This document shows, in pieces, positions 1 through 64,000 of a stretch of 64,000 bases of DNA. The notes under the pieces were generated by a model. That model did no database searches and had not been told where the DNA came from. It saw only the letters and a program-made list of their open reading frames with translations. Source of the DNA: Candidatus Rokuibacteriota bacterium (GTDB lineage: Bacteria > Methylomirabilota > Methylomirabilia > Rokubacteriales > CSP1-6); contig JAHFDN010000012.1 in NCBI GenBank assembly GCA_023248995.1, forward strand, positions 1 to 64,000, read 5' to 3'. Each line of letters begins with the position of its first letter. Within the stretch, counting starts at the first letter, position 1. Both the position numbers and the translations under genes were made by a program.

Positions 1-598
1 GGGAGTCAAGCAGGCGACCCTCGAGCACCCGTTGCGCTCCTCCATCTGTCACCCGATCGACCGCACCAACCCCCAGACGAACACCGGCCATCGGATCCCC
101 ATGATGGACGTGGAGTTCCTCGAGGCCTCCGGCTACCTCGAGCTCCGGATGATGCCGAAGGGGTCGGGGTCGGAGAACATGTCCTTCCTCAAGATGCTGA
201 CGCCGGCCGACGGGCTCGACGGGATCAAGCGGTTCGTCCTCGAGTGTGTCGTCAACGCCGGCGGCAAGCCCTGCCCGCCCACGCTCGTCGGCATCGGCCT
301 CGGCGGGACGTCGGATCTGGCGATGAAGCTGGCCAAGGAGGCGATCTGGCGGCCGGTCGGCTCACCCAACCCCGATCCCACGATCGCCGCCCTCGAGGCC
401 GAGCTGTTCGAGGCGGTCAACGCGCTCGGCCTGGGCCCGATGGGGCTGGGCGGCGACACCACCGCGCTTGCTGTCCAGATCGAGTACGCCCACACCCACA
501 TCACCCAGAACCCGGTGGCCGTGACGCTCCAGTGCTGGCGCGGCGAGCGCGCGATGGCGCGGATCCACGCCGACGGCCGCGTCGAGCACGGGTTCTGA
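1..598 (+). CDS. Class I fumarate hydratase / tartrate dehydratase alpha subunit, 5' truncated by window edge
   Basis: The reading frame is open from base 2, so only the C-terminal part is visible. Class I two-subunit hydro-lyases use a [4Fe-4S] cluster to interconvert fumarate and malate, or dehydrate tartrate. Visible family signatures are the [13 protein letters not shown] segment, [14 protein letters not shown] with a probable cluster-ligand Cys, a [11 protein letters not shown] segment, and a late Cys in LQCW. The stop TGA shares bases with the ATG of the beta subunit (TGATG), so the two are translationally coupled. A second alpha/beta pair lies at 21496-23113 and differs clearly in sequence (KGSGSENMS here, KGGGCENRS there). 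This copy may therefore serve a different substrate; fumarase versus tartrate dehydratase cannot be decided from sequence alone. Confidence 0.85.
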
Positions 599-1191
599 TG
601 GCCGAACACCGCCTCACGCCCCCGCTGACGGAGGCCCAGGTGCGCGGGCTCCGGGTGGGCGATACCGTGACGCTGGACGGCATCGTCTTCGGCGTCCGCG
701 ACGCCACGCTGATCCGGATCTTCGACCACGGCCAGGCGCCGCCCGTGGACCTCGCGGGCGCGGTGTGTCTGCACACGGCGCCGAACGTGAAGAAGGTCGG
801 CGCCCGCTACGAGCCGGTGTCGGTGGGCACCACCACCTCCATGAGGATGGACCGCTTCACGGAGGGGCTGCTCGATCGGTACGGCGTCCGCGCCCTCATC
901 GGCAAGGGTGGGCTTTCCCCCGAGAGCAGCACGCACCTCCAGCGGCGGGGCGGGGTGTACCTGGCGATCACCGGCGGCGCCGCGGCCCTCGAGACGACGC
1001 AGATCGAGGCCATCGAAGGGGTCTGGTGGGAGGATCTCATGCCCGAGTGCCTCTGGAAGTTCCGCGTCCGGGGCCTGGGCCCCCTGACGGTGGCGATGGA
1101 TGCCCACGGCGGAAACCTCTACGCCGATGTCCAGGGGGAGGCCCGGCGCCGTCTCGCCGACATCCTCGCCCGCCTCGGGGTGAAGAGCTAG
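598..1191 (+). CDS. Class I fumarate hydratase / tartrate dehydratase beta subunit
   Basis: 197 aa starting MAEHRLTPP. The ORF track starts this frame at 244, but the ATG at 598 overlaps the alpha-subunit stop and gives the usual beta-subunit length. Family marks are [18 protein letters not shown] near the N terminus, the [11 protein letters not shown] segment (the beta-subunit GPTTS/R substrate region), LIGKGGLS and a late DAHGGNLY. It completes the hydro-lyase with the upstream alpha subunit and is presumably cytoplasmic. Compared with the paralogue at 22544 it has GTTTS rather than GPTTG at the substrate loop. The next gene begins 2 bases after the stop, so it may be co-transcribed with the sulfur locus. 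Confidence 0.86.
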
Positions 1192-1192
1192 C

Positions 1193-1999
1193 GTGACGCT
1201 TCTCGGCGGCGTCATCCTGATCGCGCTCGGCTTCCTCGTGGGCAGCTTCGGGACGCTGATCGGCGCGGGCGGGGGATGGCTTCTCGTCCCCATCCTGTTG
1301 CTCGGGTACCACTTCACGCCGCCGGTCGCCGTCGGCACCTCGCTCGCCCTCGTGTTCCTCAACGCGCTGTCGGGCAGCATCGCCTATCTGCGTCAGCGTC
1401 GGGTGGACCTCTCGCTCGGCTGGAAGTTCGCCGCGGCGACCGTTCCCGGCGCGATTGGCGGGGCGTTCCTGACGCGCGTCCTGTCCTTGCAGGTGTTCAG
1501 CCTGGCGTTCGCGATCGTGCTGCTCGCCATCGCGGTCTTCCTGTTTTCGGGGCTCAGCATGGCGCCGTCGTCGCGCGCGGAGCGGCGCTGGATCTCGGAC
1601 GCCAGCGGCGAAACCCACGTCTATCACGTGGACGTGTGGAAGGGCGTGCTCGTCAGCGTCGTCGTGGGCTTCATGTCCAGCGTCCTGGGAATCGGCGGCG
1701 GGATCATCCACGTCCCCTTTCTCATCGTCGCCTGTAGCCTGCCCGTGCACGTGGCGACGGCCACGTCGCACTTCGTCCTCAGCATCTCCGCGTTCGTCGG
1801 CGCGGCCACCTTTCTGGCGCTCGGGCAGGTCAACCTGGAGACGACCGCGCTGATGGGGATCGGCGTTCTTCTCGGCGCCCAGGTGGGCGCGCGCGTCTCG
1901 CTCCAGACGAGCGCGGTGGCCCTCCGGCGGCTCCTCGCCGGCGCGCTCGCGCTCGTCGGGGTGCGGATGGTCTTTCATGCCTTGCGGTACGTTCACTGA
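1193..1999 (+). CDS. TauE/SafE family membrane permease (putative sulfite/organosulfonate exporter)
   Basis: 268 aa from a GTG start 2 bases after the preceding stop. About eight hydrophobic helices are visible, in two pseudo-repeats: [24 protein letters not shown] in the first half and [20 protein letters not shown] in the second. This is the duplicated G-x-G-G-G-x-x-x-x-P pattern of the TauE/SafE family. The family moves sulfite, sulfoacetate or other small anions across the inner membrane. Its position immediately upstream of a Soe-like sulfite dehydrogenase and the sox genes supports a role with a sulfur oxyanion, but the substrate is inferred from context only. Confidence 0.85.
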
Positions 2000-2013
2000 G
2001 GGGGATCGAGGGC

Positions 2014-3534
2014 GTGCGCTACGGCTTCGTCATTGACCACCGCCGCTGCATCGGCTGCCACGCTTGCACCGTGGCGTGCAAGGAGGAGAACCAGGTGCCG
2101 CTGGGCGTCTTCCGCACCTGGGTCAAGTACGTCGAGCGCGGGGAGTTCCCCCACGCGCGCCGGTACTTCTCGATCCTCCGCTGTAACCACTGCGACAACG
2201 CCCCCTGCGTCACAATCTGCCCGACCGTGGCCCTCTATCGCCGGCCGGACGGCATCGTGGATTTCGACGGCGACCGGTGCATCGGCTGCAAGTCGTGCAT
2301 GCAGGCATGCCCCTACGACGCCCTCTACATGGACCCGAGCACCCGGACCGCGGCCAAGTGCCACTACTGCGCCCACCGGGTGGAGGTCGGGCTCGAGCCC
2401 GCGTGCGTGATCGTCTGCCCAACCCAGGCCATCGTCCCGGGCGACCTGGACGATCCGACAAGCCGCATCGCGCGGCTCCTCGCCACGGAGCAGGTGCAGG
2501 TGAGGAAGCCCGAGCAGGGGACGAAGCCCAAGGTGTTCTACGTGGGCACCGACACGGCGAACCTCACCCCGGAGCTCCAGGCGCCGACCGCGCAGTACCT
2601 CTGGGCCGAGCGGCCCGCGGAGGAGCTGTCGCTGGTGGGGATGCTGGCGGCGCCGGTCGCGGTCGGCCGGAGCGGCCCCGCGCTGAGCCGTCCCGTGTAC
2701 GACGTGCCCCACATGCCGCGGCCGTGGGGGTGGAAGGTCTCGGCGTACCTCTGGACGAAGTCGGTGGCGGCGGGGGCGCTCCTGGTGGCCGCGCTGGGGG
2801 TGCTCGTCGGCCGGCCGGCAGGAGAGTGGCTGAGCGGCGTGGTGGCGCCGATCGTGGCCCTCGTCTTCCTGGCGCTGACCGGCGGCCTCCTGATCTTCGA
2901 TCTGAAGCGACCGGATCGCTTCCACTACATCCTCTTCAGGCCCAATTACGGATCATGGCTCGTTCGCGGGACGTGGATCCTGATGGCGTATGGGGCGATC
3001 AGCCTCCTCTGGCTGGTCGGCGGCCTCACCGGCGCCGGCCCACTGCTGCGCGTGCTGGCGATTCCCGCCATCCTCCTCGCCGCGGCGACGGCCGGCTACA
3101 GCGCGTTCCTCTTCGGCCAGGCCGAGGGGCGTGATTTCTGGCAGAGCCCGCTCCTCTTGCCGCAGCTGCTCGTCGCCGCGGTCGTCGCCGGGGCCGCGTG
3201 CCTCCTGCTGCTCCAGGTCGTCTCCGGGCGCGAGGCCGGCGTCCTTGGCGAGGTGATGGCCGGAGCGCTCGTCCTCCAGGCCGTGGTCCTGCTCGCCGAG
3301 CTCTTCGGCCGGCACCCAAACGGTGACGTCGAGCGCGCGGCTCGCCTGCTCACGGCGGGCCACTGGCGGGGCCGGTTCTGGGGCGGGGCCGTCGCGGGCG
3401 GAATCCTGCTGCCCCTCGCGCTGGCGTGGTCCGGCCCGGCCCCGGCCGGCCTGGCCGCGCTCCTGGCGCTCGGCGGCCTCTGGCTCTGGGAGGACCTCTG
3501 GCTCCGGGCCGGTCAGGCCGTCCCGCTGAGCTGA
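2014..3534 (+). CDS. Fused iron-sulfur / NrfD-type membrane subunit of a SoeABC-like sulfite dehydrogenase (SoeB-SoeC fusion)
   Basis: 506 aa from a GTG start. Residues about 1-190 form a ferredoxin-like electron-transfer subunit with four Cys groups (CIGCHACTVAC, CNHCDNAPCVTIC, CIGCKSCMQAC, CHYC...ACVIVC), enough for four [4Fe-4S] clusters. Residues about 240-500 contain eight hydrophobic helices of the NrfD/PsrC quinone-interacting type. In described SoeABC and polysulfide/thiosulfate reductase systems these are usually two genes; here one uninterrupted frame carries both. The fusion would pass electrons from the molybdenum subunit encoded 10 bases downstream to the membrane quinone pool. 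Without a Tat leader on either partner, the clusters should face the cytoplasm. Assignment to Soe rather than polysulfide reductase rests on remembered similarity and the sox context. Confidence 0.8.
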   Translation: MRYGFVIDHRRCIGCHACTVACKEENQVPLGVFRTWVKYVERGEFPHARRYFSILRCNHCDNAPCVTICPTVALYRRPDGIVDFDGDRCIGCKSCMQACPYDALYMDPSTRTAAKCHYCAHRVEVGLEPACVIVCPTQAIVPGDLDDPTSRIARLLATEQVQVRKPEQGTKPKVFYVGTDTANLTPELQAPTAQYLWAERPAEELSLVGMLAAPVAVGRSGPALSRPVYDVPHMPRPWGWKVSAYLWTKSVAAGALLVAALGVLVGRPAGEWLSGVVAPIVALVFLALTGGLLIFDLKRPDRFHYILFRPNYGSWLVRGTWILMAYGAISLLWLVGGLTGAGPLLRVLAIPAILLAAATAGYSAFLFGQAEGRDFWQSPLLLPQLLVAAVVAGAACLLLLQVVSGREAGVLGEVMAGALVLQAVVLLAELFGRHPNGDVERAARLLTAGHWRGRFWGGAVAGGILLPLALAWSGPAPAGLAALLALGGLWLWEDLWLRAGQAVPLS

Positions 3535-3544
3535 GAGACGCTCC

Positions 3545-6376
3545 GTGCCGCGCCTGCCCGCCGACCCGCTGAACCCTGCCGCCAAAGATCTGCCCGAGCC
3601 CGCCGGCGGGCTCGCGAGCTTTCCCCCCGTGGAGCGGTGGGAGAACTGGGAGGAGTACGATCCCGTCGCCTGGCCGCGCAAGGTTAAACGCGGCTACTCG
3701 CTGATCCCGACCATCTGCTTCAACTGCGAGGCGGCGTGCGGGCTCCTCGCTTACGTGGACCGTCAGACGCTCAAGATCCAGAAGTTCGAGGGCAATCCCG
3801 TCCACCCCGGCAGCCGCGGCAGGAATTGCGCCAAGGGCCCGGCGACGCTGAACCAGGTCAACGACCCGGAACGGATCCGCTACCCGCTCCGGCGGGTGGG
3901 CCGGCGCGGCGGCGGGAAGTGGGAGCGGGTGAGCTGGGACGAGGTGCTCGACGACTTGGCGGGGCGGATCCGGAAAGCGCTCGTCGAGGGGCGGCAGCGG
4001 GAAATCATGTACCACCTCGGGCGGGCGGGGCACGAGCTGATCTATCTCCAGCGCGTCTTGCACGCCTGGGGGATCGACGCGCACAACAGCCACACGAACG
4101 TCTGCTCGTCGAGCGCGCGGGCCGGGTACGCCTTCTGGCACGGGATGGACCGGCCGTCGCCGGACCATGCCAACGCGCGCTTCATCCTGCTGCTCTCCTC
4201 GCACCTCGAGACGGGTCACTACTTCAATCCCCACGCCCAGCGGATCATCGAGGCGAAGATGGGCGGCGCCCGGGTGTGCGTCCTCGACACGCGCCTCAGC
4301 AACACGGCCTCCATGGCCGACTGGTGGCTCTCTCCCTGGCCGGGGTCCGAGGCGGCCGTGCTGCTCGCGATGGCCCATGTCCTGATCCGCGAGCGGCTCT
4401 GGGATCGCGAGTTCGTGCGCCGGTGGGTGAACTGGGAGGAGTACTTGAGAGAGGAGCGTCCTCACCTCCCGCTGACGTTCGAAGCCTTCGAGCGGGCGTT
4501 AGACGAGCTCTACGCTTCCTACACGCCCGAGCTCGCCGAGCGGGAGAGCGGGGTGGCGGCGGCGACGATCGTGGAGGTCGCGCGCGCCGTCGGCCAGGCC
4601 GGGTCGGCGCTCGCCACGCACGTCTGGCGCAACACGGCTGCGGGGAACCTCGGCGGCTGGCAGGTCGCGCGGGCGCTGGAGCTCCTGGTGGTGCTGATGG
4701 GCGCGGTCGGGACCCCGGGGGGGACGGCCCCGAACGCCTGGAACAAGGCGGTGCCCCAGCCGCCGCTCATGCCGCCGCCGGCCAAGGTGTGGAGCGAGCT
4801 CCTCATGCCGCGGGAGTATCCGCTCGCGTTCTTCGAGATGAGCTTTCTGCTCCCCCACTTCTTGAAAGAGGGTCGGGGAAAGCTCGCCATGTATTTCACG
4901 CGCGTCTACAACCCCGTGTGGACGAACCCGGACGGCATGTCGTGGATCGAGATGCTGACCGACGAGGCCAGGGTCGAGCGCCACGCCTGCCTCACGCCCG
5001 TCTGGAGCGAGACAGCGTGGTTCGCCGATTACGTGCTCCCGATGGGGCACGCCTCCGAGCGGCACGACCTCATGTCCCAGGAGACCCACGCGGCGCGCTG
5101 GATCGGCTTCCGCCAGCCGGTGCTGAGGGTGGCGCTCGAAAAGCAGGGCAAGACCTTCGACTGGACGTGGCAGGCCCACGAGGCCGCCGGCCTGGGCCAG
5201 GTCTGGGAGGAGGACGAGTTCTGGATCGAGCTGTCGTGGCGGATCGACCCGGACGGGGCGCTCGGGATCCGAAAGTATTTCGAATCGCCCTACCGGGCGG
5301 GGGAGAAGCTCCGGATCGAGGAGTTCTACCGCTGGATCTTCGAGTCGAGCGTGCCCGGTCTGCCGGAGGCCGCGCGCGGGGAAGGATTGACCCCGATCCA
5401 GTACATGAGGAAGTACGGGGCGTTCCTGATCGAGGATCAGGTCTACCGGACCCACGAGCAGGCGCTCGTGCCGACGGAGCTCGAAGGGGCGACGGTGGAT
5501 CCCGTGACGAAGGTCGTGAGGAAGGCCGGCCAGCCGGTGGGCGTGGAAGTGGACGGGCTGGTGCGTCTCGGCTTTCCGACGCCGTCGGGCCGGCTCGAGT
5601 TCTTCTCCAAGACGCTGAAAGACTGGAAGTGGCCGGATGAGGCCGTGCCGGGCTACATCCGGAGCCACGTCCACTGGTCGAACGTTGACCGCGACAAGGG
5701 CGAGATGGTCCTGCTCCCGACCTTCAGGCTGCCGACGCTGATCCACACGCGGTCCGGCAACGCGAAGTGGCTCTACGAGATCTCCCACACCAATCCGCTC
5801 TGGGTGCACCCCGACGACGCGGCCCGCCTCGGCGTCCGGACCGGCGACCTCCTGAAGGTCGCCACCGAGATCGGCTACTTCGTGGACAAGGCCTGGGTCA
5901 CGGAGGCGATCCGGCCCGGCGTCGTCGCCTGCTCGCACCACCTGGGCCGCTGGCGCCTCGACGAGACCCAGGGCGGCGAGCGGTGGTCCACGGGGCTCGT
6001 GGATCTCCAGCAGGTCGCGCCGGGGCAGTGGCGCATGCGCCAGATCCACGGGATCCGGCCGTTTTCGAGCGACGACCCCGACTCCGAGCGCATCTGGTGG
6101 GAAGACGCGGGCGTTCACCAGAACCTCACGTTCCCGGTGCAGCCCGATCCCGTGAGCGGGCAGCACTGCTGGCACCAGAAGGTGGTCGTGACCAAGGCCG
6201 GCCCCGACGAGCGCTACGGCGACATCTTCGTGGACACGAACCAGTCGTTTCAGGTGTACCGCCGCTGGCTCGGGCTGACCCGGCCGGCACCCGGGCCCGA
6301 CAACCTGCGCCGGCCGACGTGGCTGCCGCGGGCTTTCAAGCCCGACCTCTCCGCCTATCGGCTCGAGGAGCCGTGA
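3545..6376 (+). CDS. Molybdopterin oxidoreductase catalytic subunit, SoeA-like sulfite dehydrogenase
   Basis: 943 aa, GTG start, of the DMSO-reductase superfamily. An N-terminal [4Fe-4S] site is visible as CFNCEAACG (from Cys58) with the fourth Cys in GRNCAKGP. The HNSHTNVCSSSARAGY segment places Cys187 as the likely molybdenum ligand, as in PsrA/PhsA/TtrA/SoeA-type enzymes. The molybdopterin-binding C-terminal domain follows (about residues 720-900). The N terminus is hydrophilic and lacks a twin-arginine signal, so the enzyme should be cytoplasmic, as described for SoeABC of purple sulfur bacteria and unlike periplasmic thiosulfate or polysulfide reductases. With its fused electron-transfer/membrane partner upstream and the sox genes downstream, cytoplasmic oxidation of sulfite to sulfate is the best reading. 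Another sulfur oxyanion cannot be excluded. Confidence 0.82.
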   Translation: MPRLPADPLNPAAKDLPEPAGGLASFPPVERWENWEEYDPVAWPRKVKRGYSLIPTICFNCEAACGLLAYVDRQTLKIQKFEGNPVHPGSRGRNCAKGPATLNQVNDPERIRYPLRRVGRRGGGKWERVSWDEVLDDLAGRIRKALVEGRQREIMYHLGRAGHELIYLQRVLHAWGIDAHNSHTNVCSSSARAGYAFWHGMDRPSPDHANARFILLLSSHLETGHYFNPHAQRIIEAKMGGARVCVLDTRLSNTASMADWWLSPWPGSEAAVLLAMAHVLIRERLWDREFVRRWVNWEEYLREERPHLPLTFEAFERALDELYASYTPELAERESGVAAATIVEVARAVGQAGSALATHVWRNTAAGNLGGWQVARALELLVVLMGAVGTPGGTAPNAWNKAVPQPPLMPPPAKVWSELLMPREYPLAFFEMSFLLPHFLKEGRGKLAMYFTRVYNPVWTNPDGMSWIEMLTDEARVERHACLTPVWSETAWFADYVLPMGHASERHDLMSQETHAARWIGFRQPVLRVALEKQGKTFDWTWQAHEAAGLGQVWEEDEFWIELSWRIDPDGALGIRKYFESPYRAGEKLRIEEFYRWIFESSVPGLPEAARGEGLTPIQYMRKYGAFLIEDQVYRTHEQALVPTELEGATVDPVTKVVRKAGQPVGVEVDGLVRLGFPTPSGRLEFFSKTLKDWKWPDEAVPGYIRSHVHWSNVDRDKGEMVLLPTFRLPTLIHTRSGNAKWLYEISHTNPLWVHPDDAARLGVRTGDLLKVATEIGYFVDKAWVTEAIRPGVVACSHHLGRWRLDETQGGERWSTGLVDLQQVAPGQWRMRQIHGIRPFSSDDPDSERIWWEDAGVHQNLTFPVQPDPVSGQHCWHQKVVVTKAGPDERYGDIFVDTNQSFQVYRRWLGLTRPAPGPDNLRRPTWLPRAFKPDLSAYRLEEP

Positions 6377-6498
6377 GGGCGCCGACGACCCGGGTCGACG
6401 CCTCCGTCTTCTATCTCCGGGCGTACGAGCGCGTTGCGGTGGCGCGCTAGGTGATATATAGAAGAGGGCAGCCCGCGGACAGGGGGGAGGATGGGGCG

Positions 6499-7017
6499 AT
6501 GGATCTGCTGAGGGGGCGTGGAGGCGTTTCACGGAGGGCCGTCCTGCGGGTCCTGGGGCTCTTGGGGGTCTCGGCGGCGACCACTCCGATGGTCCTCGGC
6601 GCGCCGGGGACGGCCCGGGGGCAGGGAGGGCTCGGGGTGCTCGAGCCCGAGGAGCGCGTGGACGCGACCCTGCAGCGCCTCTTCGGGGGCCGTCCGATCA
6701 AGGACGGCTCGAGCCTGATCAGGCTGGACATGCCCCTGATCGCCGAGAACGGCGCGGTGGTTCCCATCACCGTCGAGGTCCAATCCCCGATGACGCCCGC
6801 CAGCTACGTCAAGCGCATCTACATCATCTCCGACAAGAACCGCCGGCCGATGAACGCCAGGTTCTCCCTGTCGCCGGAGATGGGGGCGGCGCAGATCGGG
6901 GCCAACCTCCGCCTGGGCGGGACGACGGACGTGCGGGCAATCGCCGAGCTGAGCGACGGCACGCTCCTCGTGGCCAAGCGCGAGGTCAAGGTCACCGTCG
7001 GCGGCTGCGGGGGCTAG
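6499..7017 (+). CDS. soxY: SoxY, sulfur-carrier subunit of the Sox thiosulfate-oxidation system
   Basis: 172 aa from ATG 6499. The ORF track starts at 6451, but this ATG has a strong GGGGGGAGG ribosome site 8 bases upstream and places the signal peptide at the N terminus. A Tat-like leader is visible (SRRAVLRVLGLLG) followed by a cleavage-like Ala region. The protein ends in GGCGG, the diagnostic SoxY C-terminal swinging-arm motif whose Cys carries the thiosulfate-derived sulfur chain. It pairs with SoxZ, encoded 4 bases downstream, as the periplasmic carrier handed between SoxXA and SoxB. Confidence 0.96.
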   Translation: MDLLRGRGGVSRRAVLRVLGLLGVSAATTPMVLGAPGTARGQGGLGVLEPEERVDATLQRLFGGRPIKDGSSLIRLDMPLIAENGAVVPITVEVQSPMTPASYVKRIYIISDKNRRPMNARFSLSPEMGAAQIGANLRLGGTTDVRAIAELSDGTLLVAKREVKVTVGGCGG

Positions 7018-7021
7018 GCGG

Positions 7022-7354
7022 ATGGCGGAGATCGGGCAAGTCAGGATCCGGATTCCCTCCAGCATCAAGCGGGGGGACGTGGTGCGGGTGCGGAGCCTCG
7101 TGATCCATCCAATGGAGATCGTGCAACGGGACAAGGCCGGCAAGCCCGTGGACAAGAACTACCGCTTCATCAATCGGATGATCGTCACGTACAACGGCCG
7201 GGAGATCCTCCAGGCCGACACGACGCAGTCCATCAGCGAAAACCCGTTCTTCTCCTTTGCCTTCAAGCCGAGCGAGGCTGGCACGCTCAAGATCACCTTC
7301 CTCGACACCCACGGCGGGAAGTACGAGGGGACGGCGGACATCAAGTTCTCCTGA
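7022..7354 (+). CDS. soxZ: SoxZ, partner of the SoxY sulfur carrier
   Basis: 110 aa, beginning MAEIGQVRIRIPSSIKRGDVV, typical of SoxZ in sequence and length. It contains the conserved HPMEIVQRD and NPFFSFAFKPSEAG regions. No signal peptide is present, which is normal: SoxZ is exported in complex with Tat-targeted SoxY. The 4-base gap after soxY implies coupled translation and a 1:1 complex. It lies upstream of the fused soxXA gene. Confidence 0.96.
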   Translation: MAEIGQVRIRIPSSIKRGDVVRVRSLVIHPMEIVQRDKAGKPVDKNYRFINRMIVTYNGREILQADTTQSISENPFFSFAFKPSEAGTLKITFLDTHGGKYEGTADIKFS

Positions 7355-7370
7355 TCGGGTAAGGACGCTC

Positions 7371-8684
7371 GTGACGCGACTCGAGGCACTCCTCTCTGCC
7401 GGGCTCTTCCTCGGCGTGGGTCTCGCCCTCGGCTGCGCCGGGACGGAGCGGCCGAGCACGGCGGGGCTCCCCCCGACCCCGTGGGCGTCCCGGGCCCTCC
7501 CCGAGGCCCAGGGGGAGATCAAGACCTCGCCCGACGGCCGGAAGATGCAGGTTCGCTACCGGGGGTGGACCACCGAGGACTTCGGCCAGTTTCGCACGTA
7601 TGCCTACGACGACCCGCGACCGGCTCCGGCGGTGAGCCGGCTCTCCATGCCCCAGGTCAAGGGCGATCCCAGGGAGGGGCGGAAGCTCTTCCTGTCCCGC
7701 GCCAAGGGGCCGTGCACCGGCTGCCATCTGATTCCCGGAGATGATGTCTGGCCGGCCGGCAACGTCGGGCCGGATCTCTCGACCTTCGGCGATCGGAACC
7801 TCCCCGACGACTACGTGTTCACCCAGGTCTACGACTCGCGGAATTTCTTCCCGCACACCACGATGCCGCCGTGGGGGACGACGGGAGCTCTCAAGCCCGA
7901 GGAGATCGTTCACATCGTGGCATACCTGCAGACCTTGAAGGGACCGCTGTCGCCCGAGAAGGACCCGAACCGGAACCCGGACACGCGGGCCAAGCCGGTC
8001 GGCTTCGGCGATAACCTGGATCCGACCAACAACCCGGGGATCGTCCTGGCCGAAGGGGCCATGAGCCTCTGGAACAAGAGGGGACCGGCGGGAAAGGCGT
8101 GCGGCGACTGCCACGCCGGCGGCCCGGCGAAGGCCATGAAGGGCGTGGCGACGCGCTACCCGAACTACGTGAAGGCGTTCCAGCGCGTGATGAGCATCGA
8201 GGACTTTCTCACCGTGCACGCGCCGGGGACGACGGGCCTGCCCATGCTGGCCGAAAGTGATGAGAACCTCAGCACGACGATGCTGATCAAGATGCAGTCG
8301 AACGGCATGCCGGTCCAGGTGGACCTCGTGAGCCCGGAGGCCCGGGCGGCATTCGAGCGCGGCCGGGCCAGTTTCTGGAAGAGAGTGGGGCAGCGGGACC
8401 ACGCCTGCGCCGACTGCCACACCAAGGGAGCCGGACGGGGCGCCGACAAGTTCCTGGGCGGCCGGCTGCTCGCTGACGTGGACGCCGGGCTCACCAAGCA
8501 TTTTCCCCTGTGGCGGACCAGCGTGGGCGCCGTCTGGGACATGCGCAAGCGCATGCAGTGGTGCATGACGCCGCTGGGGATGAACATGCTGCCGGCCGAC
8601 GCGGTGGAGTACGCCGAGCTGGAGCTTTTTCTCACCTCGTTCGACAACGGAAAGCCGATGAGCGTCCCCGGCATTCGACATTAG
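7371..8684 (+). CDS. SoxX-SoxA fusion, triheme c-type cytochrome of thiosulfate oxidation
   Basis: 437 aa from GTG 7371. The track start at 7257 lies inside soxZ; the GTG has AAGG upstream and starts a hydrophobic leader ending in ALGC, a plausible though imperfect lipobox. Residues about 90-200 match SoxX: heme motif CTGCH at about 115, a GNVGPDLSTFGDR segment and a Met ligand candidate in TMPPWG. Residues about 230-437 match SoxA: heme motifs CGDCH (about 244) and CADCH (about 346), then FPLWR, and the cysteine of QWCMTP (about 398) corresponding to the SoxA heme-ligand/persulfide Cys. SoxXA couples thiosulfate to the SoxYZ cysteine in the periplasm. Normally SoxX and SoxA are separate genes; here they are covalently joined and possibly lipid-anchored. 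Confidence 0.9.
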   Translation: MTRLEALLSAGLFLGVGLALGCAGTERPSTAGLPPTPWASRALPEAQGEIKTSPDGRKMQVRYRGWTTEDFGQFRTYAYDDPRPAPAVSRLSMPQVKGDPREGRKLFLSRAKGPCTGCHLIPGDDVWPAGNVGPDLSTFGDRNLPDDYVFTQVYDSRNFFPHTTMPPWGTTGALKPEEIVHIVAYLQTLKGPLSPEKDPNRNPDTRAKPVGFGDNLDPTNNPGIVLAEGAMSLWNKRGPAGKACGDCHAGGPAKAMKGVATRYPNYVKAFQRVMSIEDFLTVHAPGTTGLPMLAESDENLSTTMLIKMQSNGMPVQVDLVSPEARAAFERGRASFWKRVGQRDHACADCHTKGAGRGADKFLGGRLLADVDAGLTKHFPLWRTSVGAVWDMRKRMQWCMTPLGMNMLPADAVEYAELELFLTSFDNGKPMSVPGIRH

Positions 8685-8697
8685 CCTCCTCCCGGAC

Positions 8698-10386
8698 ATG
8701 GAGGTGACGCGGCGGGATTTTCTGAAGCTTATTTCCATCGGCGGCGGCCTGGCAGCGCAAAGCCCGGACGCGCTGGCCACCCTCCTCGGCCCCGAGCGGC
8801 TCCTCGAGTTCCAGGCTCTCGGCAACGTGACGCTCCTGCACCTGACCGACCTGCACGCGACGCTTCTCCCCGTCTACTACCGCGAACCCGACACGCTGCT
8901 GGGGATCGGGCCCGAAGCGGGGAAGCCGCCGTACCTGAGCGGCGAGGCCTTTCTCCGCGCCTACGGCCTGGCGCGCGGCTCCGCGGAGGCGTACGCGTTC
9001 ACCCACGTGGACTTCCCGGCGCTGGCAGCCCGGTACGGCAAGATGGGCGGCTACGCGCACCTGGCCACGCTCGTGAAGCGAATCCGCGAGGAGCGGGCGG
9101 GCAGGACGCTCCTCCTGGACGGCGGCGACACCCTTCAGGGGTCGGCCACCGCCCTCTGGAGCCGCGGGGAGGACATGATCCGGGCGGCCAACCAGCTCGG
9201 CGTGGACGTGCTCGCGCCCCACTGGGAGTTCATCTACGGGCTCGACCGCGTGAAGGAGCTCTTCGGCGACCGGGAGCGCCGCGGGCTGTTCAGGGGCGAT
9301 TTCGTCGCCCACAACGTCTCGGAGGTCACGTGGGGCGATCCGGTCTTTCATCCCTACGCGATCAGGGAAGTCGGCGGCGTCAAGGTCGGCGTCATCGGCC
9401 AGGCGTTTCCGTACGTTCCGGTGTCTCACCCGCGGCGCTTCGTTCCCGACCTCACGTTCGGCATCCGAGAAGAGCAGGTCCAGCGGCTGATCAACGAGCT
9501 TCGGGAAGGGAAGAAGGCGGACCTGGTGGTCCTCCTGAGCCACAACGGGATCGCGGTGGACCTCAAGCTCGCCGCGCGGGTCCGCGGCCTCGACGTCATC
9601 CTGGGCGGCCATACCCACGACGCCCTGCCCGAGCCGATCCTCGTCGGCAAGACCCTCGTCATCAACTCGGGCGCCCACGGGAAGTTCCTGAGCCGGCTGG
9701 ACCTCGATGTGCAGGGGCGGCAGGTCGCCGGCTATCGCTACAAGCTCCTCCCGGTCCTCTCCCGCGACATCCCGGAAGACCCGGACATGGCGCGCCTGAT
9801 TGCCCAGATCCGGAGACCGCACGCGACCGAGCTGTCCGAGACGCTCGCGGTCTCGGAGACGCTCCTCTATCGGCGCGGAAACTTCAACGGCACCTTTGAC
9901 GAGGTGATCCTGGACGCTCTCCTCAAGCGGGCCGACGCCGAGGTGGCCTTCTCGCCGGGCTTCCGCTGGGGGATCACCATCGTGCCGGGCCAGGCCATCA
10001 TGCTGGAGGACGTCTACTCGCACACCGCGCTCACCTATCCGAACACGTGGGTGCGGGAGCTGACGGGGGCGGAGATCCACCGCCTCATGGAGGACGTGGC
10101 CGACAACCTCTTCAACAGGGATCCGTACTACCGCCAGGGCGGGGACATGGTGCGGGTGGGCGGGCTCACCTACGCGATCGACATCCGCAAAGACGTGGGG
10201 CGGCGGATCACCGACATCCGCGTCGGAGGCCGCCCCCTCGATCCGTCCCGTCGCTACAAGGCGACGGGCTGGGCCAGCCTCGGGGAGGCGGACGGCCCGC
10301 CGGCCTACGAGGTCGTGGCCCAACACTTGAGGTCCGTCAAGCGGGTCAGGCTCGATCCGCGCCCGCGCGTCCGGGTGCTCGGGTGA
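8698..10386 (+). CDS. soxB: SoxB, dimanganese sulfate thiohydrolase
   Basis: 562 aa with a clear Tat signal at the N terminus (TRRDFLKLISIGGG). The 5'-nucleotidase/metallophosphatase fold is shown by its metal-binding blocks in order: LTDLHA, DGGDTLQG, AHNV, LLSHNG and GGHTHD. The C-terminal domain contains the usual FRWG segment. SoxB hydrolyses the terminal sulfone from SoxY-bound thiosulfate to release sulfate. It follows the soxXA fusion by 13 bases and its stop overlaps the next start (GTGA), consistent with one operon. No soxC or soxD appears in the window. Confidence 0.95.
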   Translation: MEVTRRDFLKLISIGGGLAAQSPDALATLLGPERLLEFQALGNVTLLHLTDLHATLLPVYYREPDTLLGIGPEAGKPPYLSGEAFLRAYGLARGSAEAYAFTHVDFPALAARYGKMGGYAHLATLVKRIREERAGRTLLLDGGDTLQGSATALWSRGEDMIRAANQLGVDVLAPHWEFIYGLDRVKELFGDRERRGLFRGDFVAHNVSEVTWGDPVFHPYAIREVGGVKVGVIGQAFPYVPVSHPRRFVPDLTFGIREEQVQRLINELREGKKADLVVLLSHNGIAVDLKLAARVRGLDVILGGHTHDALPEPILVGKTLVINSGAHGKFLSRLDLDVQGRQVAGYRYKLLPVLSRDIPEDPDMARLIAQIRRPHATELSETLAVSETLLYRRGNFNGTFDEVILDALLKRADAEVAFSPGFRWGITIVPGQAIMLEDVYSHTALTYPNTWVRELTGAEIHRLMEDVADNLFNRDPYYRQGGDMVRVGGLTYAIDIRKDVGRRITDIRVGGRPLDPSRRYKATGWASLGEADGPPAYEVVAQHLRSVKRVRLDPRPRVRVLG

Positions 10387-10868
10387 GGCCGCTGGGAACA
10401 CTCCTCCTCGTCCTGCTCGGCGCCGGCGCCGCGTTCGGGGCCGACGGGCCCGTCCTCAAGAAGATCGTCGTCAACCTCCCCTTCGAGGAAGCCGAGCTCG
10501 TCATGACCTCGGAGGCGCAGCAGAAGAACCTGAACCTGATCAACGTCATAGACATCCGGAAGGGGATGGAGAACCGGGGCGGCACCTTCCAGAAATACAA
10601 GATCTACCAGTTCTGCAACCTGGAGCTCGGCGTCCGGATCCTGTCCGATTCGCTCGACTACGGCGCCTTCCAGCTGTGCAGCATCCTCATCTACGAGGTG
10701 GACAGGGCCCGCACCGCCCTCGTGTCCGCCCGCCAGAGCTGGGTGATCCAGAGCCTGCCCGACCACCGCCCGAGCCCCGCCGCGCTGGGCCTCGCCCGCC
10801 AGTTCGAGCGCATCATCGACGACATCTTCGACGCGGTGGTGGAAGAGGCCAAGGTGAGGGGGAAGTAG
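10383..10868 (+). CDS. Exported DUF302-type protein downstream of soxB
   Basis: 161 aa starting at GTG 10383, which overlaps the soxB stop; the track start at 10047 lies inside soxB. An N-terminal signal peptide (LLLVLLGAGAAFGA) precedes a domain resembling DUF302, with the alternating hydrophobic pattern and a central QFCNLELGVRIL segment. DUF302 proteins are of uncertain function and are often found near sulfur-oxidation genes. Its location makes it a likely periplasmic accessory of the Sox system. I infer the family from pattern only, so the functional link is weak. Confidence 0.65.
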   Translation: MRPLGTLLLVLLGAGAAFGADGPVLKKIVVNLPFEEAELVMTSEAQQKNLNLINVIDIRKGMENRGGTFQKYKIYQFCNLELGVRILSDSLDYGAFQLCSILIYEVDRARTALVSARQSWVIQSLPDHRPSPAALGLARQFERIIDDIFDAVVEEAKVRGK

Positions 10869-12593
10869 CTGGAGACGATCGAGACGGACGTGCTGATCCT
10901 GGGAGCCGGCGGCGCCGGGCTCTGCGCCGCGCTCCACGCCGCCGATCTGGCGCCGCGCCTGTCGGTCACGGTCGTCGTCAAGGGCCTCCTCGGACGGGCG
11001 GGCTGCACGCGGATGGTCCAGGGCGGCTACAACGCTGTTCTCGCCGCGCCCGACTCCCTCGAGGCGCACTTCCTGGACACGCTCCGGGGGGGCGGCTGGA
11101 TCAACGATCAGGAGCTGGTCTGGACGCTCGTCAGCGAGGCGCCGGGCCGCGTCGCGGAGCTCGAGGGGCGCTACGGCTGCTTCTTCGACCGGACGCCGGA
11201 GGGGCGCGTCCACCAGAAGCCGTTCGCCGGCCAGTCCCACGACCGGACGATCCACAAGGGCGACCTGACCGGCATCGAGATCATGAACCGCCTGACCGAG
11301 CAGGTGTGGTCTCGCCCTTCCGTGCGCGGCCTCGAGGAGCATCGGGCCGTCGAGCTCCTCCAGGACGACGCGGGGCGGGTCGGCGGGGCGCTGCTGCTCG
11401 ATGTCAGGCGCGGGAGCTTCGTCCTCGCCCGGAGCCGCGCCACGCTCCTGGCGATGGGGGGCGGCCCTACCATGTACAAGGTGATCGCGTGCTCGGCCGA
11501 CAAGGCCGCCGACGGCATCGCGCTCGCCTACCGCGCGGGCGCGCCACTCAAGGACATGGAGATGGTCCAGTTCCATCCCACCGGCCTCGTGATCCCGAAC
11601 TCGCTCATGACGGGCGCGCTCCTGGAGGAAGGCCTCCGGGGCGCCGGCGGACGGCTCCTCAACGGACCGGGCGAGCGCTTCATGGCCCGCTACGACGCCG
11701 GGCGGATGGAGCGCTCGACGCGCGATCTCGTGTCGCGGGCCGCGTTCACCGAGATCTCGGAGGGGCGCGGCACGCCCAACGGCGCGGTCTGGATCGACGT
11801 TTCCCACCTGGGGGCGGCGTTCGTCGAGAAGAACTTCCGGGGGATGGTCAAGCGCTGCCGCGACTTCGGCCGAGATCTGGCGCGCGAGCCGGTGGAGGTG
11901 GGGCCGACGGCCCACTTCATGATGGGCGGGGTCGTCATTGACCCGGCGTGCCGGACGGCGCTCGAGGGGCTTTTCGCTGCCGGCGAGGACGCGGGGGGCG
12001 TCCACGGCGCCAACCGCCTCGGGGGAAACGGGGTCGCGGACTCGACGGTCTTCGGCGGCCACGCGGGGGACGTCATGGCCGAGTGGGTGATCGGTCGCGC
12101 CCTTCCGGCCGTCTCTCCGGGGCGCGCGGAGGATGTGGCGCGACGGCTCGCCGCGCCCTTGGCTAGGACCGGCCCGCCGCCTTACCCGCTGCTCGCGCAG
12201 CTTCGCTCGCTCATGTGGGAGCGGGTCGGGCTGATCCGCGATCGCTCGGGGCTCGAGGCCGCGCTCGCCGAGCTCGACGAGATCCTAGCCCGGGCCGCGG
12301 CCGTTGCCGTGCCGGGCGGCCCGGAGTATAACCTTGCCTGGCAGGACTGGTTGAACCTGACGAACATGACGACGGTCGCGCGCTTGATCGCCCGCTCGGC
12401 GCTGGAGAGAACGGAGAGCCGGGGGTCGCACTACCGGCGCGATTTCCCCGACCCCGACCCGGGCTGGCTGGCGAACGTCTTGGTCCGGTGGGAGAACGGA
12501 GCGGCCAGGGTCCGGAAGGAAGCCGTGCGCTGCTCGCGTGTCCCCGCCGAGGCGCCGGGCGCCGCGATGCTGGCCGTCGAAGTCGGCGACTAA
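10869..12593 (+). CDS. Flavoprotein subunit of a second succinate dehydrogenase/fumarate reductase-like enzyme
   Basis: About 574 aa. The track begins at GTG 10890, inside the first strand of the FAD-binding fold (TDVLILGAGGAG). The in-frame CTG at 10869, directly after the preceding stop and 5 bases from GAGGGGGAAG, gives a full N terminus and is preferred. SdhA/FrdA/NadB family marks are QFHPTG, EEGLRGAGG, VGPTAHFMMGG and HGANRLGGNG. At the position where SdhA/FrdA carry the His that binds FAD covalently (HTxxAQGG), this protein has GCTRMVQGG, so covalent histidyl-FAD is unlikely. The Thr of the canonical TEG triad is replaced (EEG). Probable partners are the small anchor at 15223 and the iron-sulfur subunit at 16210. 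The true substrate is unknown. Confidence 0.82.
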   Translation: METIETDVLILGAGGAGLCAALHAADLAPRLSVTVVVKGLLGRAGCTRMVQGGYNAVLAAPDSLEAHFLDTLRGGGWINDQELVWTLVSEAPGRVAELEGRYGCFFDRTPEGRVHQKPFAGQSHDRTIHKGDLTGIEIMNRLTEQVWSRPSVRGLEEHRAVELLQDDAGRVGGALLLDVRRGSFVLARSRATLLAMGGGPTMYKVIACSADKAADGIALAYRAGAPLKDMEMVQFHPTGLVIPNSLMTGALLEEGLRGAGGRLLNGPGERFMARYDAGRMERSTRDLVSRAAFTEISEGRGTPNGAVWIDVSHLGAAFVEKNFRGMVKRCRDFGRDLAREPVEVGPTAHFMMGGVVIDPACRTALEGLFAAGEDAGGVHGANRLGGNGVADSTVFGGHAGDVMAEWVIGRALPAVSPGRAEDVARRLAAPLARTGPPPYPLLAQLRSLMWERVGLIRDRSGLEAALAELDEILARAAAVAVPGGPEYNLAWQDWLNLTNMTTVARLIARSALERTESRGSHYRRDFPDPDPGWLANVLVRWENGAARVRKEAVRCSRVPAEAPGAAMLAVEVGD

Positions 12594-12645
12594 CCCCTCA
12601 CCCTGCCCTCTCCCCCTCGGGGAGAGGATGAAGGTGAGGGGGTGA
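12594..12645. repeat. Dispersed palindromic repeat, copy 1 (CCCTCACC...GGTGAGGG type)
   Basis: An imperfect inverted repeat: CCCCTCACCCTGCCCTCTCC on the left, GGAGAGGATGAAGGTGAGGG on the right. It fills the whole gap between the flavoprotein stop and the importer gene. Its right arm lies just upstream of the ATG at 12658. Copies 2 (15182) and 3 (34174) share the same core. Confidence 0.8.
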
Positions 12646-12657
12646 GAGGAAACCATC

Positions 12658-13644
12658 ATGATAAAAATCGCGAAGCGAATGCTCGGCGCGATGCTCCTCC
12701 TGGCGCTGGGTCTCCTCCTGGCCGTTCCGGTGGCCGAGGCTCAGGAGGCCAAGGTGATCCGGATCGTCAAGCAGCCCGGGCTCGGCTACCTGGGCCTCAT
12801 CGTCATGCGGGCCAAGGGCTTGCTCGAGAAGCACCTGCCGGGCGTGGCGGTCGAGTGGCACGAGCTCACCTCCGGGCCGGCGATCCGCGACGCCATGCTG
12901 GCCGGCCAGCTCGACATCGGCTCGGGCGGCCTCGGGCCGTTCATCCTGGCCGTGGACAAGGGGCTCGGCTGGAAGATCGTCGGCGCGCTCAACGACATGC
13001 CGCTCTACCTCAACACCTACAAGCCCGAGATCAAGAGCCTCAAGGACTTCACGCCCGGTGACAAGATCGCGCTCCCCGCCCCGGGCTCAATCCAGCACGT
13101 CACGCTCCAGATGGCGGCGGAGAAGGAGCTCGGCAACCCGAAGGCGCTCGACAACCTCATCGTGGCCATGGCGCACCCCGAGGCCCGGGCCGCGCTCCTC
13201 TCCAAGCGTGAGATCACGGCGCACCTCACGTCGCCGCCGTTCCAGTACCAGGAGCTCAAGGCCGGCGGGATCCACAAGGTGCTCGACTCCTACCAGGTCG
13301 TGGGCGGCCCCCACACCTTCAACGTCGTCTGGACCACGGAGAAGTGGGCGAAGGCCAACCCCACGCTCCTCAAGGGGTTCTATGGCGCGCTCAGCGAGGC
13401 GCTGGACTTCGTCCACAAGTCGCCGCTCGAGGCGGCGCGGGTCTTCGTCGAGTCCGAGAAGTCCAAGGACACGCCGGAGACGACCCTGGGCTACATGAAG
13501 GAGCCCGGCGTCCGCTTCGTGATCTACCCGACCGGGCTCATGAAGTACGCCCTGTTCATGCACAAGACCGGCGTCATCAAGCGGCTGCCGGCGTCCTGGA
13601 AGGAGTACGCGTTCGATCATCTGCACGGATTCGCGGGGAACTGA
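12658..13644 (+). CDS. NitT/TauT-family ABC transporter substrate-binding protein
   Basis: 328 aa with a cleavable signal peptide (LLLALGLLLAVPVAEAQ). The mature part has the SsuA/TauA/NMT1-like layout: an early VKQPGLGYLGLIVMRAKGLLEKH segment, then DAMLAGQLDIGSGGLGPFILA, which lines the ligand cleft in this class. It delivers a small anionic or sulfonate-type substrate to the ATPase and permease encoded immediately downstream. Substrate is not predictable from sequence; the surrounding sulfur genes make an organosulfonate or related compound a reasonable hypothesis. Confidence 0.88.
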   Translation: MIKIAKRMLGAMLLLALGLLLAVPVAEAQEAKVIRIVKQPGLGYLGLIVMRAKGLLEKHLPGVAVEWHELTSGPAIRDAMLAGQLDIGSGGLGPFILAVDKGLGWKIVGALNDMPLYLNTYKPEIKSLKDFTPGDKIALPAPGSIQHVTLQMAAEKELGNPKALDNLIVAMAHPEARAALLSKREITAHLTSPPFQYQELKAGGIHKVLDSYQVVGGPHTFNVVWTTEKWAKANPTLLKGFYGALSEALDFVHKSPLEAARVFVESEKSKDTPETTLGYMKEPGVRFVIYPTGLMKYALFMHKTGVIKRLPASWKEYAFDHLHGFAGN

Positions 13645-14393
13645 TGGCCGAGCTCCTGTCGGTCAGGAGCGTGACGATCTCGTACCCCACCGAGACGGGC
13701 ACCTTCACCGCGGTGAAGGAGGTCTCCTTCGGAGTGGCGCCGGGGGAGAAGTTCGTCCTCTTGGGGCCGTCGGGGTGCGGCAAGTCCACGCTTCTCAAAT
13801 CCGTCGCGGGGTTCATCGCGCCGTCGGCCGGCTCCATCGAGCTTGAGGGGCGAAGCATCACCCGCCCGGGGCCGGATCGGGTCGTGATCTTCCAGGAGTT
13901 CGACCAGCTCCTCCCGTGGAAGACCGTGCTAGGGAACGTCACCTACCCGCTCAGGATCGCCAGGCGGATGGCCGACGGCGCGGCGCGCGAGGAGGCGATG
14001 CGCTTCATCCGGATGGTGGGGCTCGAGCAGTTCCGGGACTCCTACCCCCATCAGCTCTCGGGCGGCATGAAGCAGCGCGTGGCCATCGCCCGCTCGCTCG
14101 CCCTCGATCCCAGGATGCTCCTCATGGACGAGCCCTTCGCGAGCCTCGACGCGCTCACGCGGCGGAAGATGCAGGAGGAGCTCCTCGGCATCTGGGAGGC
14201 GACCCGGAAGACGATCCTCTTCGTGACCCACTCCATCCAGGAGGCGGTGCTCCTGGGCGATCGCATCCTGGTCCTCTCCCCCGGGCCCGGCCGCGTCAAG
14301 CGGGTCCTCGGCAATCCCGCGGCGGGGCGGCGGGACGGCCCCGAGTTTCTCCGGGCGCAGGAAGAGGTCCAGGCCCTCTTGGAGGCCCCGTGA
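13644..14393 (+). CDS. NitT/TauT-family ABC transporter ATP-binding protein
   Basis: 249 aa. The correct start is ATG 13644, overlapping the upstream stop (TGATG); the track start at 13344 is inside the binding-protein gene. Walker A GPSGCGKST, signature LSGGMKQR, Walker B LLMDEPF and the H-loop in FVTHSIQEA are all present. The SsuB/TauB type is indicated by FQEFDQLLPWKTVLGNV. It energises the importer with the binding protein and permease of the same operon. Confidence 0.92.
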   Translation: MAELLSVRSVTISYPTETGTFTAVKEVSFGVAPGEKFVLLGPSGCGKSTLLKSVAGFIAPSAGSIELEGRSITRPGPDRVVIFQEFDQLLPWKTVLGNVTYPLRIARRMADGAAREEAMRFIRMVGLEQFRDSYPHQLSGGMKQRVAIARSLALDPRMLLMDEPFASLDALTRRKMQEELLGIWEATRKTILFVTHSIQEAVLLGDRILVLSPGPGRVKRVLGNPAAGRRDGPEFLRAQEEVQALLEAP

Positions 14394-15178
14394 AGAAGCT
14401 CCTCCACAGGCCGCTCGTCCGTAAGGGGGGGATTGTCCTCGCGCTCCTCATTATGTGGGAAGCCTGGACGCGGCTCGGGGACGTCAACCCGCTCCTCTTC
14501 CCCTCGGCCTCCCAGGTGCTCGCGAGCATGATCCGGTCCACCGCGAGTGGAGAGCTCCCGGGCTACGCCTGGCAGTCGCTCAAGGTGCTTCTCATGGGCA
14601 TGGCGATCGGCTCCGTCGGCGCGCTCGTGCTCACGACGGTCGCCGTGAGCACGCGCCTCGGGGCCGAGATCCTGGAGACGCTGACCGCGATGTTCAACCC
14701 GCTCCCCGCCATCGCTCTCCTGCCTCTCGCACTCCTCTGGTTCGGCCTCGGCGTGAACTCGCTGATCTTCGTCATCATCCACTCGGTCCTCTGGCCCATG
14801 GCGCTCAACACCTACACGGGCTTCGTGACGGTGCCGCCCACGCTCAAGCGCGTCGGCCAGAACTTCGGCCTCTGCGGCTGGCGCCTCGTGACGGGGATCC
14901 TGCTTCCCGCGGCGTTCCCGTACATCCTCTCGGGGCTCAAGATCGGCTGGGCCTTCGCCTGGCGGACGATCATCGCCGCCGAACTCGTCTTCGGCGTGGC
15001 GGCACGGCAGGGCGGGCTCGGCTGGTTCATCTACCAGAACCGCTTTGACCTGAACACCGACCTGGTCTTCGCCGGGCTCCTGACCGTGATCCTGATCGGC
15101 CTCGTCGTGGAGAACCTGATCTTCAAGTGGGTCGAGCGGAAAACCGTGCTCCGCTGGGGCATGTCCGCCGCCCACTAA
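14390..15178 (+). CDS. NitT/TauT-family ABC transporter permease
   Basis: 262 aa from GTG 14390, overlapping the ATPase stop (GTGA). About six membrane helices are visible. The coupling-loop region AAFPYILSGLKIGWAFAWRTIIAAEL is the EAA-type motif of the SsuC/TauC family. It completes the three-gene importer that sits between the flavoprotein and anchor genes of the second SDH-like enzyme. Confidence 0.9.
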   Translation: MKKLLHRPLVRKGGIVLALLIMWEAWTRLGDVNPLLFPSASQVLASMIRSTASGELPGYAWQSLKVLLMGMAIGSVGALVLTTVAVSTRLGAEILETLTAMFNPLPAIALLPLALLWFGLGVNSLIFVIIHSVLWPMALNTYTGFVTVPPTLKRVGQNFGLCGWRLVTGILLPAAFPYILSGLKIGWAFAWRTIIAAELVFGVAARQGGLGWFIYQNRFDLNTDLVFAGLLTVILIGLVVENLIFKWVERKTVLRWGMSAAH

Positions 15179-15181
15179 AAA

Positions 15182-15220
15182 CCCCCTCTCCCCACGGGGG
15201 AGAGGGCTAGGGTGAGGGGA
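15182..15220. repeat. Dispersed palindromic repeat, copy 2
   Basis: CCCCCTCTCCCC-ACG-GGGGAGAGGG followed by CTAGGGTGAGGGG. The outer left arm is missing relative to copies 1 and 3. The right arm ends 2 bases before the GTG start at 15223, so GGTGAGGGG may act as its ribosome binding site. The hairpin has no following T-run, so it is not an ordinary intrinsic terminator. Confidence 0.8.
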
Positions 15221-15222
15221 TC

Positions 15223-15546
15223 GTGTCTGACGACAAAGTCCTGAAGCGCGAGTGGACCACCGCCGAGGGGTGGCGCGGCACCCGCGCCGGAATGTGGGCC
15301 TGGCTCCTCCAGCGCGCCGCCGCCCTCGTCCTGATCGTCACGCTCGTCCTGCATCTCAGGAATCCGTTCCTCCGCTGGGTGCAGGCGGTGCTCCTGGCGT
15401 TCGTCCTCCTCCACGGCCTTCTCGGCGTGCGCGCCATCCTCTTGGACCTGGGCCTCTCCGTCCGCTGGCAGAAAGCCCTCTTCGCCCTGGCTTTGATCAT
15501 CTCCGCCGCCCTCTTCTGGGCCCTCTGGTACTGGCGGTGGTACTGA
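15223..15546 (+). CDS. Small SDH/FRD-type membrane anchor (SdhC/SdhD-like, about 107 aa)
   Basis: 107 aa, GTG start, with a charged N terminus and three hydrophobic helices. The pattern WLLQRAAALVLIV, then LLHGLLGVRAILLDLGL, resembles the helix containing the heme/quinone-site His and Arg in SdhC/SdhD anchors. A full cytochrome b anchor usually needs two such subunits or one fused about 220 aa FrdC. Only one is found here, so it may homodimerise or pair with a subunit elsewhere. It lies between the importer and the iron-sulfur subunit gene of the same complex. Family call is from helix pattern and motif, with moderate certainty. Confidence 0.65.
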   Translation: MSDDKVLKREWTTAEGWRGTRAGMWAWLLQRAAALVLIVTLVLHLRNPFLRWVQAVLLAFVLLHGLLGVRAILLDLGLSVRWQKALFALALIISAALFWALWYWRWY

Positions 15547-15590
15547 ATTGACCGGCTCAACTACGGGTCCAAGAAATTGCCGGTGGGTAC

Positions 15591-16172
15591 ATGAGAATAT
15601 TGATCGTGGCGGGTGCGTGGTTGCTGCTGGCTCTGCTCGTCGGGTCGTCCGGAGTTCTTGCGTCAGTTCCGCCCCCATTCCCGCAGGTGGTTCTTTTGGG
15701 CCTGACGGGGACTCTGCTATTGCTCTTTTGGAAGTCCTTGGTATGCCGTCGCTGGATTCTCTCCGTCGATATTCGAGCGCTGGTACTGGTTCATGTGTCG
15801 CGGTTCGTCGGCATTTACTTCCTCGTCCTTTACTCGCGGGGTGAACTCCCGTATGCTTTCGCGGTACCCGGCGGCTGGGGTGACATAGCAGTCGCCGCGA
15901 CAGCGCTCGGTGTTTCGACTTTTTCGCCTACTAGCGGGGCAGTGCCTTGGCGAGTGTTTTTCCTGTGGAACGTTTTCGGTCTCATTGACATCTTGCTGGT
16001 TGTCGCGGCGGCTGCAAGATTGGGAACGGCGGGCCCTGAATCGATGAGCGCACTTACAAAGCTGCCGCTCAGTCTTTTGCCTACATTCCTGGTACCGATA
16101 ATCGTTTCCAGCCATATCATCATGTTTGCGCGGCTGCTGGCCAGTCGAAGGGAAGGTTACCGCACGTTCTGA
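15591..16172 (+). CDS. Unrecognised multi-spanning membrane protein, atypical base composition
   Basis: 193 aa, ATG start, with five to six predicted helices and no motif I recognise. The coding sequence is visibly less GC-rich than its neighbours, with many A/T-ending codons (att, ttt, tct), and it interrupts a set of co-functional SDH-like genes. Both points suggest it was acquired separately. Weak ribosome site (CCGGTGGG). No function is proposed. Confidence 0.6.
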   Translation: MRILIVAGAWLLLALLVGSSGVLASVPPPFPQVVLLGLTGTLLLLFWKSLVCRRWILSVDIRALVLVHVSRFVGIYFLVLYSRGELPYAFAVPGGWGDIAVAATALGVSTFSPTSGAVPWRVFFLWNVFGLIDILLVVAAAARLGTAGPESMSALTKLPLSLLPTFLVPIIVSSHIIMFARLLASRREGYRTF

Positions 16173-16209
16173 CGGAGGCTCAGGTGAGCGAACCCCGTTT
16201 TCGCAATCG

Positions 16210-16941
16210 ATGATCCTGAAAGTCTTTCGATACACGCCCGGTAGTCCGGAGACGACACCGAAGTACCGTGTCGAGCCCAGGCCGGGCATGACCGTGCTGG
16301 ACGCGCTGGTGGAGGTCCAGCAGAACCAGGACCCGACGCTCGCCTTCCGCTACGCCTGCCGGGTCGGGATGTGCGGCTCCTGCACGATGGTCGTCAACGG
16401 CCGCGAGCGCTGGGCGTGCCGGACGCTCCTAGCCTCGCTCGGGACCGGCGTCGTCACCGTGCGTCCCCTTTACCACTTCCCGCTGATCCGGGACCTCGTC
16501 GTGGACATGGAGCCGTTCACCCGGAAGATGAAGGCGGTGGGGGCCGCGTTCGTGGCGAAGGGCGAGGCGACGGGCTTCGCGCCCATCGGCCGCGATTCGA
16601 GGGAGCGCAGGCAGATTGATCCCGCCGTCGAGTGCATCGGCTGCGGCGCGTGCCTGTCGGCGTGCACGATCGTCGGCTGGAACGGAAACTTCGCCGGGCC
16701 CGCGGCGCTGAACCGGGCGTTCACGCTCATGGCCGACAGCCGCGACGGCGCCGGGGCCGAGCGCTGGCCCACGCTGCTCTCCGAAGAAGCCCTCTTGCGC
16801 TGCCACGGTCAGGCCAACTGCACCGAGGTCTGCCCCATGGAACTTTCTCCGACGGACAGCATCCTGAAACTCCGCCGGAAATCGATTTTTCAACTAGTTA
16901 GCCGTGGTCGCCGCCTTGACACTCGGGGACCGGCGTGTTAG
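16210..16941 (+). CDS. Iron-sulfur subunit of the second SDH/fumarate reductase-like enzyme
   Basis: 243 aa from ATG 16210; the track start at 16126 overlaps the preceding gene and adds a non-homologous tail. An N-terminal [2Fe-2S] ferredoxin domain shows CRVGMCGSC and a fourth Cys in ERWAC. The C-terminal domain carries CIGCGACLSAC and CHGQANCTEVCP for [4Fe-4S]/[3Fe-4S] clusters. It would carry electrons from the flavoprotein at 10869 to the anchor at 15223. It differs from the SdhB at 25630, confirming two separate complexes. Confidence 0.86.
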   Translation: MILKVFRYTPGSPETTPKYRVEPRPGMTVLDALVEVQQNQDPTLAFRYACRVGMCGSCTMVVNGRERWACRTLLASLGTGVVTVRPLYHFPLIRDLVVDMEPFTRKMKAVGAAFVAKGEATGFAPIGRDSRERRQIDPAVECIGCGACLSACTIVGWNGNFAGPAALNRAFTLMADSRDGAGAERWPTLLSEEALLRCHGQANCTEVCPMELSPTDSILKLRRKSIFQLVSRGRRLDTRGPAC

Positions 16942-16944
16942 CGT
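16916..16944 (+). promoter_or_regulatory. Candidate sigma-70 promoter for the TCA-cycle operon
   Basis: TTGACA, 17 bases, TAGCGT. It overlaps the last codons of the iron-sulfur gene and lies about 100 bases upstream of the aconitase ATG. It matches the TTGACA-N17/18-TAnnnT pattern seen elsewhere in the window. Confidence 0.5.
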
Positions 16945-17045
16945 ACGCTTGCCGCTTCGAGAGCGGGATTTGATCGCCTCCTGCCCCCGTACGGGCGGGG
17001 GGCGATCCGTTTGATCGGGTTCCACCGGCAGTCCGGAGGCCGACG

Positions 17046-19292
17046 ATGAGCGCCGCGCAGATCGAGAAGCTGTACGCGTCCCTGCCCGAGCGGCTGGCCA
17101 AGGCGCGGAGAAAGTTCGGCCGGCCTCTCACCTTCGCCGAGAAGATCTTCGTCGCTCACGCCTTCGACTTCGACGCCCAGCAGTGGGAGCGGGGCAAGGC
17201 GCAGCTCAGGCTCAGGGTGGATCGCGTCTCCATGCAGGACGTCACAGGGCAGATGGTGATCCTCCAGTTCATGCAGTCCAAGAAGAAGCGCGTCGTCCTT
17301 CCGAGCACCTTGCACTGCGATCATTTGATCCGCGCCGAGAGCGGCGCCTCGGATGACATGCGGCGGGCGGTCACCGAGAACAACGAGGTCTATAACTTCC
17401 TCCGCTCGGCGGCGCAGAAGTACGGGATCGGCTTCTGGAAGCCGGGCTCGGGCATCATCCACCAGGTTGTCCTCGAGAACTACGCCTTCCCCGGCGGCCT
17501 CATGATCGGGGCCGACTCCCACACGCCCAACGGCGGCGGCCTCGGGATGCTCGCGATCGGCGTCGGCGGGGCCGACTGCGGCGAGGTCATGGCGGGACTG
17601 CCGTGGGAGGTGCTGCACCCGAAGCTGATCGGCGTGAAGCTCACCGGGAAGCTCTCGGGGTGGACGGCGCCGAAGGACGTGATCACCTACCTCTGCGGCG
17701 TCCTCACCGTCAAGGGCGGCACGAACAAGGTCCTCGAATACTTCGGGCCAGGGGTCGGGTCGATCAGCGCGACGGGGAAGGGGACCATCTGCAACATGGG
17801 GGCCGAGCTCGGCGCGACGACCTCGATCTTCCCCTTTGACGACCGGATGGCCGCGTACCTCGAGGCCACCGAGCGCGCCGACGTCGCGAAGCTGGCCACC
17901 CGCTACCGCGAGCACCTCGTGGCCGATCCCGAGGTCCACGGCTCACCCGAGAAGTTCTTCGATCAGGTCGTCGAGATCGACCTCTCGACCCTCGAGCCGC
18001 ACATCGTGGGCCCTCACTCGCCGGATCGGGCGCGCTCGATCAGCAAGCTCGCCGCCGAGGTGAAAGCGAATGGCTGGCCCGCCAATCTGAAGGCCGCGCT
18101 CATCGGGTCTTGCACCAACTCTTCCTATGAGGACATGAGGCGGGCCGCCCACATCGCGATGCAGGGGCTCAAGGCCGGCCTCAGGGCGAAGGTGCCCTTC
18201 CTGGTGACCCCCGGCTCGGACAGGATCTTTCAGACCATCAAGCGCGACGGGATCATGGAGACCTTCGAGAAGATGGGCGGGACCGTCCTGGCCAACGCCT
18301 GCGGCCCGTGCATCGGCCAGTGGAAGCGCTCGGACGTGGGCAAGAGCGAGACCAACTCGATCGTCAGCTCGTACAACCGGAACTTCCCCGGCCGGAACGA
18401 CGGCAGCGCGGCGACGCTCTCCTTCCTCACGAGCCCCGAGATCACGACGGCCCTCGCCTTCGCCGGGACCCTCGAGTTCGACCCGGTGAACGGGACGCTG
18501 ACGGCGCCCGACGGCAAGCGCTTCCAGTTCACGCCTCCCGAAGGGGAGGAACTTCCCAGAGCTGGGTTCGCCAAGGGCCACGAGGGGTACGAGGCTCCCG
18601 CTGAGGATGGCGACAGCGTGGCGGTGGAAATCTCTCTCACCAGCGAGAGGCTCCAGGTGCTGGAGCCGTTTCCACGGTGGGACGGCCAGGACTTCGTGGA
18701 CCTCGTGATCCTGGTCAAGACCAAGGGGAAGACGACGACGGATCACATCTCCCCGGCCGGGCCTTGGCTTAGGTTCCGTGGCCACCTCGACAAGATCAGC
18801 GACAACATGTTCCTCGGCGCCACCAACGCCTTCTTTCCCGAGGCCGGGAAGGGCACGGACGTCCTGAGCGGTGAGTCGGGCCTGCTCCTCACCCAGATCG
18901 CCCGCCGGTACAAGGCCAAGGGAGTCGGCTCGATCGTGGTCGGAGACGAGAACTACGGCGAGGGGTCGAGCCGTGAGCACGCCGCCATGTCGCCGCGCTA
19001 CCTCGGCGTCAAGGCGGTCCTCGTCAGGAGCTTTGCGCGCATCCACGAGACGAATCTGAAGAAGCAGGGGATCCTGCCGCTCACGTTCGCGAACCCGAAG
19101 GATTACGATCTCCTGGAGCAGAACGACCGGGTCAGCGTCCTGGGCCTGGCGACCCTGGCGCCCGGCAAACCCGTCACGGTCAGCGTCAGGAAACCCGATG
19201 GCCGCTCGGTTTCCTTCGCCGCGAACCACAGCCTGACGGCCGAGCAGATCGGCTGGTTCAAGGCCGGCTCCGCCCTCAACGCCTTGAGGTGA
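17046..19292 (+). CDS. Aconitate hydratase, mitochondrial-type
   Basis: 748 aa. It isomerises citrate and isocitrate through a [4Fe-4S] cluster in the cytoplasm. Cluster cysteines are visible in [11 protein letters not shown] and ACGPCIGQW; substrate-binding segments include [13 protein letters not shown] and [10 protein letters not shown]. The length and the LHCDHLI and NEVYNFL segments match the mitochondrial ACO2 class rather than the about 900 aa bacterial AcnA/IRP class. ATG 17046 is preceded by GGAGG. It is the first gene of a tightly packed TCA run and its stop overlaps the following GTG/ATG region. Confidence 0.95.
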
Positions 19293-19294
19293 CA

Positions 19295-20557
19295 ATGCCT
19301 AGCCGCCTGAAGATCCCTGCCGGAGAGAAGGTCATCCTTGAGCACGGAAAACTCCACGTTTCGGAGACGCCGATCATCCCCTTCATCGAGGGCGATGGCA
19401 CGGGCCCGGACATCTGGCGTGCGGCGGTCCGCGTCCTGGATGCCGCCGTGGCCCGGGCCTACAAGGGCCGCAAGAAGATCGCCTGGTGCGAAGTGTACGC
19501 GGGGGACAAGGCCCGCGCCGCCTACGGCCCCGATTGCCCGCCCAACCTCCTGCCTCCCGAGACGCTGGACGTCATCCGGGAGCATTTGGTGGCCATCAAG
19601 GGGCCGCTCACGACGCCGGTGGGGGCGGGCTTCCGGAGCCTGAACGTCGCGCTCCGCCAGGAGCTGGACCTCTACGTTTGCCTCCGCCCGGTGCGCTATT
19701 TGAAGGGCGTCCCGTCCCCGGTCAAGCACCCCGAGAAGGTGGACATGGTGATCTTCCGGGAGAACACGGAGGACATCTACGCCGGCATCGAGTGGGAGAC
19801 GGGGACACCGGAGGCCAAGAAGATCGTGGAGTTTCTCCAGAAGGAAATGGGCGTCAAGAAGATCCGCTTTCCGGCGACGTCGTCCATCGGCATCAAGCCC
19901 ATCTCGCGCGAGGGATCCGAGCGGCTGATCCGCGCGGCGCTCCGCTACGCGGTGGAGCACAACCGCCGGAACGTCACCATCGTGCACAAGGGGAACATCC
20001 AGAAGTACACCGAAGGGGCGTTCATGCGTTGGGGGTATGCGCTCGCCAAGCGCGAGTTCTCGGACCGCGTGATCTCCTGGGAGGAGTGCGGGGGTAAGCC
20101 GCCCGCCGGGAAGATCCTGATCAAAGACGCCATCACGGACGCCTTCCTCCAGCAGATTCTGACCCGCCCGGACGAGTTCGACGTGATCGCGGCCTGTAAC
20201 CTCACGGGCGACCTCCTGTCGGACGCGCTCGCCGCCCAGGTCGGCGGCATCGGGATCGCGCCCGGCGGCAACATCAACTACGAGACCGGCCACGCGCTCT
20301 TCGAGGCCACTCACGGCACGGCCCCCAAGTACGCCGGGCAGGACAAGGTGAACCCGGGGTCGCTCATCCTTTCCGGCGAGATGATGCTGCGCCACCTCGG
20401 CTGGACCGACGCGGCGGATCTCATCCTCGCCGGCCTGGAGAAGACCATCCAGTCCAAGGTGGTGACTTACGACTTCGCCCGCCTCACCGAGGGGGCCAAA
20501 GAAGTGAAGTGCTCCGAGTTCGCGAGCGCCATCGTCCAGAACATGGGGGGAGCGTGA
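19295..20557 (+). CDS. icd: NADP-dependent isocitrate dehydrogenase
   Basis: 420 aa from ATG 19295 (an in-frame GTG at 19289 overlapping the aconitase stop is possible). Oxidative decarboxylation of isocitrate to 2-oxoglutarate. [33 protein letters not shown] and the metal-binding [10 protein letters not shown] region are those of the E. coli-type homodimer. [17 protein letters not shown] contains the Lys-Tyr pair that selects NADP. The Ser in GFRSLNV is the residue phosphorylated by AceK in enterobacteria; no aceK is seen here. Confidence 0.95.
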
Positions 20558-20558
20558 G

Positions 20559-21485
20559 GTGCGACCCAAGGTCACGGTAGTCGGTGCCGGCAACGTCGGG
20601 GCCTCGGTGGCCCAGTACACGGTCGAGAAGGAGCTGGCTGACGTCGTGTTGGTGGACGTCATCGAAGGCGTCCCCCAGGGCAAGGCTCTGGACCTCCTCC
20701 AGGCCGGGCCGATCCACCGCTACGACTCGCGGCTCACGGGCTCGAACGGCTACGACGAGACGGCGGGCTCGGACATCGTCGTGGTAACGGCCGGCTTCCC
20801 CAGGAAGCCCGGGATGACGCGGGACGACCTGCTGTTCAAGAACGCCGAGGTCATCCAGGCCGTGACCCAGGAGGTGGCCCGGCGCTCCCCCAACGCCATC
20901 CTGATCATGGTCACGAACCCGCTGGACGCGATGGTCCAGCTCGCCTGGAAGGTGTCGGGCTTTCCGTCCCAGCGCGTGATGGGGATGGCGGGCATCCTCG
21001 ATTCGGCGCGCTTCCGCACCTTCGTCGCCATGGAGCTCGGCGTGTCCGTGGAGAACGTGACCGCGTTCGTGCTCGGGGGCCACGGCGATACCATGGTGCC
21101 GCTCCCCCGCTACTCGGCCGTCGCGGGGGTCCCGCTGCCCGAGCTCCTCTCCAAGGAGCGGATCGAGGCGATCGTCAAGCGGACGCGGGAGGGCGGCGCC
21201 GAGATCGTCGGCCTCCTGAAGGTCGGCGGCGCCTACTACGCCCCCGGCGCCGGCGCGGTGGAGATGATCGAGGCGATCTTGAAGGACAAGAAGAAGATCC
21301 TGCCGTGCGCCGCCTATCTGGATGGCCAGTACGGGATCAAGGGCCTCTACGTCGGCGTCCCGGTCAAGCTGGGGCGGAGCGGGGTCGAGCAGGTGATCGA
21401 GATCAAGCTGACGCCGGAGGAGGACGCCGCCTTCAAGAAGTCCGCCGCCGCCGTCCGCGAGCTGGTCGAGAAACTCAAGCTGTAG
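20559..21485 (+). CDS. mdh: Malate dehydrogenase, LDH-like class
   Basis: 308 aa, GTG start one base after the icd stop. NAD-binding [10 protein letters not shown], the substrate-loop region [24 protein letters not shown] and the catalytic His in [15 protein letters not shown] identify the LDH-like malate dehydrogenase subgroup found in many bacteria. It oxidises malate to oxaloacetate. Followed by the fumarase genes that supply malate. Confidence 0.95.
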
Positions 21486-21495
21486 GAGTCTGACC

Positions 21496-22338
21496 ATGCG
21501 CGAGATCCACGTCTCCGCGATCTCCGACGCGGTCAAGAAGCTCTGCATGGACGCCAACTGGGACCTGGGGACGGACATGCTGCGGGCGTTCGACCGGGCT
21601 CTCACGACGGAGCGCTCCCCCGCCGGCAAGCAGGTGCTGGAGATGCTGAAAGACAACGCCCAGATGGCGCGGACCCAGAAGATCCCGTACTGCCAGGACA
21701 CGGGCTTCGTGGTCTGCTTCGTCGAGCTCGGCCAGAACGTGCACATCACCGGCGGCCTGCTCACTGACGCGATAAACACGGGCGTTAGCCAGGGCTACAC
21801 CGAAGGGTATCTCCGCGCGTCCATCGTGAAGAGCCCCTTCGACAGGAAGAACACCGGCGACAACACGCCCGCCGTGATCCACGTTGACGTTGTGCCGGGC
21901 GAGCACCTGAAAATCATGGTGATGGCGAAGGGCGGCGGGTGCGAGAACCGATCCAAGTACAAGATGCTCACCCCGGCGGATGGCCTGGACGGCGTCAAGG
22001 ACTGGATCCTCGAATGCATCAGAACGGCGGGGCCCGACGCCTGCCCGCCGCTCATCGCCGGCGTGGGGGTGGGCGGGACCTTCGAGAAGGCGGCCATTCT
22101 CTCCAAGAAGGCGCTCTTCCGGGAGATCGGCTCGTCGAATCCGGATCCGGCGGTGGACGCGATCGAGAAGGACGTGCTCGAGAGAGCCAATCGCCTCGGG
22201 ATCGGGCCCCAGGGCTACGGCGGGGACACGACCGCCTTCGCGGTCCACATCGTGACCTATCCCTGCCACATCACCTCGCTCCCCGTCGCGGTGACGATCG
22301 AATGCCACGCCCACCGCCACAAGGAAGTGACGCTATGA
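21496..22338 (+). CDS. Class I fumarate hydratase alpha subunit
   Basis: 280 aa. [4Fe-4S]-dependent hydration of fumarate. Cysteines at YCQDTGF, DACPPLIAG and near the C terminus (IECH) are the probable cluster ligands. [18 protein letters not shown] and GYGGDTTAFAVH are conserved segments of the family. Placement directly after mdh and before sdh supports the fumarase assignment over tartrate dehydratase. The beta-subunit gene follows only after an unusual 205-base spacer. Confidence 0.92.
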   Translation: MREIHVSAISDAVKKLCMDANWDLGTDMLRAFDRALTTERSPAGKQVLEMLKDNAQMARTQKIPYCQDTGFVVCFVELGQNVHITGGLLTDAINTGVSQGYTEGYLRASIVKSPFDRKNTGDNTPAVIHVDVVPGEHLKIMVMAKGGGCENRSKYKMLTPADGLDGVKDWILECIRTAGPDACPPLIAGVGVGGTFEKAAILSKKALFREIGSSNPDPAVDAIEKDVLERANRLGIGPQGYGGDTTAFAVHIVTYPCHITSLPVAVTIECHAHRHKEVTL

Positions 22339-22543
22339 GAGTCGGCTCCTGTCGCGGCGAGCAGGGCGCGAGGGGCGGGCGGGAGGCGGCGGACGGGGAG
22401 CCCCGCGGCGCGGAGCGCACCGCGAAATCGGTGCTGCTGTTCGGCAACAGGACTGATCGCTATGGGGCAGACTCGCGCATGCGGGAGCGAGCACCGTGGG
22501 GCTGTCCGCCGACAGGACCCGCCCGGCCCGGAGTCCTACGCGC
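22339..22543 (+). other. Structured non-coding spacer between fumarase alpha and beta genes
   Basis: 205 bases with no convincing ORF, in an operon where other gaps are mostly a few bases. It contains consecutive short inverted repeats: CGGGG-AG-CCCCG (about 22395), CTGTT-CGGC-AACAG (22437-22450), CTCGC-N10-GCGAG (22472-22491) and CTGTC-CGCC-GACAG (22502-22515). None is followed by a T-run. It could be an RNA processing or stability element, or a relic of inserted DNA. Confidence 0.4.
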
Positions 22544-23113
22544 GTGATCAAGGCGTCGCCAGACGGCATCAAAGATGTCACCACGCCCCTCTCCGACGCG
22601 GACGTCGAGTCGCTCAAGAGCGGCGACCGCGTCAGGATCACCGGCACACTCTATACCGGCCGCGACGCGGCCCACGCCCGGTTCCTCCCGCTGATGGACG
22701 AGGACAAACCCCTCCCCTTCGACGTCAGGGGGCAAATCATCTACTACACCGGTCCGTCCCCGGCCCGTCCGGGCATGGTGATCGGCTCCGTGGGCCCCAC
22801 CACCGGGAGCCGCATGGACAAGTACGCGCCCAAGCTCCTGGCCCTCGGGCTCAAAGGGATGATGGGCAAGGGGAGCCGATCGATGGAGGTCCGGGCGGCG
22901 TTGAGGAAATACAAAGGGGTGTACTTCGGGGCCGTGGGCGGGGCGGGGGCGGTCCTCTCGCGCTACGTCCGAAAGGTGGAGATCGTGGCCTACGAGGATC
23001 TGGGCACCGAGGCGATCCGCCGGATGGAGGTGGAGGGCTTTCCCGCCATCGTCGTCAACGACTGCCACGGCAACGACCTCTACCAGGAGGGGATGAAAGC
23101 CTATGCCCGCTAG
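22544..23113 (+). CDS. Class I fumarate hydratase beta subunit
   Basis: 189 aa from GTG 22544 (V-I-K-A-S-P-D). The track start at 22496 would add 16 residues with no family counterpart; GGAG lies about 10 bases before the chosen GTG. TPLSDADVESLKSGDRVRITGTLYTGRDAAHARFL is the standard N-terminal region, and VGPTTGSRMD and MGKGSRS form the substrate site. It pairs with the alpha subunit upstream. Its 3' end overlaps the next gene by 11 bases. Confidence 0.9.
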   Translation: MIKASPDGIKDVTTPLSDADVESLKSGDRVRITGTLYTGRDAAHARFLPLMDEDKPLPFDVRGQIIYYTGPSPARPGMVIGSVGPTTGSRMDKYAPKLLALGLKGMMGKGSRSMEVRAALRKYKGVYFGAVGGAGAVLSRYVRKVEIVAYEDLGTEAIRRMEVEGFPAIVVNDCHGNDLYQEGMKAYAR

Positions 23114-23828
23114 CGAGCTCACGGCGACGGCCACGCTGCGCAAGGACACCTGGTGGCTCGAGCCGCTCCTGATCGTGCTGGGGCTCGGGGCCTTCGTGGT
23201 CTACACGACCTGGGCGGCGCTCCAGGGGGCCCACTACGAGTACAAGAACTACCTCTCGCCCTTCTACTCGCCGACGTTGAAGCCGTCCTGGTGGCCCTTC
23301 TCCCCCGCGATCCTGATCCTCTGGGGCCCCGCCGGCTTCCGGCTGACCTGCTATTACTACCGCAAGGCCTACTACCGCTCGTTCTGGTGGTCGCCGCCCG
23401 CGTGCGCCGTCCGCGACGCCCGCTCGGGGTACACCGGCGAGACCGGCTTCCCGCTGATCCTCCAGAACATCCACCGGTACTTCTTCTACGTGGCCACGGC
23501 GTTCCTGATCTTCCTCTGGTACGACGCGATCTACGCGTTCGTCTTCGACGGCCGCTTCGGCGTCGGCCTGGGCTCGGTCATCATGCTGGTCAACGTGGCG
23601 TTGCTCTCGATGTACTCCTTCTCCTGCCACTCCTGCCGCCACCTGTGCGGCGGGTGTCTGGACCGGTTCTCCTCGAGCCCGCTCCGCTACCGGCTCTGGC
23701 GGATAGTCACCACGCAGAACGAGAGGCACATGCTCTGGGCCTGGCTGTCGCTCGTCTCGGTGGCGCTCACCGACGTCTTCATCCGCCTCCTCTCCATGGG
23801 GATCATCCGCGACGTGAGGTTCTTCTGA
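23103..23828 (+). CDS. Succinate dehydrogenase membrane subunit, large single-anchor type
   Basis: 241 aa with about five to six hydrophobic segments. It immediately precedes and overlaps the flavoprotein gene (TGATG), the arrangement of mycobacterial Sdh1-type complexes where one larger membrane protein anchors SdhA/SdhB. ENxHRYFFYVA-like (QNIHRYFFYVATAFLIF) and YSFSCHSCRHLCGGC are the striking segments. The latter is a C-x2-C-x3-C-x2-C cluster at a helix end, unusual for an SDH anchor and a possible metal or Fe-S site. Assignment rests mainly on context and overall hydropathy; sequence similarity to Sdh1 anchors is from memory. Confidence 0.72.
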   Translation: MPASELTATATLRKDTWWLEPLLIVLGLGAFVVYTTWAALQGAHYEYKNYLSPFYSPTLKPSWWPFSPAILILWGPAGFRLTCYYYRKAYYRSFWWSPPACAVRDARSGYTGETGFPLILQNIHRYFFYVATAFLIFLWYDAIYAFVFDGRFGVGLGSVIMLVNVALLSMYSFSCHSCRHLCGGCLDRFSSSPLRYRLWRIVTTQNERHMLWAWLSLVSVALTDVFIRLLSMGIIRDVRFF

Positions 23829-25630
23829 TGGCCAGTGACAAGTACGAAAACCACGAGTACGACGTGATCGTCATCGGCGCCGGCGGCGCGGGCCTCCGGG
23901 CTGCCATCGAGGCCTCCGCCCAGGGGGTGAAAACCGCCCTCATCTGCAAGTCCCTCCTCGGCAAGGCCCACACGGTCATGGCCGAGGGCGGGATCGCCGC
24001 GGCGCTCGGCAACGTCTGGCCCGAGGACAACTGGAAGGTCCACTTCCGGGACACCATGCGCGGCGGCAAGCTCCTCAACAACTGGCGGATGGCCCAGCTC
24101 CACGCCCAGGAGGCCCCGGACCGCGTCAAGGAGCTGGAGGCGTGGGGGGCGCTCTTCGACCGCACGAAGGACGGGCGCATCCTCCAGCGCGACTTCGGCG
24201 GCCACCGCTACGCGCGCCTGGCGCACGTGGGAGACCGGACCGGGCTCGAGATGATCCGCACCCTCCAGCAGCACGCCGTGCACAAGGGGATCGACGTCTT
24301 CATGGAATGCACGATTACGCGCCTGCTGAAGGACGGCGACCGGGTCTCGGGCGCCTTCGGCTACTGGCGTGAGACTGGCCGGCTGGTGGTCTTCAAGGCG
24401 AAGGCGGTAGTGCTCGCCACCGGCGGCATCGGCAAGGCGTGGAAATTTGGTACGAACTCGTGGGAGTGCGTTGGCGATGGGGTCGCCCTGGCCCTCGAGG
24501 CCGGGGCCGAGCTCATCGACATGGAATGCTACCAGTTTCACCCGACTGGGATGGTCTGGCCGCCGAGCGTGCGCGGCATCCTCGTGACCGAAGGCGTCCG
24601 CGGCGACGGCGGCACGCTCAAGAACGCGCTCGGCGACCGGTTCATGTTCAAGTACATCCCCGAGTTCTTCCGGGCCGAGACTGCCGACACCGAGGCGGAG
24701 GCCGACCGCTGGTACGCCGACAAGAAGAACAACCGCCGAACTCCCGACCTCCTCCCCCGCGACGAGGTGGCGCGCGCGATCAACGCCGAGGTCAGGGCGG
24801 GGCGGGGGAGCCCCCACGGGGGCGTGTTCCTCGACATCGCCAGCCGGCGCGACGCCGAGTACATCAAGCGGCGGCTTCCCAGCATGTACCACCAGTTCAA
24901 GGAGCTGGCGGACGTGGACATCACCAAGGAGCCCATGGAGGTCGGCCCCACCGCGCATTATATGAACGGCGGGGTGCGCGTGGACGCCGATACGGAGGCC
25001 ACCGCCGTTCCGGGGCTCTTTGCCGCGGGCGAGGTCGCAGGGGGACTCCACGGCGCGAATCGCCTGGGCGGCAACTCGCTGTCGGATCTCGTGGTGTTCG
25101 GTCGGCGGGCGGGCCTTTACGCCGCCGAGTACGCGAAGGTCTTCAAGGGGACGCCCACGGTGGACGCAGGCCAAGCGGAGGCCCTCGCGCGGGAATGTCT
25201 CGAGCCCTTCGAGCGGAGCGGCGGCGAGAACCCCTACGCGATCCACCAGGACCTCCAGGAATGCATGCAGACCCTGGTCGGGATCATCCGGACCGAGGGC
25301 GAGCTCACGAAGGCGCTGGAGGAGATCGCCACGCTCCGGGAGCGGTGCCGCCGGATCAGGGTGGACGGCAACCGCCAGTACAACCCCGCCTGGCATCTGG
25401 CCCTGGACCTTCAGTCCATGCTCACGGTTTCCGAGGCGGTGACGCGCGCGGCGCTGGAGCGGAAAGAGAGTCGCGGCGGCCACGCCCGCGAGGACTACCC
25501 GAAGATGGATGCCGAGCTCGGGAAAGTGAATATGGCGGTGCGGAAGGTGGGTGAGGAACTCACGGTCACCCGGGAGCGGATCCCAGAAATGCCCCCGGAC
25601 CTCAAGAAGCTTCTCGAGGGAGACAAGTAA
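23828..25630 (+). CDS. sdhA: Succinate dehydrogenase flavoprotein subunit
   Basis: 600 aa from ATG 23828, overlapping the anchor stop; the long track ORF from 23153 is upstream read-through. FAD-binding VIVIGAGGAGLRAA and the covalent FAD-binding His in KAHTVMAEGG are present, as are QFHPTGM, TEGVRGDGG (catalytic Arg), VGPTAHYMNGG and HGANRLGGNS. It oxidises succinate to fumarate. The next gene starts at its last stop base (TAATG). All canonical active-site residues are kept, unlike the flavoprotein at 10869. Confidence 0.94.
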   Translation: MASDKYENHEYDVIVIGAGGAGLRAAIEASAQGVKTALICKSLLGKAHTVMAEGGIAAALGNVWPEDNWKVHFRDTMRGGKLLNNWRMAQLHAQEAPDRVKELEAWGALFDRTKDGRILQRDFGGHRYARLAHVGDRTGLEMIRTLQQHAVHKGIDVFMECTITRLLKDGDRVSGAFGYWRETGRLVVFKAKAVVLATGGIGKAWKFGTNSWECVGDGVALALEAGAELIDMECYQFHPTGMVWPPSVRGILVTEGVRGDGGTLKNALGDRFMFKYIPEFFRAETADTEAEADRWYADKKNNRRTPDLLPRDEVARAINAEVRAGRGSPHGGVFLDIASRRDAEYIKRRLPSMYHQFKELADVDITKEPMEVGPTAHYMNGGVRVDADTEATAVPGLFAAGEVAGGLHGANRLGGNSLSDLVVFGRRAGLYAAEYAKVFKGTPTVDAGQAEALARECLEPFERSGGENPYAIHQDLQECMQTLVGIIRTEGELTKALEEIATLRERCRRIRVDGNRQYNPAWHLALDLQSMLTVSEAVTRAALERKESRGGHAREDYPKMDAELGKVNMAVRKVGEELTVTRERIPEMPPDLKKLLEGDK

Positions 25631-26376
25631 TGCCCGACGCGGTCATGCGGCTCTGGCGCGGCGACGTCCGGGGCGGCGCCTTCCGGGAGTACCGCGTCCC
25701 CACCGAGGAGGGCATGGTCGTTCTCGACGTCATCCACAAAATCCAGGCAACCCAGGCCCACGACCTGGCGGTCCGGTGGAACTGCAAGGCGGGCAAGTGC
25801 GGCTCGTGCAGCGCCGAGGTGAACGGCCGCCCCCGGCTCATGTGCATGACGCGGATGAACCTCTTCGCCGCGGGCGAGCCCATCACGGTGGCCCCGATAA
25901 AAACCTTCCCGCTCATCCGGGACCTGGTGGCCGACGTCTCCTTCAACTACCAGGTGGCGAAGACCATCCCCGCCTTCCGGCCTGGGCCGGGCGAACCCGA
26001 CGGCACGTTCCGCATGATGCAGGAGGACATCGACCGGGGGCAGGAGTTCCACAAGTGCATCGAGTGCTTCCTCTGCCAGAACGTCTGCCACGTCATCCGC
26101 GACCACCCCGATAACATGCCTTTCTTTGCGGGGCCTCGATTCTTCGTCAGGCTCGCGGCGCTCGAGATGCACCCGATGGACGAGGCCGCCCGCGCGGAGT
26201 ACCTCCGGCTCAAGGCCGGGCTCGGCTTCTGCAACATCACCAAGTGCTGCACCGAGGTCTGCCCCGAGCACATCAAGATCACCGACAACGCCATCATCCC
26301 GCTCAAGGAGCGGGTGGTGAGCGAGCACTACGACCCCATCGTGTGGACCTGGCGGAAGCTCACCGGGCGCAAATAA
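25630..26376 (+). CDS. sdhB: Succinate dehydrogenase iron-sulfur subunit
   Basis: 248 aa. The N-terminal [2Fe-2S] domain has CKAGKCGSC and LMC; the C-terminal domain has CIECFLCQNVCH and CCTEVCPEHI for the remaining two clusters. It transfers electrons from SdhA to the membrane subunit. ATG overlaps the sdhA stop. A 76-base gap follows before a lower-GC gene, the first real break in the operon after the fumarase spacer. Confidence 0.93.
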   Translation: MPDAVMRLWRGDVRGGAFREYRVPTEEGMVVLDVIHKIQATQAHDLAVRWNCKAGKCGSCSAEVNGRPRLMCMTRMNLFAAGEPITVAPIKTFPLIRDLVADVSFNYQVAKTIPAFRPGPGEPDGTFRMMQEDIDRGQEFHKCIECFLCQNVCHVIRDHPDNMPFFAGPRFFVRLAALEMHPMDEAARAEYLRLKAGLGFCNITKCCTEVCPEHIKITDNAIIPLKERVVSEHYDPIVWTWRKLTGRK

Positions 26377-26452
26377 AGTCCGGGCTCGCGGAGTGGAGGG
26401 GGCCGGGGAGCCTGTCGGCCAGAATGCCTGACGAAAGAGGGAGATAATATCC

Positions 26453-26737
26453 ATGCCTCACGTACTGATCCGGCATAAGGTCGAAGACTATACGAAGTGG
26501 AAGTCCGTGTTCGATGCGCACAAGGCCATGCGCAAGGCCGGCGGCGAAAAGACCTATCACATCTTTCACACCACCGATGATCCCAATAACCTCGTGCTCC
26601 TCTTCGAATGGAACAGTGTGGACAATGCTCGACGGTTTCTGGAGTCTCAAGAGTTGCGCCAGGCGATGAAGAAGGCTGGCGTCAAGGACCAGCCTGACAT
26701 TTATTTTCTAAAAGAAGGTCAGCAGGGGTCCGTGTAG
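26453..26737 (+). CDS. Small ABM-like dimeric alpha-beta barrel protein
   Basis: 94 aa, ATG preceded by [27 protein letters not shown] and the [13 protein letters not shown] strand with a following [14 protein letters not shown] helix resemble antibiotic-biosynthesis-monooxygenase/cyclase-like barrels. No catalytic residue is evident, so function is unknown. Its codons are clearly more AT-rich than those of flanking sdhB and sucC, suggesting separate acquisition or different expression constraints. Confidence 0.6.
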
Positions 26738-26761
26738 CGCGCCTCGACACCCCCCGAATCC

Positions 26762-27928
26762 ATGAAGATCCACGAGTATCAGGCCAAGGCGATCCTGAGG
26801 GAGTTCGGCGTTCCCGTGCCGGCCGGGGAGGTGGCCGACACTCCGGCCGCCGCCAGGGCCGTCGCCAAGAAACTGGGCGGCCGCGTGGTGGTGAAGGCCC
26901 AGATCCACGCCGGGGGACGGGGCAAAGGCGGGGGGATCAAGCTGGCCGACGACCCCGCCGCTGCGGAGGCCGCCGCGCGGCAGATCCTCGGGATGAGGCT
27001 CAAGACCCCCCAGACGCCGCCCGAGGGAATCGAGGTCAGGCGCGTCCTGGTCGAGGGCGCGTCTCCGATCCGCCACGAGCTTTACCTCTCTGTCACGCTC
27101 GACCGCGCCAGGGCGACGCCGGTGGTGATGGCCTCGGAGGCCGGGGGCATGGAGATCGAGGAGGTCGCGGCGAAGTCTCCCGAAAAGATCCTCCGAGCGT
27201 GGGCGCACCCGGTCCTCGGCCTTCAGGCCTTCCAGGCCCGTGCCCTCGCCTTCGGCCTCGGGCTCTCCGGCGATCTCCTGAAGGTCGGCGTGACGACGAT
27301 CCTGAGCCTCTATCGGTGCTTCGTCGCCAAGGACTGCTCGCTCGCCGAGATCAACCCGCTCGTCCTCACCGCCGACGGCCGCCTCCTGGCGCTGGATGCC
27401 AAGCTGAATTTCGACGACAGCGCCCTCTACCGGCACCCGGAGATCCAGGAGCTCAGGGACATCAACGAGGAGGATCCGCTCGACGTCGAGGCGTCGAAGT
27501 TCAGCCTCAACTACATCAAGCTCAACGGCGACGTGGGCTGCATGGTCAACGGCGCGGGGCTCGCGATGGCCACCATGGACATCATCAAGCTGGCGGGCGG
27601 CGAGCCCGCCAACTTCCTGGACGTGGGTGGCGGCGCCTCGCCCGAGCAGATCGACAACGCCTTCCGCATCCTGTCCTCCGATCCCAGCGTGAAGGCGGTG
27701 TTCATCAACGTCTTCGGCGGGATCCTGCGGTGCGACCGCCTGGCCGAGGGCGTCATCGCGGCCGTCAGAAAGCTCGGGCTCCGGCTGCCCGTCGTGGTCC
27801 GGATGGAGGGCACGAACGTCGAGCTCGGCAAGAAGATGCTGGCCGAGTCGGGCCTGGCCCTCACGACCGCCGAGGACATGGGGGACGGCGCCCGCAAGGT
27901 CGTCGCGCTCGCCCGGAGGGCGGCGTGA
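26762..27928 (+). CDS. sucC: Succinyl-CoA synthetase (ligase) beta subunit
   Basis: 388 aa. Starts [22 protein letters not shown], the standard SucC N terminus. The ATP-grasp domain ([23 protein letters not shown]) is followed by the CoA-ligase-type C-terminal domain ([30 protein letters not shown]). It forms succinate and ATP/GTP from succinyl-CoA, or the reverse. Overlaps sucD by 4 bases (GTGA). Confidence 0.96.
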
Positions 27929-28797
27929 GCATCCTGGCCGACAAGCGCACGCGAGTCGTCGTGCAGGGGATCACCGGCCGCGAGGGGGCCTTTCACGCCG
28001 CGCGCTGCAAGGAATACGGCACGACCGTGGTCGGGGGCGTCACGCCGGGCAAGGGGGGCACGACCCACGAAGGGTTTTTCGTCTGGAACACGGTCGCCGA
28101 GGCGGTGGAGCGGGAAGGCGCCAGCTGCGCCCTGATCTTCGTGCCGCCGCCTGCGGCCGCGGATGCGATCATGGAGGCCGCGGAGGCGGGCGTCGCTCTG
28201 ATCGTGTGCATCACGGAGGGTATCCCCGTCGCCGACATGGTGCGGGCGAAGCATTTCCTGGCCGGAGCCCGGAGCCGGCTCGTCGGGCCCAATTGCCCCG
28301 GCGTGATCACCCCGGGACAGGCCAAGATCGGCATCATGCCGGGTCACATCCACGCGCCGGGCGCCGTCGGCGTCGTCTCGCGGAGCGGCACCCTGACCTA
28401 CGAGGTGGTGCACCAGCTCACCCAGCGCGGGCTCGGCCAGTCCACCTGCGTGGGGATCGGGGGGGACCCGGTCAACGGGACGAGCTTCGTGGACGTGCTC
28501 CGGCTCTTCAACGAGGATCCCGAGACGCGGGCGATCATGATGATCGGCGAGATCGGGGGGACCGCGGAGGAGGAGGCGGCCGTCTTCATCAAGGAGCACG
28601 TCAGGAAACCCGTCATCGCCTTCATCTGCGGCCAGACGGCGCCCCCCGGCCGCCGCATGGGTCACGCGGGCGCCATCATCGCCGGCGGCAAGGGAACGGC
28701 GGCGGAGAAGATGGCGGCCTTGGGCGCTGCCGGGGTGACCTTGGTCAAGAGCCCGGCCGACATGGGCGTCACGGTCGAGCGTGTGCTGAAGGGCTAG
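27925..28797 (+). CDS. sucD: Succinyl-CoA synthetase alpha subunit
   Basis: 290 aa from GTG 27925; the track start at 27199 is inside suc[15 protein letters not shown] is the CoA-binding Rossmann motif, [12 protein letters not shown] is conserved, and [17 protein letters not shown] carries the phosphorylated active-site His. Partner of SucC. The ndk gene starts 2 bases after its stop. Confidence 0.96.
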
Positions 28798-28799
28798 CC

Positions 28800-29228
28800 G
28801 TGGCGATCGAGCGCACGCTGGTCATTGTGAAGCCCGATGCTGTCGCCAAGGGCGTCGCCGGAAGGATCATCAGCCGCTTCGAGGAGGCGGGGCTCAAGAT
28901 CCTCGCGGCCAAGATGGTTCACCTGACGAAGGCCCGAGCCGCCGGCTTCTACGCCGTCCACAAGGATCGCCCGTTTTACGAGAGTCTCTGCACCTTCATG
29001 ACCCAGGGACCGTGTGTCCCGATGGTCCTCGAGGGGGAGGACGCCATCGGCCGGGTGCGGGAGATCATGGGAGCGACCGATCCGGCCAAGGCCGCCCCCG
29101 GCACGATCCGGCGCGAGTATGCCTCTTCGATCGAGGCCAACGCCGTCCACGGCTCGGACTCCCCCGAGTCCGCGGCGTTCGAGATCCCCTACCTCTTCAG
29201 CACGCCGGAGATTTTCCCTCGGTCGTGA
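28800..29228 (+). CDS. ndk: Nucleoside diphosphate kinase
   Basis: 142 aa, GTG start. [15 protein letters not shown] and the active-site [12 protein letters not shown] with the phospho-accepting His are diagnostic. It equilibrates nucleoside triphosphates and commonly sits next to sucCD, whose product can be GTP. Its stop overlaps the GTG of the biotin carboxylase gene. Confidence 0.96.
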
Positions 29229-30730
29229 AACCACCCTTCCGCAAGATCCTGATCGCCAATCGCGGCGAAATCGCTGTCCGCATCATCCGCGCCTGCCGGG
29301 AGCTGGGCATCGCCTCCGTCGCCGTCTTTTCCGAGGCCGATCGGGAGGCGCTCCACGTGCTGATGGCCGACGAAGCCTGCTTCCTCGGCCCTCCCCCGGC
29401 GGCGGAGAGTTACCTCGTGATCGAGAAGATCCTGAGCGCCGCCAAGGCCACGGGGGCCGAGGCCGTGCATCCGGGCTACGGGTTCCTCTCCGAGAACGCC
29501 GCGTTCGCCGAGCGTTGCCGGGCGGCGGGCCTCGTGTTCATCGGGCCGCCCGCCGAGGCGATCAGAATCATGGGCGACAAGACCGCGGCGCGCCGGGCCG
29601 CCATGGCCGGGAAGGTCCCGGTGGTGCCGGGCACGGCCGAGCCCCTGGGGAGCGACGCCGATGCCGCGCGGGTCGCGCGCGAGCTCGGCTATCCCGTCAT
29701 GCTGAAGGCGGCGATGGGCGGCGGCGGGAAAGGGATACGCCTCGTGCGCGAGGACAAGGATCTGGCCTCGGCGCTCCGGATGGCGCGCTCCGAAGCCACC
29801 CGCGCCTTCGGGGACGACTCGGTCTACCTCGAGAAGTACGTGGCAGAGCCACGGCACATCGAGATCCAGGTGCTCGCCGACGGCCATGGCACGACGATTC
29901 ACCTCGGGGAGCGCGAATGCTCGATCCAGCGGCGTCACCAGAAGCTGATCGAAGAGTGCCCGTCGCCGCTCGTGGACGACCGGATGCGCGCGCGGATGGG
30001 CGAGGCGGCCTGCCGTCTCGTCTCCGCCGTCGGCTACGTCAACGCCGGCACCGTGGAATTCCTGGTGGACGAGCAGAAGCAGTTCTACTTCCTCGAGATG
30101 AACACCCGCCTCCAGGTGGAGCACCCGGTCACCGAGCTGGTCACCGGCCTCGACCTGGTGAAGGAGCAGATCCGGATCGCGGCGGGGGAGGCGCTGGGGT
30201 ACACGCAGAAGGACGTCCGGTGGCGCGGCTGGGCCATCGAGTGCCGGATCTACGCCGAGGACCCGTACCGAAACTTCATGCCGTCGCCCGGCCAGATCCG
30301 GGGGCTCCGGACCCCGGCAGGGCCGTGGGTGCGGGACGACTCCGGCGTCTACGGGGGAGCCACGATTCCGATCTTCTACGATCCGCTCATCTCCAAGCTC
30401 ATCGTGTGGGGGCCGGACCGGGGAGAGGCCATAGCCCGGATGTCCCGCGCGCTGGCCGAGTACAAGGTGCTCGGCGTCCGGACCACGATCCCCGTGCTCC
30501 GGCAGATCATGGCGGACCCCGACTTCGTCGCGGGGCGCCTCTCCACGCACTTCCTCGAGCGCCGGATGACCGCCGAGCGGCCCGCGGCGGATGACCGTCG
30601 CCAGAAGGTGGCGCTCATCGCCGCAGTGCTGGCGGCGTACGAGCGGCTCGGCACCACGGCTCCGCTGTCGTCCTGCCGGCAGAGCGAGTGGAAGCTCTCC
30701 GCCCGTCGGGAAGGGTCCCGCCCGGGGTAA
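29225..30730 (+). CDS. Biotin carboxylase subunit of an acyl-CoA carboxylase
   Basis: 501 aa from GTG 29225. [47 protein letters not shown] (ATP-grasp) and [14 protein letters not shown] are the biotin-carboxylase signatures. ATP-dependent carboxylation of biotin on the carrier encoded 4 bases downstream. The approximately 50 residues after the BC domain resemble the start of the linker in propionyl-CoA carboxylase alpha chains, so a PCC/ACC alpha chain split into two genes is likely. No carboxyltransferase gene is in the window, so acyl-CoA specificity is open. Confidence 0.9.
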
Positions 30731-30734
30731 CGCC

Positions 30735-31235
30735 GTGCGGCTGGCGGTGACGCTGGACGATCGCACCCAGACGGTCGAGGTCGCCGAGGCCGACGGCCAG
30801 TTTCGCGTGACGATCGGGGAGGAGGTCTGGGAGGTGGACGCCCGCCTCGCCGCTCCGGGGATCCATTCGCTCCTGATCGGGGGGGCATCCTACCTGGCCG
30901 ACGTGCGGGAAGAGGAAGGGTGGTTCGTCGTGGACGTGGACGGCGAATCGTACCGGGTCCGCGTCGAGGAGGAGACTCGCCACATCGTCAGGACCCGAGG
31001 CACGGGCGCGGCGCGCCAGGGGGGGTACGTCCTGACGGCGCCGATGCCCGGGAAGATCGTGAGGGTGGAGGTGGCGGTGGGCCAGCCGGTAGAGCCGGGG
31101 GACGGGCTCGTCGTCATCGAGGCCATGAAGATGGAGAACGAATTCAGGGCGACGACCGCGGGGACCGTCCAGGAGGTCCGCGTGCAGGCCGGCCAGACGG
31201 TCAACGCCGGGGACGTGCTGATCGTGGTCGCGTGA
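30735..31235 (+). CDS. Biotin carboxyl carrier protein with BT-like N-terminal domain
   Basis: 166 aa from GTG 30735; the track's upstream extension overlaps the biotin carboxylase in another frame. The C-terminal biotinyl domain contains EAMKMEN with the biotinylated Lys and the usual PMPGKIV start. Residues 1-85 form a beta-rich region like the BT domain that joins BC and BCCP in propionyl-CoA carboxylase alpha. Together with the preceding gene it reconstitutes that alpha chain. This is the last gene of the TCA run. Confidence 0.85.
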   Translation: MRLAVTLDDRTQTVEVAEADGQFRVTIGEEVWEVDARLAAPGIHSLLIGGASYLADVREEEGWFVVDVDGESYRVRVEEETRHIVRTRGTGAARQGGYVLTAPMPGKIVRVEVAVGQPVEPGDGLVVIEAMKMENEFRATTAGTVQEVRVQAGQTVNAGDVLIVVA

Positions 31236-31250
31236 GCGCCGCGTTTGGGC

Positions 31251-31256
31251 TATACT
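31251..31256 (+). promoter_or_regulatory. Candidate -10 element upstream of the PLP-enzyme operon
   Basis: TATACT in the 35-base gap between the carrier-protein gene and the ATG at 31271. No convincing -35 element is seen. If used, the transcript would start about 8 bases before the ATG. Confidence 0.25.
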
Positions 31257-31270
31257 GACTGCCCTCGGAA

Positions 31271-32545
31271 ATGAGCATGGAGACCGACCGCTTCGGAAAC
31301 CCCCTGGCACCCGGGCTCCCCTACGCCCGGGGCGCGATCCTCCGGAGCACCGAGGACGACCTCAGGAAGCTCGAGCGCGCCTGGCGGCTCATCCGGCGGA
31401 ACCTCCGCCGGGACGGCCCGGAGTCGGTGTTCAACTTCTCAGGGCTCGAGCGGTCGCTCCCGATGGAGCCCGAGGACCTCGCGCTCGCCGACGACGAGCT
31501 GGCGCCGGCGCTCCACGGGGAGCGGCTCAAAGCCCTGGCCCTCGAGCACCTGGGCGGCTCCTCCGAGCGCCACGACGTGGCGCTGCTCAACCGGCTGACC
31601 GCGGCGACCCTGGCGACCCACCTGGTGCTGGTCAAGCCGGGCGACGTCGTGATCGGCGTGTCGCCCAGTTACAGCCATCCCTCCGTCGTCCGGGCCGCGG
31701 CGCACGTCGGCGCCGGGTTCGTGGACACCCGGGACGTGGACGCGCTCGCCCGGGCGCTCGACCGGAAAGAAAGGGTGGCGCTCGTCGTGCTGACCCGCCT
31801 CGCCGTGACGTACGATCTGTTCCCGCTCGACGTCCTCCGTCGGGTCGTTTCGCTCGCCCACGGGCGTGGGGTGCCCGTGTACGTGGACGACGCGGGCGGG
31901 GCGCGGGTGGGCCCGGCGGCCTTCGCCCAGCCGAAGACGCTCGAGCTGGGCGTGGACGTGGGCGCGACGGGCCTCGACAAGTACGGGACCTCGGGACCGC
32001 GGCTCGGGTTGCTCGGCGGAGAGAAGGCTCTCGTGGCGCAGATCCGCGCCCGGGCGTTCGAGTTGGGACTCGAGGCGCGTCCCATGCTTTACCGGGCCGC
32101 GGTGCGGTCGCTCGAGCGGTACAGCCCGGACGGGGTGCGGACCCTCATCGACTGCACCAGGAAAGTGGCGGCGGCGCTCCGCGCCGTCTTCGGTAGGCGT
32201 CTGCACGAGACGCCGGTAACCGCGCAGCTCCTGGCCGAGACCATCCTGGAGCTCGCGATGGAGCGGGCCGGCCTCGCTCAGCCGCCCATCGTTCCCTATG
32301 AGGCGACGGCGGCCCTGGCCATGCTGCTCTTGGAGGACCACGGGATTCTCACCGTCCATTTCGCCGGCGTTCCGCCCGGGACGTCGAGCCTCCTATTCAA
32401 GTTCATCCCGCCGGCGACGCTCGAGCGGTTCGGAGGGCCGGAAGTCTTCGCCAAGGCGGTGGACGCCGCGCTGAGCAAGCTGGCGAGCCTGATCGGCGAC
32501 CCCGAGAGCATCCGGGCGCTGCTCGTGGGCGACGTGGCGGAGTGA
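31271..32545 (+). CDS. SelA-like PLP-dependent enzyme linked to an amino-acid importer
   Basis: 424 aa. A type I PLP fold is indicated by the order substrate loop ([10 protein letters not shown]), Asp of [10 protein letters not shown] near 206 and the probable Schiff-base Lys at about 237 in [18 protein letters not shown], the pattern of SelA-related lyases/transferases. It is not a selenocysteine synthase by context, since no selenium genes are near. It starts 4 bases upstream of a complete polar amino-acid ABC importer, so it likely processes the imported amino acid (for example beta-elimination or deamination). The reaction is unknown. Confidence 0.7.
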
Positions 32546-32549
32546 GGCC

Positions 32550-33293
32550 GTGAAGAACTCGACGGCCATCGAGTTCAGGCAGGTCAACAAGTGGTTCGGG
32601 AAGCTTCACGTCCTCAGGGACTTCTCACTGAAAATCGATCCGGGCGAGGTGGTGGTGGTGTGCGGCCCCTCAGGCTCGGGAAAGAGTACCTTGATCCGCT
32701 GCGTCAACCGGCTGGAGCCGATCCAGTCCGGCGAGATCATCGTTCTGGGCGAATCCATCACGCAGCCGGGCGTGAACCTGTCGAGCCTCCGCGCGCGGGT
32801 GGGCATCGTGTTTCAGTCATTCAACCTGTTCCCGCACATGACGGCCCTCGAGAACATCATGCTCGCCCCGGTCAAAGTGCGAGGCCTCACCCGCGACGAG
32901 GCCGAGAAGACCGCCCGCGCCCTCCTCGAGCGCGTGGGGATCCCGGAGAAGGCGAACAACTACCCCGCGAACCTCTCGGGCGGCCAGCAGCAGCGCGTGG
33001 CGATCGCGCGGGCGCTCGCCATGCAGCCCGCCATCATGCTCTTCGACGAGCCGACGTCCGCCCTCGACCCGGAGATGATCAACGAGGTGCTCGATGTCAT
33101 GACCGACCTCGCAAAAGAGGGGATGACCATGATCGTGATCACCCACGAGATGGGGTTCGCCAAGCGGGTGGCCCGCCGGATCGTGTTCATGGACGAGGGG
33201 CAGGTTATCGAGGAGGGCGGCCCCGACTCCTTCTTTGACGCGCCGAAGTTCGATCGTACACGGCAGTTCCTCTCCAAGATTCTCTCTCATTAA
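32550..33293 (+). CDS. Polar amino-acid ABC transporter ATP-binding protein (GlnQ/GltL type)
   Basis: 247 aa, GTG start. Walker [26 protein letters not shown], signature LSGGQQQR, Walker [16 protein letters not shown] and H-loop [13 protein letters not shown] are all those of the PAAT family. It drives the importer formed by the next three genes. Confidence 0.94.
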
Positions 33294-33304
33294 AGGAGGT
33301 CACC

Positions 33305-34162
33305 ATGAAACGGATGCTTGCTGGCCTGCTGTCTCTGGCGATGGTACTGTCCCTCTCAGCACCGGCGTTCGCCGAGACGACGCTGGAGAAGATCAACCGG
33401 ACCGGCGTGCTGACGATCGGCACCCGGACCGGCTCGCCGCCCTTCGCCTTCGTCAACAAGCAGAACGAGTGGGTCGGCTTCTCGATCGACCTGGTCGAGC
33501 AGGCCATCGCGCCGGCGATCTCGAAGAAGCTCGGCAAGCCGGTCAAGGTTGAAAAGAAAGAGTCGACGCCGGCGACGCGAATCCCGCTGCTCGCCTCGAA
33601 TGCAGTGGACCTCATCGCTGGCACGATGACGGACACGCGCCCCCGGCGCGAGAGCGTGGATTTCACCCTGACCTTCTTCGTGACCGGCGCCCAGTTCCTG
33701 GTGAAGAAGGGAAGCCCGATCAAGGGGATCCAGAACATCGCGGGCAAGCGCATCGCCGCCCAGCAGGGCTCGACCAACGAGCGAATCATCCGGGAGCGGG
33801 TGCCGACGGCCCAGCTTCGCGTATTTCCGGACCAGCCCGGCGCGTTCCAGGCGCTGGCCCAGGGGCAGGTGGACGCCTACACCAACGACGGGGTCCAGCT
33901 CGCCGGGCTGATTGCAAAGGCGCCAAACCCGGCCGATTGGCACATCGTCGGCGACTTTTACTCCTACGAGCCGTACGGCATGGCGATGCGGAAGAACGAG
34001 TCGGACTTCCGCAACCTCGCCAACAACGGCCTGATGGAAGCCATCGAGTCCGGCAAGTACTTCGAGCTCTACGACAAGTGGTTCGGCCCGAAGGGCGAGG
34101 TGCCGTATCCGCTGACGACTGAGAACAAGCGCTTCATGGAACTGCAGGTGGTGCCGAAGTAG
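33305..34162 (+). CDS. Polar amino-acid ABC transporter substrate-binding protein (glutamate/aspartate type)
   Basis: 285 aa with signal peptide MKRMLAGLLSLAMVLSLSAPAFA. A perfect AAAGGAGGT ribosome site lies 4 bases before the ATG, predicting high expression relative to its partners, as usual for binding proteins. TIGTRTGSPPFAFVNKQNEWVGFSIDLVEQ and ASNAVDLIAGTMTDTRPRRESVDFTLTF are the GltI/PEB1-like binding segments. Exact ligand is not resolved. Confidence 0.92.
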   Translation: MKRMLAGLLSLAMVLSLSAPAFAETTLEKINRTGVLTIGTRTGSPPFAFVNKQNEWVGFSIDLVEQAIAPAISKKLGKPVKVEKKESTPATRIPLLASNAVDLIAGTMTDTRPRRESVDFTLTFFVTGAQFLVKKGSPIKGIQNIAGKRIAAQQGSTNERIIRERVPTAQLRVFPDQPGAFQALAQGQVDAYTNDGVQLAGLIAKAPNPADWHIVGDFYSYEPYGMAMRKNESDFRNLANNGLMEAIESGKYFELYDKWFGPKGEVPYPLTTENKRFMELQVVPK

Positions 34163-34173
34163 GAGAGGCAGCC

Positions 34174-34270
34174 GCCCCTCACCCCGCCCGGATGACGCCC
34201 CTCACCTCTTCTCCTCTCCCCATTGGGGAGAGGTAGGGTGAGGGGGGGGAGAGGATAAAGGTGAGGGGGC
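34174..34270. repeat. Dispersed palindromic repeat, copy 3 (extended)
   Basis: Contains CCCCTCACC twice on the left (34175 and about 34198) and GGGTGAGGG plus GGTGAGGGG on the right around a CTCTCCCC-ATT-GGGGAGAG core. It occupies the gap before the first permease gene. Same element as copies 1 and 2. Confidence 0.8.
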
Positions 34271-34281
34271 GATGGCGCGGC

Positions 34282-35001
34282 GTGAAGTACGACTTTGACT
34301 GGAGCGTGCTCTGGAGCGGCGAGTCAGGCGGCTGGCTGCTCCAGGGCATCCTCACCACGCTGGAGATCTCCGCGCTGGCGTGGCTCCTCGCGGTCGCGCT
34401 CGGGATCCTCTCGGGCGCCATGCGGACGGTTCCTTTCGCCCCGCTGCGTGCCATTGCGACGTTCTACGTCGAGTTCTTCCGCAACGTCCCGATCCTGGTC
34501 TGGATGTTCTTCTGGTACTTCGGCGTCCCGCCGCTCCTCCCTCACGCCATCCGGGACTGGCTCTTCAATCACGGGGCCGAGTTCTGGGCGGGGATGTTCG
34601 CGCTCGGGGTCTATCACGGCGCGCGGATGTCGGAGGTTATCCGCTCCGGCATCCAGTCCATTCCGAAGACCCAGTTCGAGGCCTCCATGGCGATGGGGCT
34701 CACCGTCTGGCAGGCTTACTGGCTCGTGATCGTGCCGGTTGCCCTCAGGCTGATCGTCCCCCCCGCGACCAACGAATCGCTCAATCTCTTGAAGAATTCG
34801 TCGGTGGCGCTCACGATCAGCGTGGCGGAGCTGACGTTCCAGACCCGTCAGATCGAGACCTACACCGCCAAGGCCATCGAGGCGCTGACGGCGGGCACGC
34901 TGATCTACCTCGTGCTGTGCGTGTCTATTGCGATCATCATGGCGCGCATCGAGCGGCGCTTCGCGATTCCGGGGCTGATCGCGCGCGTCGGGGCGGGGTA
35001 G
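34282..35001 (+). CDS. Polar amino-acid ABC transporter permease (GltJ type)
   Basis: 239 aa if started at GTG 34282 (MKYDFDWSVLWSG), which matches the usual N terminus; GTG 34261, inside the palindromic repeat, is an alternative adding 7 residues. Five to six helices and the EAA-type loop around SMAMGLTVWQAYWLVIVPVALRLIVPP. FYVEFFRNVPILVWMFFWYF is the family's conserved second-helix segment. Works with the second permease at 35005. Confidence 0.9.
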   Translation: MKYDFDWSVLWSGESGGWLLQGILTTLEISALAWLLAVALGILSGAMRTVPFAPLRAIATFYVEFFRNVPILVWMFFWYFGVPPLLPHAIRDWLFNHGAEFWAGMFALGVYHGARMSEVIRSGIQSIPKTQFEASMAMGLTVWQAYWLVIVPVALRLIVPPATNESLNLLKNSSVALTISVAELTFQTRQIETYTAKAIEALTAGTLIYLVLCVSIAIIMARIERRFAIPGLIARVGAG

Positions 35002-35004
35002 GCG

Positions 35005-35682
35005 ATGCTCGATTTCGGGGTCGTGCTGAGCAACTTCAAGTTCCTGATCGTCCAGGGCTTCCTGGGCGTGGGAAGCTTCGGCGGCGGGACCCTCCGGCTC
35101 GCCATTCCGGCGATCGTCCTCGGCTTCCTCCTCGGCATCTTCATCGGGCTGGCGCGGCTGGCCAACGTGGCGTGGATCCGTTTCCCGGCGACGATCTACG
35201 TGGAGTTCTTCCGCGGCGTTCCGCTCGTGATGGTGATCTTCTGGTTCTGGTTCATCATCCCGCAATTGCTCCAGCTGCCGATCCCGGAGTACGGCGTGGC
35301 TCTGACGGCCTTCGTGATCTTCGAAGCCGCCTACTTCGGCGAGATCGTTCGGGCGGGTGTCCAGTCGGTGCCGCGCGGCCAGGCGGAGGCCGCGACGGCT
35401 GTCGGGCTCAGAGGGAGTCAGACACTGCGCTTCGTCGTGCTCCCGCAGGCCCTCCGGAACATGATCCCCTCGCTCGTGACGCAGATCATCGTCCTGTTCA
35501 AGGACACCTCGCTGGCCTCGATCATCGGCTACGTGGATCTGACCAAGGCCGCCCAGATCGTGAACAACCGCGAGATCCGCCCCTTCGAGCTCTATCTCTT
35601 CATCGCCGTCGTGTACTGGATCTGCACCTACTCGATGTCGCGCTACGCCCGCCGCTTGGAACGCCGCCTCGCCCACGCCTGA
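35005..35682 (+). CDS. Polar amino-acid ABC transporter permease (GltK type)
   Basis: 225 aa, starting 3 bases after the first permease. IYVEFFRGVPLVMVIFWFWF and the loop TAVGLRGSQTLRFVVLPQALRNMIPSL are characteristic. Heterodimeric partner of the upstream permease. It is the last gene of the plus-strand operon; a 37-base gap separates it from the convergent hydrolase gene, with no T-run terminator. Confidence 0.92.
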   Translation: MLDFGVVLSNFKFLIVQGFLGVGSFGGGTLRLAIPAIVLGFLLGIFIGLARLANVAWIRFPATIYVEFFRGVPLVMVIFWFWFIIPQLLQLPIPEYGVALTAFVIFEAAYFGEIVRAGVQSVPRGQAEAATAVGLRGSQTLRFVVLPQALRNMIPSLVTQIIVLFKDTSLASIIGYVDLTKAAQIVNNREIRPFELYLFIAVVYWICTYSMSRYARRLERRLAHA

Positions 35683-35719
35683 TTCGCCGCGGCTACTCCT
35701 TCGGCCGCCACGGGGCCTT

Positions 35720-36712
35720 TCATCGTCGTCGGCTCCCTCCCGAGGGCGACGCGGGCAGGAGACCCTGGTGGACCAGCCACAAGGACACGATCCCCGAGAG
35801 CTCGCGGATGAGCTCCCCCTCGGACGGCTGGACGTGCTCGCTCTTCACCCAGATGAGGTCTTTCGGCGCCCGCGCCGCCTCGTAGAGCGCCAGCACGCTT
35901 GCCCGCGGCACGAGCGTGTCTTCCGAGCCGTTCAGCATGAGGAACGGGCGGGGGGAGATTGCGGGGGCGTACCGCTCGGGATCCAGGGGGAGGAGGAGCC
36001 AGGCCAGCGCGTGGCCGGTCAGAAGCGCCCGCCAGTGTGAATACGGGACGTCCTGTGCCGGATTTTCCAGGGTGTGAGTGACGAGCGGGGCCAGTCGCGC
36101 GCCCCCGTACATCGCGACGACCGCCGCCGGCCGCGGGTCCACCCCGCCGGCCACGGTCACGACCACCGCCCCCATGCTGCCGCCGACGAGAAACAGCCGA
36201 TGGCGCGCCACATCGGGACGCGATTCGAGGTAGTCTAGCAGGAGCAGCACCTCGGCCACGGCGTCCAAGGCGGCGGGGCGGAGGCTGAGCGCTGTGGAGA
36301 GGAAGTTCACCCCTGTCCACGAGCGGCGTCGGGGGTGGATCGGGTAATCGGGGGAGACGACGACCGCGTGGCGCGCGATCTCGTCGAGACCGGGCGCCGT
36401 CACGACCTTGCGGCCCCGCTTGATCCCGCCGACGAGGACCGCTGCCGGGTAGGGCGGTCGGGCGCCGCGGGGGAGGCGGAGGAGGGCCCGCACCTCGAGG
36501 CCGGTGGAGCTTTGAAGCGTCAGCTCCTGAAAGAAGGATGTGGCATCTTCCCCGGCCGGCGCGAGCGCCGCGCGCGTGATCTGGCCCTTTCGCTCGAGGA
36601 GGGCGGCAGGCGAGCCCTGATGATAGGCGAGAGCGATCAGGAGGGCCAGGACGCTCGTGAGGCCCGCGGCCGATCCGCCCGCGATCCGGAGCCACCGCGG
36701 CATCGTCTTCAT
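35720..36712 (-). CDS. Alpha/beta hydrolase with N-terminal membrane anchor or signal
   Basis: 330 aa from the ATG at 36712, which has GAGGGAG just upstream; the track start at 36745 lies upstream of the -10 element and is rejected. An N-terminal hydrophobic segment (GGSAAGLTSVLALLIALAY) suggests export or anchoring. The alpha/beta hydrolase fold is shown by the nucleophile elbow GGSMGA, the acid in NGSEDTLVP and the His in SEHVQP. Dienelactone-hydrolase/acyl-esterase-like; substrate unknown. It is divergent from the aldolase/dehydrogenase gene. Confidence 0.78.
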   Translation of the reverse strand: MKTMPRWLRIAGGSAAGLTSVLALLIALAYHQGSPAALLERKGQITRAALAPAGEDATSFFQELTLQSSTGLEVRALLRLPRGARPPYPAAVLVGGIKRGRKVVTAPGLDEIARHAVVVSPDYPIHPRRRSWTGVNFLSTALSLRPAALDAVAEVLLLLDYLESRPDVARHRLFLVGGSMGAVVVTVAGGVDPRPAAVVAMYGGARLAPLVTHTLENPAQDVPYSHWRALLTGHALAWLLLPLDPERYAPAISPRPFLMLNGSEDTLVPRASVLALYEAARAPKDLIWVKSEHVQPSEGELIRELSGIVSLWLVHQGLLPASPSGGSRRR

Positions 36713-36732
36713 TCGCTCCCTCGATTCTCCAC

Positions 36733-36761
36733 ATGCTAGGGACACGTCCGCTCCCTGTCAA
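36733..36761 (-). promoter_or_regulatory. Sigma-70 promoter for the minus-strand hydrolase
   Basis: On the minus strand: TTGACA, 17 bases, TAGCAT. It lies about 20 bases upstream of the preferred ATG, and its -10 overlaps the track's longer start, which argues for the shorter protein. Confidence 0.6.
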
Positions 36762-36771
36762 CCTGCCGTCT

Positions 36772-36800
36772 TTGCTCATCCCGCATCTTCGGTGTATCGT
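36772..36800 (+). promoter_or_regulatory. Candidate promoter with near-leaderless start for the aldolase/dehydrogenase gene
   Basis: TTGCTC, 17 bases, TATCGT. The -10 ends 9 bases before the ATG at 36810, so the transcript would begin 3-4 bases upstream of it. No Shine-Dalgarno sequence is present, consistent with a leaderless message. The -35 match is weak. Confidence 0.35.
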
Positions 36801-36809
36801 AAAGCCGCG

Positions 36810-38870
36810 ATGAACTCCCGGTGGTCCGACGCGGACGCGAAGGGGCTCGTCGGCCTCGACCTGCTCGTCTACGGGTCGCGCCTGATCGGCGCCGAGCCGT
36901 CCCTGGTCGTGTGGGGGGGCGGCAACACCTCTCTCAAGGTGGAGGAACGCGACTTTCGAGGGCGAACCGTCAGCGTGCTCAGGGTGAAGGGGAGCGGCTC
37001 GGATTTGAAGAGCGTCGAGCGCAAGGATTTCCCCGGGGTGAGGATGGACGACGTCCTGGCGCTTCTCGAGCGGGACGACATGGGCGACCAGGAGATGGTG
37101 GACTATCTGGCCCACGCCCTCCGGGAGTTGGCGGGCGCCCGGCCGTCCATCGAAACGCTGCTGCACGGCTTCCTCGCTCACGACGCGGTCATCCACACCC
37201 ACGCCGACGCCATCGTCTCCCTCTCCAACACCGACCGCTGCCGCGAGGTGGTCCAGGAGGTCTACGGCAAGAACGCGGTCTCGATCCCGTACCGGCGACC
37301 GGGATTCCGCCTCTCCAGGGACGTCGCCGACGCGCTCAAAGCAGAGCCGGGAGCGACGGCGGTCATCCTCGAAAAGCACGGCACGATCGCCTGGGGGCGG
37401 ACGGTCAAAGAAGCCTACCTCCGGACGATAGACCTGATCACCCAGGCGGAGGAAGCGATCAAGGCCCGCGCCAGGGGCCGCCCGCGCTTCGGCGGCCCGA
37501 GGGTAAAGCTGCTGGCCGAGGCGGAGCGGCGCGAGACGGCGCTCGCGGTGGCGCCGTTCCTCCGGGGACTGGTGAGCCGCCAGAAGCGGGCCATCGTCCA
37601 CTTCGACGACGCCCCGGACGTGCTGGAGTTCGTCGGCGCGGCAGAGGCCGGGATGCTCTCCCAGGTCGGCCCCGCCACGCCCGACCACACCATCTACACG
37701 AAGCGGGCCGCCTGCCACGTCGAGTGCGACCGCCCCGGCGATCCCGATCGCGTCCGGGCGGCCGTCGGCGAGGCGGTGGAGCGCTTCGTCGCCGACTACA
37801 CCCGGTACTTCGAGGCCCACCGCCAGGAAGGCGCGACGCTCCTCGACCCGTTTCCCCGGGTGATCCTGATCCCCGGGCTCGGCATGTTCACGACCGGCAA
37901 GGACAAGCGCACCGCTCTCATCGTGGACGACATCTATCATCACACGATCGCCGTGCTGGGCGCGGCCTCGACCCTCGGCCGCTACGTGTCGCTGACCCCC
38001 AAGGACGCTTTCGACGTGGAGTACTGGCCGCTCGAGCTCTACAAGCTGACGCTGGTGCCCCCCGAGAAGGAGCTGGCGCGTCGCGTGGCGCTCGTCACCG
38101 GGGCGGCCAGCGGCATCGGCAAAGCGGTGGCGCGCCGGCTGGCCCGGGAGGGCGCGCACGTCGTCGTGACGGACCTCGACGCGGGCGGCGCCAGGAAGGT
38201 CGCCGACGAGATCGTCGGCGGCGCCGGCACGGGCCGGGCGCTGGGCCTCTGGATGGATGTGACCCTCGAGGCGTCGGTGCGTGACGCGTTCCAGGCGGCG
38301 ACGCTCGCCTACGGCGGGCTCGACATCGTCGTGTCGAACGCTGGGATCGCCCACAGCGCTCCGCTGGACCTCACGGCGCTTGCCGATTGGGAGCGCTCCT
38401 TTGCCGTGAACGCGACCGGCCACTTCCTGGTGGCCCGCCAAGCCCTGCGTCTCCTGAACGCTCAGGGGCTCGGCGGGGCGTTCGTCTTCGTCGCCACCAA
38501 GAACGTCATGTCGCCTGGAAAGGACTTCGGCGCCTACAGCGCCTCCAAGGCCGCCGAGGCGCAGCTGGCCAAGATCGTGGCGCTCGAGGGCGGGGTCCAC
38601 GGAATTCGCGCCAACATCGTGAACCCCGACGCCGTCTTCCAGGATTCGCGCCTGTGGTCGCCGGAGATCCGCCGCGAGCGGGCCCAGGCCCAGGGGATTT
38701 CCGTGGAGCAGCTCGAGGATTTCTACCGGACGCGCAATATTCTGGGCGCCTCGATCCTGCCCGAGGACGTCGCGGAGGCGGTGCTGTTCCTGGCCTCCGA
38801 CCGCTCGGCCAAGACCACCGGCTGCACGCTCACGGTGGACGGCGGCGTCAAGGATGCCTTCCCCCGCTAG
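36810..38870 (+). CDS. Bifunctional class II aldolase / short-chain dehydrogenase fusion
   Basis: 686 aa. The N-terminal half is an aldolase-II domain (VVWGGGNTSLK, HTHADAIVSLSNT, EKHGTIAWG, with metal-binding His residues). The C-terminal half, from about residue 425, is an SDR (VALVTGAASGIGKAVAR, NAGI, YSASKAA). This combination is the RhaD/YuxG-type protein that cleaves rhamnulose-1-phosphate-like sugars and oxidises the resulting lactaldehyde. ATG 36810 is chosen over the track start 36657. It overlaps the next gene by 17 bases. Confidence 0.9.
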   Translation: MNSRWSDADAKGLVGLDLLVYGSRLIGAEPSLVVWGGGNTSLKVEERDFRGRTVSVLRVKGSGSDLKSVERKDFPGVRMDDVLALLERDDMGDQEMVDYLAHALRELAGARPSIETLLHGFLAHDAVIHTHADAIVSLSNTDRCREVVQEVYGKNAVSIPYRRPGFRLSRDVADALKAEPGATAVILEKHGTIAWGRTVKEAYLRTIDLITQAEEAIKARARGRPRFGGPRVKLLAEAERRETALAVAPFLRGLVSRQKRAIVHFDDAPDVLEFVGAAEAGMLSQVGPATPDHTIYTKRAACHVECDRPGDPDRVRAAVGEAVERFVADYTRYFEAHRQEGATLLDPFPRVILIPGLGMFTTGKDKRTALIVDDIYHHTIAVLGAASTLGRYVSLTPKDAFDVEYWPLELYKLTLVPPEKELARRVALVTGAASGIGKAVARRLAREGAHVVVTDLDAGGARKVADEIVGGAGTGRALGLWMDVTLEASVRDAFQAATLAYGGLDIVVSNAGIAHSAPLDLTALADWERSFAVNATGHFLVARQALRLLNAQGLGGAFVFVATKNVMSPGKDFGAYSASKAAEAQLAKIVALEGGVHGIRANIVNPDAVFQDSRLWSPEIRRERAQAQGISVEQLEDFYRTRNILGASILPEDVAEAVLFLASDRSAKTTGCTLTVDGGVKDAFPR

Positions 38871-39795
38871 CCCCATCCGGTTCGGGGTCTCCCTGTCGCC
38901 CCATCCGCCGATGGAGCAGTGGGCGCTCGCCGAGCGGGTGGAGGCGTTCGGCTTCGACTCGCTCTGGTGCGGCGATCACATCTCCTTCTACACCCCTCTC
39001 TACGAGTCGCTCACGCTGCTCGCCTTTTACGCGGCGCGCACGCGGCGGATCCGGGTGGGGACGGCGGTCTACCTCCTGGCGCTCCGTCATCCCACGGTCG
39101 TCGCCAAGATCACCTCCACGCTCGATGTCCTCTCCGAGGGGCGCCTGATCTTCGGCGTGGGAGTGGGGGGGGAAAACCCGAAGGAGTTCGAGGCGTGCGG
39201 CGTTCCGCGCGCCGAGCGCGGCGCCCGGGTCGACGAGGGGATCGAGGTGCTGCGCGCGCTCTGGAGCCGGACGCCCGCGTCGTTTTCGGGGCGGTTCGTC
39301 AGGTTCGAGGGGGTGAGCATCGACCCCAAGCCCCTCCAGCCGGGCGGCCCGCCGATCTGGATCGGCGGCCGGTCGGACGCCGCGCTCCGCCGGGCGGGGC
39401 GGGTCGGCGACGGCTGGGTCTCCTACGTCGTGACCGCCGAGCGCTACCGCCAGAGCGTGGCGAAGATGCGGGAAGCGGCGGCCGCCGCCGGGCGCGACCC
39501 CGGACGATTGGAGACGGCGCACCTGGCGTTCATCACGGTCGGCAAGGATTACGAGAGGGCGAAGGCGACCTGGGTGGCGCGCCTGAGCCGCCGCTACAAC
39601 CAGGACTTCGGCCCGCTGGCGGACAAATACGGCTTCATCGGGACGCCCGCTCAGTGCATCGAGCAGCTCGAGCGGTTCGTCGAGGCCGGCTGCCGCTACT
39701 TCCTGCTGAACGCCGCGGCGGAGCCGTCCGACGAGGCCCTGCAGCTCGAGCTCCTGGCCGCCGAAATCCTCCCCCACTTCCGCCACGGGGCCTGA
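38854..39795 (+). CDS. LLM-class (luciferase-like) flavin/F420-dependent oxidoreductase
   Basis: 313 aa. FGVSLSPHPPMEQWALAERVEAFGFDSLWCGDH, RIRVGTAVYLLALRHP and RLIFGVGVGGENPKEFEACG are the beta-barrel segments of the luciferase-like monooxygenase superfamily. GGPPIWIGGRSDAALRRAGRVGDGW is also standard. Whether it uses FMN or F420 cannot be read from sequence. It is followed 2 bases later by an FNR-type reductase that could regenerate reduced flavin. Confidence 0.85.
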   Translation: MPSPASPIRFGVSLSPHPPMEQWALAERVEAFGFDSLWCGDHISFYTPLYESLTLLAFYAARTRRIRVGTAVYLLALRHPTVVAKITSTLDVLSEGRLIFGVGVGGENPKEFEACGVPRAERGARVDEGIEVLRALWSRTPASFSGRFVRFEGVSIDPKPLQPGGPPIWIGGRSDAALRRAGRVGDGWVSYVVTAERYRQSVAKMREAAAAAGRDPGRLETAHLAFITVGKDYERAKATWVARLSRRYNQDFGPLADKYGFIGTPAQCIEQLERFVEAGCRYFLLNAAAEPSDEALQLELLAAEILPHFRHGA

Positions 39796-39797
39796 CG

Positions 39798-40508
39798 GTG
39801 GCTCCGCAGGTCGTCGAGTGCAGGGCGCGGGTCGAGGCGGTCCGCTCCCTGACGCCCGAGATCGTCGAGGTGGACCTCCGGCTCCTGGAGCCGGCCGAGC
39901 TTTCCTTCGAGGCGGGGCAGTGGATGTCGGTGCCGTTCGGGCCCAAGCGCGTCCGGGCGTACTCGATCGCCTCGACGCCCGCGACAGGCCGCGGGCGCAT
40001 CAGCCTCTGCGCCGACGTGGCCCCGGGCGGGATCGGCTCGCGGTGGTTCCGCGAGCTCAGGCCCGGCCAGGTGGTGGAGTTCAGGGGGCCGACGGGCGGC
40101 TTCGTGTTCAACCGAGCGGATCCCCGCCGCCCGCTGTTCGTCGCCGAGGAGATCGGGATCGTCCCCATCCGCTCGATCCTGTGGGACCTCTACCAGACCG
40201 GCTTCGGTCGCCCCACCACCCTGATCTACTGGTGCCGCGATCCCTCCTGGCTCGCCTACGACGGTGAGTTCAGGCTGCTGGCCCGGCGCTTTCCGTCGTT
40301 CGCGTACCTGCCGGTTGTGAGGGAGCCCGGTCCCGGGTGGCCGGGAGAGAGGGGGGAGGCGCCGGACCTCGTCGAGCGCACGATCCCCGGCGTCGAGGGG
40401 CTGATCGCCTACGTCGCGGGCGGCAGGGACGCGATCAACAAGGTGCGGGCCGTCCTCGTCGCCAAGGGGATGGAGCGCAAGGCCGTCAAGTGGGAGAAGT
40501 TCTGGTAA
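39798..40508 (+). CDS. FAD/NAD(P)-binding oxidoreductase of the ferredoxin reductase family
   Basis: 236 aa from GTG 39798; the track frame from 38919 is upstream read-through. The FAD-binding motif RAYSIAS, the DVAPGGIGSRWFRELRPGQ barrel segment and a nucleotide-binding region around EEIGIVPIRSIL match the FNR family. No iron-sulfur domain is attached. Likely reductase partner of the preceding luciferase-like protein. Confidence 0.82.
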   Translation: MAPQVVECRARVEAVRSLTPEIVEVDLRLLEPAELSFEAGQWMSVPFGPKRVRAYSIASTPATGRGRISLCADVAPGGIGSRWFRELRPGQVVEFRGPTGGFVFNRADPRRPLFVAEEIGIVPIRSILWDLYQTGFGRPTTLIYWCRDPSWLAYDGEFRLLARRFPSFAYLPVVREPGPGWPGERGEAPDLVERTIPGVEGLIAYVAGGRDAINKVRAVLVAKGMERKAVKWEKFW

Positions 40509-40521
40509 CCACACCTCGCGC

Positions 40522-41541
40522 GTGAGGATCACGTTCGTCTCTCCACACGTGAGGATCGCGGGCGGCGTCCGCGCGATCCTCACCTACGCCGACCGCCTCG
40601 CCGGCCGCGGCCACGCCGTGACGGTCGTCGTTCCGGCGAAAGGTCCCATTCGCGCCTGGTGGAGAACCCTCCGGGGCGTGGGCCCCGGTTGGATCCCGGG
40701 CTTCAGGCCGCGACTTCGCTGGGTGGGGCGTCTCGGTGAGGAGACGCTGCCCGACGGGGACGTGATCGTGGCCACGGCCTGGCAGACGGCGGGACCGGTC
40801 AACGCGGCGGGCGCCCGCTGCGGGAGGAAGTTCTACCTCATCCAGCACTACGAGAGCCTCTACCACGGCAGGCCGGAGCAGGTTGATCAGACGTACAGGT
40901 CTCCCCTGAGGAAGATCGTCATCTCCACCTGGCTCAAGGGGATCATGCGGGAGAAGTTTCAGAGCGACGCCGAGCTGCTCGTGACGCCGGTGGACCCGGC
41001 GCTCTTTTCGCGCGTGGAGGGGGAGCCCGGCGACGGCCTCGTCCGCGTGCTGATGCTCCACCACGACTACGCGTGGAAGGGCGTGGCCGACGGGCTGGAG
41101 GCGGTGCGGCGGGTCAGGGCCCGGCATCCGGAGGTCCGGCTGGTCGGATTCGGCCTGAAGCGGCCCAGGGCGGGAGAAGCCTACGACGAGTACCACGAGA
41201 ACCTCCCCCAGACGCGCCTGGCGTGGCTCTACAGTCGCTGCCCGATCTACCTCTGCCCGTCCTGGGACGAAGGGCTCGGGATGCCGTCCATGGAGGCGAT
41301 GGCGTGCGGCGCGACCCTCGTGACCTACGACAACGGCGGCTGCCGCGACTACGCGGTGGACGGCCGGACGGCCCTCGTGGCGCGGCGCCGCGACGTGGCG
41401 CACCTGGCCGAGAGGCTCGAGCGGGCGGTGGCCGATCCGGGGCTCCGGGCGACGCTCGCCCGGCAGGGGATGGCTCACGTCAGGCGGGAGTTCGACTGGG
41501 AGCGGGCGGTCGCCCGGATAGAGGCGCTCTTCGGCGCCTAG
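40522..41541 (+). CDS. GT4-type glycosyltransferase
   Basis: 339 aa, GTG start. An N-terminal acceptor domain (SPHVRIAGGVRAILTYADRLAGRGHAVTVV) precedes a donor domain with CPSWDEGLGMPSMEAMACG, the E-x7-E retaining-GT motif, and NGGCRDYAVDG. It probably acts in cell-surface or glycolipid assembly. Its stop codon overlaps the stop of the convergent minus-strand gene in the 4 bases CTAG. Confidence 0.85.
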   Translation: MRITFVSPHVRIAGGVRAILTYADRLAGRGHAVTVVVPAKGPIRAWWRTLRGVGPGWIPGFRPRLRWVGRLGEETLPDGDVIVATAWQTAGPVNAAGARCGRKFYLIQHYESLYHGRPEQVDQTYRSPLRKIVISTWLKGIMREKFQSDAELLVTPVDPALFSRVEGEPGDGLVRVLMLHHDYAWKGVADGLEAVRRVRARHPEVRLVGFGLKRPRAGEAYDEYHENLPQTRLAWLYSRCPIYLCPSWDEGLGMPSMEAMACGATLVTYDNGGCRDYAVDGRTALVARRRDVAHLAERLERAVADPGLRATLARQGMAHVRREFDWERAVARIEALFGA

Positions 41542-42086
41542 AGGCCCAACATCCGCCGGAAGCTGCCCACCCCTTCGCTGACGGCCCGCCCGGCCTGAGT
41601 GAGCGGCGAGGAGGCACCGGCGCGGAGTCGCAGGTGAACCTCGCCGGTCTGCCCCGCGCGCACGTGGATCGAGCGGACCTCCGCGCCGAACCGAGGATGG
41701 CTCGCGCGCAGACGATACGGTCCCGGCTGCAGAGCCGCGCGCGCCCGGCCGAGGGAGTCCGGCGAGAGCGTCGTGACGACCTCGTTCCTGGGGGTCAGGA
41801 TCTCGATGGTCGCGCCGGATACCCCTCTCTGGGACCTGGCCTCCTGGACGATCGCAAGCACCTCTCCCGTGCCCGGGGCGGGCTTGAAGAACTGCGAGGC
41901 GGAGACGACGGCCCCGAGGATCGAGAGGATCCCGGCCGCGAGGCCGACGACGGAGTGTACCCGTGAGAGCGAGGCGTTCAGGCGGGACCAGATCCGGCGC
42001 GACCAGCCGAGCCAGAGCTGCTCCTGACCCGGCTGATCTGTGGTTCCGGAGGGCGAGTTCTCGCTCGGCACGGCGTCGTCTGTCAT
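41538..42086 (-). CDS. Membrane-anchored protein with carboxypeptidase-regulatory/PEGA-like domain
   Basis: 182 aa from ATG 42086 (MTDDAVPSEN); the track's upstream 37 residues lack hydrophobic or domain character and overlap the adjacent gene's C terminus. One transmembrane helix (VVGLAAGILSILGAVVSA) follows a charged N terminus. The rest is a beta-sandwich-like region (GATIEILTPRNEVVTTLSPDSLGRARAALQPGPYRLRASHPRF) typical of peptidase-regulatory-like or PEGA folds. No specific function is recognised. It is convergent with the glycosyltransferase. Confidence 0.6.
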   Translation of the reverse strand: MTDDAVPSENSPSGTTDQPGQEQLWLGWSRRIWSRLNASLSRVHSVVGLAAGILSILGAVVSASQFFKPAPGTGEVLAIVQEARSQRGVSGATIEILTPRNEVVTTLSPDSLGRARAALQPGPYRLRASHPRFGAEVRSIHVRAGQTGEVHLRLRAGASSPLTQAGRAVSEGVGSFRRMLGL

Positions 42087-42105
42087 GCCTATCCGCCGGT
42101 AAAGC

Positions 42106-42690
42106 TTACTTGCCTCGGCCGCCGCTCTGGCCGCTGACGCCCGACCGCCCCAGACCGCCTGCGGCCGAACTGTCACTCTGGCCGTAGCCGTTCCCACGGC
42201 TTGGCCCGCTCATATTGCCGCCGCTGCCGGCGTTGCCACTCGACGCATCGTTATCGAGGCCGCTGCGGCCCGATGTGTCGGAGGGTTCGAGCTTCCCCTT
42301 GTGCCCGACGACCGTGCTCCGACCGCTCGCGGTGGTGATCGTTGTGCCACTAGAGGTCCCCGACTGGTATCGGCCGCTCACGAGCTGTCCCAGGTTCTTC
42401 ACGTCCGCCGGGATCTGCCCGCTGGCCTTCATCTCCTTGAAGATCTCGCCCCAACCCTTGTGCTGCTTCATCGCGGCGATGTCGTCCAGCGAGTACGGAC
42501 TCGTCGTGAGCGGCTTCGTCGTGCCGCTCTGCTGCTGGCCGTCGTAGAGCGCCTGCGCGATCTTCTGGTTGCCGGCGGAGAGCTTGTCGTACGCCCCCTG
42601 ATTCGGGCTGGAGGCAGGCGACGTCTGTGCCGCGGCCGACGCCACGACCACGGTCAGGGCAAGAAGCGTGACAACCAACGTTTTCAGCAT
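42106..42690 (-). CDS. Secreted low-complexity protein with Gly/Ser-rich tail
   Basis: 194 aa with a signal peptide (TLLALTVVVASAAAQ). Residues about 30-105 include a conserved-looking helical segment (GNQKIAQALYDGQQQ, SLDDIAAMKQHKGWGEIFKEMKASGQ). The last 60 residues are rich in Gly, Ser and Asn (GNAGSGGNMSG type), likely disordered. Probably exported; function unknown. GGAGGATCC precedes the start, a good ribosome site. Confidence 0.65.
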   Translation of the reverse strand: MLKTLVVTLLALTVVVASAAAQTSPASSPNQGAYDKLSAGNQKIAQALYDGQQQSGTTKPLTTSPYSLDDIAAMKQHKGWGEIFKEMKASGQIPADVKNLGQLVSGRYQSGTSSGTTITTASGRSTVVGHKGKLEPSDTSGRSGLDNDASSGNAGSGGNMSGPSRGNGYGQSDSSAAGGLGRSGVSGQSGGRGK

Positions 42691-42707
42691 GGTCGGATCC
42701 TCCTTCG

Positions 42708-43181
42708 CTATTTCTTGGAAGCCGGGGCCGCTGCGGGGGTCGGCTCGCGGACCAGCCTCGGCTCGTCATCGAGCGTTCGCTCGGTCTGGACGATGATCTC
42801 CGTCGCCGTGGCGCGATCCCTGAAGAACGTGCCCTGCTTGGCGCTGACACGCATGCGGGTCGTCTTCGGGGTCATGCGGTCCAGCTCGATCTCGATGGTT
42901 CGGTCGCCGGCCTGGGCCACGATGTTCCGCCCGGAGTCAGTCACCTTGTTCTCCTTGACCTCGATGTCCATCCGCTTGAGGGTCTTGAGCGTCGCAGTCC
43001 GGAGGACTCCCTCGGAGGTCGTGAAGGTTTTGTAGGCGACGCTGTCCAGGGTGTAGGAGACCCCCGTTCCCGCGCTGACCCCGGCCCCGACGCCGAAGAG
43101 CGTGAGCGCGATGGCCGCGCAGCCCGCGCTGCCAGCCGTGGCCAGGAGCAGCAAGAAGAGCATCAGCCGATGTCGGTACAC
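42708..43181 (-). CDS. DUF3568-like lipoprotein
   Basis: 157 aa, GTG start at 43181 (ATG 43163 is a less likely alternative as it would remove the RHR n-region). The leader ends in a lipobox (GSAGC). The following GVSYTLDSVAYKTFTTSEGVLRTATLKTLKRMDIEV resembles the DUF3568 outer-membrane-lipoprotein family. Located at the head of the minus-strand trio. Role unknown. Confidence 0.7.
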   Translation of the reverse strand: MYRHRLMLFLLLLATAGSAGCAAIALTLFGVGAGVSAGTGVSYTLDSVAYKTFTTSEGVLRTATLKTLKRMDIEVKENKVTDSGRNIVAQAGDRTIEIELDRMTPKTTRMRVSAKQGTFFRDRATATEIIVQTERTLDDEPRLVREPTPAAAPASKK

Positions 43182-43202
43182 GCGTCAGGGCCCCCAGGGT
43201 CA

Positions 43203-43232
43203 GGATTACTCGCCTACCAGGTGGTTGAGCAA
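43203..43232 (-). promoter_or_regulatory. Candidate promoter for the minus-strand lipoprotein trio
   Basis: On the minus strand: TTGCTC, 18 bases, TAATCC, ending about 20 bases before the GTG start. Same TTGCTC -35 variant as at 36772 and 49222. Low confidence. Confidence 0.3.
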
Positions 43233-43340
43233 GGCCGATGCCAAAGGCCGGCGGTGAGGAACCCATTGAAATTGCGCACGACCGACCCTGGGGAGGCCTG
43301 GGGCCCCGTCCGCCGGGAGACAAGGAGTGGCGGGGTTAGT

Positions 43341-43348
43341 GCTAAAAT
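43341..43348 (+). promoter_or_regulatory. Extended -10 promoter for the FmdB-led operon
   Basis: TGC-TAAAAT, an extended -10 (TGn-TAAAAT), 30 bases upstream of the FmdB ATG with a GGGGGGG ribosome site in between. No -35 is needed for this class; none is visible. The rest of the 196-base gap (43182-43377) holds the opposing promoter and nothing else I recognise. Confidence 0.45.
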
Positions 43349-43377
43349 GGGGCACTGTCCCAGGGGGGGCACCGGCT

Positions 43378-43737
43378 ATGCCCATCTACGAGTACGAGTG
43401 CCAGGATTGCCGTCGCTGGGTGAGCCTCCTGATCCTCACCTCTTCCTCCCTCTCCCATCCGCGCTGCCCCCAGTGCGGCGGCGGTTCGCTCAGCCGGGTG
43501 ATGTCGCGCTTCGCCACCGTCAAATCGGAGGAGGCCCGGCTGGAGTCTCTGGCTGATCCTGGGAAGCTGGGAGATGTGGACGAGGACGATCCCCGGAGCG
43601 TGGCGCGGTTCATGAAAAAGATGGGGCAGGAGATGGGCGAAGACCTGGGGGAGGATTTTGACTCTGCGGTGGACGAGGCCACCACGGAAGCCGAGGCGGA
43701 GTCGGCCGGGGATGGGCTTGCCGAGGAGGAGGCGTGA
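43378..43737 (+). CDS. FmdB-family zinc-ribbon protein
   Basis: 119 aa from ATG 43378. MPIYEYECQDC and RCPQCGGGSLSRVMS form the C-x2-C...C-x2-C zinc ribbon of FmdB-type regulators. The C-terminal half is strongly acidic. Such proteins are often thought to be regulatory; no target is evident. The next gene overlaps its stop (GTGA). Confidence 0.85.
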   Translation: MPIYEYECQDCRRWVSLLILTSSSLSHPRCPQCGGGSLSRVMSRFATVKSEEARLESLADPGKLGDVDEDDPRSVARFMKKMGQEMGEDLGEDFDSAVDEATTEAEAESAGDGLAEEEA

Positions 43738-44717
43738 AGGTCGAGTCGCTGGAGCGGTTCGACCTGCTCGACGAGGAGACCTGGAACGGGCTCCTGGCTC
43801 GGACGGCCGCGCCCGTCCCGTTCCTCACCTGGCAGTGGCAGGAGCACTGGTGGGGCGCCTTCGGCCGGGACCGCGCTCTCCGCTTGCTCGCGGTCCGGGA
43901 TTCTTCGGGACAGCTGGCCGGCCTGCTGCCGCTCTATGCCCTATCCGCGGCCACGTTCAGGATCGTGGGCGGGGTGGACGTCTCCGACTATCTGGATCTC
44001 CTGGCGCCGGCCGGGGGTGAGGAGGACGTGTGGGCCGCCCTCCTCGAGTACCGGAGTGGCGAGCCGGCGGCGTGGGACCTGCACTGCCTCCGGGCCAGCT
44101 CCGCCACCGTCAGGCTCCTGCCGGCGATGGCGCCGGCCCATGGGCTCGTCGCCCGCCTCGTCCGGGAGGAACGCTGCCCGGTTCTCCGCCTGCCGGGGAC
44201 GTGGGAGCAGTACCTGGGGGGCCTCGCGGGCAAGGACCGGCACGAGCTGCGCCGGAAGATGCGGCGCCTGGAGCGCGAGCTCCCGGGGACGAGGGTCCGC
44301 GGGCATGCCACGGTCGACGGGCTCGACGAGGCGATGACGGCGTTCCTCACCCTCCACCGGAAGTCCAAGCCGGGCAAGGCCCGCTTCATGGACGGGCGGA
44401 TGGAGGACTTCTTCCGGGACGTCGCGCGGAGGCTGGTGGAGCGGGGGTGGCTCCGAGTCTGGTTCCTGGAGCACGCGGGAGCGCCGCTGGCCGCCTATCT
44501 GACCTACGAGTTCGGGGAGAGCGTGGGCCTCTACAACTCGGGCTTCGATCCGGCGCGGGCGACACTCTCTCCGGGGATCGTGCTGCTCGCCCACGTGATC
44601 CGCGATGCCATCGAGCGGGGCTTCCGCCGCTTTGACTTCCTCCGGGGTGAGGAGCCCTACAAGTACGCCTTCGGCTCGACCCCGGAGGATCTTTTCAACG
44701 TGGTGGTCACCCGATGA
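43734..44717 (+). CDS. GNAT-superfamily protein of the CelD/BioF2-like type
   Basis: 327 aa. The C-terminal half contains HELRRKMRRLERELPG, GAPLAAYLTYEFGESVGLYNSGFDP and RRFDFLRGEEPYKYAFG, typical of CelD-like acyltransferases (COG5653) that modify polysaccharides or peptides. It is coupled to the following MshA-like glycosyltransferase by a 4-base overlap. Acceptor unknown. Confidence 0.75.
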   Translation: MKVESLERFDLLDEETWNGLLARTAAPVPFLTWQWQEHWWGAFGRDRALRLLAVRDSSGQLAGLLPLYALSAATFRIVGGVDVSDYLDLLAPAGGEEDVWAALLEYRSGEPAAWDLHCLRASSATVRLLPAMAPAHGLVARLVREERCPVLRLPGTWEQYLGGLAGKDRHELRRKMRRLERELPGTRVRGHATVDGLDEAMTAFLTLHRKSKPGKARFMDGRMEDFFRDVARRLVERGWLRVWFLEHAGAPLAAYLTYEFGESVGLYNSGFDPARATLSPGIVLLAHVIRDAIERGFRRFDFLRGEEPYKYAFGSTPEDLFNVVVTR

Positions 44718-45970
44718 GGCTCAGGGTGGCCGTGCTCAGCGTTCACACCTGCCCGCTGGCCTCCTTAGGCGGCAAGGAGACGGGAGGGATGAACGTGTAC
44801 GTGCGCGAGGTCGCGCGCGCCCTCGGCCGGATGGGCGTCCACGTGGATGTCTTCACCCGCTCCCAGAATCCCGCGATCCCCCGCGTGGTCCCCATGGGAC
44901 CCAGTTGTCGCGTCGTCCACCTCCCCGCCGGGCCGGAGGCCCCGATGCCGCGCGAGGAGGTGCACGCCTACCTGCCCGAGTTCGCCGCTCACGTAGAGGC
45001 TTTCAGACAGCGGGAGGGTCTGGCGTATGCGCTCGTTCACGCCCACTACTGGCTTTCGGGCGTCGCGGGGCTCGGCCTCTCCGCCCGGTGGGGGGTCCCG
45101 CTCATCCAGATGTTTCACACGCTGGGGCGCCTCAAGAACCGGGTGGCCCGGTCGCCCGAGGAGCGGGAGCCTCCGCTCCGCGTCACCGAGGAAGAGCGGA
45201 TCGTGCACGGGGCCGACCGTCTCGTCGCGTCCAACGTCGTGGAGCGCGCCCACCTCGTCTGGTACTATCGTGCTCCTACCGACCGGATCCGCGTGAGCCC
45301 GTGCGGCGTGGACGTGGAGCTCTTCCGGCCGATGGACCAGCGGGAGGCCAAAGCGGCGCTCGGCCTGGCTCCGGTCCCGCTCGTGCTCTACGTGGGCCGG
45401 CTCCAGCCGATCAAGGGGCTCGAGACCCTGCTGGAAGCGGTGCCGCTCGTCCGGGCCCCGGGATCGGAGGCGCCGCTCCTCCTGGTGATCGGCGGTGACG
45501 CCGACGAGCCCGAAAACGGCCACCTGGCGTCCCTGCGCGAGCGCGTCGCGGCCCTCGGTCTCGAGGGCAGGGTACGGTTCCTGGGAGCCCAACCCCAGGA
45601 GCGTCTCAAGCTCTACTACGCCGCCGCGGAGATGACGGTGATGCCGTCCTACTACGAGTCGTTCGGGATGGTGGCGCTCGAGGCGATGGCCTGCGGCAAC
45701 CCCGTGATCGCCTCGCGCGTGGGCGGGCTCGCGACGACGATCCGGGATGGCGTCACGGGATATCTGGTGCCGGAAGGCGACGCGCGCGTCCTCGCAGACC
45801 GGATGTCGGCGATCCTGGAGGACGAGGGCCTTCGCCGCCGGCTCGGCGCCGCGGCCGTCCGTCGGGCCCGGCGGTACCGGTGGCCGTGCGTCGCCGAGGC
45901 CGTCTGCCGCCTCTATGCCGAGCATGTCCCCGACGCGCGCGGGCACCTCCATCGGGCCCGCTGTCGCTGA
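44714..45970 (+). CDS. MshA-like GT4 glycosyltransferase
   Basis: 418 aa. VAVLSVHTCPLASLGGKETGGMNVYV, HAHYWLSGVAG and the donor-site PSYYESFGMVALEAMACGNPVIAS match MshA (mycothiol first step) and sucrose-phosphate-synthase-type enzymes. Together with the preceding acyltransferase it could build a glycosylated small molecule or polysaccharide, but no MshB/C/D partners are in view. It may equally be a generic inositol- or sugar-phosphate glycosyltransferase. Confidence 0.82.
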   Translation: MRLRVAVLSVHTCPLASLGGKETGGMNVYVREVARALGRMGVHVDVFTRSQNPAIPRVVPMGPSCRVVHLPAGPEAPMPREEVHAYLPEFAAHVEAFRQREGLAYALVHAHYWLSGVAGLGLSARWGVPLIQMFHTLGRLKNRVARSPEEREPPLRVTEEERIVHGADRLVASNVVERAHLVWYYRAPTDRIRVSPCGVDVELFRPMDQREAKAALGLAPVPLVLYVGRLQPIKGLETLLEAVPLVRAPGSEAPLLLVIGGDADEPENGHLASLRERVAALGLEGRVRFLGAQPQERLKLYYAAAEMTVMPSYYESFGMVALEAMACGNPVIASRVGGLATTIRDGVTGYLVPEGDARVLADRMSAILEDEGLRRRLGAAAVRRARRYRWPCVAEAVCRLYAEHVPDARGHLHRARCR

Positions 45971-45996
45971 AGCGCGGGAGGGAGAGGACACATCGC

Positions 45997-47178
45997 ATGC
46001 GGACCCCAGCGCGTCGCGCCCTCGTCTTCCTGATCGACGGCTTCGATCCCGACTACGTGCGCGCCACGGATTTGCCGAATCTGATGGGCCTGGCGCGCGC
46101 GGGGGCGTTCACGCTCGACGGGCAAGGCGTGATGCCGAGTCTCACCAACGTCAACCACGCCTCGCTCCTCACGGGGACATTCCCGGATCGCCATGGCCTC
46201 TGCGCAAACTTCTACTACGACCGGCCCACGGGTAAAGAGGTGTTCCTGGACCAGGCGGCGTTCGTGGAGCAGCCGTTCCTCTTCGAGCGGGCCAAGGCGG
46301 CGGGATGGTCCACGGCGCTGGCCACGGCCAAGGAGAAGCTCACCCGCCTGCTCCGGCGGGACCTGGATCTCTGCGCGGACATGTCGAGCGCGCCGCCGGA
46401 GATCGCCAAGGTCGTCGGCCCCCCACCGGACATCTTCACGCTGGAGATCAACCTGTGGGTGCTGCGCATGGCCCGGGAAGTCGCGCTCCGCCACGCGCCG
46501 CGCTTTCTCTACGTCGCCACCACCGATTACCCGGAGCACAAGCTGCCGCCCCAGAGCCCGGAGATGAAGGCCCACCTCCGTGAGATGGACGCCCTGATTG
46601 GCGACATCGTCCGGTGCTACGACCTGTCGGATTCGGTGGTGGTGCTCACCGCCGATCACGGGATGAACGCCAAGACGCGCTCGGTGAGCCCGGTGCGGCT
46701 CCTGGCCGACGCGGGCATCCGGGCCCGCGGCGTTCCCCTCATCAAGGATGGGCTCTTCGCCCACCACCGGGACCTGGGGGGATCGCTCTATCTCTTCCTC
46801 GAGCGTCCCGAGGGTGTTCGAGACGCCGTGCGCGTCCTCCGGGGCGCGCCGGGGCTCGATGTGGTGATCCCGCAGAGCGAGGCCGGACGCTACAACCTGC
46901 CGACCGAGCGGGTGGGGGACCTCGTCTGCTTCGGCCAGCGGGAGTGGGCGCTCGGGATCTGGGCCGAGGGCCCCGCCGTGCGCGACGAGGCCGGGCTCCG
47001 CTCTCACGGTTCGGTGCACGAGCAGACCATCCCCATGCTCCTCGCCGGTTGCGGGGTCAAGGGCGGCGCGCGGATCGAGGGGGGGCGGATCGTGGACCTG
47101 GCGCCGACCCTCTGCCGTCTCCTCGGCTTCACGGACGGGGCCTTCCAGGGACGCGTCCTGGAAGAAGTGCTGGTGTAG
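45997..47178 (+). CDS. Alkaline-phosphatase-superfamily hydrolase, phosphonoacetate-hydrolase-like
   Basis: 393 aa from ATG 45997; the track start 45880 lies inside the glycosyltransferase. VFLIDGFDPDYV, MPSLTNVNHASLLTG (nucleophile Thr/metal site), TTDYPEHKLPP and LTADHGMNAKTR are the metal-site blocks of the nucleotide pyrophosphatase/phosphonoacetate hydrolase group. The wording of these blocks is close to PhnA phosphonoacetate hydrolase as I remember it. Soluble and without a signal peptide, so cytoplasmic. The dipeptide-type importer genes start 3 bases later. Phosphonate specificity is a hypothesis. Confidence 0.78.
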   Translation: MRTPARRALVFLIDGFDPDYVRATDLPNLMGLARAGAFTLDGQGVMPSLTNVNHASLLTGTFPDRHGLCANFYYDRPTGKEVFLDQAAFVEQPFLFERAKAAGWSTALATAKEKLTRLLRRDLDLCADMSSAPPEIAKVVGPPPDIFTLEINLWVLRMAREVALRHAPRFLYVATTDYPEHKLPPQSPEMKAHLREMDALIGDIVRCYDLSDSVVVLTADHGMNAKTRSVSPVRLLADAGIRARGVPLIKDGLFAHHRDLGGSLYLFLERPEGVRDAVRVLRGAPGLDVVIPQSEAGRYNLPTERVGDLVCFGQREWALGIWAEGPAVRDEAGLRSHGSVHEQTIPMLLAGCGVKGGARIEGGRIVDLAPTLCRLLGFTDGAFQGRVLEEVLV

Positions 47179-47181
47179 ACG

Positions 47182-48174
47182 ATGGGGATGCTGCTGGAGG
47201 TCCGGGGTCTTCGCACGCACTTCTTCACGGGCGCCGGTGTGATCCGCGCGGTGGACGACGTCTCTTACGACGTCGGGGTCGGGGAGACCGTGGCGCTCGT
47301 CGGCGAGTCGGGGTGCGGCAAGACCGTTAGCGCGCTCAGCATCATGCGCCTCATCGCGGCCCCCGCCGGCCGTATCGTAGGCGGCGAGATCCTCTTCAAG
47401 GGCCAGGATCTCCTGGCACTGGAGGAGGAGGGAATACGGCGGATCCGAGGGCGGGAGATCGCGATGGTCTTCCAGGAGCCGATGACCTCGCTCAACCCGG
47501 TCCTCTCGATTGGCCGTCAGCTCACCGAGCCGCTGGAGATCCACCTGGGGCTCCCGCCGGCCGAGGCCCTCGCCCGCGCGACGGAGCTGCTCGCGCTCGT
47601 CGGCATCCCCGATCCGGCGCGCCGCCTCGACCAGTACCCGCACCAGTTCAGCGGCGGCATGCGCCAGCGGATCATGATTGCCATGGCGCTCTCCTGCAAC
47701 CCGTCGCTGATCCTGGCCGACGAACCCACGACGGCGCTGGACGTCACGATCCAGGCCCAGATCCTCGAACTCATGAAGGACCTTTCCCGGCGCCTCCGGG
47801 TCGCGATGCTGATCATCACGCATAACCTGGGCGTGGTGGCCCGGTACGCCGACCGAGTCAACGTGATGTACGCGGGAAAGATCATCGAGCGGGGCACCGC
47901 CGGGGAGATCTACGCCACCCCCCGACACCCCTATACCCTCGGGCTCCTGCGCTCGGTGCCGCGTCTGGACGAGCCGCGCAAGTCCAAGCTGAGTCCCATC
48001 GACGGGCAGCCACCGGATCTCGTGCGCTTGCCGCCAGGATGCGCCTTTGCCCCCCGCTGCCGGTACGCGGTTCCCCGCTGCGCGGAGGAGGTCCCGCCGC
48101 TCCGGCCGGTCAGCCACGGCCACGAGTCGGCCTGCTGGGTGGCCGAGGACGTGGGAAGCGAGGTGCGCGTATGA
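47182..48174 (+). CDS. Dipeptide/oligopeptide-type ABC transporter ATP-binding protein (DppD type)
   Basis: 330 aa. Walker [30 protein letters not shown], signature FSGGMRQR, Walker [14 protein letters not shown]. The C-terminal oligopeptide-ABC domain has [14 protein letters not shown], a Cys cluster found in many DppD/OppD proteins that can hold Fe-S. Overlaps the DppF-type gene by 4 bases. Confidence 0.92.
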
Positions 48175-49196
48175 GCGCTGCGGTCCTGGCGCCGGCCGGA
48201 GTCCCGCGCGCGGTGCCGTCGGGACAGGTCATCCTCGAGGTGCGGAACCTCGTCAAGCACTTCCCCGTCCGCGGACGCGGGCTCTTTGCGGGGAGCGCCG
48301 GAGTGATCCGGGCCGTGGATGGCGTGAGCTTTTCAATTCTCGAGGGGGAGACGCTCGGGCTCGTGGGGGAATCGGGATGCGGGAAGACCACGACCGGCCG
48401 GTGCATTCTCCAGCTCGAGCACCCCACCGCCGGGGAGGTCATCTTCGAGGGAGAGGAACTGACCAGGCTCGCCCCCGCCGAGCTCCGTCGGGTCCGGCGG
48501 AAAATGCAGGTTATCTTTCAGGATCCCTACAGCTCGCTCAACCCGCGCATGACGGTCGGCCAGATCATCGCCGAGCCCCTGGCGGTGCACGGGATCGTCG
48601 CCGACCGGGGCGCGCGGCAGGCCCGCGTGCACGACCTGCTCTCCCGGGTGGGGATCCCGCCCTCGCTGGCTGACCGCTACCCGCACGAGATGTCCGGCGG
48701 CCAGCGCCAGCGCGTCGGGATCGCCCGCGCGATCGCCTTAGAGCCCTCGCTCATCATCTGCGACGAGCCGGTCTCGGCCCTGGACGTTTCGATCCAGGCG
48801 CAGATCATCAACCTTCTCGAGGAGCTCCAGGCGGAGTTCCACCTCACTTATCTCTTCGTGGCTCACGACCTCTCCGTCGTCCGGCACATTTCGGACCGGG
48901 TGGCGGTGATGTACCTCGGGAAGATCGTGGAGATCGCCGATCGGCAGACGCTCTACCAGGATCCCCTCCATCCGTACACCAAAGCCCTCCTCGCCGCGGT
49001 GCCCATCCCGGATCCGGCCGTCGAGGCCAGCCGCGAGCGCGTGGTGCTCAAGGGAGAGGTCCCCAGCGCGCTCAATCCGCCCTCGGGCTGCGTCTTCCAC
49101 CCTCGGTGCCCCATCGCGATCGAGGAGTGCAAGGGGGTCGTGCCCGATCTGCGGGAGGTCAGGTCGGGGCATCGTGCCGCCTGTATCCGGGTCTAG
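48171..49196 (+). CDS. Dipeptide/oligopeptide-type ABC transporter ATP-binding protein (DppF type)
   Basis: 341 aa from ATG 48171; the track's earlier start lies inside the preceding gene. Walker [31 protein letters not shown], signature MSGGQRQR, Walker [15 protein letters not shown]-terminal [14 protein letters not shown]. Pairs with the DppD-type ATPase. The matching binding protein and permeases lie at 52070-55572, beyond a two-component system. Confidence 0.92.
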
Positions 49197-49221
49197 TGCC
49201 GTGCCGGGAGCCTGGAGCCCG

Positions 49222-49250
49222 TTGCTCTCGGAGAGGCTACGGAGTAAGCT
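49222..49250 (+). promoter_or_regulatory. Candidate promoter with leaderless start for the histidine kinase/NtrC operon
   Basis: TTGCTC, 17 bases, TAAGCT. Expected transcription start coincides with the GTG at 49257. No ribosome site precedes that GTG. Confidence 0.35.
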
Positions 49251-49256
49251 CAGGGC

Positions 49257-50555
49257 GTGAGCACCCTGGCGCGTCGGTCGCTCCACACCGCCGCCCGCGC
49301 GCTCGAGCGGGACGAGCGGGTGTTCGCCGTGCTGCTCACCGTCATCATGGTCGGAGGCTTGGCCACCCTCGGGCTCGCCCCCCTCAGGCCGCGGTACCGG
49401 ATCGATCTCTTTCCCCTCGTCGTCAAATTCGCCGCCTACAAGCTCGGCGTCTTCGCGCTGGTGACCGTCAATCCGCGAGCCACGCGCGCGGTGCTCCTCG
49501 GAGCGCTCACCGTGGACCTGCTGCTCATCTTCGTGCTGCTCTGGTTGACGGGCGGCGGCGACAGCCTCTTCTACCTGCTGTTCTTTCCGCTGGTCGCCGT
49601 CAACGCGTATTACTTCGGCCCGTGGGTGGGGCTGGGCGCAGCACTCGTCGCGGGCGGGCTCTATGCCGCGGCGGCGGCGCTGGCCCCGCCCTGGGTCGGG
49701 TGGACGCCCGTCACGATCCTGTCGGCGCTCGTGGGTCTGCCCGCCTTCGCGCTGGGGCATGTGGCCGAGCGGGAGCGGCGGGCGCGTGGCGAGGTCGAGC
49801 GTCTCAACGTCGAGCTCAAGCAGACGCTGGGGCGCCTGGAGGCCACACAGGAGGACCTCATCGTCGCCGAGCGGATGGCGACCGTCGGCCGTCTGTCGCT
49901 CAAGGTGGCCCACGAGGTCAGAAACCCCATCAGCGCCATCGAGCTCAATGCGGAAATGCTCGAGGACATCGTCCGCAATCACCCGGGTGCCGACATGGAG
50001 GAGGCAGGGGGCCTGGTGGGAGCCATCCGGGAGCAGGTGAACGCGCTGGACGCGCTGACCGAGGAGTACCTGGCGTTCGCGCGGTTTCCCCGGCCGAACT
50101 TCGAGGAGGATGCGGTCAACGAGATGGTGCAGGGGGTCGCGGAGTTCGTCCGGCCGGTGGCCACGAGGCAGGGCATCACCGTGAAGGTCGTGTGCGATGC
50201 GGCGGTTCCGACGATGGTCATTGACCGGACGCTGCTGCGCCAGGCCGTGCTCAACCTGGTCAAGAACGGGCTCGAGTCCCTCTCGCGCGGCGGGTTCCTG
50301 ACCGTCAGCACGTGCCGGCGGCCCGGGATCGTCGAGATCGCTGTGGGCGACAGCGGTCCCGGGATTCCGCCGGACATCGCTCTGCGGCTGTTCGAGCCGT
50401 TCTTCACCACCAAACCGCAGGGCACGGGCCTCGGCCTGTCCATCGCCCGCCAGATCGTGGAGGAGCACGGGGGCGAGCTCCGGTGGAGCAGCACGCCGGG
50501 CTCCGGGGCCACCTTCACGATCGGCCTCCCGCTCAAGGACGACGAGCATGGCTGA
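49257..50555 (+). CDS. Membrane sensor histidine kinase, NtrB-like cognate of an NtrC-type regulator
   Basis: 432 aa. The N-terminal region has about five to six hydrophobic segments (residues 20-175). A short coiled-coil linker leads to a HisKA domain with the phospho-accepting His in VAHEVRNPISA (about 218), followed by a HATPase domain (N-box LVKNGLESL, G1 GDSGPGIP, G2 GTGLGLSIA). No periplasmic sensing domain is obvious, so it may sense through the membrane. It overlaps the response-regulator gene by 8 bases. Confidence 0.93.
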   Translation: MSTLARRSLHTAARALERDERVFAVLLTVIMVGGLATLGLAPLRPRYRIDLFPLVVKFAAYKLGVFALVTVNPRATRAVLLGALTVDLLLIFVLLWLTGGGDSLFYLLFFPLVAVNAYYFGPWVGLGAALVAGGLYAAAAALAPPWVGWTPVTILSALVGLPAFALGHVAERERRARGEVERLNVELKQTLGRLEATQEDLIVAERMATVGRLSLKVAHEVRNPISAIELNAEMLEDIVRNHPGADMEEAGGLVGAIREQVNALDALTEEYLAFARFPRPNFEEDAVNEMVQGVAEFVRPVATRQGITVKVVCDAAVPTMVIDRTLLRQAVLNLVKNGLESLSRGGFLTVSTCRRPGIVEIAVGDSGPGIPPDIALRLFEPFFTTKPQGTGLGLSIARQIVEEHGGELRWSSTPGSGATFTIGLPLKDDEHG

Positions 50556-51960
50556 GCCGCCCACGCTCCTGGTGGCCGACGACGATCCGGCGGTGAGGGA
50601 GAGCCTCGAGCGCACCCTGAAGCGCGAGGGGTACCGGGTCGTGGTGGCCTCGGACGGCCAGGCGGGCCTCGAGCGCCTCAAGGCGGGGGGCGTGGACCTC
50701 GTGCTGGCGGATCTCAAGATGCCAGGGCTCAACGGGCTCGAGCTTCTCCGCGCGGCCAAGACGGTGGCCCCCGACGTGGACGTGATCATGCTGACGGCCT
50801 TCGGCACGGTGGAGGAAGCCGTCCAGGCCATGAAGGACGGGGCCTACGACTTTCTCACCAAGCCCTTCCAGCGCGCGCAGCTCATCCGCCTGATCCGGAA
50901 GGCGCTGGAGCGGCGGGCGCTCATCGAGGAGAACCGCGCGCTCCAGCAACGGCTCGAGGACCTGCTCCGGCAGGGCGCGGTCATCGGCACCAGCGCGGCG
51001 TTCCAGCGCATGATGGTGCTCATCGAGCAGGTCGCGTCGAGCTCGGCCACGGTCCTGATCCAGGGGGAGAGCGGGACGGGGAAGGAACTCGCGGCCCGTG
51101 CCATCCACGAGCGCTCGCCGCGCCGCACCCGCCCGTTCGTCGCCGTCAACTGCGCGGCCCTGCCGGAGACGCTGCTCGAGTCCGAACTGTTCGGCTACGA
51201 AAGGGGAGCGTTCACCGGGGCCACCGGGAGGAAGGAAGGCCGGTTCGAGCTGGCCGATGGGGGCACCCTGTTCCTCGACGAGGTGGCCGACCTGTCCCCG
51301 GTCACGCAGCCGAAGATCCTCCGCGTGCTGCAGGAGGGCGAGTTCGAGCGTGTCGGAGGGACCAAGACCATCCGGGTGGACGTGCGCATCGTGTCGGCCA
51401 CCAACCAGGATCTGGGGCGCCTCGTGCGGGAGAAACGGTTCCGCGAGGATCTCTACTACCGCCTCAACGTGATCACGGTCCCGGTTCCGCCGCTCCGGCA
51501 GCGGCAGGAAGACATCCCGATGCTCGCGCACCATTTCCTGCGCGTGTACGCGGCGAAGAACAACCGGCGGCTGGAGGGCTTCAGCGAGGACGCCTTGAGA
51601 CGGCTCGAGGCCTACGCCTGGCCGGGGAACGTCCGCGAGCTGGAGAACGCCGTGGAACGCGCCGTGGTCCTCGCGCGGGAGTCCGTGATCGAGGTGGCGG
51701 ACCTTCCCGGGAGCGTCGTGGGGACCGCGCCGCGGGTGGAAGGGCTGGTCAGTATCCCGGTCGGCACGCCGCTCGCCGAGGTCGAGCAGCGGCTGCTGGA
51801 GGAGACGTTGCGGCATACCAAGGGGAACAAGACCCTCGCCGCCAAGCTGCTCGGCATCGACCCCAAGACGGTGTTCCGGAAGCTCAAGCAGGGCGGGGGC
51901 GAGGACGCCGTCGGCGCCGCGCCCGAGGCGTCGGGGGAAGGCGCCGACGCGGACCAGTGA
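50548..51960 (+). CDS. Sigma-54-dependent response regulator (NtrC family)
   Basis: 470 aa in three domains: receiver with phospho-acceptor Asp55 (LVLADLKMPG), AAA+ core with Walker A GESGTGKE (about 172), the sigma-54-contact GAFTGA (about 222) and FLDEVADL, and a C-terminal Fis-type helix-turn-helix (LLEETLRHTKGNKTLAAKLLGIDPKTVF). It remodels sigma-54 RNA polymerase when phosphorylated by the adjacent kinase. Candidate targets are the sigma-54 promoter at 56096 and possibly that at 63218. Confidence 0.95.
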   Translation: MAEPPTLLVADDDPAVRESLERTLKREGYRVVVASDGQAGLERLKAGGVDLVLADLKMPGLNGLELLRAAKTVAPDVDVIMLTAFGTVEEAVQAMKDGAYDFLTKPFQRAQLIRLIRKALERRALIEENRALQQRLEDLLRQGAVIGTSAAFQRMMVLIEQVASSSATVLIQGESGTGKELAARAIHERSPRRTRPFVAVNCAALPETLLESELFGYERGAFTGATGRKEGRFELADGGTLFLDEVADLSPVTQPKILRVLQEGEFERVGGTKTIRVDVRIVSATNQDLGRLVREKRFREDLYYRLNVITVPVPPLRQRQEDIPMLAHHFLRVYAAKNNRRLEGFSEDALRRLEAYAWPGNVRELENAVERAVVLARESVIEVADLPGSVVGTAPRVEGLVSIPVGTPLAEVEQRLLEETLRHTKGNKTLAAKLLGIDPKTVFRKLKQGGGEDAVGAAPEASGEGADADQ

Positions 51961-51981
51961 CTGTCCGGACGCACTTTGTCC

Positions 51982-52011
51982 TTGACAGGTTTTTCGGCCC
52001 CGGGCTACCCT
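51982..52011 (+). promoter_or_regulatory. Sigma-70 promoter for the peptide-binding protein operon
   Basis: TTGACA, 18 bases, TACCCT (or 17 bases, CTACCC), followed by GGTTTTT in the spacer. Located about 60 bases before the ATG at 52070. Shares the TTGACAGG start seen at 55587, 61040 and 36761(-). Confidence 0.5.
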
Positions 52012-52069
52012 ACCCCCGGCCCGCGAGGGGCCTGTTTTCTGTCGAATGAGACATCCAAGGAGGTGCTCC

Positions 52070-53689
52070 ATGGCTTACCTGCTGAGTCGGCTCCGTGGCG
52101 TGGGGGCTCTCGCCTTCCTGCCCGTGCTCATCGTGGGCGTCGTCCTGCCCTCGCCGGTGATGGGGCAGGACAAACCCCGCTACGGCGGCGAGCTGATCTT
52201 CCCTGTGCCCTCCGAGCCGCCCTCTTACGACGGGCACCGGGAGGAGACGTTCGGCCTGATTCACCCGATCGCGCCCTTCTACAACACGCTGCTCCGGGTG
52301 GACCCGAGGGATCCCTCCGGCACCAAACCGATTGGGGACCTTGCCGAAAGCTGGACGGTCGCCAGGGATGGTCTCACGTACACCTTCAAGCTTCACAAGG
52401 GAGTCAAGTTCCACGACGGGAGCGAGATGACGTCGAAGGACGTCAAAGCGTCTTACGACAAGATCATCTTCCCGCCTCCGGGCGTCGGAAGCTCCCGGAA
52501 AGGGCAGTACGAGGTGGTGGAAGCCCTCGAGGCGCCCGATCCCTCCACGGTGCGGTTCCACCTCAAGTGGCCGACCGCCTCGTTTCTCGCGTCCCTCGCT
52601 TCGCCCTGGAACTTCATTTACAAGGCGGACATCCTGGTCAAGGACATCCATTGGTACGAGACCCACGTGATGGGGACGGGTCCCTTCACCTTCGTCGAGC
52701 ACGTCAAGGGCTCTCACCTGGTCGGGAAGAAGAATCCGACCTACTGGGACAAGGGGAAGCCCTATCTCGACGGCTTCCGCGCGATCTTCATCTCGTCGTC
52801 GTCGGCTCAGGTGGCCGCGATCCGGGGCGAGCGGGCGCACATCCAGTTCCGGGGCTTCGGCCCCGCCGATCGCAACAGTCTGAAGGCGTCGCTCGGCGAC
52901 AAGATCACCGTCCAGGAGAGCCCCTGGGACTGCATCCTCCTGGGGGCCATCAACCACAATAAGAAACCGTTCGACGACAAGCGGGTCCGGCGGGCCCTCA
53001 CGCTGGCGCTGGACCGATACGAGGGCTCCAAGGCGCTCTCCAAGATCGCCATCGTGAAGGAAGTGGCAGGGGTCCAGGTTCCGGGCACGCCATATGCGAC
53101 CCCTCCAGAGGAGCTGGCCAAGCTCGCCGGCTACGGGAAGGACATCAATGCCGCGCGCGACGAGGCCAGGTACCTCCTGAAGGAAGCCGGCGCCGAGAAG
53201 CTTTCGTTCACCTTCAAGAACCGTGGGATCCCCATGCCCTACGAGCCGCTCGCCATCTGGATGATCGACCAGTGGCGGCGGGTGGGCCTCAACGTCAAAC
53301 AGGAGGTCATCGAGGCGGCCGCCTACTACTCCGTCCTCCGGAAGGGTGACTTCGAGGTCGCCATGGACTTCCAGTGCGGCTACATCGTCGAGCCCGACCT
53401 GGACATCTACAAGTTCATCTCGACCGACAAGAACCCGGCCAACTACGGGGCCTACACTGACCGGGTGCTGGATGATCTCTATGTAAAGCAGTCCCGGGCC
53501 ACGGATTACGAGGAGCGGAAGAAGTACATCCGACAGTTCGAGAAGCGGGTCCTCGACGCGGAGGCCCATTATCTGATGACGCTGCAGTGGCATCGGATCA
53601 TCCCGCACTCGAGCAAGGTGAAGGGGTGGCAGATCACGCCGAGCCACTACCTGAATAACCAGCTCGACGCCGTCTGGCTGAGCGAGTAG
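52070..53689 (+). CDS. Peptide/nickel-family ABC transporter substrate-binding protein
   Basis: 539 aa from ATG 52070, preceded by AAGGAGGT; the track's ATG-like start 24 bases earlier lacks a ribosome site. A signal peptide is present (LAFLPVLIVGVVLPSPVMGQ). SBP family 5 (DppA/OppA) marks are the GDLAESWTVARDGLTYTFKLHKGVKFHDG block and the later VRRALTLALDR. It binds a peptide or similar solute for the importer of genes 47182-49196 and 53714-55572. Confidence 0.92.
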   Translation: MAYLLSRLRGVGALAFLPVLIVGVVLPSPVMGQDKPRYGGELIFPVPSEPPSYDGHREETFGLIHPIAPFYNTLLRVDPRDPSGTKPIGDLAESWTVARDGLTYTFKLHKGVKFHDGSEMTSKDVKASYDKIIFPPPGVGSSRKGQYEVVEALEAPDPSTVRFHLKWPTASFLASLASPWNFIYKADILVKDIHWYETHVMGTGPFTFVEHVKGSHLVGKKNPTYWDKGKPYLDGFRAIFISSSSAQVAAIRGERAHIQFRGFGPADRNSLKASLGDKITVQESPWDCILLGAINHNKKPFDDKRVRRALTLALDRYEGSKALSKIAIVKEVAGVQVPGTPYATPPEELAKLAGYGKDINAARDEARYLLKEAGAEKLSFTFKNRGIPMPYEPLAIWMIDQWRRVGLNVKQEVIEAAAYYSVLRKGDFEVAMDFQCGYIVEPDLDIYKFISTDKNPANYGAYTDRVLDDLYVKQSRATDYEERKKYIRQFEKRVLDAEAHYLMTLQWHRIIPHSSKVKGWQITPSHYLNNQLDAVWLSE

Positions 53690-53713
53690 TCGGGCCGGTC
53701 CCCCTCTTCTCTC

Positions 53714-54670
53714 ATGGGGAAGTACATCCTGAAACGATTCCTCCTCATGATCCCCACCCTCCTGGGGGTGGCGGTCCTTGTCTTCGTGCTCCTCCGCGTC
53801 GTGCCCGGCGATGTTGTCGAGCTGCGGTTCATGAGCGGGGAGGGGCAGTTCGCGGACCCGCAGATGCTGGCGATGGAGCGCGCCAAGGTGGGCCTCGACA
53901 AGCCGATGTGGAAACAGTTCCTCGACTGGATGTGGGGGATCGTCAGGCTGGATCTGGGCGTCTCCATGTGGACGGGAGCCCCCATCACGGAGGAGATCAA
54001 GCTCCGATTCGCGCTCTCCCTTCAACTGGCGATCATGGCGACGGTCGTGGCGACGCTGCTCGCGATCCCCCTCGGGATCCTCGCCGCCCTCAAGCAGGAC
54101 ACATGGGTGGATTACACCGTCCGCGTCTTCTCCATCGCCGGGCTGGCGATGCCGTCGTTCTGGCTCGGCATCCTGATGATTCTCGGCTTCCTCGTCATCT
54201 TCAAGTGGCTCCCGCCGATGGTGTACACGCCTCTGTGGGTGAACCCCTGGCAGAACCTGGCCCAGCTCATCTGGCCGGCGCTGGCGGTGGGCTACCGCTA
54301 TTCTGCGGTGGCGACCCGGATGACCCGCTCGGCCATGCTCGAGGTGCTCCGCGAGGACTACATCCGTACGGCCCGGGCGAAGGGGCTCTGGACGAAGCTG
54401 ATTCTCACGCGTCACGCGCTGAAGAACGCCATGCTGCCGGTGCTGACGGTGATCGCGCTCGAGTTCGCCTTTCTCCTGGGCGGGCTCGTCGTCACCGAGC
54501 AGGTCTTCAACTTGAACGGCCTCGGCATGCTCTTCGTCCAGGCGATCTCCCACCGCGACTACACCCTGACCCAGTCGCTGGTGCTGCTGGTGGCTTTCGT
54601 GTTCATCTTCGTCAACTTTCTGATGGATCTGCTCTACGGGCGGCTGGATCCCCGGATCCGATACCGGTAA
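53714..54670 (+). CDS. Dipeptide-type ABC transporter permease (DppB type)
   Basis: 318 aa. Starts MGKYILKRFLLMIPTLLGVAVLVFVLLRVVPGD, the standard DppB/OppB first helix. Six helices, and the EAA loop region YIRTARAKGLWTKLILTRHALKNAMLPV. Overlaps the DppC-type gene by one base (TAATG). Confidence 0.93.
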   Translation: MGKYILKRFLLMIPTLLGVAVLVFVLLRVVPGDVVELRFMSGEGQFADPQMLAMERAKVGLDKPMWKQFLDWMWGIVRLDLGVSMWTGAPITEEIKLRFALSLQLAIMATVVATLLAIPLGILAALKQDTWVDYTVRVFSIAGLAMPSFWLGILMILGFLVIFKWLPPMVYTPLWVNPWQNLAQLIWPALAVGYRYSAVATRMTRSAMLEVLREDYIRTARAKGLWTKLILTRHALKNAMLPVLTVIALEFAFLLGGLVVTEQVFNLNGLGMLFVQAISHRDYTLTQSLVLLVAFVFIFVNFLMDLLYGRLDPRIRYR

Positions 54671-55572
54671 TGGCGATCAACGTTCCGGCCGAGACCATCG
54701 CGGAGGTTTCGCTCGCCCCGGCCCGTCGAGCATGGATCGCCGCGGCCATCAAGTTCACGCGCCAGCGCCCCATCGGGGCGCTCGGCGCCGCGATCATCCT
54801 CGTCATGGCGGCGGTGGCGTCTCTCGCGGGCGTTCTGGCCCCCTACGATCCCCTGGCGACGGATTACGGCGGCATGCTGGCGCCCCCGAGCGCGACCCAC
54901 TGGCTCGGCACCGACGCGTTCGGCCGGGACGTGCTCTCCCGGATCGTCTACGGGTCGCGCACCGCGCTGTTGGTCGGGTTCGGCGCCTCCGTTCTCGGGG
55001 CGACGCTCGGCGTCTTCGTGGGCGTGGCGAGCGCCTACTTCGGAGGACGCGTGGACCTCCTCGTTCAGCGCGTCATGGACATCTTCCTCTCGTTCCCGCT
55101 GATCGTCCTGGCCCTGGCGGTCGTGGTCATCCTGGGGACCGGCGTGTTGAACGTCACCCTGGCCATCATGGTGCCGATGATTCCGCGGTGCGCGCTGGTG
55201 GTGCGCTCGAGCGCCCTGGCCATCCGCGAAATGCCGTACGTGGAGGCGGCCCGCGCGGCCGGGTTCGGCCACGCCAGGATCATCTTCCGGCACATGCTGC
55301 CGAACGTGATGGCTCCCTACCTGATCATGCTGACGGCGTTCCTCGGCCAGGCCATCCTCCTCGAAGCCTCGCTCTCGTTCCTGGGTCTCGGGGTGCAGGA
55401 GCCCACGGCGGCCTGGGGACTCATGCTCCGGGGGGCGGCGGTCGAGTTCGCCGAGGCCGCGCCGTGGATGGCGCTCTTCCCGGGCCTGGCCATCAGCCTG
55501 GGCGTGTTCGGCTTCAGCCTCTTCGGCGATTCCCTCCGCGACGCGCTGGACCCCAAGCTCCGCACGCTGTGA
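54670..55572 (+). CDS. Dipeptide-type ABC transporter permease (DppC type)
   Basis: 300 aa from ATG 54670; the track's frame from 53908 is read-through. An N-terminal OppC helix precedes the PYDPLATDYGGMLAPPSATHWLGTDAFGRDVLSR segment, a DppC hallmark. The EAA loop is YVEAARAAGFGHARIIFRHMLPNVMAP. Completes the importer. Confidence 0.92.
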   Translation: MAINVPAETIAEVSLAPARRAWIAAAIKFTRQRPIGALGAAIILVMAAVASLAGVLAPYDPLATDYGGMLAPPSATHWLGTDAFGRDVLSRIVYGSRTALLVGFGASVLGATLGVFVGVASAYFGGRVDLLVQRVMDIFLSFPLIVLALAVVVILGTGVLNVTLAIMVPMIPRCALVVRSSALAIREMPYVEAARAAGFGHARIIFRHMLPNVMAPYLIMLTAFLGQAILLEASLSFLGLGVQEPTAAWGLMLRGAAVEFAEAAPWMALFPGLAISLGVFGFSLFGDSLRDALDPKLRTL

Positions 55573-55586
55573 TCGGCCTCAGAACC

Positions 55587-55615
55587 TTGACAGGTTCGCT
55601 GGCTTCGGGTAAAAA
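55587..55615 (+). promoter_or_regulatory. Strong sigma-70 promoter for the ferredoxin gene
   Basis: TTGACA, 17 bases, TAAAAA(T). The best sigma-70 match in the window; about 60 bases upstream of the ferredoxin ATG. Confidence 0.7.
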
Positions 55616-55672
55616 TATGTCCGTTCGCGCTCAGACATCTCACCGGGTGACCGGTTAATGAGGGAGGCTTGA

Positions 55673-55939
<267 letters not shown>

Positions 55940-55965
55940 GCATCCCGGACACCTCGCTCGACTCG

Positions 55966-55995
55966 CGGGGCCCCCATTCGGGGCCCCGATTTTTT
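55966..55995 (+). terminator. Intrinsic terminator after the ferredoxin gene
   Basis: CGGGGCCCC, loop CATTC, GGGGCCCCG, then A and six T. A 9-bp perfect GC stem with a T-tract. Its T-run abuts the first upstream activator site at 55994. Confidence 0.92.
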
Positions 55996-56013
55996 GCACA
56001 CCGCTCCGTGCAG
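55994..56013 (+). promoter_or_regulatory. Upstream activator site 1 (NtrC-like inverted repeat)
   Basis: TTGCACACCGCTCCGTGCAG. It contains TGCAC-N8-GTGCA, close to the enteric NtrC consensus TGCACC-N5-GGTGCA. 17 of 20 bases match site 2, whose start is exactly 32 bp (about three helical turns) downstream. Confidence 0.55.
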
Positions 56014-56025
56014 CGGCAGGCGCCG

Positions 56026-56045
56026 TTGCACATCGCGCCATGCAG
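56026..56045 (+). promoter_or_regulatory. Upstream activator site 2 (NtrC-like inverted repeat)
   Basis: TTGCACATCGCGCCATGCAG, second copy of the element at 55994 with TGCA half-sites. Centre about 87 bases before the predicted sigma-54 start point, a usual enhancer distance. Confidence 0.55.
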
Positions 56046-56095
56046 GGCCGAGCCTCGGTCTTGTTCCAACTCCTTGAAATCTCGCCCTCGGCCGC

Positions 56096-56112
56096 CTGGC
56101 ACGCTGCTTGCC
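56096..56112 (+). promoter_or_regulatory. Sigma-54 (RpoN) promoter
   Basis: CTGGCACGCTGCTTGCC: TGGCACG-N4-TTGC matches the consensus -24/-12 core exactly, with GG-N10-GC spacing. Predicted start about 56122. The TTG that the ORF track uses as a start codon (56108) is the -12 box. Confidence 0.8.
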
Positions 56113-56125
56113 CTTCACACCGGGC

Positions 56126-56410
56126 GTGGAGCAGGGGAGCGTTCTCGGATTCCGCGGAGCGGTGGAGGAGTTCAAGCGCCGCCTCATCGAAACAGCGCTC
56201 CGTCAAGCCGGCTGGAACCGGACCCACGCGGCCCGGAGTCTCGGGCTCCAGCGGACGTATCTCCTGCGCCTGATCCGTGACCTGGGCGTGCCGGTGCGGC
56301 CGGCGGGCCGCCCCTTCCAGCCGGGTGGGCCGCTCACCCCCGCCCGTCCGCCGCGCCCGCCCGCTCCCACGGCCCCCGTGAACGGCCCGCGCCCCGCCGA
56401 AAAGCGTTGA
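56126..56410 (+). CDS. Small free-standing Fis-type DNA-binding protein under sigma-54 control
   Basis: About 94 aa from GTG 56126, or 82 aa from GTG 56162; the track's TTG 56108 lies inside the sigma-54 promoter and cannot be translated from it. VEEFKRRLIETALRQAGWNRTHAARSLGLQRTYLLRLIRDLG is a Fis-type helix-turn-helix, the same fold as the C-terminal domain of NtrC-family activators. The tail is Pro-rich (PARPPRPPAPTAP) and probably disordered. There is no receiver or AAA+ domain. It may bind the same or similar sites as the nearby NtrC-type regulator, or act as a nucleoid-type factor. The start codon is uncertain because no good ribosome site precedes either GTG. Confidence 0.7.
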   Translation: MEQGSVLGFRGAVEEFKRRLIETALRQAGWNRTHAARSLGLQRTYLLRLIRDLGVPVRPAGRPFQPGGPLTPARPPRPPAPTAPVNGPRPAEKR

Positions 56411-56437
56411 CACCTTGCGAACTCCCGGAGTGAAATA
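56408..56437 (+). promoter_or_regulatory. Sigma-70 promoter for the thiolase-led operon
   Basis: TTGACA, 18 bases, TGAAAT. Begins at the stop codon of the Fis-type gene and lies about 35 bases before the TTG start at 56470. Confidence 0.5.
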
Positions 56438-56469
56438 GAGCAGATTTCAATCCCTTCGGGAGTCGACCG

Positions 56470-57597
56470 TTGCCGGATGTCTGGATCGCCGGGGCGGGGA
56501 TGACCCGCTTCGGCAAGCGCGAAGAAAATCTTCCGGATCTCGTGGCCGAGGCCGCCCGCGCGGCGCTCGCCGCCGCTCGGCTCGAGGCGCCGGATCTGGT
56601 TGTCGTCGCCGCCATGAACCCGGAAGAGTTCATCGGCGAGGGCAACTTCGCGTCTCAAATCGCCACCCACCTGGGGTTCGCCCACGTGCCGGCCCTCCGG
56701 GTCGAGACCGCCACCTCCTCGGGCGCGGCCGCGGTCTACACGGCCTTCGCCGTCGTCGCGGCGGGCCTCTCCCGATCGGTGCTCGTCGTCGGGGGCGAAA
56801 AGATGACGCATCTCCCCACGCCCCGCGTGTCCGAGATCATCGGGCGCTCCATCGATCGCGACGAGCGCGCTTATGGCGCGACGATGCCGGCGCTGGCGGG
56901 CCTGATTACCCGGGTCCTTTTGGCCAAGACGGGCGTCACGCTCAAGGAAATCTCGCAGGTCTCGGTGAAAAATCACGCCCACGGGGCGCTGAATCCGTAC
57001 GCCCACTTCCAGGAACCGGTGACGCTGGCGGCCGTGATGGAGAGCCGGATCGTCGCCGATCCCCTCAGGCTCTATCACTGCTGCCCGATCTCCGACGGCG
57101 CCGCGGCGCTCGTCTTGAGCGCCGATCGCACCCCGGTCCGGATTGCCGGGATCGGCCACGGGACCGATACGCTGGCCGTCCGATACCGCGACAGTCTCGT
57201 GAGCTTCCGGGCGACCCAGGACGCGGCGCGCGCGGCGTACCGGATGGCGGGCTTCGGGCCCGAGCGGGTGGAGGTGGCCGAGGTCCACGACGCCTTCAGC
57301 CCGTTTGAGCTCATCGCGCTCGAAGACCTGGGGCTGGTTCCGGCCGGAAAGGCCGGCGCCGCCACGCTCAGGGGCGAGACGGCGCTCGAGGGGCGCCTAC
57401 CGGTCAACCCCTCCGGAGGGCTCAAGGCGCGCGGCCATCCCCTGGCCGCGACGGGCATCGCCCAGATCGTGGAGCTGGTCTGGCAGCTCCTCGGCCAGGC
57501 CCATGGCCGGCAGGTGGCGGCGCGGGTGGGGCTTGCCCACTCGATCGGCGGCCTGGCGACCAACAACTGGGTCACCTTGCTGGAGCGGGTCTCGTGA
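56470..57597 (+). CDS. Thiolase-superfamily protein lacking the nucleophilic Cys
   Basis: 375 aa from TTG 56470 (GGGAG 7 bases upstream). Fold marks are MPDVWIAGAGMTRFGKR, EVHDAFSPFELIALEDLGL and NPSGGLKARGHPLAATG with the catalytic His. At the position of the nucleophile (EAACxSG in thiolases and SCP2-type proteins) it reads ETATSSG, and the second catalytic Cys near the C terminus is also absent. It is therefore unlikely to run ordinary thiolysis; an acyl-binding/lipid-transfer or unconventional acyl-transfer role is possible. It overlaps a DUF35 OB-fold gene, its usual partner. Confidence 0.82.
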   Translation: MPDVWIAGAGMTRFGKREENLPDLVAEAARAALAAARLEAPDLVVVAAMNPEEFIGEGNFASQIATHLGFAHVPALRVETATSSGAAAVYTAFAVVAAGLSRSVLVVGGEKMTHLPTPRVSEIIGRSIDRDERAYGATMPALAGLITRVLLAKTGVTLKEISQVSVKNHAHGALNPYAHFQEPVTLAAVMESRIVADPLRLYHCCPISDGAAALVLSADRTPVRIAGIGHGTDTLAVRYRDSLVSFRATQDAARAAYRMAGFGPERVEVAEVHDAFSPFELIALEDLGLVPAGKAGAATLRGETALEGRLPVNPSGGLKARGHPLAATGIAQIVELVWQLLGQAHGRQVAARVGLAHSIGGLATNNWVTLLERVS

Positions 57598-58022
57598 GCG
57601 AAAAGATCCCAGCCGCCCGGTGTCCGCGGTGCGGGCGCGTCGTCGCGCCGCCCACCCGCTTCTGCCCCGACCATCCGGTCGCGCTGGAGCCGGCCTCGAT
57701 TGACGGCTATGGCGAAGTCGTATCCTTCACGACGCTCCACTCCCCGCCCGAAGGCTTCCGGTCCCCGCTTCACATCGCGCTCGTGGCCCTCGACGACGGG
57801 GCCCGGCTCTTCTGCCACGGGGCCGGGACCCGGGGGATCCGGGTCGGTAGCCGCGTGGCGGTGGAGGCCGTGGACGCGGTGTACTACTTCTCGCACCTGG
57901 GCCTCGTGGAGCGGGCGCGGCTCTTCTGGCGCCGCGCGGGCGCTCGGGGGGAGACCGTGACGTCCATCGCGAAGAGCGCGGCCAAGCGTCTCTGGAGGGG
58001 GGGCCGTGGCGCCGGCGCGTAG
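57594..58022 (+). CDS. Zn-ribbon OB-fold (DUF35) acyl-CoA-binding partner protein
   Basis: 142 aa, GTG overlapping the thiolase-like stop. ARCPRCGRVVAPPTRFCPDH is the N-terminal rubredoxin-like Zn ribbon; the following GYGEVVSFTTLHSPPEG and LFCHGAGTRGIRVGSRVAVEA form the OB-fold. DUF35 proteins bind acyl-CoA and bridge thiolase-fold enzymes. Its end overlaps the CaiB-type gene by 17 bases. Confidence 0.85.
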   Translation: MSEKIPAARCPRCGRVVAPPTRFCPDHPVALEPASIDGYGEVVSFTTLHSPPEGFRSPLHIALVALDDGARLFCHGAGTRGIRVGSRVAVEAVDAVYYFSHLGLVERARLFWRRAGARGETVTSIAKSAAKRLWRGGRGAGA

Positions 58023-59223
58023 CGGCCCGCGGGGAGGCCCTCCGCCCCTCCGGGGGATCCGGGTTCTGGACCTGACGCGCGTCCTGGCGGGCCCGTTCTG
58101 CTCCATGATGCTGGGCGACATGGGTGCCGAGGTCATCAAGGTGGAGGAGCCGGGCAAGGGCGACGACACGCGGACCTGGCCGCCGTTTTCCGGAGGGGAG
58201 TCCACCTACTTCATGTCGGTGAACCGGAACAAGAAGAGCCTGACGCTCAACCTCAAGGCTCCCGAGGGGCGGCGCATCCTCCGCCGGCTCTGCCGGCGCG
58301 CCGACGTGCTCCTGGAAAACTTCCGCCCCGGCACCATGGCGCGGCTCGGCCTCGGGTATGAGAGCTTGAAGCGCCTGAACGCGCGGCTCGTGTACTGCGC
58401 GATCTCGGGCTTCGGCGAGTCCGGGCCCGAGGCCGGGCGGCCGGGTTATGACCTGATCGTTCAGGGGGAGTCCGGCCTCATGGACCTCACGGGCTTCCCC
58501 GACGGGCCGCCCGCGAAGGTCGGCACCTCCATCGCCGACCTGGTGGCGGGGATCGAGGCCTGCCACGGCGTGGTTCTCGCGCTCTATGCGCGGAAGAAGA
58601 CCGGCAAGGGCCAGAAGGTGGAGGTCGGCATGCTGGACGTCACAGCCTCGCTCCTGACCTATCAGGCCGGGATCTACTTCGGGACGGGGCAGCGTCCCAC
58701 CCGCCGCGGCAACCAGCACCCGTCCATCGTGCCGTACGAGGTGTTCAAGACCGCCGATGCCTACCTGACCGTGGGGGTCGCCAACAACTCGCTCTGGGAG
58801 CGCTTCTGCCAGGCGCTGGACCGGCCCGAGCTCGCGAAGGATCCGCGCTTCGACACCGAGGCCAAGCGAGTGGAGGCGCGAGCGCTGTTGATCCCTCTCC
58901 TCGATGCCATCTTCAGGACCCGCCCGGCCGAGGAGTGGCTCGGCCGCCTGGACAAGGGGGGAGTCCCGGCCGGCCGCATCAAGAGCGTCGCCGAGGTCTG
59001 CGAGAGCGCGCACCTCAAAGACCGCGGCATGATCGTGTCGCTCCCTCACCCCAAGGCGGGGATCGTCAAGGTGTTGGGAGTGCCGATCCGCCTTGAGGCA
59101 ACTCCCGGCCGGCTGACCGCGCCGCCGCCCCTCCTGGGCCAGCACACCGAGGAGATCCTGACGCGCCTGGGCGGGCTGACGCGCACGGAGGTCGCCCGGC
59201 TCCGTCAGCGAGGCGTCTCGTGA
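58006..59223 (+). CDS. CaiB/BaiF family III CoA-transferase
   Basis: 405 aa, GTG start. RVLDLTRVLAGPFCSMMLGDMGAEVIKVEEPGKGDDTR, FCSMMLGDMGAEVIKVE and YDLIVQGESGLMDLTGFPDG with the catalytic Asp of the family are visible. It transfers CoA between organic acids. With the thiolase-like and OB-fold genes it forms an acyl-CoA module of unknown substrate. The kinase gene overlaps its stop. Confidence 0.92.
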   Translation: MAPARSGPRGGPPPLRGIRVLDLTRVLAGPFCSMMLGDMGAEVIKVEEPGKGDDTRTWPPFSGGESTYFMSVNRNKKSLTLNLKAPEGRRILRRLCRRADVLLENFRPGTMARLGLGYESLKRLNARLVYCAISGFGESGPEAGRPGYDLIVQGESGLMDLTGFPDGPPAKVGTSIADLVAGIEACHGVVLALYARKKTGKGQKVEVGMLDVTASLLTYQAGIYFGTGQRPTRRGNQHPSIVPYEVFKTADAYLTVGVANNSLWERFCQALDRPELAKDPRFDTEAKRVEARALLIPLLDAIFRTRPAEEWLGRLDKGGVPAGRIKSVAEVCESAHLKDRGMIVSLPHPKAGIVKVLGVPIRLEATPGRLTAPPPLLGQHTEEILTRLGGLTRTEVARLRQRGVS

Positions 59224-61043
59224 GCGACCCCGTGTCGAGCCCGCCCCCGGCCGCGGCGCCGGAGTTTTTCCGGGACAGCCTCGCCCTGGCCAAGTTCCGC
59301 TGGGCCATGCTGGCGGTGGGCGCCGGCCTGGTGGCCGTCCTCAGGGTGACCGCCGGCGTGCCGTCCCCGGCCGCGCCGATCTTCTGGGTCCTCGGGGCCT
59401 TCGTCGTCGAAAACGCCGCCTTCACGCTCCTCTCGCGGCGGGGCCTTGCGGGCAAGCCGGGGCGCTGGGGGCAGAGCGTCCTGGACTGGCAGGCGCTTGC
59501 CGATCAGCTCCTTCTGGGCGCGCTGATCGTCGTCACCGGGGGGATCGAGAGTCCCGTCCTCTTCGTCACCTTCGCCTCGCTCGTGGCGACGACGATGACG
59601 GTGCCCCACCTCGGACGCGTTTACTTTCACGGAGCGTTCGCGGTGGCCGCGGTCACGGCGGCCTCCGTGCTGGTCCAGCGCGGGTGGGGTCTCGCCCGGT
59701 CGTCCGCCGTGCCCCCCGGCGAGGTGCTCGAGCGCCTGGTGATCTACGCGCTCGCCGTCGGCTTCGTCCTCCAGGCCGGGACGGTGCTCTACCGGATGGC
59801 CCGCGAGCGCCAGCGGCGCGCCCTGCTCCTCCTCTCGGCCGGGCAGACCTTCTCCTCGCATGCCACGCGCGAAGAGATCCTCTCGACGGGCCTGGGGAAT
59901 CTCATGCGGGCCGGTCGCGCCATCGCGGCTTTCGTCTGGATCGCGAGGCCGGAGGGGAGGGTCCCGTCGGCGGCTTCCGTGCAGGTCTTTGCCTTCCGGC
60001 AGGGCGGAAGGCTGACGGAGGTCTCCGCGGGGGACGCGCCCTCGCTGGGGCTACCGGATCCCGGACCCCGTGGCACGACCGTCGAGCTGTCCGAGCCCCT
60101 CGCCTCGATGCTGGGCGTCGAACCCTCGCGACCGGCCCTCGCCCTGCCGCTCGTGTGCCCGGGCGGCGCCCTCGGCGGGGTGCTCCTCCTCGGGGCGAGC
60201 CGCCAGGTCTTCTTCGCGAGCGACCTCGCCACCTCGGAAACCCTGGCGCGCCAGCTCGCCGTGGCGCTGGAGAACGCCCGGCTTCACGCGGACCTCCAGC
60301 AGCGGGTGACGGAGCTCCAGCGGACCCAGGCGCAGCTGGTGCAGTCGGGGAAGCTGGCGCTCCTGGGCGAGCTGGTGGCCAACATCGCCCACGAGTTCAA
60401 CAATCCCTTGACGAGCATCATCGGCTACGCCTCGGAGCTCAGGTTGAGCCTATCGGAGAACGATCCGCGGCGGGACGAGGTCATGATCATCGAGGGTGAA
60501 GCGCTCCGCGCGCGCAAGATCGTCCGCAACCTCCTCGATTTCTCCCGCCAGCGCGCGCCGGCCCTGGAGACGGTCCCCCTCAACCCGCTGCTCTCCCGGG
60601 CGGTATCCATCTTGAGGCACCAGGCCCGGGTTGCCAACGTCGAGGTCGTGGAGGACTACGGGGTGGATCTGCCGACGGTGGAGGCCGACGCCGACCAGCT
60701 CCGCCAAGTCTTTCTGAACCTGGTTTCCAACGGGCTGGATGCCATGCCCGGCGGCGGACGCCTCCGGATCACCACGGGCGTGACCGAGGACCAGGGGGCG
60801 TACTGGGTCGAGGTGTCCGTGCAGGACACGGGGGGCGGGATCGCCCCGGAGCACCTGCATCGCGTGTTCGAGCCGTTCTTCACGACCAAACCTGAGGCCA
60901 AGGGGATGGGGCTCGGACTTTCGGTGAGCCTCGGCATCGTGGAGAGCCACAAGGGGCAGATTCTCGTGGAGAGCCAGCTCGGCCGCGGATCAAGCTTTCG
61001 CGTGCTGCTTCCCACGTTCCCGCGGCTGGGAAGGAATCCTTGA
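59220..61043 (+). CDS. Membrane histidine kinase with GAF-like domain
   Basis: 607 aa, GTG start overlapping the CaiB-type stop. About six hydrophobic segments (residues 25-195) are followed by a GAF-like region (about 205-355), then HisKA with the phospho-His in [11 protein letters not shown] (about 390) and HATPase (N-box [24 protein letters not shown]). It has no receiver. The nearest response regulator is the receiver-only protein at 62710, beyond the citramalate synthase gene, which may be its partner. Confidence 0.9.
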
Positions 61044-61069
61044 CAGGCGCGGCGGCGGTGCCGCATCAT
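61040..61069 (+). promoter_or_regulatory. Sigma-70 promoter for citramalate synthase
   Basis: TTGACA, 18 bases, CATCAT. The TTG used as start by the ORF track at 61040 is part of this -35 box. The coding start is the ATG at 61106 with GGAGGG upstream. Confidence 0.5.
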
Positions 61070-61105
61070 GAGCGGTACGTTTCCGATGGCTGGAGGGAAA
61101 CTCCC

Positions 61106-62695
61106 ATGCGCAGGCTGATCAAGATCTACGACACGACGCTCCGGGACGGTACGCAGGGCGAAGGCGTGGCCTTCTCCATGGAGGACAAGGTTCGGATCGC
61201 CCAGCGCCTCGACGCGCTCGGGGTCCACTACATCGAGGGGGGCTGGCCAGGGTCCAACCCGAAGGATCTGCGGTTCTTCCGGCGCGTGCAGGATGCGGTG
61301 TTCAAGACCGCCAAGATCGCCGCCTTCGGGGCGACGCGCCGGCCGGGCGTGCGCCCCCAGGAGGATGCCAACCTGCAGGCCCTGGTCGAGGCTGGCCCGC
61401 CGGTCGTCACCATCTTCGGGAAGTCCTGGGACTTTCACGTCACGTCCGCGCTCGGGACCACGCTGGAAGAAAACCTCGGTATGATCGGCGACTCCATCGA
61501 CTTTCTTCTGAAGCACTTCGAGGAGGTCATCTACGACGCCGAGCATTTCTTCGACGGGTTCAAGCGCAACCGCGAGTACGCGCTCCGCACGCTCCTCACC
61601 GCCGAGACGGCCGGGGCCCACTGCCTCGTGCTCTGCGACACGAACGGCGGGAGCCTGCCGCACGAGATCACCGAGATCATTCGCGAAGTCAAGAAGGCCG
61701 TGAAGCCGGCCACGCGGCTGGGCATCCACGCCCACAACGACACCGAGTGCGCGGTGGCGAATTCCCTGTCGGCGGTCTCCGAGGGCGTCGAGCACGTCCA
61801 GGGGACGATCAACGGCTACGGGGAGCGCTGCGGGAACGCGAACCTCGTTTCGATCATCCCGAACGTCATGCTCAAGATGAGGTTGGAGTCCATTCCCGAG
61901 GGGAACCTGAAGGAGCTGAGGGCTGTTTCCCGGTTCGTCTCCGAACTGGCCAACCGCAAGCCGTGGCAGGCCCAACCCTATGTCGGCGACTCCGCCTTCG
62001 CCCACAAGGGGGGGATTCACGTTTCCGCGGTGCTCAAGCACCCCGAGACGTATGAGCACGCCGACCCGGAGCTGGTGGGCAATCATCGGCGGGTGCTGGT
62101 CTCGGAGCTGGCGGGGCAGTCCAACATCCTCTGGAAGGCGAAAGAGTACGGGATCGACCTCGGCAAGGGCACTCCCGAGGCCCGGAGCATTCTCCAGACG
62201 CTCAAAGAGCTCGAGGACCAGGGGTACCAGTTCGAGGGGGCTGAGGCTTCCTTCGAGCTCCTGATGGAACGGGCTCTCGGCAACCACCGGGCGTACTTCG
62301 AGCTCGAGGGGTACCGCGTGACGGTTGACGAGCGCAAGGAGGACGCCGAACCCGTCGCCGAGGCCTCCGTGCGGCTCAAGGTCAAGGGCATCCCCGAGCA
62401 CACGGCCGCGTCTGGCAACGGTCCCGTCAACGCGCTCGACCACGCCCTTCGGAAGGCCCTGGAAGACTTTTACCCGAACCTCAAGGAGATGACGCTTCTG
62501 GACTACAAGGTGCGGATCCTCGACGAGTCCAAGGGGACGGGGGCCAAGACCCGGGTCCTCATCACATCCGGGGACGGGGAGGAGTCCTGGGGGACGGTGG
62601 GGGTCGCGGATAACATCATCGAGGCCTCCTGGCTGGCCCTCGTGGACTCGATCGAGTACAAGCTCCGGCGCGACGAACGCAGGGGCCGAAGGTAG
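61106..62695 (+). CDS. cimA: (R)-citramalate synthase
   Basis: 529 aa from ATG 61106. [32 protein letters not shown] and [19 protein letters not shown] are the LeuA/CimA DRE-TIM-barrel motifs, and the C-terminal regulatory domain is present ([19 protein letters not shown] type). [16 protein letters not shown] distinguishes citramalate synthases from isopropylmalate synthases. It condenses acetyl-CoA and pyruvate for isoleucine biosynthesis through the citramalate route. It is preceded by its own promoter. Confidence 0.93.
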
Positions 62696-62709
62696 GCCGG
62701 AGGTCCCGG

Positions 62710-63063
62710 ATGCGCATCCTGGTGGTGGACGACGAACCCCCCATCATGGCCCTCTGCCTCAAGATCCTCGGGCGGCTCGGCCACGAGGTCGAGGGGGTCA
62801 CAGCCGGGGACCAAGCGCTCTCCAAGCTGGCGGTAGCGCCGGTGGACCTGCTGGTCGTGGATTACAAGATGCCCGGCCTGAACGGCTTCGAGGTCGTCCG
62901 CCGCGCGCGGCAGCTTCATCCCGCCCTCAAAGTGGTCCTCATCACGGGCCACGGGACGCGCGAGGTGATGGGCGAAGCCATGAACGGGAAGATCAACGGC
63001 ATCCTCGTCAAGCCGTTCACCCCTGACGAGCTGGTCCATACGATCAAAGCGGCACTCGAGTAG
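62710..63063 (+). CDS. Receiver-only response regulator
   Basis: 117 aa. RILVVDDEPPIMAL, phospho-acceptor Asp51 (LLVVDYKMPG), LITGHGTRE and the Lys of LVKPFTPDEL form a complete REC domain; there is no output domain. ATG follows GGAGGTCCCGG. Possible partner of the membrane kinase at 59220, acting by protein contacts. Confidence 0.92.
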   Translation: MRILVVDDEPPIMALCLKILGRLGHEVEGVTAGDQALSKLAVAPVDLLVVDYKMPGLNGFEVVRRARQLHPALKVVLITGHGTREVMGEAMNGKINGILVKPFTPDELVHTIKAALE

Positions 63064-63120
63064 CACCCTCTGAATCTCTCCCAACTTGGCCCACCGGCCG
63101 ACCCGTTCGCGGGATCACTC

Positions 63121-63136
63121 TGGCACGAAACTGCCA
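63121..63136 (+). promoter_or_regulatory. Palindrome upstream of the second sigma-54-like promoter
   Basis: TGGCA-CGAAAC-TGCCA, a perfect 5-bp inverted repeat, centred about 117 bases before the predicted start point of the 63218 promoter, in the range of enhancer sites. It also resembles a -24/-12 element but with N9 instead of N10 spacing. Confidence 0.3.
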
Positions 63137-63171
63137 AAAGTTGTCACTTCCTCTCGGCTGGCCAAGAAGAC

Positions 63172-63184
63172 AATCGAATGATTT
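63172..63184 (+). promoter_or_regulatory. IHF-like site
   Basis: AATCGAATGATTT, 11 of 13 positions of the IHF consensus WATCAANNNNTTR, in an AT-rich island that is otherwise rare in this DNA. Located between the palindrome and the sigma-54-like promoter, as expected for looping. Confidence 0.3.
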
Positions 63185-63217
63185 CAGATAAATAGCTTCA
63201 CATATTTGTTGATTTTT

Positions 63218-63234
63218 CTGGCATCCCTCCTGCA
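63218..63234 (+). promoter_or_regulatory. Sigma-54-like promoter for the methyltransferase gene
   Basis: CTGGCATCCCTCCTGCA: TGGCA...TGCA with GG-N10-GC spacing. Predicted start about 63245, giving about a 55-base leader before GTG 63301. Fewer consensus bases than the 56096 site (TCCC in place of the CG and TT positions). Confidence 0.5.
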
Positions 63235-63300
63235 CCGTAGCAGCGTGGCGTGGTTTAGCCTGGGGCCGGAGTGTCCCCGCATCCCGTGGAGAGGGGGACA

Positions 63301-64000
63301 GTGAGCGGCTCCCGGGGAGGGGGGGTTCGCTGGCTCTTCGCCAGAGGATATGGAGCCTTCCATGACGCGATTTTTGGCCGGTTCCAGCCGTACCAGGCCC
63401 TTCGGGGGGAGGTCGCCGAGAGGGTCGGGCGGTCGCTCGGCTCCCGGCCGGACCCCGGTCGGGCCCGGGTGCTCGAGCTTGGATGCGGGACCGGGAATTT
63501 CTCCCTGGCCCTGGCCGAGCGCGGCTTCGCCGTGGTCGGCGAGGACCCCTATGAGCCCCTGGTCGAGCGGGCCCGGCAAAAGGCCGGGGCCCGGAGACTG
63601 TCGAACGCAGTCTTTCGCGCCGGCTCCGGGGCCGACGGAGGATACGACGTCGTGATGAGCGTCCACGTGCTCTACGCGCATCCGGACCCGGTCGCGGAGC
63701 TCGGGCGGGCCTTCGGCCGTCTCGGCCGCGGCGGTCACGCGATCATCGTGAACTTTGTGCGGAGTGCCCCGGTGGTGGCGACCGCCAGAGAGGTCTGGTC
63801 CCGTAAAGGGGCCGGGGCCGCACTCCATTCCTTGCTCTGGCTTCTGCCGAACGCCCTCTTTGACGTGCTGAGAGGGCGGCGGCCGTCGCACTACTGGACG
63901 GCGTCCGAGTTCCGGTCTTGCCTCGAAGACGTGGGCTTCGAGGTGCTCGACATGCGACCCACGTTCCTGAACGGCATCAGCCTCCTGGCCTGGTGCCGGA
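63301..64000 (+). CDS. SAM-dependent methyltransferase, 3' truncated by window edge
   Basis: At least 233 codons from GTG 63301 with GAGAGGGGG just upstream; not in the ORF track because no stop occurs before the window ends. RVLELGCGTGNFSLALAERGFAVVGEDPYEPL is the class I SAM-binding motif I region, and YDVVMSVHVLYAHPDPVAELGRAFGRLGRGGHAIIVNF matches the later motifs. Class I Methyltransf_11-like; substrate unknown. Expression appears sigma-54-controlled (see 63218). Confidence 0.85.
   Translation, partial: MSGSRGGGVRWLFARGYGAFHDAIFGRFQPYQALRGEVAERVGRSLGSRPDPGRARVLELGCGTGNFSLALAERGFAVVGEDPYEPLVERARQKAGARRLSNAVFRAGSGADGGYDVVMSVHVLYAHPDPVAELGRAFGRLGRGGHAIIVNFVRSAPVVATAREVWSRKGAGAALHSLLWLLPNALFDVLRGRRPSHYWTASEFRSCLEDVGFEVLDMRPTFLNGISLLAWCR

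Follow-up and report, generated by a model that had tools for sequence, protein, structure and literature searches.

A conserved sigma-54 enhancer-promoter (55995-56111), with a phased pair of putative activator sites, a stand-alone Fis-type HTH gene (hereafter the orphan) expressed from a predicted near-leaderless mRNA and a second target elsewhere in the genome, is the best explanation of the DNA examined here, and we would give it a probability of about 85%. The window, that is, the whole stretch of DNA that was analysed, comprises 64 kb (contig C41) of a 2.34-Mb genome from the uncultured lineage Candidatus Rokuibacteriota (Rokubacteria). The region passes every sequence test available for a sigma-54 enhancer-promoter; within this explanation we infer the binding of the sites, the identity of the activator, the transcript start, the leaderless translation and the role of the orphan. 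The features discussed below are listed in Table 1.

Table 1. Features of the control region and of its surroundings (window coordinates; site centres are given relative to the predicted transcript start)
Feature	Positions	Strand	Remarks
Histidine kinase, probable partner of 50548	49257..50555	+	HisKA and HATPase_c; overlaps the 50548 gene
REC-AAA+(GAFTGA)-HTH response regulator (50548), candidate activator	50548..51960	+	PF00158 (5e-73), PF00072, PF02954
Ferredoxin gene	55673..55939	+	Upstream of the control region, which it adjoins in nearly all orphan loci; Fer4 domains
Hairpin and T run GGGGCCCC	55966..55995	+	Probable terminator of the ferredoxin gene, read from sequence; abuts the distal site
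Distal putative enhancer palindrome TGCACACCGCTCCGTGCA	55995..56012		Centre about -119.5; exact TGCAC-N8-GTGCA, 18 bp
Proximal putative enhancer palindrome TGCACATCGCGCCATGCA	56027..56044		Centre about -87.5; TGCAC-N8-GTGCA with one mismatch
Possible IHF-type bend site CAACTCCTTGAAA	56067..56079		Tentative; 8 of 9 specified consensus bases
Sigma-54 (-24/-12) promoter TGGCACGCTGCTTGC	56097..56111	+	Exact consensus TGGCACN5TTGC
Predicted transcript start	56123	+	12th nucleotide after TTGC, placed by the usual sigma-54 spacing
Target gene, 94-aa stand-alone Fis-type HTH protein (orphan)	56126..56410	+	GTG start; stop 56408-56410
Thiolase-like gene, downstream	56470..57597	+	Thiolase domains; conserved synteny

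A phased and conserved site pair upstream of two sigma-54 promoters

The first-pass annotation had described a near-perfect RpoN promoter preceded by two 20-mers, identical at 17 of 20 positions, 32 bp apart and about 87 and 119 bases before the start. All of this stands: the match to the consensus at 56097-56111 is exact, the 20-mers occupy 55994-56013 and 56026-56045, and with +1 at 56123 their centres fall at -87.5 and -119.5. The start itself, put near 56122 in that annotation, is better placed at about 56123, shortly ahead of the GTG at 56126. The reading given there as a sigma-54 control region is largely borne out. The region, which it had called complete-looking, is as described in its sequence, but the target gene, its near-leaderless start and the second target had all been missed. 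The NtrC-like character ascribed to the repeats holds for the half-sites and the layout but not for the width of the palindrome, which is 18 bp (N8) and not 17 bp (N7). RpoN is encoded in the genome (PF04552, 2.9e-60).

The 19-nt consensus of the elements has five matches with at most three mismatches in the window, the two elements being the only exact ones, compared with a mean of 0.53 matches in shuffled windows and no shuffle out of 100 that reaches five. Taken alone at one mismatch, the promoter 15-mer is found twice in the window against 0.9 expected, i.e. within chance. The full architecture, made up of a site pair and a promoter, occurs in none of 200 dinucleotide-shuffled windows; with its conservation and its second occurrence in the genome, this agrees with the earlier judgement that chance is unlikely.

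In the whole 2.34-Mb genome, exact TGCAC-N8-GTGCA is found at two places only, each time as one member of a tandem pair that an exact sigma-54 promoter follows. A genome-wide scan had been proposed in the first-pass annotation, with random positions of the motif as the outcome that would count against a regulatory role; it returned just these two exact places, in the same geometry. The second of them (C45:50877) has a one-mismatch partner 33 bp upstream, and 69 bp after its start comes an exact sigma-54 promoter. Nine of the 12 exact sigma-54 promoters of the genome were examined, and site pairs accompany these two alone of the nine. The promoter on C45 would drive two genes immediately behind atpC, one for a REC and one for an HD-GYP protein, and in many genomes this second target is again found behind atpC with its layout unchanged. 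A search for further members of the regulon gave extra pattern matches (G012:C1, G016:C140 and G010:C73) without a good site pair and without either target. We read the orphan HTH gene and the REC/HD-GYP operon as a two-target regulon with a common activator. As a separate observation, another exact sigma-54 promoter (G000:C42:14233, L012) is followed after about 20 nt by a gene that we call LpxC-like by sequence resemblance.

Retrieved by protein similarity alone, the orphan orthologues of relatives are preceded by the same control region, between the ferredoxin and thiolase genes. In a scan of GTDB genomes, likewise by protein similarity alone, which is a check and not an independent sample because many of these genomes overlap the first set, the sigma-54 promoter TGGCAYNNNNNTTGC is present at the same place with 0-1 mismatch in 40 of 43 loci. 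The two best sites lie 21-22 or 32-33 bp apart in 39 of these 40 promoter-bearing loci, so that the repeats, whose conservation in relatives had been named as a check in the first pass, are kept there as a phased pair. In nearly all relatives, 67-70 bp separate the start of the proximal site from the promoter 15-mer.

The spacing was also scored on 47 promoters of the family (32 of orphan genes and 15 of HD-GYP genes), the proximal site being kept near -70 and the distal site allowed to vary over 43 positions. The spacing between the two best sites is 21-22 or 32-35 bp in all 47, corresponding to two or three helical turns, compared with a mean of 9.9 and a maximum of 18 out of 47 at those spacings in shuffled upstream regions; some of the 47 promoters had been retrieved with patterns in which the proximal site is fixed, and no pattern constrained the distal site or the spacing. 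We interpret the pairs as phased, conserved upstream activator sites. The possible IHF-type site was recognized by the IHF consensus, and the genome has four matches to the HU/IHF family. Most orphan loci in the 32/33 class have a site of this type at -30 from the promoter; as a universal element it was rejected, because at the second target and in most loci of the 21-bp class it is weak or absent.

The orphan gene and its predicted near-leaderless mRNA

The orphan protein is conserved across the family and has a single HTH_8 domain (PF02954, E = 9e-9, 35.4 bits against a cut-off of 22, scored on the longer reading from 56108). An in-frame start codon lies 13-15 nt after TTGC in all 40 promoter-bearing loci of the GTDB scan and in nearly all relatives taken together, and the distance from the promoter to the HTH ranges from 29 to 264 nt between species. 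Since the first distance is fixed while the second varies, it appears to matter where the start codon stands with respect to the end of the transcript. A start codon so close to TTGC predicts a leaderless or nearly leaderless sigma-54 mRNA for the orphan gene, with a leader of zero or 2-5 nt; with +1 at the 12th nucleotide after TTGC, the start codon would stand at +3 to +5, which leaves no room for a Shine-Dalgarno sequence. The gap from promoter to start is 13-18 nt at the second target. At five other exact sigma-54 promoters of the genome, the first listed ORF begins 46-62 nt downstream, and at two others 20 and 15 nt downstream. A point against leaderless translation is that in E. coli leaderless mRNAs beginning with GTG are translated poorly (PMC3616915). 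The literature on leaderless mRNAs in connection with sigma-54 or RpoN was examined only in part, and leaderless sigma-54 genes may already have been described.

The family f4 (G050) carries, at the same ferredoxin-to-thiolase locus, a histidine kinase and a full-length REC-AAA+-HTH activator. Since the HTH of this activator is 60% identical to the orphan over 73 residues, the orphan probably represents a 'decapitated' activator of which the DNA-binding domain alone has survived; the reverse history, a fusion in f4, would be a less simple alternative. The orphans of the two-turn class (L061-L069 and other loci of the 21-bp class) have a short proline-arginine tail (AAPPPPPRRRR), which those of the three-turn class do not have. 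In two related genomes of another family, at L087:3969 (G057) and on the reverse strand of L089 (G064), an exact TGGCAC-N5-TTGC promoter comes after the gene of an activator whose HTH is of the orphan type. No long ORF is present in the stretch behind this promoter, which closes with a conserved hairpin (loop TACCCCCCGG) and may encode a sigma-54-dependent small RNA.

Two further observations concern the stretch at 56400-56470. A TTGACA box (56407-56412) and an inverted repeat (ACTCCCGGAGTGAAAT...ATTTCAATCCC..GGGAGT), just 5' of the thiolase gene, are overlapped by the end of the orphan gene. In close relatives, the orphan frame continues through this stretch (..KSVDTxRTPGVK), so that selection may act on this DNA as a promoter of the thiolase gene and not as protein.

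Candidate activators and alternative readings

The genome encodes sigma-54 activators in number (14 strong PF00158 matches). The best candidate for the activator of the site pair is the 50548 response regulator, towards which the balance of the comparisons tips slightly. It lies about 4 kb upstream of the orphan gene in the window, G006 and G039. Long orthologues, with about 70-90% identity, occur in nearly all of the 40 family genomes. The exceptions can be explained by contig ends: one of them, G020, has an 86%-identical fragment at such an end, and in G020, G027 and G015 the contig with the orphan starts no earlier than the expected position of 50548. Its presence in nearly all family genomes does not single it out, other activators being likewise widespread.

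The recognition helices of three of the 14 activators, all broadly conserved, were compared: 50548, an NtrC-like regulator on C51 and NtrX. In the three-turn class, the helix of 50548 is PKTVFRKLKQ, with PKTVYRKLKQ, PSTVYRRLKQ and close variants as alternatives; the two-turn class has PRTVSRKLER, VRTVARKLER or PTTVLRKLKR instead. The helices of C51 (NRNTLRKKL) and NtrX (ERSHLYRKLK) are the same in both. The two targets have the same spacing class in 11 of 11 genomes, and on the thiolase tree the class switched once, on a weakly supported branch; the concordance of the classes and the co-variation of the helix are not independent replicates, because both go back to this one evolutionary change, which the two loci share. 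The role of activator that the first-pass annotation suggested for this GAFTGA-type regulator is still one that we infer, but it has gained support from the near-universal occurrence of the gene and from the helix that changes with the site class. The 50548 gene and its kinase lie within a cluster of oligopeptide-type ABC transporter genes (45880-55572: ATPases, binding protein, permeases), adjoined by a type I phosphodiesterase-like gene; the cluster is a hint at the signal. Elsewhere (L075, G000:C48), two pilin-like ORFs (8443-8982 and 9760-10299) with identical N-terminal 70 residues flank a PilR-type activator ORF.

Alternatively, the control region could be real and answer to another regulator, most plausibly the NtrC-like protein of C51, or NtrX, or others, in which case the position of 50548 would be a coincidence. 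We regard this as a serious possibility, if on balance a doubtful one. The helix of C51 resembles classical NtrC helices, which read TGCAC half-sites; C51 is present in 32 of the 40 family genomes (NtrX in 33) and adjoins a PAS-type kinase gene; and 50548 and the orphan are on separate contigs in most genomes. Nevertheless, the helices of C51 and NtrX have not changed though the sequence and spacing of the sites have, the palindrome measures 18 bp against the 17 bp of enteric NtrC, and the glnA/amtB/PII locus on C17 has no exact site pair. In addition, C51 was not found in G008 and G024, nor NtrX in G017, G024 and G028, which are nearly complete and keep the promoter, absences that are weak evidence because the assemblies are drafts.

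It is improbable that the orphan itself occupies the palindromes as an autorepressor or architectural factor, the sites then not being enhancers. A Fis-type HTH belongs to the class that binds such palindromes, and the orphan gene always adjoins one pair. Yet a sigma-54 promoter requires an AAA+ activator and the sites stand at the enhancer position, the second target has its sites with no orphan HTH gene beside them, and the full-length activators of other families that have an orphan-type HTH show no TGCAC pairs nearby. The recognition helix of the orphan (LGLQRTYLLRL) is moreover invariant across the spacing classes, and an invariant helix beside changed sites weakens the case for its binding those same sites. 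Chance resemblance in G+C-rich DNA deserves next to no credit, since one-mismatch sigma-54-like 15-mers do arise in a 64-kb window but conservation in dozens of genomes, phasing and a second target speak against it.

If the region is an enhancer-promoter with 50548 as its activator, a phosphorylated dimeric protein of the NtrC superfamily, probably controlled by the kinase at 49257, would bind the two TGCAC-N8-GTGCA sites on one face of the helix, three turns apart, oligomerise and assemble its AAA+ ring. A DNA loop would bring it to the sigma-54 polymerase at 56097, which it would open; oligomerisation, looping and the contact with sigma-54 are established for the superfamily. Transcription from about 56123 would give the leaderless or near-leaderless mRNA of the 94-aa orphan, and the same activator would also drive the REC and HD-GYP operon behind atpC. 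At a guess, the orphan could act as feedback or as a competitor at related palindromes, damping or redirecting activation. A bolder proposal, which we hold tentatively and at a little under even odds, is that the two-target regulon co-evolved: the enhancer spacing of both unlinked targets would have shifted by one helical turn together with the activator helix, and the decapitated activator, made from a (near-)leaderless mRNA, would close a feedback loop.

The literature search found no paper joining Rokubacteria and sigma-54. The proposed circuit is a sequence-defined, enhancer-regulated one in an uncultured lineage, and its whole-turn spacings in dozens of genomes are natural variants that make helical phasing testable, with a one-turn difference between clades common to both targets. 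It suggests that sigma-54 promoters can couple to (near-)leaderless translation, and that an activator can lose the motor domain yet survive, under sigma-54 control, as a protein with nothing but its DNA-binding part.

Comparison with known systems

The control region resembles glnAp2 of the enteric glnALG operon in its paired upstream palindromes, TGCAC half-sites, sigma-54 promoter and presumed activation at a distance. The two strong sites of glnA are 32 bp, or three turns, apart. Unlike in glnAp2, a two-turn spacing occurs here in one clade, the sites are about 20 bp closer to the promoter, the targets are the orphan HTH gene and the REC/HD-GYP operon instead of nitrogen genes, and the palindrome is one base wider (N8 vs N7). 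The NtrC site of Salmonella is TGCACC(A/T)4TGGTGCA, 17 bp long with N7 (PMC4987338), and a review of the glnA enhancer places NtrC sites about 90 and 140 bp upstream (PMC7408454). In both pairs described here, the half-sites match TGCAC/GTGCA and the gap is N8, and neither target belongs to nitrogen assimilation. The system is not filed as an NtrC regulon because its palindrome is 18 bp and not 17, and because its targets are not nitrogen genes.

Like Fis and other stand-alone relatives of the NtrC C-terminal domain, the orphan is a single HTH_8 domain of the sort found at the ends of sigma-54 activators. Unlike the stand-alone Fis types, it most resembles in sequence the HTH of the full-length activator that a related family encodes at this locus, and its gene would itself be under a sigma-54 promoter. 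Its predicted mRNA is like the leaderless mRNAs mapped in Sinorhizobium meliloti and other bacteria (PMC3616915) in that the start codon would be at or adjoining the transcript start, with no room for a Shine-Dalgarno sequence. Unlike those mapped mRNAs, it is predicted here from a sigma-54 promoter, throughout a family, with a GTG start in the window and a possible leader of 2-5 nt.
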